IMG/VR virus record: IMGVR_UViG_3300025647_000292 | Coordinates: 1-23,026 of that record | Reading direction: 5' to 3' (one strand) | Source of the DNA: a virus | Length of the DNA: 23,026 bases | Shown: positions 1-23,026 of the stretch, piece by piece | Numbering within the stretch: position 1 is the stretch's first letter | How the letters are laid out: each line of letters begins with the position of its first letter | The notes under the pieces: model-generated | What the model was told of the DNA's origin: nothing | Databases searched by the model: none | The model's input: only the letters and a program-made list of their open reading frames with translations | Program-made: the position numbers and the translations under genes

Positions 1-53
1 ACAATGTTACTGTTGCTGGAAACATTGGCTGGATTGAACCAGCGCAGGATTAA
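1..53 (+). CDS. C-terminal end of a probable phage structural protein (partial)
   Basis: One forward frame (codons start at base 3) is open from the window edge to a TAA at 51-53 and ends NVTVAGNIGWIEPAQD. The alternating hydrophobic/polar pattern and terminal GWIEPA-type motif resemble the C-termini of beta-rich phage virion proteins. Only 16 residues are visible, so this is a suggestion. Its stop overlaps by a few bases the 3' end of a convergent small gene, a normal phage arrangement. Confidence 0.45.
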   Translation, partial: NVTVAGNIGWIEPAQD

Positions 54-187
54 CCTTCTGCTGCGGGGGTATCTGGAGTTTCTGGTGCCCGATATTCTTC
101 AGGCTTAGGTTCGTTTTTTACAGGCATCCCTGATAAACGTTTAATATCTTTTAGCCAATCTGCGTAACGATCGTCGTCTTCACTCAT
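50..187 (-). CDS. Small acidic hypothetical protein, 45 aa
   Basis: The reverse strand carries a 45-residue frame beginning MSEDDDRYADWLKDIKRLSG and ending in a Pro/Glu-rich tail (PETPDTPAAEG). An acidic amphipathic N-terminus followed by a disordered tail is typical of small phage proteins of unknown role. It converges on the partial gene at the left edge and is divergent from the phosphoribosyltransferase promoter at 225-253. No family is recognised. Its compact acidic/proline composition favours a real gene over a chance frame, but support is modest. Confidence 0.5.
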   Translation of the reverse strand: MSEDDDRYADWLKDIKRLSGMPVKNEPKPEEYRAPETPDTPAAEG

Positions 188-224
188 AAAAATACTTATC
201 ACAGCAAACTGATCTAAATAATTA

Positions 225-253
225 TTGACACATAACTGTTAAAATGTTATAAT
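225..253 (+). promoter_or_regulatory. Consensus sigma70-type promoter, leaderless
   Basis: TTGACA at 225-230, a 17-bp spacer and TATAAT at 248-253 match the bacterial consensus perfectly. Only 7 bases separate the -10 box from the ATG at 261, so transcription should begin at or within a base or so of the start codon and leave no room for a Shine-Dalgarno sequence. Confidence 0.85.
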
Positions 254-260
254 TACTCAC

Positions 261-767
261 ATGAAAGTAGAAAAAAATAAAGTCTTTTACACTTGGCAAG
301 ATGTACAGAGCATGACTCTGGATCTTATTCGCAGCATTGACGCTGCCGAATGGCGCCCAGATTATGTTGTTGGACTAACACGTGGAGGATTACACGCTGC
401 TAACTTGATTAGTCAATGGTATAATATTCCTATGGAAACATTACGTGTTAGTTTGCGTGATCACGCTAACACAGAATCTAATGCGTGGATGGCAGAAGAT
501 GGTTTACAAACAGGAATGAAAATCCTCATTGTAGATGACATTAATGACTCCGGTGCTACAATTAACTGGATCAAGGATGATTGGCACTCAAGTGTATACA
601 ACGGCAATCGTGAAGCATGGGGCAACAACATTCGTTTTGCTACACTTGTAGACAATAGTGCCTCAGATGCAGATGTTGAATATTGTTGTGTAGAAATTAA
701 TAAGTTAGATGATCCAGACCTGTGGATCGTCTTCCCTTGGGAAGATTGGTGGTTAACACATGAGTGA
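261..767 (+). CDS. Phosphoribosyltransferase, type I PRT fold
   Basis: The protein (168 aa) has the PRPP-binding signature of purine-type phosphoribosyltransferases at about residues 88-101 (ILIVDDINDSGAT: hydrophobic strand, two Asp, small-residue loop) and an upstream RGG turn at 41-43 after the VVGLTRGG strand. This is the layout of xanthine/hypoxanthine phosphoribosyltransferases, which convert a free base plus PRPP to a nucleoside monophosphate; the base specificity cannot be read. The C-terminus is Trp-rich (WIVFPWEDWW). A promoter sits directly before the ATG, predicting a leaderless mRNA. It is followed after 3 bases by an SGNH-like gene, so the two are probably co-transcribed. It could serve nucleotide salvage or, since QueE is close by, modified-base metabolism; the latter is speculation. 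Confidence 0.8.
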   Translation: MKVEKNKVFYTWQDVQSMTLDLIRSIDAAEWRPDYVVGLTRGGLHAANLISQWYNIPMETLRVSLRDHANTESNAWMAEDGLQTGMKILIVDDINDSGATINWIKDDWHSSVYNGNREAWGNNIRFATLVDNSASDADVEYCCVEINKLDDPDLWIVFPWEDWWLTHE

Positions 768-770
768 CTT

Positions 771-1484
771 ATGCTATTACTAGCCGGTTGTAGTTTTATA
801 GCTAATCCAGATCTTCCTGAAGTAGCGTTTGGTCGTGAAGTATGGGATAAAAAGTTAGTAAGAATAAATGCGTGGGGGGGTGCTGGTAACGCTTTTATAT
901 CAAGAGCCGTATTAGATAATCTCGATAAAGTTAACAATGTTCTTATATTGTGGACTGGTTTTTCTCGTATTGACATTGAACTCCCGGTGGAAATGGTAGA
1001 TCAAGTTTCGAGTTATTACGAAGGTACACCTATTCATATTACCAATGATACTGTTTGGCTCCATAGTGGTGGGTTTGATGGAACGTGGTATAATTATAGT
1101 CGTACCAAATATGAAAAATACATCTATGAATATATTAAAAGTCAATACTTGCCGTGCAATTGGAATTACCTGAATAATAAAAATTTACGAATTATTGCCG
1201 GAACGTTGAATACTTTAGAACAACTGAATATTGAATACAAGTTTGGATTTATCTATGACATTTTTTCAGACCATATCAGCGAACAACAGAGTTTAGGCAG
1301 TGCAGTTGATAGAAATAATCCATTGCTTAACTTAATCAATTGGGATAATTGTTTATCTGAAACTCCGTACGATTTTTGTAAAGATCGTGGGCTATTGTCC
1401 GATGATCGATTCCATCCCACTAGAGAAGGTTATAACCAATGGTGGAATGCAGTAAAACAAGATATTACATTTGACTTAACCTAA
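771..1484 (+). CDS. SGNH-hydrolase-like phage protein (copy 1)
   Basis: This 237-residue protein starts MLLLAGCSFIANPD, where GCSF takes the place of the GDS nucleophile block of SGNH/GDSL hydrolases, and ends with DDRFHPTREGYNQWW, matching the C-terminal Asp-x-x-His block. A GAGNAF segment near residue 37 could be the Gly/Asn block. SGNH enzymes are esterases or acetylhydrolases acting on sugars or lipids; the substrate is unknown here. Two further proteins of this layout occur at 2766 and 11157. It begins 3 bases after the phosphoribosyltransferase stop and lacks its own clear Shine-Dalgarno sequence, suggesting translational coupling. Confidence 0.6.
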   Translation: MLLLAGCSFIANPDLPEVAFGREVWDKKLVRINAWGGAGNAFISRAVLDNLDKVNNVLILWTGFSRIDIELPVEMVDQVSSYYEGTPIHITNDTVWLHSGGFDGTWYNYSRTKYEKYIYEYIKSQYLPCNWNYLNNKNLRIIAGTLNTLEQLNIEYKFGFIYDIFSDHISEQQSLGSAVDRNNPLLNLINWDNCLSETPYDFCKDRGLLSDDRFHPTREGYNQWWNAVKQDITFDLT

Positions 1485-1499
1485 AAAATAAAGTATAAT
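1471..1499 (+). promoter_or_regulatory. Sigma70-type promoter, leaderless, before queE
   Basis: TTGACT at 1471-1476, a 17-bp spacer and TATAAT at 1494-1499. Five bases separate the -10 box from the ATG at 1505, so the transcript should start at or very near the start codon. The -35 lies inside the last codons of the preceding gene. Confidence 0.75.
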
Positions 1500-1504
1500 T
1501 AATT

Positions 1505-2380
1505 ATGAATGAACGTACAATTAAAATAGCAGAAATTTTTTATAGCATACAAGGCGAAGGAATGTATGCTGGTGTCCCAAGTGTTTTTATTAGAACATTC
1601 GGCTGCAATTTTGAATGTAGGTCTTTTGGTTTACCGACCGGGATGATGAGTCAAGAGCCAGAAAACATTGCGGCAAAAATTGATGAATTTCATAGTTACG
1701 AGGAGCTTCCGCTTGCTGAATCAGGCTGCGACAGTTACGCAAGTTGGCATCCTGCTTTCAAGCATCTTTCACCAAAGATGACTATTTCTAGTATTGTAGA
1801 CCAAGTGTTAGCATCGATTAATAGAGAACGTATTTACGATCCTGGTGAGAGTTACACAGATACGCATATTATTATTACAGGTGGAGAACCACTACTGGGT
1901 TGGCAGCGTGCGTATCCAGAACTTATTGATGCGCTATACGCAGAAGGATTCCGCAACTTTACATTCGAAACAAACGGCACACAGAAACTTTCTGCAGACT
2001 TCAAGGATTATTTGCTAATTAATAATATCAAGAACAAAAAAATTGATCTTACTTTTAGTGTAAGTGCTAAACTCCCGTGTTCTGGCGAATTGTGGGATAA
2101 TGCTATTCTTCCTGATGTTGTTACAGAGTACGAACAGTACGGCCGCGCATTTTTAAAGTTCGTTGTAGCTAAACACGATGATGCTGTTGATGCAAGCATT
2201 GCTGTAAATGAATATAAACGTGCAGGATTTACAGGTCCCGTATATCTTATGCCCGAAGGCGGCACCGTAGACGGGTACGAATTACACGAAAAAGATGTTG
2301 CTGAAATTTGCATGATGCACGGTTGGAGATACAGTCCACGCTTACAGGTAAGCCTTTTTAAGAATGCATGGGGAACATGA
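1505..2380 (+). CDS. queE: QueE-like 7-carboxy-7-deazaguanine synthase (radical SAM), insertion variant
   Basis: QueE converts 6-carboxytetrahydropterin to 7-carboxy-7-deazaguanine in the preQ0/queuosine pathway. The 291-aa protein opens with the family hallmark IAEIFYSIQGEG (8-19), then FIRTFGCNFEC (28-38), a GGEP motif (about 125-128) and FETNGT. The iron-sulfur cysteines are odd: after C34-x3-C38 the expected third Cys two residues on is missing (C-R-S-F). A GCDS motif at 74-77, matching the C-D-S/T end of the normal cluster motif, appears only after about 36 extra residues, giving CX3C-X36-C. This looks like a loop insertion inside the cluster-binding motif, not loss of the cluster. QueC, QueD and FolE are not in this window, so whether product goes to tRNA or to DNA 7-deazaguanine modification cannot be told. 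The stop overlaps the next gene. Confidence 0.82.
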   Translation: MNERTIKIAEIFYSIQGEGMYAGVPSVFIRTFGCNFECRSFGLPTGMMSQEPENIAAKIDEFHSYEELPLAESGCDSYASWHPAFKHLSPKMTISSIVDQVLASINRERIYDPGESYTDTHIIITGGEPLLGWQRAYPELIDALYAEGFRNFTFETNGTQKLSADFKDYLLINNIKNKKIDLTFSVSAKLPCSGELWDNAILPDVVTEYEQYGRAFLKFVVAKHDDAVDASIAVNEYKRAGFTGPVYLMPEGGTVDGYELHEKDVAEICMMHGWRYSPRLQVSLFKNAWGT

Positions 2381-2769
2381 TGTTTGATAAACTAAAAAAC
2401 GCATTTAAAAAGAAGCAACCAGCGCCTGCACAAGAAAAACCAAAGCAAACTCGCAAAAAGAAAACTGAAAAAGAACTTGCTACTGAACGTGGAGAACCCT
2501 GGGTTGGCATTCTTTCTATGGAAGTTGATCCGGAAGATCTAAATGCAGGAGCGTTTGAACTTGATTGGAATGATCAGTTCGTTGCTCGACTAATACGTTT
2601 TGGGTATCAAGGCAAAACAGATGCCGATATTGTTGATCAGTGGTTCCAAAATGTATGCAGACATGTTGTATTAGAAACCTGGGAACAAGAACAAGCGCAA
2701 CGTTCTAACATGGATGTTCGTTTTCATAACAAACGTAATCTCGGCGATGGCCGTTCTGAGATTTCATGA
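2377..2769 (+). CDS. Conserved-looking phage hypothetical protein, Lys-rich N-terminus
   Basis: This protein of about 130 residues has a strongly basic N-terminal third (runs of Lys with Pro/Gln, then TRKKKTEKELATERGEPW) and a folded C-terminal part rich in Trp and acidic residues (VGILSMEVDPEDLNAGAFEL). The ATG at 2377 overlaps the queE stop (ATGA), so it is probably translated by coupling; ATGs at 2368 and 2380 are alternatives. It ends in another ATGA overlap with the next gene. The basic tail suggests nucleic-acid or membrane contact, but I do not recognise a function. Similar small proteins sit near replication genes in T4-like marine phages, an impression rather than a measured match. 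Confidence 0.7.
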   Translation: MMFDKLKNAFKKKQPAPAQEKPKQTRKKKTEKELATERGEPWVGILSMEVDPEDLNAGAFELDWNDQFVARLIRFGYQGKTDADIVDQWFQNVCRHVVLETWEQEQAQRSNMDVRFHNKRNLGDGRSEIS

Positions 2770-3461
2770 TTCTTTACGTTAACGGCGATAGTCACGCTGC
2801 GGCTGCCGAAGCGGTGAATCCTCATTGTTTCGCTATGGACGACGGGAAGTTATGGCACATGGGTCGTGCTCCGCATCCAGATAATGCAAAAGTTGCGTGG
2901 GGTACAAAATTAGCAGCACTTGCTAAAATGAATCTACAATTACACGCAGAGTCAGCAAGCAGTAACGCACGCATTATTCGCACAACACAAGAATACTTTA
3001 AAGAATCCAAACACACAGATGTTTTAGCTATTATTCAATGGTCAACGTGGGAACGTGAAGAATGGTTTATTGACGGTGAATACTATCAAGTTAACGCAAG
3101 TGGTATTGATATTGTTCCGGAGGATTATCAAGTTCGCTATAAAGAATATATCGCGGGCATTGATTGGATGGCTAAAACGCTTGAAGCACACGAGCAAATC
3201 TGGCTCATGCATGAATGGCTAAACGATCGAGACATTAAACATATCTTCTTCAATGGTAACAATACCTTTGAGGATGTTATTAATCGTTATGACTGGGGCA
3301 CAAGTTATATTGATCCTTATGGTTCAACAACTTATAACAACTGGTGTTTATCTCAAGGTTATCAAACAGTTACACCAACATCTTATCATTTTGGAGCAGA
3401 TGCTCATCAAGCCTGGGCACGATACCTACTAAAATACATTGCACAAAATAAACTAATTTAA
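2766..3461 (+). CDS. SGNH-hydrolase-like phage protein (copy 2)
   Basis: The 231-aa product starts MILYVNGDSHAAAAEAV: beta strand, GDS nucleophile block and a following helix, as in SGNH/GDSL hydrolases. A SASSNARII segment near residue 63 could be the second block, and SYHFGADAHQAWARYLL at the end supplies the catalytic-type Asp/His block. The middle is Trp-rich. The start overlaps the upstream stop (ATGA). It shares the architecture of the proteins at 771 and 11157 but is diverged in sequence. The target (glycan acetyl groups, lipids) is unknown; no signal peptide is present, so it acts in the cytoplasm or within the virion. Confidence 0.62.
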   Translation: MILYVNGDSHAAAAEAVNPHCFAMDDGKLWHMGRAPHPDNAKVAWGTKLAALAKMNLQLHAESASSNARIIRTTQEYFKESKHTDVLAIIQWSTWEREEWFIDGEYYQVNASGIDIVPEDYQVRYKEYIAGIDWMAKTLEAHEQIWLMHEWLNDRDIKHIFFNGNNTFEDVINRYDWGTSYIDPYGSTTYNNWCLSQGYQTVTPTSYHFGADAHQAWARYLLKYIAQNKLI

Positions 3462-3469
3462 TACTTGAC

Positions 3470-3493
3470 AACATCTGTAAAATACCGTATAAT
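3470..3493 (+). promoter_or_regulatory. Consensus sigma70-type promoter, leaderless, before the exonuclease
   Basis: A TTGACA begins just after the preceding stop codon (about 3465-3470), followed by a 17-bp spacer and TATAAT at 3488-3493. Six bases separate the -10 box from the ATG at 3500, predicting transcription initiation at the start codon. This is the third such promoter in the first 3.5 kb. Confidence 0.82.
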
Positions 3494-3499
3494 ACGTGT

Positions 3500-4501
3500 A
3501 TGAAATATATTCTGGTTGACACCGCCAATACGTTTTTTAGAGCTCGACATGCAGCGCACCGAGCCACGGACACATATACCAAACTGGGATTTGCGTTGCA
3601 TCTTACATTTTCAGCTATTAACAGAGTAGTTCGTAAATTTAACGTAGACCATGTGGTGTTTATGCTTGAAGGACGGGCGTGGCGTAAAGACATTTACGAG
3701 CCTTATAAGGCTAATCGTAAAGTAGCACGACAAGCATTAACTGATGCAGAATTAGAAGAAGATGCTCTGTTTTGGGAGATTTTTGACGAATTTCATAAAT
3801 ACTTACGTGAGCAGACTAATTGTACTGTCTTACAACATCCTCAAGCAGAGGCTGATGACCTCATTGCCCGATGGATTGCTCTTCATCCAGATGATGAGCA
3901 TATCATCTTATCCAGTGATACTGACTTTGTTCAGTTGATCTCTCGTCAAGTTGTGCAATACAACGGTATTTCGAACGAACTTATATCCCTAGATGGCATT
4001 TTTGATGACAAAAACGAACGTGTAATAGATAAAAAAACTAAAGAGCCAAAAGAAATCCCCAATCCTGAATGGCTTCTTTTTGAAAAATGCATGAGGGGTG
4101 ATTCATCGGACAATATTTTTAGTGCTTATCCTGGTGTTCGCACCAAGAGTACCAAAAAGAAAATAGGTCTCACAGAAGCATTTGAGGATCGAGAAAAACA
4201 AGGATATGCCTGGAACAATCTTATGCTCCAACGCTGGACAGATCCGGACGGTGTTGAACACCGCGTAATTGACGATTACAATCGTAATTGCACACTGGTG
4301 GATTTAACCAAGCAGCCTGCTGAACTCAAACAAGATTTCGACGACGTTATTAAAACCACTGTGACACACAAAGACATAGGACAAGTAGGTATTCGTTTTA
4401 TGCGCTTCTGTGGCAAGCACGATCTTGTTAGGCTCAGTGATCAAGCCGAACAATATGGTAGTTGGCTAAATGCTACATATAATGGAATATTAAATGATTA
4501 A
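3500..4501 (+). CDS. 5'-3' exonuclease, T4 RNase H / FEN family
   Basis: This enzyme would remove RNA primers and flap strands during phage DNA replication. The 333-aa protein has the family order: D7 in ILVDTANTFFRARH, a MLEGRAWRKDIYEPYKANR segment (about 55-73) corresponding to the usual FDG...WRKD..P.YK.NR, the acidic metal site EADDLIA (E117, D119, D120), SSDTDFVQL with D140 and D142, and RGDSSDNI (D201, D204) leading into a helix-hairpin-helix-like region with PGVRTKSTKKK. One change is visible: the first-motif Asp of FDG is Glu57. It has its own promoter overlapping the start region. The next gene overlaps its 3' end by 8 bases. Confidence 0.88.
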   Translation: MKYILVDTANTFFRARHAAHRATDTYTKLGFALHLTFSAINRVVRKFNVDHVVFMLEGRAWRKDIYEPYKANRKVARQALTDAELEEDALFWEIFDEFHKYLREQTNCTVLQHPQAEADDLIARWIALHPDDEHIILSSDTDFVQLISRQVVQYNGISNELISLDGIFDDKNERVIDKKTKEPKEIPNPEWLLFEKCMRGDSSDNIFSAYPGVRTKSTKKKIGLTEAFEDREKQGYAWNNLMLQRWTDPDGVEHRVIDDYNRNCTLVDLTKQPAELKQDFDDVIKTTVTHKDIGQVGIRFMRFCGKHDLVRLSDQAEQYGSWLNATYNGILND

Positions 4502-4955
4502 AGCAAAACCCGTTGTAAAAAATAAATTTTGGATTCTCAGAGATGGTAACCGCAAGGTAGGAGAAGTTAACGCTATTCAAGGTGGATTTAGTGTTACTGT
4601 GAATAACAGTCAAGCACAGTTTAAAACACTTGCCATACTAAAACGTCGTGCTGGTATTGAATTTGACGACAATATCAACATTGTGACTGCCAAAAAGAAA
4701 CAAATATCTGTGCATGGATTTCCAGCGGCAGGATCCATACATAATGCTGTGTGGGATGTTCAACTAAAACTTCCGCTTTATACCAAAAAAGCGAAAAGCA
4801 AAAGTTTTTTTGCAGCCGGGTGGTATAAAATTAAATTGAAAAACCGTTGGAAAACCGTGTACAGTCCCAAGCTCATTATACTTCAGCGTAACGAATATCA
4901 GGGACCGTTCAAGCAAGATCCTGATCAGAATAACTTTGATCAATTATTTAAATGA
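4494..4955 (+). CDS. Phage hypothetical protein, 153 aa, basic beta-rich
   Basis: The protein begins MIKAKPVVKNKFWILRDGNRKVGEV and is rich in Lys, Val and Ile with alternating strands, suggesting a small basic beta fold that could bind nucleic acid. It overlaps the exonuclease by 8 bases and the following gene by 4 (ATGA), so it belongs to a replication-linked operon. Proteins starting with a KNKFWILxxG pattern seem recurrent in marine T4-like phages, but I know of no assigned function. Confidence 0.72.
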   Translation: MIKAKPVVKNKFWILRDGNRKVGEVNAIQGGFSVTVNNSQAQFKTLAILKRRAGIEFDDNINIVTAKKKQISVHGFPAAGSIHNAVWDVQLKLPLYTKKAKSKSFFAAGWYKIKLKNRWKTVYSPKLIILQRNEYQGPFKQDPDQNNFDQLFK

Positions 4956-5155
4956 TTCACATTAACAACTTTGTTGACAAAATAAAGGCACTGGAATCTC
5001 AAAACAGCAAGCAGTTCACAATGACCATGCGCGAGGCAAAGGATCTTCACGCAGATATTACCAAATTGCTGATCGCTCTGCATGCACTACAAGAAACAAA
5101 ACAAAGTACTGCCAATGAAGTAATTCAAGTTCAAATACAAGGGGACAGTTGGTAA
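4952..5155 (+). CDS. Small helical phage protein, 67 aa
   Basis: MIHINNFVDKIKALESQNSK is followed by a heptad-like helix (TMREAKDLHADITKLLIALHALQE) and a short polar tail. It looks like a two-helix or coiled-coil protein with no catalytic motif. Its ATG overlaps the upstream stop as ATGA, so it is co-translated with the exonuclease operon. Function unknown. Confidence 0.68.
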   Translation: MIHINNFVDKIKALESQNSKQFTMTMREAKDLHADITKLLIALHALQETKQSTANEVIQVQIQGDSW

Positions 5156-5177
5156 TATACGCAGTTTATTCATAAAT

Positions 5178-5197
5178 ACTGTATCAAAGGATACAGT
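5178..5197 (+). promoter_or_regulatory. Perfect 8-bp hairpin at the ribosome binding site
   Basis: ACTGTATC (5178-5185), loop AAAG (5186-5189), GATACAGT (5190-5197), ending two bases before the ATG at 5200. The only Shine-Dalgarno-like bases (AAAGGA, 5186-5191) form the loop and the first stem bases, so folding should hinder ribosome binding. It could be a translational operator. Confidence 0.65.
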
Positions 5198-5199
5198 TT

Positions 5200-5493
5200 A
5201 TGAGCAGACCAAAACCCACAGTATTAGCAGAAGTTACTGACAAATCTACCTATAAAACAGATCAGGTTCTGGCCAGTGAAGGAATCTGGGCTGTGTTTTT
5301 TGACGGCAACCCCATTAATTTAAGGAACCAGAACATGTTGGTTCAATACCCAGGACCAAAATACAGGAAGGTTTCTTTTAGTAATCCAGGACATGCAATT
5401 AATCTAGCAAAAAAGCTGAACAAGCAATTCAAAACTGATTTATTCAGTGTGGTATTGTTGAATGCTGGTGACCAAGTATATCCAGAAAAGTGA
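5200..5493 (+). CDS. Hypothetical protein, 97 aa, with hairpin-occluded start
   Basis: The protein starts MSRPKPTVLAEVTDKSTYKTDQVLA and contains GIWAVFFDGNPINLRNQN and a basic helix NLAKKLNKQFKTDLFSV. It has no recognised domain; the mix of short strands and one basic helix suggests a small DNA- or protein-binding fold. The start codon follows an 8-bp hairpin holding the ribosome binding site, which may allow self-regulation as in some T4 replication genes (analogy only). The next gene overlaps its 3' end by 32 bases. Confidence 0.7.
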   Translation: MSRPKPTVLAEVTDKSTYKTDQVLASEGIWAVFFDGNPINLRNQNMLVQYPGPKYRKVSFSNPGHAINLAKKLNKQFKTDLFSVVLLNAGDQVYPEK

Positions 5494-5812
5494 GTTAACC
5501 CAGCAAATGCTGGATCAACTTCCAGGAATACAGTTTCCACTGGAGCAAACAATACGCCTGTGGTGGGCCAATCCTGACGGCGGTTGGTTACTCACAGACC
5601 AAGGACAATATGTATTTGAAAAACTTGGTATTGAAGGACACACATTTAGAATAAAATACCGCAGCGCAAAATTTTATATTCAGGCAGATCGGTCATTTCA
5701 GAATCCATATTATATTAAAAAATATGACCTAATATTGTACGGTAGCAAAGAAGCAACAGCGGTTACACTGACTGGCGGAGACGTAATGCAATATCTTGAG
5801 CGTTATTGTTAA
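5462..5812 (+). CDS. Hypothetical protein, 116 aa
   Basis: The frame MLVTKYIQKSELTQQMLDQLPG... contains aromatic strand segments (TIRLWWANPDGGWLLTDQGQ, TFRIKYRSAKFYIQ) and ends QYLERYC. No family recognised. It overlaps the upstream gene by 32 bases, suggesting translational coupling, and its end overlaps by 50 bases the 3' end of a convergent reverse gene. The GWLLTDQG and KYDLILYG turns suggest a compact beta protein. Confidence 0.7.
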   Translation: MLVTKYIQKSELTQQMLDQLPGIQFPLEQTIRLWWANPDGGWLLTDQGQYVFEKLGIEGHTFRIKYRSAKFYIQADRSFQNPYYIKKYDLILYGSKEATAVTLTGGDVMQYLERYC

Positions 5813-6731
5813 ATTGTTCTACTAATATGTCAGGCCATTGATTTAATACATAGTCTTGATTTGCCAGCAGTCTATCCATGATAATATCTCTGTCAAAATT
5901 TCCATTTATCACATTCTTATTGGAATCTATGGCTGTGCGCCATCTAGCATCGTCCGATAGCGTATCATATGTATAATCTAATAGATCTTCAAACATGTCA
6001 AAACCTAACTGTTTGCAATGCGCCACAATGCCTGGGTATCCGATTACAATAGGTAATTGCAACCCCAACAATGCCATTAATGTTTTTTCTGTGATAATAC
6101 CCGGAGATTCGTAATACTGAGTTTCTGTAACTATATTAACCTTACAGTCTGCATAAACCGGCAATAATCTTATCCAGTTTAATTCGTTTTCACAACCATA
6201 ATACGTACTAAAATCCCATTCAGACAACAGAATACGTTCTCCATAACTCAAAACACCATTTGTAAAATTTTGTTGCATGTAATAAGCAACAAGTTCTCTG
6301 TGGCGACGAGTGGTTCCATTCAAACATTGCCAATTTTTAGTTCGTTTGCGAAGTAAAGATAGATTCCAGTCTTCTTGTGTTTTTGCTAAATTGTTTAACA
6401 GTTCATAACTGTGTGTTGGGAAATATACTAAATGTAATGGTCCATCATAAACTGTGTGCAAGTCAATATTCCAATGCACAACGATGACACGATTGGCATT
6501 TCCTCCAAAATATGTTTCAATTGCTTCTAATTCTGGACACTTTCCGTTGCTAATGCTAACAAAATCTTGTGTATGCATTATAACCACTGTGTTGTCTGTC
6601 CAATTAACGTCTGGAAACTTTATAGGCCAACATTTTTGATCATAATTATTAATCAAACACGATGGTTGATAAACAACATCAAAACCCGCATTGCGAAATG
6701 CGTTCACAAATATTTCATTATAATGCACCAA
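5763..6731 (-). CDS. Glycosyltransferase-like phage protein (copy 1)
   Basis: This reverse gene (322 aa) has an N-terminal nucleotide-fold-like region (NAFRNAGFDVVYQPSC), a CLNGTTRRHRELVAYYM segment, then NIVTETQYYESPGIITEKT and GFDMFEDLLDYTYDTLSDD. This order (L-N-x-R-x-H-R, N-I-V-T-E, T-E-K-T, G-F-D...D-x-x-YD) recalls phage proteins annotated as glycosyltransferase- or fucosyltransferase-like; the E...ITEK part resembles donor-sugar contacts of GT-B enzymes. A paralogue lies at 19343. No ATG opens the frame: TTG at 6731 or GTG at 6728 must be used, because an in-frame TAG lies just upstream. It converges with the gene ending at 5812. Substrates unknown. Confidence 0.6.
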   Translation of the reverse strand: MVHYNEIFVNAFRNAGFDVVYQPSCLINNYDQKCWPIKFPDVNWTDNTVVIMHTQDFVSISNGKCPELEAIETYFGGNANRVIVVHWNIDLHTVYDGPLHLVYFPTHSYELLNNLAKTQEDWNLSLLRKRTKNWQCLNGTTRRHRELVAYYMQQNFTNGVLSYGERILLSEWDFSTYYGCENELNWIRLLPVYADCKVNIVTETQYYESPGIITEKTLMALLGLQLPIVIGYPGIVAHCKQLGFDMFEDLLDYTYDTLSDDARWRTAIDSNKNVINGNFDRDIIMDRLLANQDYVLNQWPDILVEQFNNNAQDIALRLRQSV

Positions 6732-6748
6732 CTATTTACAAGAATAGG

Positions 6749-6777
6749 TTGACAGTAACAGAATTTTAGTATATAAT
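6749..6777 (+). promoter_or_regulatory. Consensus sigma70-type promoter for the globule-like gene
   Basis: TTGACA at 6749-6754, 17-bp spacer and TATAAT at 6772-6777. Unlike the leaderless promoters, this one is followed by an untranslated leader of about 180 bases before the gene at 6963. Confidence 0.88.
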
Positions 6778-6784
6778 ACGCACA

Positions 6785-6962
6785 TAATTTAGAAATAACA
6801 AAAAAGATGCAAAAAAATTAACTTTTTTTGTCGTTTTGCTAAATAAAAATATACAAGAAGTTAATTGAATACTAATAGGCGCATGCCTAATTTTTTAAGG
6901 TTCGTATATTAGGAAACAATTAAATACTTGAAAAGATTTTTTAACTTTAAGGAGACTTTATC
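6785..6962 (+). promoter_or_regulatory. Long structured 5' leader with terminator-like hairpin
   Basis: The leader holds two hairpins. CAAAAAAA (6810-6817) can pair with TTTTTTTG (6823-6830) around a 5-base loop. TAGGC-GCAT-GCCTA (6876-6889) is followed by a base and six T (6891-6896), like an intrinsic terminator upstream of the gene, suggesting attenuation or a ligand-controlled switch. A strong AAGGAG lies at about 6949-6954 before the ATG at 6963. No known riboswitch class is recognised. Confidence 0.5.
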
Positions 6963-7433
6963 ATGAAAAATTTAGCATTAGCTATCACTTTAATCGCAAC
7001 TGCTGGCTCTGCCAGTGCTTTCTTCAACGACAGCAACAGCAACACTAGCGGCTATGGCAACGGCGACTTCGCCGGTCAAGGTCAAGGACGTGCTGCTGGA
7101 CACGGTAAGTTCACAATGACTATCAAGGCTAAGGGTTCAGCTGATATGGCTGGCAACAGCAACTTTGATGGCCGCGATGGCTTCTACGGTGCTGGTTATG
7201 GCGAAGATGGTTACAATAGCGCAACTAACGGTAACTTCTGGAATGACGGTAACGTAGTTGCTAATACCTCAGGCGCTGGTTCAGCAACTGGTGATTTTGA
7301 AATGACTGTTAACGCTGAAGGTTCAGCAGACGGTAATTTGTCAGCAGATGCTAACAGCAACACTGGTGTATATGGTCAAGGTTATAGCCAACCATACTAT
7401 GGCTATGCTCCATACTACAGCAACGCACAGTAA
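6963..7433 (+). CDS. Exported Gly/Asn/Tyr-rich protein resembling sulfur globule proteins
   Basis: The 156-aa precursor has a classic signal peptide (MKNLALAITLIATAGSASA, cleavage probably after residue 19). The mature part starts FFNDSNSN, is cysteine-free and rich in Gly, Asn, Ser and Asp, and ends in a Tyr/Pro/Gly tail (GQGYSQPYYGYAPYY). Two internal repeats are visible: GKFTMTIKAKGSAD (48-61) and GDFEMTVNAEGSAD (110-123). Small, exported, Gly/Asn/Tyr-rich proteins of this kind coat the periplasmic sulfur globules of Allochromatium and relatives (Sgp proteins); the identification here is by composition and layout plus the nearby tusA-dsrC pair. The gene has a consensus promoter, long leader, strong Shine-Dalgarno sequence and perfect terminator, suggesting very high expression. 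Alternatives are a generic Gly-rich surface or adhesive protein. Confidence 0.6.
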   Translation: MKNLALAITLIATAGSASAFFNDSNSNTSGYGNGDFAGQGQGRAAGHGKFTMTIKAKGSADMAGNSNFDGRDGFYGAGYGEDGYNSATNGNFWNDGNVVANTSGAGSATGDFEMTVNAEGSADGNLSADANSNTGVYGQGYSQPYYGYAPYYSNAQ

Positions 7434-7446
7434 AATCTAAAAAGAT

Positions 7447-7473
7447 CCCCTACCCACTGTGGGTAGGGGTTTT
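7447..7473 (+). terminator. Strong rho-independent terminator
   Basis: CCCCTACCCAC at 7447-7457, a central T, and GTGGGTAGGGG at 7459-7469 form a perfect GC-rich palindrome followed by TTTT. It isolates the globule-like gene as a single-gene transcript. Confidence 0.95.
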
Positions 7474-7500
7474 ATCTGATAGATAAAAAGAGTTTTTACA

Positions 7501-7746
7501 ATGAAAAAGTTATTATTACTAATAACATCAATATTTATTTTACCTGCTGCAAATGCAGATGTCAGGGTCGAAATCACACGCAACTTGCCCGAAGGGCAAC
7601 GTGTTATTGTTCAAGAATTCCACGACAAAGATGAATTTGCTATGTGGATGGCAACTCGTTTAGACAGCGATGACGGTTGCAAGCCAGGTGTGGTAGCAAT
7701 TAACATTGATTTAGATTACACCCCGGTTTGGAAGGAGAAACAATAA
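7501..7746 (+). CDS. Small exported protein, 81 aa
   Basis: A signal peptide (MKKLLLLITSIFILPAANA, cleavage after about residue 19) precedes a mature domain of about 62 residues, DVRVEITRNLPEGQRVIVQE..., with one Cys (DDGCKPG). It is predicted to be periplasmic. No family recognised. Its stop overlaps the next ATG (TAATG), making a three-gene unit of tiny proteins that ends at the 7977 terminator. The upstream terminator leaves little room for a promoter; none is obvious, so read-through may supply it. Position between the globule-like protein and tusA suggests a part in envelope or sulfur functions, by inference only. Confidence 0.72.
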   Translation: MKKLLLLITSIFILPAANADVRVEITRNLPEGQRVIVQEFHDKDEFAMWMATRLDSDDGCKPGVVAINIDLDYTPVWKEKQ

Positions 7747-7859
7747 TGTTTTGTACAAAATGCAATGAAAAAAATTGTGATGGATGGGCACTAGCAATTG
7801 GTGTTGGTGCGATTCTATACGCAATTACTTTGGTTAATTTTTTAGGAGAAGTTTTATGA
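7746..7859 (+). CDS. Tiny membrane protein with N-terminal cysteine cluster, 37 aa
   Basis: The frame MFCTKCNEKNCDGWALAIGV... has three cysteines in the first eleven residues (C3, C6, C11) and then one hydrophobic segment (about residues 14-34) able to span the membrane. The start overlaps the upstream stop and the end overlaps the next ATG (ATGA), both good signs of real translation; a GGAG lies before the next start. The C-x2-C-x4-C cluster could bind a metal or form disulfides. No family recognised. Confidence 0.6.
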   Translation: MFCTKCNEKNCDGWALAIGVGAILYAITLVNFLGEVL

Positions 7860-7948
7860 AAGAATTTTTAATTGGTGCAGTAAGTTTTTGGTATGCAAAA
7901 TGTCCAGGCCCACGTTTGTATCGTTGGGTTACAAATAAATTTATTTGA
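7856..7948 (+). CDS. Tiny hypothetical protein, 30 aa
   Basis: MKEFLIGAVSFWYAKCPGPR is followed by LYRWVTNKFI. The start overlaps the previous stop (ATGA) and is preceded by TTTAGGAGAAG, a strong Shine-Dalgarno sequence, which supports translation. The N-terminal half is moderately hydrophobic, with a single Cys in a KCPGP turn. Function unknown. It is the last gene before a terminator. Confidence 0.55.
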   Translation: MKEFLIGAVSFWYAKCPGPRLYRWVTNKFI

Positions 7949-7973
7949 AATATTACAATTTTATTAAATAGTA

Positions 7974-8000
7974 ATGGGGCAATATATATTGCCCATTTTT
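7974..8000 (+). terminator. Rho-independent terminator
   Basis: GGGCAATA (7977-7984) and TATTGCCC (7987-7994) form a perfect stem, flanked by ATG/CAT-like bases, and are followed by TTTTT at 7996-8000. It separates the small exported-protein unit from tusA. Confidence 0.9.
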
Positions 8001-8021
8001 ATATACAGAGAGGTATAGATA

Positions 8022-8243
8022 ATGGATGCGCAGTTAGACGCGACAGGACTAAATTGTCCTCTACCAATACTACGTGCTAAGAAAACATTAGCAGGTTTAG
8101 AATCAGGTCAAGTACTAGAAGTTATTGCTACTGACCCCGGATCAGTTAAAGATTTTGATGCTTTTTGTAATCAAACTGGTAATACTTTAGTAGAGTCAGC
8201 AGAAGCAGATGGCAAATTTAAATTTTTAATTAAAAAAGCATAA
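8022..8243 (+). CDS. tusA: TusA-family sulfur carrier protein
   Basis: TusA proteins carry sulfur as a persulfide on one cysteine, feeding tRNA thiolation, molybdenum cofactor synthesis or, in sulfur oxidisers, the relay to DsrEFH/DsrC. The 73-aa product is full length, opens MDAQLDATGLNCPLPILRAK with the diagnostic CPxP motif (C12-P-L-P15), and keeps the downstream ATDPGSVKDFDAFC strand-helix including D38-P-G; a second Cys lies at 49. The fold ends in FKFLIKKA. An AGAGAGG ribosome site precedes the ATG. It is followed 10 bases later by dsrC, a pairing that matches the relay TusA to DsrC known from Allochromatium. A terminator lies before it and no clear promoter is seen. Confidence 0.93.
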   Translation: MDAQLDATGLNCPLPILRAKKTLAGLESGQVLEVIATDPGSVKDFDAFCNQTGNTLVESAEADGKFKFLIKKA

Positions 8244-8253
8244 GGAGATAACA

Positions 8254-8565
8254 ATGAGTTATGCAGTAGACGAAGAGGGTTTCCTCGTAAACATCAATGA
8301 TTGGACACCAGAAATTGCTAAAGAACTAGCAGCAGGTGAGAATTTAGAATTAACGGACGCACACTGGGATATTATCAATTTCCTACGCGAGTACTATGAT
8401 GAATATCAAATTGCTCCAGCAGTACGTGTACTGACTAAAGCAGTTGGTAAGAAGTTTGGCAAAGAATTTGGCACAAGCAAATATCTTTATGAACTATTCC
8501 CATATGGTCCTGGTAAGCAAGGATGTAAGATTGCAGGTTTACCAAAACCAACAGGATGTATTTAA
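8254..8565 (+). CDS. dsrC: DsrC, sulfur-carrier substrate of dissimilatory sulfite reductase
   Basis: DsrC carries sulfur between TusA/DsrEFH, the (reverse) sulfite reductase DsrAB and the membrane complex DsrMKJOP. The 103-aa protein has the whole family fold (VDEEGFLVNINDWTPEIAKE at the start, LREYYDEYQIAPAVRVL in the middle) and the flexible C-terminal arm CKIAGLPKPTGCI. Both redox cysteines are present: C91 and C102, separated by ten residues, with C102 next to last. This distinguishes true DsrC from TusE, which keeps only the last one. Nothing is truncated, so it should be functional. An AAGGAG site lies before the ATG. dsrC is a reported auxiliary metabolic gene in phages of sulfur-oxidising bacteria. 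Confidence 0.95.
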   Translation: MSYAVDEEGFLVNINDWTPEIAKELAAGENLELTDAHWDIINFLREYYDEYQIAPAVRVLTKAVGKKFGKEFGTSKYLYELFPYGPGKQGCKIAGLPKPTGCI

Positions 8566-8574
8566 GATATTAAT

Positions 8575-8597
8575 AAAAAGCCCAAAAGGGCTTTTTT
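8575..8597 (+). terminator. Rho-independent terminator after dsrC
   Basis: AAAAAGCCC (8575-8583), loop AAAA, GGGCTTTTTT (8588-8597). A compact stem with a U tract ends the tusA-dsrC unit. Confidence 0.92.
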
Positions 8598-8616
8598 AAT
8601 GATAAGTATTTTAGAT

Positions 8617-8952
8617 ATGAAAAATGTTTTATACTTTCTATTAATGTTATTTTCAAGTGCAGCTATTGCTGAGGAGAAAATGCCATATCCGTGCAACTAT
8701 TATATTGAAACTGTAGACATTGCTTTTAATGCTAGAGAGCAAGATATTAGTGCCGATATATTAACAGAATGGTACGCAGAGAAAAACATTCCAACTAATC
8801 ATCTAAATGACCATTTTACAATTATATCAATAATCTATGATCTCAAGGACGATGATTTAAATCTAGACACATATTTAGATATGATTTACGGCACCGCTTA
8901 TTGGTGCGGATTAAAATGGGGAAGATCATGGGAAAAAGAATTATCGGCCTAG
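8617..8952 (+). CDS. Exported hypothetical protein, two cysteines
   Basis: Starting at the ATG at 8617 gives MKNVLYFLLMLFSSAAIAEE, a good signal peptide cleaved after about residue 18; an ATG at 8599 adds six residues but lies against the terminator T-run. The mature part of about 92 residues carries two Cys (PYPCNYYIE near its start and AYWCGLKW near its end), possibly a disulfide in the periplasm, and an acidic middle (YDLKDDDLNLD). No family recognised. It overlaps the following gene by 25 bases. With the next gene it forms a pair of exported proteins right after dsrC. Confidence 0.68.
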   Translation: MKNVLYFLLMLFSSAAIAEEKMPYPCNYYIETVDIAFNAREQDISADILTEWYAEKNIPTNHLNDHFTIISIIYDLKDDDLNLDTYLDMIYGTAYWCGLKWGRSWEKELSA

Positions 8953-9446
8953 TATTATTACTAGCAACTACAGCATTCGCCGCTGACGAGTTTATTGATT
9001 TTGGCGACGGCAAACTTGTAGAAAATCCATTTAGCGAAGAACCAGCACTGGAGCAAATTACTCCTAATAACCAAGGTGCTGCGTGCATCGACGAAGCAGA
9101 AGCAGAACGCCGTATGGTTGCTATGCTTATAGAAGAAGGGTTAGCACCAAGACACGCTAAGGCTTGCTTGTATCAAATGCACATGGCAGGATTAATGGTA
9201 CAAGAAGTAGTATTTGGTGATGAACCAACTGCTGAACCGTATCACGAATTTGTTAACAAAATGCTTGATAAAAATGTCGGGCAAGATGTTAGGGTTCAAT
9301 ATCACGATGTAATTAATAGAACTAAAAGATTCTTAGATAAGAATAAATTAACTATTCTAGAAGATACTGAATTATTAGGGAATTATTATCTGAGCATATT
9401 ATATAATTGCATAGATTTAAATATGCCCCAAAAATCATCTCGCTAA
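8928..9446 (+). CDS. Exported hypothetical protein, three cysteines
   Basis: The ATG at 8928 follows GGGGAAG and gives a clean signal peptide (MGKRIIGLVLLLATTAFAAD). An ATG at 8901 would add nine residues before the signal and is less likely. The mature part of about 153 residues is helical and charged, with Cys in GAACIDEAE, HAKACLYQ and LYNCIDL; the odd number could include a free thiol. Segments AERRMVAMLIEEGLAPRHAK and MHMAGLMVQEVV look like amphipathic helices. No family recognised. It ends at a strong terminator and completes the exported/sulfur gene set. Confidence 0.72.
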   Translation: MGKRIIGLVLLLATTAFAADEFIDFGDGKLVENPFSEEPALEQITPNNQGAACIDEAEAERRMVAMLIEEGLAPRHAKACLYQMHMAGLMVQEVVFGDEPTAEPYHEFVNKMLDKNVGQDVRVQYHDVINRTKRFLDKNKLTILEDTELLGNYYLSILYNCIDLNMPQKSSR

Positions 9447-9452
9447 GTCATT

Positions 9453-9480
9453 GATTTTATGACCCCATAAAAATCTTTTT
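9453..9480 (+). terminator. Rho-independent terminator
   Basis: GATTTTATG (9453-9461) pairs with CATAAAAATC (9466-9475, one bulged A) around ACCC, followed by TTTTT. It closes the exported-protein block. Confidence 0.85.
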
Positions 9481-9512
9481 GGCAAAAATGTAAAAAATTG
9501 CTGAATTTTGGG

Positions 9513-9540
9513 TTGACCACTCAGAAAAGGTTGCTATACT
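9513..9540 (+). promoter_or_regulatory. Sigma70-type promoter
   Basis: TTGACC at 9513-9518, 16-bp spacer, TATACT at 9535-9540. The downstream bases (ATGCACATAGTTAAACAAC) closely resemble those after the promoters at 20838 and 14538. AAGGAG follows at about 9564 before the ATG at 9578. Confidence 0.82.
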
Positions 9541-9577
9541 ATGCACATAGTTAAACAACACAGCAAGGAGTTCAAAA

Positions 9578-9790
9578 ATGAAACTTTCCGCACAAGAACT
9601 AGCAGTGATCAAGTCTGTTACCAAAGCGTTGGGTTCACTTGAAAACTACAACGCAGACGGTTCTGTTAACTGGAACTTTGTAGACGCTGATGTGTACATG
9701 GACATCAACCCAGCAGACACAGACGTTGACGCACATTACGAAATGTTTAACCGCTTTGCTTCGCTAGTCGAAGCAGGCATCACAGCATAA
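9578..9790 (+). CDS. Small acidic hypothetical protein, 70 aa
   Basis: MKLSAQELAVIKSVTKALGS leads into an acidic segment with repeated Asp (DADVYMDINPADTDVDAHYE) and a helix ending LVEAGITA. It is preceded by a promoter and a good AAGGAG ribosome site and is first in a run of four short acidic genes separated by GGAG-type sites. Function unknown; acidic mini-proteins of this sort in phages may bind host factors, but nothing here proves it. Confidence 0.72.
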   Translation: MKLSAQELAVIKSVTKALGSLENYNADGSVNWNFVDADVYMDINPADTDVDAHYEMFNRFASLVEAGITA

Positions 9791-9801
9791 GGAGACACAT
9801 T

Positions 9802-9996
9802 ATGTGGACTTTGGAACTCAATGGTCGTAAAATTGGTGATTATGAAATGGATCGCGGTGGTCCAACCGAAGATGGTGGCATTGTTCGTGCTTGGTGGGAA
9901 GATACCAACGAAGAACTCAGCATCGACGAAATGATCAAACTCAACGAAGACTACGACCACGATCTTTACGATATGGCCGTTGACTATTACTACTAA
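9802..9996 (+). CDS. Small acidic hypothetical protein, 64 aa
   Basis: MWTLELNGRKIGDYEMDRGG is followed by an Asp/Glu-rich helix and a Tyr-rich end (DLYDMAVDYYY). The beginning looks like a beta hairpin. It follows the previous gene by 11 bases with AAGGAGA before the ATG, and is followed by another AAGGAG site. No family recognised. Confidence 0.72.
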   Translation: MWTLELNGRKIGDYEMDRGGPTEDGGIVRAWWEDTNEELSIDEMIKLNEDYDHDLYDMAVDYYY

Positions 9997-10006
9997 GGAG
10001 ATCAAA

Positions 10007-10186
10007 ATGAGCTTAGATTATCAGTCCCAGATGTATATTGAATCATTATACGAAGAAGCTTTCAATTTGTGTGAGATTCGCGGGTCATTGGATGCTGAAT
10101 CCAACGCACAGATTGAAAAGCGTTTGGCAGAAATTAATGAAGATTTAGCCTTTGCTGGGGTTGACGACGGCGTAGTTTTGTCGTAA
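10007..10186 (+). CDS. Small helical hypothetical protein, 59 aa
   Basis: The start at 10007 is chosen because AAGGAG lies a few bases upstream and this ATG follows the previous stop; a longer frame from 9980 would overlap that gene. The protein MSLDYQSQMYIESLYEEAFN... is two acidic helices (QIEKRLAEINEDLAFAGVDD) with no catalytic motif. Function unknown. It is third in the four-gene acidic run. Confidence 0.68.
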   Translation: MSLDYQSQMYIESLYEEAFNLCEIRGSLDAESNAQIEKRLAEINEDLAFAGVDDGVVLS

Positions 10187-10213
10187 AATACAATTTTTAA
10201 CCGGGAGCAAGAA

Positions 10214-10381
10214 ATGCCAAGTTATGTATACGAGTGTAAGGTCGCAGTGAAGTCTGGTTCATACAACGCTGTACCTCGTGTAATGACACACGAAGCTCGC
10301 AATGCTATGGAAGCAAAGTCATACTTTCAGAGCTTTGGCACGTTGCTCAACGAACCACGTGTAATCAAGACCAACAATTAA
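10214..10381 (+). CDS. Small hypothetical protein, 55 aa
   Basis: MPSYVYECKVAVKSGSYNAV begins a short frame with GGGAG (about 10203) as ribosome site. The pattern is strand-turn-strand followed by a helix (EARNAMEAKSYFQSFG) and a basic end, so a compact alpha/beta mini-protein is likely. It ends seven bases before tRNA-Lys, meaning the mRNA and tRNA share a transcript that must be processed. Function unknown. Confidence 0.65.
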   Translation: MPSYVYECKVAVKSGSYNAVPRVMTHEARNAMEAKSYFQSFGTLLNEPRVIKTNN

Positions 10382-10388
10382 CAAACCA

Positions 10389-10464
10389 GGGCCCTTAGCT
10401 CAGTTGGTAGAGCAGAAGACTTTTAATCTTTTGGTCGTGCGTTCGAGTCGCACAGGGCCCACCA
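10389..10464 (+). tRNA. tRNA-Lys(UUU)
   Basis: A full cloverleaf: acceptor GGGCCCT/AGGGCCC, D stem GCTC/GAGC, anticodon loop CTTTTAA (anticodon TTT), T loop TTCGAGT, discriminator A and encoded CCA. It sits inside a protein-coding operon. Confidence 0.97.
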
Positions 10465-10486
10465 ACTAATTTCAGGAGAAAATCCT

Positions 10487-10810
10487 ATGCAAACTGTAGA
10501 ACTTGAAAGTCGTAAAGCAAAGAATTCATGGTGGGCTGTTGTGGATGCACGCCAGCGTAGCTATGTTGCATCTACTCACTATTCAGATTCAGAAAAATTA
10601 GAAGCCGAACGTGTCAAGATGATGCTGGAAATGGCTTATTACGGAAAGATCTACCTAAACTACCGCCAGAAGTTTATTGTACTTAAGGCAGTTGGCAGCG
10701 TTCAGAATCCAGAACTGCTGGCAGAGCTGGAAGCTGATTACGAAGAACGTGGATATACCAAGGTTGTAACAGAGCAAGGTGTAATCTATCGTATTCCCAA
10801 GCGTAAGTAA
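10487..10810 (+). CDS. Hypothetical protein, 107 aa
   Basis: Starting MQTVELESRKAKNSWWAVVD, the protein has a Trp pair, a charged helix (DSEKLEAERVKMMLEMAYYG) and ends in the basic strand YRIPKRK. CAGGAGAAAATCCT gives a good ribosome site 22 bases after tRNA-Lys. No family recognised. It is co-directional with a second unknown gene 2 bases downstream and probably lies in one transcript with tRNA-Lys. Confidence 0.72.
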   Translation: MQTVELESRKAKNSWWAVVDARQRSYVASTHYSDSEKLEAERVKMMLEMAYYGKIYLNYRQKFIVLKAVGSVQNPELLAELEADYEERGYTKVVTEQGVIYRIPKRK

Positions 10811-10812
10811 CT

Positions 10813-11157
10813 ATGAAAGAGCAAAGTTGTAAAACTTATTGGGCTCGCATTTATATTGCTGGCGATATAACACACGCTAAAAAGATCATCCGCAAATATG
10901 TGTGGGAAGAAGGATTGTGTGTTACTGTAACACCGCTTGATTACATTTACACAGGTGGCGAAGAAGCAGGTATGATGATTGAACTTATCAACTATCCACG
11001 CTTTCCTACTAAAAGCAGCAAGATTGCAGAAATTGCGGTTGACTTAGGAACAACGCTTATGGAAAAATTGTACCAGCGTTCGTTTAGTGTTATGACACCC
11101 GATGATACTGTGCGTTATACTCGCGGAGAAGAAGTAGAAGCACGAAGAGAAAAGTAA
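10813..11157 (+). CDS. Hypothetical protein, 114 aa
   Basis: MKEQSCKTYWARIYIAGDITHAKKIIRKYVWEEG reads as a strand followed by a helix, then CVTVTPLDYIYTGGEEAGMMIEL strands and a final helix: a ferredoxin-like alpha/beta layout. A similar pattern is seen in small phage proteins of unknown role. It starts 2 bases after the previous stop and its stop overlaps the next start (TAATG), so translation is coupled. Confidence 0.72.
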   Translation: MKEQSCKTYWARIYIAGDITHAKKIIRKYVWEEGLCVTVTPLDYIYTGGEEAGMMIELINYPRFPTKSSKIAEIAVDLGTTLMEKLYQRSFSVMTPDDTVRYTRGEEVEARREK

Positions 11158-11933
11158 TGGCCAAAACACGATCATTAAAAAGTGTGTTTACACAGACGGT
11201 ACAAAGTGATTTGCCAAATCTGCTTGTTGCTGGATGTAGTTATGTGTGGAACAATTCTGAAGAACACATTTGCACATGGCCTTACTACCTGAAAGATATT
11301 GCTGGATTCGATCAAGTGTTTGATTGTAGTCAAAGCGGCGGTGGTCCATCTAACGTATTTAATTGTATTATTAATGAAATTACCTCAAACTCGTCTATCA
11401 CTAATCAAAACACATTAGTTATAGTAATGTGGCCGGAATTATGGAGAACTGATGTAATCACAGAAACTAGCAACGAAGTTGAAAAATATCATTTTATGAG
11501 TATGCAAAAGTTAAATGATTATTTTTGTAATTTGTCTATTTTTAACGAAATTACATCACCAAAAAACATTTTTGATAAGTTAGCATTAGATTATAAAAAA
11601 ATTGTATCTGCATATGGTCAAGAGTATGAAAGTTTGCTTAAGATTATTGCATTAAAATCTTTTTTAGAATGCAATCAATATAAACATATTTTTATGCCTT
11701 GGAAAACATATGATTCTACGCAGTTAAGTAACCACGGTATTGATATATCGATTATTAACTCTGCAATATCAACGTTTGACGATATTCTTCCGCTAGAAGA
11801 CTACACTGGCATTATTGATAGCAGAGTACCCAACGACGGGCATCCAACCCCTGATGCACATTTGCAATGGACCAGAGAATTTTTAATTCCGCTAATTTTA
11901 AAAAAATTTTCTAATAATCTTAACGAGTTATAA
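11157..11933 (+). CDS. SGNH-hydrolase-like phage protein (copy 3)
   Basis: After a short basic N-terminus, the 258-aa protein has NLLVAGCSYVWNNSEE, with GCSY at the SGNH nucleophile block as in copy 1 (GCSF), then CSQSGGGPSNVFNC, a Gly-rich block with Asn, and near the end NDGHPTPDAHLQW, the Asp/His block. Strands such as NTLVIVMWPELWR fit the flavodoxin-like core. It is coupled to the upstream gene by TAATG and followed by tRNA-Ile. As with the other copies, the substrate is unknown and activity with GCS instead of GDS is unproven. Confidence 0.62.
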   Translation: MAKTRSLKSVFTQTVQSDLPNLLVAGCSYVWNNSEEHICTWPYYLKDIAGFDQVFDCSQSGGGPSNVFNCIINEITSNSSITNQNTLVIVMWPELWRTDVITETSNEVEKYHFMSMQKLNDYFCNLSIFNEITSPKNIFDKLALDYKKIVSAYGQEYESLLKIIALKSFLECNQYKHIFMPWKTYDSTQLSNHGIDISIINSAISTFDDILPLEDYTGIIDSRVPNDGHPTPDAHLQWTREFLIPLILKKFSNNLNEL

Positions 11934-11964
11934 TTGCAGAAAATAGAGCAAAAAGCAATAAATT

Positions 11965-12055
11965 GCCCCTGTAGCTTAATGGTAAAGCAGTGAGCTTATA
12001 CCTCATAACGACAGATAATCGACTGATCCTGGTTCGAATCCGGGCGGGGGTACCA
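11965..12055 (+). tRNA. tRNA, predicted Ile(UAU), with an unusually long variable arm
   Basis: Acceptor GCCCCTG/CGGGGGT (G-U at 1-72), D stem GCTT/AAGC, anticodon stem GTGAG/CTCAT with loop CTTATAC (anticodon TAT), T arm CCTGG-TTCGAAT-CCGGG, discriminator A and encoded CCA. The variable region (12007-12027) is 21 bases and can pair internally, as in class II tRNAs, whereas normal tRNA-Ile has about 5. Identity is therefore less certain than for the others. Confidence 0.75.
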
Positions 12056-12067
12056 AATAAATACTAC

Positions 12068-12379
12068 ATGCGGCGAATGGCATGTGAATATATTACCCGC
12101 GAACAATTACGTGCTTCTACTCACTGTGAGATAGAGGATTCAATTATACTGGGTATGTGCTGCGATATTGCATATACAACAGTTCACATGATAATCGCAA
12201 CGTGGATTCACAACCAACGTGGATTTGTTCTAAAAGAAATGGTTGAAGTGTTTGCAAAGAAACTGTTGCGCACAGGGCGTATCAGTTACGAAATGCGTCA
12301 ATTTGTTATTGACATTATGTGTGGACAACGACCTGTTTTTCTAGACTATTCAGGAAAAACTTCCGGCTTGTTGGCTTGA
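12068..12379 (+). CDS. Hypothetical protein, 103 aa, Cys/Met-rich
   Basis: The frame is open from inside tRNA-Ile, so the first ATG after the tRNA (12068, MRRMACEYITREQLRAS) is taken as the start; 12077 is an alternative. The protein carries Cys in EYI...STHCEIED, GMCCDIA and IMCGQRP, and helices such as LKEMVEVFAKKLLR. No ribosome site is obvious. Function unknown. The tRNA-cluster promoter begins within its last codons. Confidence 0.62.
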   Translation: MRRMACEYITREQLRASTHCEIEDSIILGMCCDIAYTTVHMIIATWIHNQRGFVLKEMVEVFAKKLLRTGRISYEMRQFVIDIMCGQRPVFLDYSGKTSGLLA

Positions 12380-12404
12380 CAAGCACAAACTTTTACCTTA
12401 TAAT
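12376..12404 (+). promoter_or_regulatory. Consensus promoter for the main tRNA cluster
   Basis: TTGACA at 12376-12381, a 17-bp spacer and TATAAT at 12399-12404, 22 bases before tRNA-Gln. It probably drives the Gln-Pro-Ser-(structured RNAs)-Asn-Gly series. Confidence 0.88.
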
Positions 12405-12426
12405 ATGCGAAGTTAAATAAGAACAT

Positions 12427-12500
12427 TGAGGGATAGATTAATGGTAGATCAGCGGACTTTGACTCCGTTAGTCCAGGTTCGAGTCCTGGTCCCTCAGCCA
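12427..12500 (+). tRNA. tRNA-Gln(UUG)
   Basis: Acceptor TGAGGGA/TCCCTCA, anticodon loop CTTTGAC (TTG), T loop TTCGAGT, discriminator G, encoded CCA. First tRNA after the cluster promoter. Confidence 0.96.
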
Positions 12501-12505
12501 AGATT

Positions 12506-12579
12506 CTCAGCGTAGTTCAGTCTGGCAGAATATCTGGTTTGGGACCAGAGGGTCGTAGGTTCGAATCCTACCGCTGAGA
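12506..12579 (+). tRNA. tRNA-Pro(UGG), CCA not encoded
   Basis: Acceptor CTCAGCG/CGCTGAG, anticodon stem TCTGG/CCAGA with loop TTTGGGA (TGG), T arm GTAGG-TTCGAAT-CCTAC, discriminator A. The next bases are CAA, so the tail must be completed by a CCA-adding enzyme. All the other intact tRNAs here encode CCA. Confidence 0.94.
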
Positions 12580-12585
12580 CAATAT

Positions 12586-12675
12586 CGAGGGATGGCCGAG
12601 AGGCTGAAGGCGCACGCCTGCTAAGTGTGTATACGGGTAACCGTATCGAGGGTTCGAATCCCTCTCCCTCGGCCA
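12586..12675 (+). tRNA. tRNA-Ser(GCU)
   Basis: Class II tRNA with acceptor CGAGGGA/TCCCTCG, anticodon loop CTGCTAA (GCT), a long variable arm (TACGG-GTAA-CCGTA), T loop TTCGAAT, discriminator G and encoded CCA. Confidence 0.95.
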
Positions 12676-12689
12676 ATTTTTACTGACTG

Positions 12690-12799
12690 CTACGCAGACT
12701 GAGCGTACAGGCTTTACTAGTTCTCAGTCTATATCTATGTTGCCCGTCGGCATAGAACGAATTCAAATCTCTTCGTTCCTTTAAGGCTAAACTGCGTGG
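12690..12799 (+). ncRNA. Candidate structured RNA A, cloverleaf-like, within the tRNA cluster
   Basis: No reading frame fits this interval, but it folds well by eye. CTACGCAG (12690-12697) pairs with CTGCGTGG (12792-12799, one G-U) as a closing stem around three hairpins: ACTGAG/CTCAGT (12698-12703/12723-12728), TCTATG/CATAGA (12734-12739/12751-12756, inner TGCC/GGCA), and GAACGAA/TTCGTTC (12755-12761/12772-12778), whose loop starts with the T-loop-like TTCAAAT. Arms two and three share two bases and cannot both be full length. It is bounded by the CCA end of tRNA-Ser at 12675. T4 carries two stable RNAs of unknown role in its tRNA cluster, an analogous position. No family recognised. Confidence 0.45.
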
Positions 12800-12813
12800 A
12801 GATAGGGCGGGCC

Positions 12814-12918
12814 ATTTTAATAAGCACATTAGTCCCTAAGGACAGTCGTTCTTCAAAGACGATGGATTGTATCCTGAATACAGAATAGGAGGACCTTGCC
12901 TAGTGTGCTTATTAAAAT
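12814..12918 (+). ncRNA. Candidate structured RNA B, 19-bp closing stem, abuts tRNA-Asn
   Basis: ATTTTAATAAGCACATTAG (12814-12832) pairs with 12900-12918 over 19 base pairs with a single G-U. The enclosed 67 bases form further hairpins: TCC-CTAA-GGA (12833-12842), GTCGTT/GACGAT (12845-12850/12858-12863) with the seven-base loop CTTCAAA, TGTAT/ATACA (from about 12869), and AGG/CCT (12887-12896). The stem ends at 12918 and tRNA-Asn begins at 12919, so RNase P maturation of the tRNA would cut exactly at the RNA's 3' end. No protein frame is present. This is strong structure with no known family. Confidence 0.6.
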
Positions 12919-12994
<76 letters not shown>

Positions 12995-13000
12995 ATTAAT

Positions 13001-13074
13001 GCGGGATTCGTATAATGGTATTACCTTAGCCTTCCAAGCTAATGACGAGGGTTCGATTCCCTTATCCCGCTCCA
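13001..13074 (+). tRNA. tRNA-Gly(UCC)
   Basis: Acceptor GCGGGAT/ATCCCGC, anticodon loop CTTCCAA (TCC), T loop TTCGATT, discriminator T, encoded CCA. Its last six bases (GCTCCA) are the left end of the 60-base direct repeat described below. Confidence 0.95.
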
Positions 13075-13128
13075 GATTTATACGGAAGAGTGGCAGAGTG
13101 GTTGATTGCATCGGTCTTAAAAACTGTT
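13069..13128 (+). repeat. Direct repeat, left copy (partial tRNA-Ser)
   Basis: These 60 bases recur at 13855-13914 with only three differences (A/G at 13110 and 13119, T/C at 13125); the first 41 bases are identical. The repeat spans the GCTCCA tRNA end, a short spacer and the 5' half of tRNA-Ser. Confidence 0.93.
13084..13128 (+). pseudogene. Truncated 5' half of tRNA-Ser
   Basis: This is the acceptor 5' strand (GGAAGAG), D arm and anticodon arm of a serine tRNA, matching the intact tRNA-Ser(UGA) at 13870 except for three transitions; the anticodon reads TAA instead of TGA. The 3' half is absent: immediately after the anticodon arm come AAGGAG and the ATG at 13142. It cannot make a tRNA. 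Confidence 0.9.
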
Positions 13129-13141
13129 AAGGAGATTAAGA

Positions 13142-13765
13142 ATGACTCCAGTATACTTTTCATACATAGCCGGAGCAGGAGGCAAAAGTTTAATAAATTG
13201 CCTGTATTCTTCAGAGATGGTTTATTTTAATGAGCCATTACCCCAAAAAATACTAGATAGTGTTCCTCCACACGACCACATAAATCCGTGGTGGACTTAT
13301 GAAATACACAACCCACCTATTTGTAAATGCGACGGCCCTGATCCAAGTTCTGAATCATTCGGCAGGACAAGAGATTGGGGATTGTTTGAATATTTAAATA
13401 CAGTAGATAAATATGTTCCGTTTGTAGCACATTATGGGTTTAATATCGAATGTTATACACAGACTATCGGCAATGGTCCTATAATTAAAATCATTCCCGA
13501 TCTCGAATTTATCAACCTAGCGATAGGACTAAAGTGGGATCTACTTAGTAACGGACAGCCTGCTAGTTTATGTTTAAATGAATACAAAAAATGGGAAGAT
13601 AGTTTAGCATCATATTCAGCTGACTTAGTAATTGATCAGTTCAACCCGCTTAGTGATTCGTTTTTTACGCATCTAGCCCAAGTTACCGATTTACTTAATA
13701 TTTCCATAAACAACGATATTACTAAATTGTACATTGAAAAATATCGTAATTATCATTTAGTCTAA
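13142..13765 (+). CDS. Hypothetical protein with P-loop-like start, inserted at tRNA-Ser
   Basis: The 207-aa protein begins MTPVYFSYIAGAGGKSLINC, a strand, Gly-rich GAGGKS turn and helix resembling a degenerate Walker A motif, though the first Gly of GxxxxGKS is missing. Later parts (FVAHYGFNIECYTQ, GPIIKIIPDLEFINLAIGL, HLAQVTDLLNI) fit an alpha/beta nucleotide or sulfotransferase-like fold; this is an impression only. AAGGAG precedes the ATG. The gene lies exactly between a truncated and an intact copy of the same tRNA-Ser, so it arrived with, or caused, a duplication. It may be a cassette using the tRNA as integration point. No nuclease or integrase motif is visible. Confidence 0.7.
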   Translation: MTPVYFSYIAGAGGKSLINCLYSSEMVYFNEPLPQKILDSVPPHDHINPWWTYEIHNPPICKCDGPDPSSESFGRTRDWGLFEYLNTVDKYVPFVAHYGFNIECYTQTIGNGPIIKIIPDLEFINLAIGLKWDLLSNGQPASLCLNEYKKWEDSLASYSADLVIDQFNPLSDSFFTHLAQVTDLLNISINNDITKLYIEKYRNYHLV

Positions 13766-13772
13766 AAAGTCG

Positions 13773-13800
13773 TTGACAATTTCAAATAATCCTGTATAAT
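13773..13800 (+). promoter_or_regulatory. Consensus promoter before the second tRNA-Ser copy
   Basis: TTGACA at 13773-13778, 16-bp spacer and TATAAT at 13795-13800. It restarts transcription for tRNA-Ser(UGA) and the gene at 13976. Confidence 0.87.
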
Positions 13801-13826
13801 GTGCAGCATGAGTTAACTAAGATATT

Positions 13827-13860
13827 GCGGAAGTAACTCAATGGTAGAGTTTCTGCTCCA
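13827..13860 (+). pseudogene. Truncated 5' half of a second tRNA (Gly-like)
   Basis: GCGGAAG, TA, ACTC-AATGGTA-GAGT and TTTCTGC look like the acceptor strand, D arm and 5' anticodon stem of a tRNA, but the next bases are TCCA and spacer. The anticodon loop, T arm and most of the acceptor 3' strand are missing. It differs from tRNA-Gly(UCC) at 13001, so it derives from another tRNA gene, deleted through the shared GCTCCA sequence. Confidence 0.7.
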
Positions 13861-13914
13861 GATTTATACGGAAGAGTGGCAGAGTGGTTGATTGCGTCGG
13901 TCTTGAAAACCGTT
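13855..13914 (+). repeat. Direct repeat, right copy
   Basis: Matches 13069-13128 at 57 of 60 positions, offset 786 bases, running from GCTCCA through the anticodon arm of tRNA-Ser(UGA). Confidence 0.93.
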
Positions 13915-13959
13915 GTACGTGAAAGCGTACCGAGGGTTCGAATCCCTCCTCTTCCTCCA
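13870..13959 (+). tRNA. tRNA-Ser(UGA), intact
   Basis: Class II tRNA with acceptor GGAAGAG/CTCTTCC, anticodon loop CTTGAAA (TGA), variable arm GTACG-TGAAAG-CGTAC, T arm GAGGG-TTCGAAT-CCCTC, encoded CCA. The discriminator is T, whereas serine tRNAs normally have G, as tRNA-Ser(GCU) here does. Confidence 0.94.
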
Positions 13960-13975
13960 TTACCATAAATACGCA

Positions 13976-14404
13976 ATGCGCTTACGTGAATTCAATCAAT
14001 TAGAAAGTTTAATTGAATCATTTCAATCTGTAACTTGGACTCTGTATGAAGCAGATACAGATACGGTTGTTCGCACATCAAACCTATTCAACGTAAATGA
14101 CTACGATTCAGTTGTTGCGGAAAAATTCAAAGACTTTGTTGCTACAAAAATGAATAATCTAGCATTGTATGGATCCAGAGATTCTGCAATGAATTCCAAA
14201 GCCCCACTAGGCAACACAATCGATGGTCTAAGGCATGCACATCTAACACAAGATGTTAGTGTGTTTTATCGAATCCACGGGCGTGATCCCAGATATTTAG
14301 ATATATATGGGTTGTTTAGACACCAAGATTCTGGCACAGGCAATACACCTAATATCAAAAGACAAAAAAAGCTGGCCCAGAAATTTTCAAACGCAAAATT
14401 TTAG
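13976..14404 (+). CDS. Hypothetical protein, RelE/mRNA-interferase-like C-terminus
   Basis: The first ATG after tRNA-Ser (13976) gives 142 aa beginning MRLREFNQLESLIESFQSVT. The C-terminal part LRHAHLTQDVSVFYRIHGRD, then YLDIYGLFRHQDSGTG and a basic end (RQKKLAQKFSNAKF), has the strand pattern and LxLYGxFxH-type strand of RelE/ParE-family toxins found in marine phages. No antitoxin-like gene adjoins it, so it may instead be a regulated phage RNase or a non-catalytic relative. No ribosome site is clear; it may be translated from a short leader left by tRNA processing. Confidence 0.6.
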   Translation: MRLREFNQLESLIESFQSVTWTLYEADTDTVVRTSNLFNVNDYDSVVAEKFKDFVATKMNNLALYGSRDSAMNSKAPLGNTIDGLRHAHLTQDVSVFYRIHGRDPRYLDIYGLFRHQDSGTGNTPNIKRQKKLAQKFSNAKF

Positions 14405-14405
14405 A

Positions 14406-14434
14406 TTGACACCTTCGTAAAACTACCGTACAAT
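14406..14434 (+). promoter_or_regulatory. Sigma70-type promoter before tRNA-Arg
   Basis: TTGACA at 14406-14411, 17-bp spacer and TACAAT at 14429-14434, ten bases before the tRNA. Confidence 0.82.
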
Positions 14435-14443
14435 ACAAATATT

Positions 14444-14518
14444 GTCCCCATAGTTAAAGGGATATAACCTAGGTCTTCTAAACCTATATTCCTGGTTCGA
14501 GTCCAGGTGGGGGCACCA
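14444..14518 (+). tRNA. tRNA-Arg(UCU)
   Basis: Acceptor GTCCCCA/TGGGGGC, anticodon stem TAGGT/ACCTA with loop CTTCTAA (TCT), T arm CCTGG-TTCGAGT-CCAGG, discriminator A, encoded CCA. It has its own promoter. Confidence 0.95.
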
Positions 14519-14537
14519 AATAAGTTTAAAAAATAAG

Positions 14538-14565
14538 TTGACACAGCGCAAAAATAGTGTATAAT
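14538..14565 (+). promoter_or_regulatory. Consensus promoter before tRNA-Leu(UAA)
   Basis: TTGACA at 14538-14543, 16-bp spacer and TATAAT at 14560-14565. The following ACACACATTGTTTAAG resembles the start regions after the promoters at 9513 and 20838. Confidence 0.87.
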
Positions 14566-14586
14566 ACACACATTGTTTAAGAAATT

Positions 14587-14671
14587 GCCAGCATGATGGA
14601 ATTGGTAGACATACTGGACTTAAAATCCAGAGCCTTCGGGCGTCCCGGTTCGACTCCGGGTGCTGGTACCA
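14587..14671 (+). tRNA. tRNA-Leu(UAA)
   Basis: Class II tRNA: acceptor GCCAGCA/TGCTGGT, anticodon stem CTGGA/TCCAG with loop CTTAAAA (TAA), variable arm GCC-TTCG-GGC, T arm CCCGG-TTCGACT-CCGGG, discriminator A, encoded CCA. Confidence 0.96.
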
Positions 14672-14720
14672 AATTTAACGTCTTGGAATGACGCAAAACT
14701 TACCCTGGTCGGAGCGAGAA

Positions 14721-14771
14721 ATCAAATATTAAACCTTTTGTCTTTTTAAGACCTTGGGTTTAATATTTGAT
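14721..14771. terminator. Perfect 15-bp inverted repeat across the end of the radical SAM gene
   Basis: ATCAAATATTAAACC (14721-14735) and its exact complement (14757-14771) surround 21 bases that hold a smaller GTCTT/AAGAC hairpin. It spans the reverse gene's stop codon and last residues and faces tRNA-Leu(UAA) on the other strand. It could end or stabilise transcripts from either side; no clean U tract follows, so the terminator call is tentative. Confidence 0.45.
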
Positions 14772-15745
14772 GCCAAAACACGTACTGGAAATAGTTTTTC
14801 TGGACATAGCTTACATTGCGGAATACTGTGTGCAAGATTGTTTATAAACATTGACAGTTCTTCATCTGTATCGGTTGACTGCGCAGGTTGATATGCATGT
14901 AACAATTCTGTGTCTTCTTCTGTCATGTCAACATGAAACTGTTCAGAAAATTCCGGTAGGAGCGCCACATGGTGACATTTGTACAACTTTCCACGAATAA
15001 AATGATGACAGTTTTTTGATATACAAACATCGTGAGCGGCTTCTGGATCGCTACTGTAAACTTTGAAGTGATTATCGTTGTTATAGTATAAGGGAGCGGT
15101 AATAAAATCTTCAGAATATTTCAGTGACACATTAACCTGGTTAGCATCAACAAGATGTACCATTCCGGAATTATAAAAAAATGTTTTGGGATCTATTTTA
15201 TGGAAATTAGTACATTCATCCTGAATCCATTCTGGCAAACTTTCAAAATCTAGATGTGTTTGACATTCTGGCCAGGATGAATCCTTAATTCTATTGTATT
15301 CTTTGACCCAGGAATCTGATTTTTCAGTCAGATTGATTTGTATTGGTTTTGATAAAATTTCAGATATTTCTGACATAGTTTTATCAAATGTTCCGCGATT
15401 GTGTGTGTTAATCAATAGTTCAATCTTATTTTTATTGATTGCGTCATAAAGCCAGGGTGTGTGTTTTAGTCTGGATCCATTAGTTACTAACCGTATGGGT
15501 GCATTTGGCCAAAGTGACCGTAATCCGGTAATCCAGTCTGGTAATGTCGGGTTTAACAATGGTTCACCACCTAAAATAGCGATCAACCCAAAATCTATTC
15601 GTTTGCGCCAAGCCTTGTACACCTCGGCATAGTCTTCCCATTTTTGATGTCCAGAAAAATTATAATTGTTTAATCGGTTGCAATTGTCGCAATTATAATT
15701 ACAAACATTGGTTATGTAAAATTCAATCTTTTCCAAATAAAACAT
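14729..15745 (-). CDS. Radical SAM protein with SPASM-like C-terminal cysteines
   Basis: The 338-aa protein begins MFYLEKIEFYITNVCNYNCD with the CX3CX2C motif (C15, C19, C22) that binds the [4Fe-4S] cluster and S-adenosylmethionine, followed by AILGGEPLLNP (GGEP at 59-62) and RLVTNGS. C-terminal cysteines (CISKNCHHF, KLYKCHHV, CKLCPE) look like an auxiliary cluster (SPASM/twitch type), as in peptide-modifying or methyl-transferring radical SAM enzymes. The substrate is unknown; no precursor peptide is evident nearby. It lies reverse in an otherwise forward region, with a 15-bp inverted repeat over its stop. Unlike QueE it keeps the standard cysteine spacing. Confidence 0.83.
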   Translation of the reverse strand: MFYLEKIEFYITNVCNYNCDNCNRLNNYNFSGHQKWEDYAEVYKAWRKRIDFGLIAILGGEPLLNPTLPDWITGLRSLWPNAPIRLVTNGSRLKHTPWLYDAINKNKIELLINTHNRGTFDKTMSEISEILSKPIQINLTEKSDSWVKEYNRIKDSSWPECQTHLDFESLPEWIQDECTNFHKIDPKTFFYNSGMVHLVDANQVNVSLKYSEDFITAPLYYNNDNHFKVYSSDPEAAHDVCISKNCHHFIRGKLYKCHHVALLPEFSEQFHVDMTEEDTELLHAYQPAQSTDTDEELSMFINNLAHSIPQCKLCPEKLFPVRVLASNIKPKVLKRQKV

Positions 15746-15771
15746 TATTGCATATTTATTTTCAAAAAAGA

Positions 15772-15800
15772 TTGCATTTCGGTATCTGTGATGTTATAAT
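15772..15800 (+). promoter_or_regulatory. Sigma70-type promoter
   Basis: TTGCAT at 15772-15777, 17-bp spacer and TATAAT at 15795-15800, upstream of the genes at 15838 and 16026. A GGAGA ribosome site lies at about 15825. Confidence 0.72.
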
Positions 15801-15837
15801 AAACAAACTTTAACAACAACCCATAGGAGAGTATAAT

Positions 15838-16026
15838 ATGAAACTGTCAGATAAACTTACTAAAGCAGATGATTCACTTAACGTATATTTTTACGATAAC
15901 GGTTACATGGTAGAAGTTAGCGGTCGCGATGACAACGACGACTGGACTACTGCCAAGGTAATGTGTAGTTCACTTGAAGAAGTAAACGCTATTGTTGCTG
16001 AAGCAGCAGGTATGGAACGTTCGTAA
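15838..16026 (+). CDS. Small acidic hypothetical protein, 62 aa
   Basis: MKLSDKLTKADDSLNVYFYD is followed by VEVSGRDDNDDWTTAKVMC and a helix rich in Glu/Ala (SLEEVNAIVAEAAGMERS). A strand-strand-helix mini-fold is likely; acidic and without catalytic motif. It has a promoter and ribosome site, and its stop overlaps the next ATG (TAATG). Function unknown. Confidence 0.72.
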   Translation: MKLSDKLTKADDSLNVYFYDNGYMVEVSGRDDNDDWTTAKVMCSSLEEVNAIVAEAAGMERS

Positions 16027-16784
16027 TGGAAAGCATATCTGAGATCGTTAGATCAAGATATGCAATTTTGGCTCCGACCGGAGGGTTTGGTAACCATCTA
16101 AGATGGTTATGTTTATTGGACGACAAATTTAAATTTAGGTTTATTGCTAATAAAAAAAACTGGAATTGGAATTTAGAAAAATACAATTCAATCAAAGACC
16201 CAACCTGGCCTGAATTTGATTCAACAGATATTTCACATTATCCGTTAACTGTTCAACAAGAGATTAGAGACATATTAAATGTTTTTAACGTAGATTTTAC
16301 TGATTTAGAAAATAAAATAGAATTTATTAATAAAGAGGTATATGCGCCAACGAGATCCTGGCACAACTGGTTAAACATCGAATGGAAGTTTCGAGAAGTC
16401 ATAGACCAATATATTTGGTTTTCTCATAACGACTATATTGATAATTTTGACAAAAAAATTATTTTAAATATTTCGCCAGACTTAGCATATAGATCATATG
16501 TAAAGTTAAACTCAAACTTAAACAATTTAAGTGAAGAAATATTTAAAAAATTTGGATGTTCTAATATAGAATCTAGTTCATCTAGTGATTTGGTATTAAA
16601 TGGTGATATACTATTTCAACCAACATTAGACCAAAAGTTATACAGACAGGTCATTGATTACTTTGATCTAGACGACCATTATGATTTAGCAAACACCATA
16701 CATAACACATGGTATACTTTACATAAAAAGGCAGAGCGTGATATTGTTCTAGACTTAGCTAAATTATATAAAGTTGCATTATAA
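16026..16784 (+). CDS. Hypothetical protein, 252 aa, GGFGNH motif
   Basis: The protein begins MESISEIVRSRYAILAPTGG and continues FGNHLRWLCLLDDKFKFRF: a Gly-rich turn after a strand that recalls nucleotide-binding loops of transferases. The rest is Trp- and Tyr-rich (TRSWHNWLNIEWKFRE) and ends DLANTIHNTWYTLHKKAERD, a helix pattern seen in sulfotransferase-like phage proteins; this is an impression only. Gene 13142 shows a similar Gly-rich start. It is co-transcribed with the upstream small gene. Strongly AT-rich codons compared with the peroxiredoxin downstream. Confidence 0.65.
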   Translation: MESISEIVRSRYAILAPTGGFGNHLRWLCLLDDKFKFRFIANKKNWNWNLEKYNSIKDPTWPEFDSTDISHYPLTVQQEIRDILNVFNVDFTDLENKIEFINKEVYAPTRSWHNWLNIEWKFREVIDQYIWFSHNDYIDNFDKKIILNISPDLAYRSYVKLNSNLNNLSEEIFKKFGCSNIESSSSSDLVLNGDILFQPTLDQKLYRQVIDYFDLDDHYDLANTIHNTWYTLHKKAERDIVLDLAKLYKVAL

Positions 16785-16818
16785 AAATTGTATAATATAT
16801 TTTTAAGGAGATAAAACA

Positions 16819-17355
16819 ATGGAAGGAACTCGTATTCCAGACATCACTTTTTATTACCGAGAAGGCGATTTGCCTCCCGGTGATGGTGGTTGCCCAATCG
16901 GTGGCGAATTTGTACACAAGACTACTAAGGACCTTTTTGGTGGTAAGCGTGTAGTAGTGTTTAGTTTGCCAGGTGCGTATACACCAACTTGTTCAACTTA
17001 TCAGTTGCCTGGTTTTGAAAATAACTATTTCAAGATTCGCGATGCTGGTATTGATGAAATTTATGTAGCAAGCGTTAACGACGGCTTTGTTATGAATGCA
17101 TGGGCAGACTTTTTGGGTATCCAGAATGTTAAGGTTCTGCCAGACGGCAACGGCGAGTTTGCTGATGCACTTGGCCGCCTTGCTGACTTTAGCCAACTTG
17201 GCTTTGGTAAGCGTTCAAAGCGTTTTGCTGTTGTTATCAAGGACGGTGTTGTTGAAAAAGCATTTGTTGAACCAGATGCTACCGCAGACAACCCGGATCC
17301 TTATGGCGAAAGTTCGCCAGAAAATGTCATGAATTATTTAGGTATTGCTAAATAA
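16819..17355 (+). CDS. Peroxiredoxin, Prx5 type
   Basis: This 178-aa enzyme would reduce hydrogen peroxide or organic peroxides in the cytoplasm with thiol donors. It has the family core VVVFSLPGAYTPTCST, where C58 is the peroxidatic cysteine in the PGA(Y/F)TPTCS motif, preceded by the thioredoxin-fold start and followed by VASVNDGFVMNAWAD and GFGKRSKRFAVVIKDG, which carries the conserved Arg region. An extra Cys at 25 (GGCPIGG) could resolve. Length is normal for Prx5. AAGGAG precedes the ATG and TATAAT lies at 16791. Its codon composition is closer to GC-balanced genes like dsrC than to the preceding gene. Confidence 0.9.
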   Translation: MEGTRIPDITFYYREGDLPPGDGGCPIGGEFVHKTTKDLFGGKRVVVFSLPGAYTPTCSTYQLPGFENNYFKIRDAGIDEIYVASVNDGFVMNAWADFLGIQNVKVLPDGNGEFADALGRLADFSQLGFGKRSKRFAVVIKDGVVEKAFVEPDATADNPDPYGESSPENVMNYLGIAK

Positions 17356-17394
17356 ATTTGTAAATAAAGTACGTAGTTAATGCGCACTATAAAC

Positions 17395-17470
17395 GCCCGT
17401 GTAGCTCAGTTGGTAGAGCAGCTGACTTGTAATCAGCAGGTCGTAGGTTCGACTCCTATCGCGGGCTCCA
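17395..17470 (+). tRNA. tRNA-Thr(UGU)
   Basis: Acceptor GCCCGTG/CGCGGGC (one G-U), D stem GCTC/GAGC, anticodon loop CTTGTAA (TGT), T loop TTCGACT, discriminator T, encoded CCA. It lies between the peroxiredoxin and an HNH endonuclease. Confidence 0.95.
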
Positions 17471-17531
17471 AATTTAGAACCTTTTGGTATAACAAAATAG
17501 CACGTGTCTACCAACTTTAATAAATAAAAGT

Positions 17532-18155
17532 ATGGAACACGAAATACCAGAAGGAAAACTTTGCGATAGCGGGTGTGGACAACCAGCACATTATTTTAGC
17601 CCAACAACTGGTAGATACAGATGTGCTAAAAGTGCTAATAGTTGCCCTGCTAACAAAGCAAAAAACAGCGCAGGCTTAAAGAAAGCACACGCTGATGGGA
17701 AAATACCTATTTTTAGTGCCGAGCATCGAGCTAAAAGTCATGCTTCGCATAGACGTAAACTAGTAGAAGAAAAACCGTTTGAAGAGTTAGGCGAAAGATT
17801 ACGTAAAAAGATTGTAATGGAAGAGCAGGACTATAAATGCTCACATTGCGGATTAGATGAATGGATGGGTTTACGTATAACATTAGAGTTAGATCACATC
17901 GACGGTGATCGTTATAATAATGTTAGAAATAATTTAAGATGTTTGTGTCCTAATTGCCATAGTATTACAGATACTTGGAAAAAAGGACAGTACGAAGGGA
18001 AAAAAGCAAGAAAGTGTAGTGATGAAGAAATTATCGCTACGTTTAAGAGGTGTGGTACTTTAAGTGCTACACTAAAAGAGTTAAATTACAAGTGGGGGAG
18101 TGCCGTTACTGTAAAAAAGGTACTTTTTCGATATAATTTAATAGATGAGATATAA
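17532..18155 (+). CDS. HNH endonuclease, homing type, flanked by tRNAs
   Basis: The 207-aa protein combines an N-terminal Cys-rich segment (CDSGCGQPAH...RCAKSANSCPA, C11-C38), a basic linker (about 45-75) resembling NUMOD-type repeats, and an HNH nuclease core: C103-x2-C106, then LELDHIDGDRYNN with D121-H122, and CLCPNCHS with C139-x2-C142-H143. Zinc cysteines and the DH...N...H residues are intact. The C-terminus (SDEEIIATFKRCGTLSATLK) looks like a helix-turn-helix DNA-recognition domain. It lies alone between tRNA-Thr and tRNA-Leu(UAG), a classic site for free-standing homing endonucleases in T-even-like phages. It probably spreads itself by cutting unoccupied alleles. Confidence 0.88.
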   Translation: MEHEIPEGKLCDSGCGQPAHYFSPTTGRYRCAKSANSCPANKAKNSAGLKKAHADGKIPIFSAEHRAKSHASHRRKLVEEKPFEELGERLRKKIVMEEQDYKCSHCGLDEWMGLRITLELDHIDGDRYNNVRNNLRCLCPNCHSITDTWKKGQYEGKKARKCSDEEIIATFKRCGTLSATLKELNYKWGSAVTVKKVLFRYNLIDEI

Positions 18156-18158
18156 AAT

Positions 18159-18243
18159 GCGGGTGTGGTGAAATTGGTAACCACGATAGGTTTAGGTCCT
18201 GTTGCCGAGAGGCTTGGGGGTTCGAGTCCCTCCACCCGTACCA
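18159..18243 (+). tRNA. tRNA-Leu(UAG)
   Basis: Class II tRNA: acceptor GCGGGTG/CACCCGT (G-U at 1-72), anticodon loop TTTAGGT (TAG), T arm GGGGG-TTCGAGT-CCCTC, discriminator A, encoded CCA. It starts three bases after the HNH gene. Confidence 0.93.
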
Positions 18244-18279
18244 AATTAGAGCCCCCTGGGCACCAAACACCCCCAACCT

Positions 18280-18303
18280 AGCGGAGGAGCAAGAGGTTCC
18301 GCT
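18280..18303 (+). terminator. Hairpin, possible terminator after tRNA-Leu(UAG)
   Basis: AGCGGA (18280-18285) pairs with TCCGCT (18298-18303), 12-base loop, followed by TTTAATAA. The short T-run makes it a weak call; it may simply end the tRNA/HNH transcript. Confidence 0.45.
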
Positions 18304-18333
18304 TTAATAATAGGCACTTGCATTAAATACGTT

Positions 18334-18483
18334 ATGGAAGATAAAGAAGATCCTAACGAAAATAACGAAGTAGCAAATTATGACTATTCTGACGCTCCTG
18401 AATGGGCAGTACCAAGAGAATGGTTTATCACAGGACGCTACGACTTAGACAACGATACATCTGAATTTACAGAACCATTATGA
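18334..18483 (+). CDS. Small acidic protein, 49 aa
   Basis: MEDKEDPNENNEVANYDYSD is an acidic, Asn-rich start; the rest (APEWAVPREWFITGRYDLDN) carries two Trp. No fold or family recognised. It begins a chain of three tiny genes joined by ATGA overlaps (18480 and 18548), which strongly suggests real coupled translation. Confidence 0.62.
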   Translation: MEDKEDPNENNEVANYDYSDAPEWAVPREWFITGRYDLDNDTSEFTEPL

Positions 18484-18551
18484 CACTAACTGTTTTACTT
18501 TCGATCGTAATCGGTCTCTTAATAGGATATTGGATTAAAAATTACCCATGA
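18480..18551 (+). CDS. Tiny membrane peptide, 23 aa
   Basis: MTLTVLLSIVIGLLIGYWIK is followed by NYP: one hydrophobic helix with a short basic end, a single-pass membrane peptide. Both its start and stop overlap neighbours as ATGA, the main argument that it is translated. Peptides like this in phages include holin-like and membrane-modulating products, but no function can be assigned. Confidence 0.55.
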   Translation: MTLTVLLSIVIGLLIGYWIKNYP

Positions 18552-18724
18552 ATAGTTGGCACGGCGGAAAAGGATCAGCACCGCGCAAGGGTGCAGATCA
18601 GAAAGCATACGAAGATAACTGGGAACGTATCTTTGGAAACAAAAATAAAACGAAAACTCCAGTTGAACAACTGGAAGAACTAGACAAACAAATTAAAAAT
18701 CGTACTGATTCCAATTCTCAATAA
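18548..18724 (+). CDS. Small basic phage protein, MNSWHGGKGS type, 58 aa
   Basis: MNSWHGGKGSAPRKGADQKAYEDNWERIFG is a pattern (basic, Gly-rich, WHGGKGS-type start, then Trp-containing helix) I associate with small proteins recurring in T4-like marine phages. The second half has a charged helix (VEQLEELDKQIK). It might contact nucleic acid. It overlaps the membrane peptide by ATGA and its 3' end by 32 bases the convergent gene ending at 18693. Confidence 0.68.
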   Translation: MNSWHGGKGSAPRKGADQKAYEDNWERIFGNKNKTKTPVEQLEELDKQIKNRTDSNSQ

Positions 18725-19313
18725 AATTGCTAATCCAATCTCTAGAAAAGCAAAAATCATTCGACTGTTGATCTAGATAATTGTACATCATGCGCAAACG
18801 TTGATCTTCGTCGTGCATGTGTGTACTGGTTTCTTGTAAATCAAATTCAATCCATTCAAGTTCTTGATCTGTCCAGTTTGTAAAATTCTCTGCAAATACT
18901 ATTTTTTCTTCGGATATAGACATTAGTTCTGCCAAGTGTGATGTGCTTTCTATTTCGATCCAATCTGGAAACTGATCCAGATACTGATGTTTAATGGTTA
19001 GCAGTGCGGGAACAACTGTGATATGCGGTGATAGTTCAATTGCTTGTAACCGAGTATCACCCGTAATAGTGGTCATTAAAAAATAACGCAGGGTTAACAC
19101 TATTGGTTTCCATACGCGATCAGTTTTTAGATTTTCGACCATCCAATTTAGGCGAACCATGCGTGCCAGATCGTTCTTCTGGCCGTCGGTGTGTGTTTCT
19201 CTTGGCTTTTGCAAAGATTCGTTGCAACGGTTAATTAACGTATTCAATGGCAATACCGGAAAAATCTGCGAAACCAACAACCTAGGGTTGTACAACAAGC
19301 AATATTCATTCAT
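18693..19313 (-). CDS. ParB-like domain protein (tentative)
   Basis: The start is placed at the ATG at 19313 (MNEYCLLYNPRLL); a longer frame from 19358 would overlap the divergent gene start at 19343. The 206-aa protein contains VWKPIVLTLR, then TITGDTRLQAIELS and VVPALLTI, matching the order P-I-V...G-(D/E)-x-R-x-x-A...V-P of ParB/sulfiredoxin-type nuclease folds. The C-terminus is acidic, Trp-rich and ends SNFIENWNQYDF. In phages such proteins can be regulators or nucleases. Function remains inferred. Confidence 0.55.
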   Translation of the reverse strand: MNEYCLLYNPRLLVSQIFPVLPLNTLINRCNESLQKPRETHTDGQKNDLARMVRLNWMVENLKTDRVWKPIVLTLRYFLMTTITGDTRLQAIELSPHITVVPALLTIKHQYLDQFPDWIEIESTSHLAELMSISEEKIVFAENFTNWTDQELEWIEFDLQETSTHMHDEDQRLRMMYNYLDQQSNDFCFSRDWISNFIENWNQYDF

Positions 19314-19342
19314 AACACTATATATCTGTATTAAATAATTGA

Positions 19343-20215
19343 ATGCACATTTCCACACATCATGATCGTATTTGGCAAGCAGGCTGTCAAGACAAAGAAG
19401 ATTCGATTGTTCAACAATTACAAACGTGCAGGCCAGATGCGCACATACAATTAGTTGATTGCTTACAAATAGAAACTGATAAACCTATTATAACCGATAA
19501 TTATTTTCTAGATGGACGTAGTGTAGAATCTATTGCACCTGAATTTTGGCACATATATTTGTGCAACGAAATTGAAAATATTAAACCATCTATTCGGTTA
19601 AATTGTATGTTAAATCGCCTTAGTGGCGAACGTTTATTGCTATTATATAAGTTGCACGAACGCAATCTCATTGATAACAATATTATTAGTTTTAATTGCT
19701 TATATCATACACGTGATCCAAGTATAGAAGAACGACAAGAATTCTTTAGGCAAATGCATCGAGAAGTTAATTGGCCACATTGGGACTGGGCATTTAATGA
19801 ACTAATTAACAAAATTCCAATAATTTCAGAACATAATCCAGATACTGCTGCTATGGCTAGCGAAGTTACTATTGTCGCAGAAAGCTATGTTTCAGATTCT
19901 GTTATTGCGTTTTCTGAAAAAATTTTCAGAGCATTACAAACACCGCGGCCGTGGCTACTATTTTGTAGTCCGCATTCTGTTGATATTCTCAGAGAAAATG
20001 GGTTTGACGTACTCGACGACTTAGTTGATCACAGCTACGACTCTATTACAAATCAAGAACTTAGATTGTGCAAATTACTTGACACCTTAGCAACTACCGT
20101 GTATAATAAACAAAAATGCGAAAGGGCTGCTACACACAATCGTAACAGATTGCAAGAATTAGGATCTCACTGGGAGTCTAAGTTAAATGAAATTATCAAA
20201 GTTAGAACAAATTAA
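19343..20215 (+). CDS. Glycosyltransferase-like phage protein (copy 2)
   Basis: This 290-aa protein is a diverged paralogue of the reverse gene at 5763. Shared landmarks occur in the same order: LNCMLNRLSGERLLLLYKLH against QCLNGTTRRHRELVAYYM, TIVAESYVSD against NIVTETQYYE, FSEKIFRAL against ITEKTLMAL, and GFDVLDDLVDHSYDSI against GFDMFEDLLDYTYDTL. These suggest a GT-B-like transferase, though the E-K pair and GFD...YD blocks are only family-level signs. It is divergent from the ParB-like gene by about 29 bases. Its 3' end overlaps the next gene by 29 bases. Acceptor and donor unknown. Confidence 0.58.
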   Translation: MHISTHHDRIWQAGCQDKEDSIVQQLQTCRPDAHIQLVDCLQIETDKPIITDNYFLDGRSVESIAPEFWHIYLCNEIENIKPSIRLNCMLNRLSGERLLLLYKLHERNLIDNNIISFNCLYHTRDPSIEERQEFFRQMHREVNWPHWDWAFNELINKIPIISEHNPDTAAMASEVTIVAESYVSDSVIAFSEKIFRALQTPRPWLLFCSPHSVDILRENGFDVLDDLVDHSYDSITNQELRLCKLLDTLATTVYNKQKCERAATHNRNRLQELGSHWESKLNEIIKVRTN

Positions 20216-20417
20216 ATGGGCGGCAACTGTTACACTTATTGTTAGTGTTGGGCTAAATGCTGCTAATTTTTATCCATTGGGTCCTATTGTACAAGTAAGC
20301 GGTGGCGTGCTTTGGTCGTGGGCATCGCTACGTATGAAAGATACTCCTCTTATTATTACTAACTTGACAATGACTGTGTTGGGTAGTATAATTCTTCTAT
20401 ATAAATTTTTAACGTAG
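20187..20417 (+). CDS. Small membrane protein with two transmembrane segments, 76 aa
   Basis: MKLSKLEQIKWAATVTLIVS opens with a charged tip followed by hydrophobic stretches at about residues 10-27 and 53-73, separated by a small loop (SGGVLWSWASLRMKDTPLI). It is probably an inner membrane protein of unknown role. It overlaps the upstream gene by 29 bases, so translation is likely coupled. Confidence 0.68.
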   Translation: MKLSKLEQIKWAATVTLIVSVGLNAANFYPLGPIVQVSGGVLWSWASLRMKDTPLIITNLTMTVLGSIILLYKFLT

Positions 20418-20426
20418 GGTATTAGT

Positions 20427-20639
20427 ATGTCAAAAAAAGAAATGGTAGATCATCCAGATCATTATCAGGGAAATAAATTTGAAGTTATTGATATCATTGA
20501 AGATTTTGGTCTTGGATTTCATTTAGGTAACGTAGTGAAATATGTCTTGCGAGCAGGAAAAAAAGACGCCACAATACAAGAATTAGAAAAAGCTAAGTGG
20601 TATCTGGATCGATATATTCATACTATTAAAGGCAAATAA
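20427..20639 (+). CDS. DUF3310 family protein
   Basis: The 70-aa protein has the DUF3310 pattern VDHPDHYQGNKFEVIDII...NVVKYVLRAGKKD...ELEKAKWYLDRYI, where conserved His, Gly, Lys and Arg residues cluster in short helices. DUF3310 proteins are widespread in phages and are often annotated as nucleotide-kinase-like, but their biochemical role is not established. It follows the membrane protein by nine bases and precedes another small gene by three. Confidence 0.88.
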   Translation: MSKKEMVDHPDHYQGNKFEVIDIIEDFGLGFHLGNVVKYVLRAGKKDATIQELEKAKWYLDRYIHTIKGK

Positions 20640-20642
20640 TAT

Positions 20643-20816
20643 ATGTTACACGATAATAAGTTAATTATTAAAAAAGCTCGATGTTTAGCTAAAAAAATTA
20701 TTGAATTATCAGAATCTAATAAAATTTCTAAATGTTACGAGTTAGATGATATTATTCAAGAAGCACGTTATTTAGAATATGAAACACGCGAATTAGAAGA
20801 ATCTTGCGACGCATAA
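20643..20816 (+). CDS. Small helical charged protein, 57 aa
   Basis: MLHDNKLIIKKARCLAKKII is basic and the second half is acidic (DDIIQEARYLEYETRELEES), giving a bipolar two-helix protein. It starts three bases after the DUF3310 stop, so they are likely co-transcribed. Two cysteines (C14, C31) and a third near the end are present. No family recognised. Confidence 0.6.
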   Translation: MLHDNKLIIKKARCLAKKIIELSESNKISKCYELDDIIQEARYLEYETRELEESCDA

Positions 20817-20837
20817 AAAATTTCTATAGAATAGAGG

Positions 20838-20866
20838 TTGACATAGAACTTGTCAACTACTATACT
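20838..20866 (+). promoter_or_regulatory. Sigma70-type promoter with operator-like inverted repeat
   Basis: TTGACA at 20838-20843, 17-bp spacer, TATACT at 20861-20866. The -35 hexamer is repeated in inverted form in the spacer: TTGACA, seven bases, TGTCAA (20851-20856). This could bind a dimeric regulator overlapping the promoter. Confidence 0.8.
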
Positions 20867-20901
20867 ATGCATATTGTTTAACAACCAACCAGGAGTCTAC
20901 C

Positions 20902-21075
20902 ATGAACGATTTTGATTTTGATTTTGATGGCGAAATTGATAGCAATGACGAGGTACGCTACTATGCTGAAGTAGAATCTAAAATGATGGAAGATTGGGAC
21001 CAGTATAATTCATTCGGTGATTATTTCTCAATTTCTAGTTTTGACGATGTTGATTTTAATGTAGACGGGTTCTAA
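20902..21075 (+). CDS. Small Asp/Phe-repeat acidic protein, 57 aa
   Basis: The protein starts MNDFDFDFDGEIDSNDEVRY: alternating Asp-Phe at the N-terminus, highly acidic, with more DF/DV repeats at the end (SSFDDVDFNVDGF). An AGGAG site precedes the ATG and a strong promoter lies at 20838. Its extreme acidity could mimic DNA, but there is no direct sign beyond composition. Confidence 0.68.
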   Translation: MNDFDFDFDGEIDSNDEVRYYAEVESKMMEDWDQYNSFGDYFSISSFDDVDFNVDGF

Positions 21076-21076
21076 C

Positions 21077-21175
21077 ATGGGTGATAAACTTTTAGAAATT
21101 ATCGATTGGCTGATACCAGTCGTTGTATTCAGTAGTATGATTTATATTGGGTTTAGATTGTACCATCTAGGATAA
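21077..21175 (+). CDS. Tiny membrane peptide, 32 aa
   Basis: MGDKLLEIIDWLIPVVVFSS is followed by MIYIGFRLYHLG: one hydrophobic helix flanked by charged ends. The start comes one base after the previous stop, so coupling is likely. Function unknown; compare the 23-aa peptide at 18480. Confidence 0.5.
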   Translation: MGDKLLEIIDWLIPVVVFSSMIYIGFRLYHLG

Positions 21176-21239
21176 TAGAATTTTTGTCAGTACAAACAAT
21201 AATATGCCAAGAACTAAAAACAGTTAAATAATATGTAAC

Positions 21240-21419
21240 ATGAACCGACATGCTTATACTGAACCTATGCTTTACTGCGCTAGGTGCGCAGAGTATAAGT
21301 ATTTTTCAGAAGTTCATGTACTTTCCGTAAAATCTAAACCGTTCAACCCAGAACGAGAAACCATCACATTTGTTTGTCCTGATTGTGGCTCTCAGAGCAC
21401 TGGAGCCAAAGTCCGGTGA
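21240..21419 (+). CDS. Zinc-ribbon small protein, 59 aa
   Basis: The protein MNRHAYTEPMLYCARCAEYK... has two Cys-x2-Cys knuckles, C13-A-R-C16 and C-P-D-C near residue 48, the layout of a zinc ribbon. It probably binds one zinc and may act in nucleic-acid or protein binding. No clear ribosome site is visible. Followed by the promoter for the nucleotidyltransferase gene. Confidence 0.68.
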   Translation: MNRHAYTEPMLYCARCAEYKYFSEVHVLSVKSKPFNPERETITFVCPDCGSQSTGAKVR

Positions 21420-21424
21420 GTCTG

Positions 21425-21453
21425 TTGACTTCAGTGTGTAAATCAGTTATAAT
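21425..21453 (+). promoter_or_regulatory. Sigma70-type promoter
   Basis: TTGACT at 21425-21430, 17-bp spacer, TATAAT at 21448-21453, then AAGGAGA before the ATG at 21481. It drives the nucleotidyltransferase-cupin gene and the coupled glycosyltransferase. Confidence 0.86.
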
Positions 21454-21480
21454 ATAAAAATAATTCTAAAGGAGATCTAT

Positions 21481-22254
21481 ATGAAGATTGTGGTTGCCAC
21501 GGGTGGATTTGATCCGATTCACAGCGGACATATCCGTTATCTAGAAGCAGCAAAAGAGCTGGGTGCGTACTTAATTGTAGGTGTAAATTCAGACGATTGG
21601 CTCGATCGTAAAAAAGGACGTTACTTCATGCCCTGGACAGAGCGAGCTGCAATTGTTCAAGCACTAGAATGTGTTGATGAAGTCATTGAATTTGACGATT
21701 CAGATGGATCTGCTTGCAAAGCAATTGAATACGCACTTGGTGTCAAAAACCATGGTGGACATTGGATTCCGTTCGATGGTGTAATTTTTGCCAATGGTGG
21801 AGATCGCACCAAAGATAATATCCCCGAGATGGTATTTGAAGAAGTTGAATTTGTGTTTGGCGTTGGTGGTGAAGACAAGGCAAATTCAAGTTCTTGGATT
21901 CTTCAGGATTGGAAATCACCCAAAACAGATCGCCAGTGGGGTTATTATCGAGTGTTGCATGAGATACCTGGACTAAAGGTTAAAGAACTAACAGTGGATC
22001 CAGGAAAATCTTTATCATTTCAACGACACTTTCAGCGTGCTGAATATTGGATCGTGAGTGAAGGTCGATGCGTTGTCAACAGCGCATTGGCCAATGGATA
22101 CAGTATGCCTGCAAAACAGCTATCAGTACACCAAGAATATCATGTTCCAATCGGAGAATGGCACCAATTAACTAACCCATATGATGTTCCTTGTCGTATT
22201 GTGGAGATCCAGTATGGTGAGAATTGTGTAGAAGAGGATATTGAAAGACAATGA
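21481..22254 (+). CDS. Nucleotidyltransferase-cupin fusion protein
   Basis: Residues 1-140 are a cytidylyltransferase-type fold: GGFDPIHSGHIRYLEAAKEL carries the GxFDxxHxGH signature (H14, H17), followed by GVNSDDWLDRKKGR and FMPWTERAAIV. Residues about 150-257 are a cupin like the type II phosphomannose isomerase domain: WGYYRVLHE, LTVDPGKSLSFQRHFQRAEYW, EGRC, and EYHVPIGEWHQLTN, with His, Gln and Glu positions typical of a metal site. Such fusion of glycerol-3-phosphate or sugar-phosphate cytidylyltransferase with a mannose-isomerase-like cupin is unusual. The ISTT-type C-terminal motif of cytidylyltransferases is not seen. It probably makes an activated sugar for the coupled glycosyltransferase downstream (ATGA overlap). 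Confidence 0.82.
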   Translation: MKIVVATGGFDPIHSGHIRYLEAAKELGAYLIVGVNSDDWLDRKKGRYFMPWTERAAIVQALECVDEVIEFDDSDGSACKAIEYALGVKNHGGHWIPFDGVIFANGGDRTKDNIPEMVFEEVEFVFGVGGEDKANSSSWILQDWKSPKTDRQWGYYRVLHEIPGLKVKELTVDPGKSLSFQRHFQRAEYWIVSEGRCVVNSALANGYSMPAKQLSVHQEYHVPIGEWHQLTNPYDVPCRIVEIQYGENCVEEDIERQ

Positions 22255-23026
22255 CGATTTACCACGTAGCTCTAGAGCCCATTGAACAACGATATACTGC
22301 GCAATGGTATACTGCAATTCCAGAAGAAATCAAAAAGCACAGACCTAACATAGAAGTGGTTACCATTGACGGCGGTGTGCAAACTGGCACAACCGCTGGT
22401 GCATTTTTAGATTTTGCAATCACTAATGTTTGGAAAAACAACCAAATCAATACCATTGCACAAATGTTTAGTCGTGGTGAAATCAAACCCAATGACGTTT
22501 TTTTGTTTACTGATTCATGGAACACAGGTATCATTCAGGTCAGATACATGAGCGAGTTGTTGGGTATTCCAGTAACTATTCACGGAATCTGGCATGCAGG
22601 TTCATATGATAAGACAGATATTCTGGGATTTACTATTCAGGACAAACGGTGGTCACATACCTTTGAGCGTTCTGTGTATCATGCACTGGATTACAATTGG
22701 TTTGGTAGTAAGTATCACCGTGATTTGTTCTGTAATATACTAAATGTTTCTGGTGATAAAGCATATCATTCAGGACAACCACATCTGAACATCATCAATA
22801 ATTCAGATAGCATTCCACTGGAACACAAGGAAAATATTATCTTGTTTGGTCACAGAATTTCTCCAGATAAACAACCAGAAATTTTTGAAGACCTGTCTAC
22901 AGAATTTCCTGATTATGATTTTGTTTTTTCACAAAAACTCAATCTTTCTAAATCAGAATATTATGAACTGATTCGCAAAGCCAAGATTTCTTTTTCGGCT
23001 AATAAACACGAAAACTTTGGGATCAG
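22251..23026 (+). CDS. Glycosyltransferase, GT4-like, cut by the window edge
   Basis: The ATG at 22251 overlaps the upstream stop (ATGA). About 258 residues are visible and the frame runs off the right edge. Near the end, ILFGHRISPDKQPEIFEDL is the usual start of the second Rossmann domain of GT-B enzymes, and SKSEYYELIRKAKISFSANKHENFGI has the E-x-F-G donor-binding motif of group 1 glycosyltransferases (K...E-N-F-G-I). The N-terminal half contains VFLFTDSWNTGIIQ and TIHGIWHAGSYD. The neighbouring nucleotidyltransferase-cupin protein may supply the activated sugar. Acceptor unknown. Confidence 0.8.
   Translation, partial: MTIYHVALEPIEQRYTAQWYTAIPEEIKKHRPNIEVVTIDGGVQTGTTAGAFLDFAITNVWKNNQINTIAQMFSRGEIKPNDVFLFTDSWNTGIIQVRYMSELLGIPVTIHGIWHAGSYDKTDILGFTIQDKRWSHTFERSVYHALDYNWFGSKYHRDLFCNILNVSGDKAYHSGQPHLNIINNSDSIPLEHKENIILFGHRISPDKQPEIFEDLSTEFPDYDFVFSQKLNLSKSEYYELIRKAKISFSANKHENFGI

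Follow-up and report, generated by a model that had tools for sequence, protein, structure and literature searches.

What occupies the 243 bases between the genes for tRNA-Ser (12586-12675) and tRNA-Asn (12919-12994), where no other gene is listed, in a tRNA cluster of a viral genome? The window analysed here is the whole stretch of 23,026 nucleotides (IMG/VR record IMGVR_UViG_3300025647_000292, positions 1 to 23,026), and coordinates without a contig name refer to it. An initial annotation had filled this gap with two adjacent non-coding RNAs or decayed, remodelled tRNAs, and had given the first of them, RNA A, a cloverleaf-like fold between 12690 and 12799, with three hairpins closed by an 8-bp stem. 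Judged by sequence comparison, a conserved RNA is indeed real, although that fold and those ends are wrong. As for the pair of non-coding RNAs, RNA A is sustained by its conservation and by covariation across ten distinct versions, whereas RNA B is only plausible. The two elements are:

12687-12814, plus strand: RNA A, whole conserved element of about 128 nt, delimited by conservation and covariation among ten distinct versions; its 5′ boundary may be off by some bases.
12815-12918, plus strand: RNA B, separate 104-nt element with an 18-bp terminal stem (fold z -4.74).

RNA A thus runs 15 bases beyond the end first given to it, up to a CCA at 12812-12814. Over the shorter interval, 12690-12799, the nested fold (-30.6 kcal/mol, z -2.76, matched by 1 of 200 shuffles) is moderately better than chance, but over the fuller boundaries, 12676-12814, it is no better than that of shuffled sequence (z -0.63), since what comparison supports is a fold with pseudoknots. 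Thermodynamic folding alone could therefore not have decided the question.

The tRNA clusters of related phages were more informative. RNA A is kept among them, in ten distinct versions found in viral contigs (the window type counted once and near-copies left out). In the relative L004, several of the surrounding tRNAs differ and the tRNA order is changed, though the stretch comprising RNA A and RNA B is 98% identical; the same figure holds for RNA A, against 63-86% for the tRNAs Ser, Gly, Pro and Asn and 97-100% for Gln and Lys. RNA A lies directly 3′ of a tRNA-Pro(UGG) gene in L004, L007, L008, L086, L092 and L098, and a divergent RNA A stands alone, ahead of tRNA-Gly, in L005. A tRNA starts within a few bases after its CCA in L005, L011 and L012, the last of these contigs being a T4-like phage by its gp23 capsid and terminase. 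Two copies occur away from tRNAs: in L024, about 9 kb on each side of RNA A is free of tRNAs, and the nearest one found in L088 is about 0.7 kb downstream. RNA A is therefore not merely a spacer between tRNAs.

The 3′ part of the element is composed of the following features:

12734-12739, plus strand: hairpin H2, 5′ arm TCTATG; five of six pairs with changes on both sides.
12743-12748, plus strand: 3′ pseudoknot PK, 5′ arm CCCGTC, within the H2 loop (12740-12750); 60 of 60 cells paired.
12751-12756, plus strand: hairpin H2, 3′ arm CATAGA; covariation.
12757-12766, plus strand: A-rich linker ACGAATTCAA, which holds the T-loop-like motif; A-richness conserved, unpaired.
12767-12775, plus strand: variable hairpin PT, 5′ arm ATCTCTTCG; of the outer five pairs, three vary with changes on both sides.
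12795-12803, plus strand: variable hairpin PT, 3′ arm CGTGGAGAT; covariation.
12806-12811, plus strand: 3′ pseudoknot PK, 3′ arm GGCGGG; covariation.
12812-12814, plus strand: CCA directly 3′ of PK, in ten of ten versions.

Covariation across these versions shows that the 3′ domain folds into a conserved H-type pseudoknot with the CCA directly after it. CCCGTC, in the 11-base loop of H2, pairs with GGCGGG, and the space between H2 and this second arm is taken by the A-rich linker and then by PT (12767-12803). The PK letters change in concert from one version to another (CCCG/CGGG, GCTG/CAGC, TCCG/CGGA). In two alignments, 90-94% of the cells are paired and 10 pairs change on both sides, a level reached by none of 500 shuffles, and pairing drops to 36-49% when the partners are slid by 1-3 columns. 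A hand-anchored count gave 55 of 60 paired cells for H2, 60 of 60 for PK and 48 of 50 for PT, and for none of the three did any of 2000 shuffles reach so high a value. One of the alignments (A2) carries two N spacers in three sequences, which bring PT into register; the hand-anchored count per helix is independent of these spacers, its arms having been read by hand with one bulged base of L088 omitted.

The way in which the versions were gathered bears on these figures. A flanking protein (10813-11154) was used to bring in near-identical and divergent contigs, and patterns built from shared blocks led to L008 and L011, to L012-L014, to L024, and to L086, L088, L092 and L098. Some of these patterns had GTCGGC, AGGGC or CCA parts, and complementarity at three PK bases was a criterion in picking the last four versions, whereas L004, L005, L007, L008, L010, L011 and L012 came from searches that did not require a CCA. 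Neither the pairing of H2 or PT nor the 5′ pseudoknot described below was used in the selection, though letters within H2 or PT were prescribed by some of the patterns. In bacterial genomes the patterns also gave hits; these, together with L025, L026, L015-L023, L066-L078 and others, look like coding or chance sequences without H2 and PT and were rejected.

Upstream of this domain, the comparison with relatives shows a second H-type pseudoknot:

12691-12694, plus strand: stem S1, 5′ arm TACG, with CTG 12687-12689 prolonging it beyond a bulged C; same arrangement with different letters in relatives.
12696-12703, plus strand: stem S2, 5′ arm AGACTGAG, within the S1 loop; comparison with relatives.
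12704-12707, plus strand: stem S1, 3′ arm CGTA, extended by CAG 12708-12710; comparison with relatives.
12723-12730, plus strand: stem S2, 3′ arm CTCAGTCT; comparison with relatives, where it lies 14-18 nt upstream of GTCGGC.

The same order of S1 and S2 arms, written in other letters and ending 14-18 nt before GTCGGC, occurs in L005, L008, L011, L024, L086, L088, L092 and L098. The summed score of this 5′ pseudoknot, 333, exceeds the highest shuffled value, 230, while for L005, L008, L086 and L092 taken singly the score is reached by 2-7 of 200 shuffles. L012 was excluded by the G-U limit of the script and fits by inspection only, through TAAGTGTA/TACATTTA with GCCATTCC/GGAATGGT. A further 5′ hairpin precedes RNA A in L092, L098 and L086 (TTTACCA/TGGTAAA, TTTACCG/CGGTAAA and TCATCCT/GGGGTGA, respectively), which suggests that the RNA is longer in some phages.

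With both domains in place, the idea of a decayed or remodelled tRNA that keeps a cloverleaf becomes extremely improbable. Its attractions are the location, the CCA end, the TTCAAAT motif and the moderately good nested fold. The letters of the 8-bp outer stem, CTACGCAG with CTGCGTGG (12690-12697 with 12792-12799), are complementary and the hairpins between its arms can be found, yet neither conservation of the stem nor the cloverleaf itself withstands the comparison. L008 retains CTGCGTGG exactly without CTACGCAG, and the best partner available there pairs at 6 of 8 positions. We reject the cloverleaf because this version lacks the 5′ arm and because the same bases form the covarying PT (12795-12803) and clash with S1 (12691-12694). 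TTCAAAT does occur where it had been placed, but not as a closed 7-base T-loop: it is made of linker and the start of PT, and its 3′ part is where the covarying helix 12767-12775/12795-12803 begins. Neither the tRNA covariance model (RF00005) nor ARAGORN gave a match over 12687-12814, and of the cloverleaf features of RF00005 the element has neither a conserved outer stem nor a T-arm with a 7-base T-loop; an encoded, tRNA-like 3′ CCA is present in 10 of 10 versions. Decay also fits poorly with an element that is better conserved than most of the adjoining tRNAs, and whose non-tRNA topology of covarying pseudoknots recurs in divergent phages, two of the copies being away from tRNA clusters.

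A covariance model of H2 and PT, without the pseudoknot (R1), was built from 11 of the 14 carrier sequences. It found one match per contig in 14 of 14 carrier contigs, at 59-85 bits (12728-12815 in the window, with 83.9 bits), a result that for these sequences follows by construction because 11 of them went into the model. The next match scored 17 bits (L111) and was dropped, as it reads as coding. An Rfam search gave no match over RNA A, including the models for GOLLD, ROOL, tmRNA, ribozymes and riboswitches, and blastn searches of a phage genome collection with the window, L005, L024, L012, L092 and L088 returned tRNA and chance matches only. No match to R1 was obtained in 369 genomes of one bacterial class, which is weak evidence of absence because the filters were stricter and the set contained no positive control. 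The literature searched, supplementary files lying outside that search, does not describe RNA A. As far as these sequence searches reach, RNA A is a family absent from Rfam.

The closest known parallels come from phage T4, whose RNAC (species 1 RNA, 139 nt) and RNAD (species 2 RNA, 119 nt) adjoin tRNAs in the phage tRNA cluster, as RNA A does. They are made from the tRNA region, are expressed late and are still described as RNAs of unknown role (PMC3014915, PMC9697503), and every phage line evolved on one host acquired a mutation in rnaD (PMC12685909). RNAC carries a T-arm near its 3′ end, a feature that RNA A lacks. RNAD ends in CCA, like RNA A, and in both of them constant blocks surround a freely replaced hairpin. 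Might RNA A then be a distant homologue of RNAD? Besides its place next to a tRNA, RNAD has a similar length and ends in GCGCACCA; its constant 5′ hairpin block and 3′ block flank the variable hairpin, and CGTCGG and GGCG are in common. With filters off, however, R1 reached no more than 4.7 bits across six T4-like regions, and some T4 relatives do not have the CCA (CACAA in L058, CATCG in L062). Candidate pairings between a loop and the 3′ end before the CCA are present in RNAD, but they are invariant among its relatives. We regard this homology as improbable. In T4 RNAD (L055 1054-1172; relatives L056-L065), the hairpin is swapped among T2, T4 and UPEC01 types between two near-constant blocks, and the UPEC01 form has a GCCTG/CAGGC stem where T4 has CTG/CAG.

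Other phage-encoded RNAs, GOLLD and ROOL, are ornate and pseudoknotted, often lie near tRNA islands and have no known function (PMC12286853). Many GOLLD members exceed 800 nt, against the approximately 128 nt of RNA A.

If RNA A worked in cis, as a processing or spacing signal, a ribozyme or a riboswitch for its own transcript, its location between tRNAs in several phages would be accounted for, as would the copy of L024, which ends about 30 nt upstream of a start codon. Double pseudoknots are, moreover, known in ribozymes and riboswitches. The versions nevertheless have no downstream gene in common, a promoter-like sequence (read by eye) separates RNA A from the next gene in L088, and no ribozyme or riboswitch of Rfam matches the element, so that a role in cis seems to us quite unlikely.

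Our best reading is instead that RNA A represents a new family of phage RNAs, small and stable, which would be cut from tRNA precursors and would act in trans via a 3′ end resembling that of a tRNA. Comparison supports the family well, and its function is what we infer. Where RNA A lies in tRNA arrays, it would be co-transcribed with the tRNAs, and RNase P cutting at the next tRNA, followed by 3′ exonuclease trimming down to the pseudoknot-protected CCA, would free it. Such a release by tRNA-processing enzymes is proposed because RNA A sits between the CCA of one tRNA and the next tRNA or RNA B. Once freed, it may persist as a stable trans-acting RNA, by analogy with T4 RNAC and RNAD; we favor action in trans because no downstream gene is common to the versions and because of the promoter-like sequence before the next gene in L088. 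Taken together, the family and its fold, with action as a stable trans-acting RNA, appear somewhat more probable than otherwise.

How the 3′ end might be used is a more speculative matter. The tRNA-like structures of plant viruses carry a 3′-terminal H-type pseudoknot followed directly by CCA, with a further pseudoknot upstream. RNA A shares the H-type pseudoknot before the CCA and the second pseudoknot upstream, but it has no recognisable T-arm or anticodon arm, and it is an internal transcript segment of a DNA phage, whereas the plant-virus structure is a genome 3′ end. By acceptor mimicry, to us the likeliest mode of action, the compact CCA-ended 3′ domain might imitate the acceptor end of a tRNA and occupy a tRNA-handling protein, be it for processing, for charging or for a host defence that attacks tRNAs, a step that we advance as a guess with well under even odds. 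Against it, RNA A lacks a T-arm, and the base before the CCA is paired, leaving no unpaired discriminator base. The full proposal, in which a widespread family of CCA-ended acceptor mimics would act during infection, either as a decoy or as an inhibitor, on a host enzyme that handles tRNAs or a defence that attacks them, is in our estimation unlikely. A stable regulatory or ribosome-associated RNA without any tRNA mimicry, whose CCA only lets tRNA-processing enzymes finish and protect the 3′ end, is a serious possibility, though it falls short of an even chance. The absence of T-arm and anticodon arm, the failure of tRNA and tmRNA models to match the element and the copies outside tRNA clusters all agree with it. 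It accounts less well for the CCA kept without a following tRNA in L024, L088, L092 and L098, though CCA was part of the search pattern for these four.

Ever since T4, small RNAs have been recognised in the tRNA clusters of phages, and to these the RNA A family adds a defined covarying fold with near-exact boundaries. With fold, boundaries and a searchable model in hand, its distribution, partners and function are now testable. Unannotated gaps in phage tRNA arrays can conceal RNAs that are missed by nested-fold scans.

RNA B is 98% conserved alongside RNA A in L004, L007 and L010, does not follow RNA A in L005 or L011, and is replaced by a longer, different stretch in L008; a weak Rfam match to SAM-III (E 1.4) falls within it. 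Further along the window, a truncated tRNA-Ser copy (13078-13130; 95% over 60 nt) precedes an ORF (13142-13765), downstream of which come a tRNA-Gly-like remnant and an intact tRNA-Ser(TGA) (13827-13959). The arrangement over 13078-13959 resembles what an insertion or a duplication within the tRNA cluster would leave. Downstream of RNA A, two related phage contigs (L086, minus strand, 537-611; L141, 1828-1902) carry CUA-anticodon tRNAs (called Pyl), which are possible amber suppressors. Three different phage contigs (the window, 11965-12055; L012, 2656-2747; L142, 9217-9308) carry a tRNA-Ile(UAU) that measures 91-92 nt and has a long variable region.
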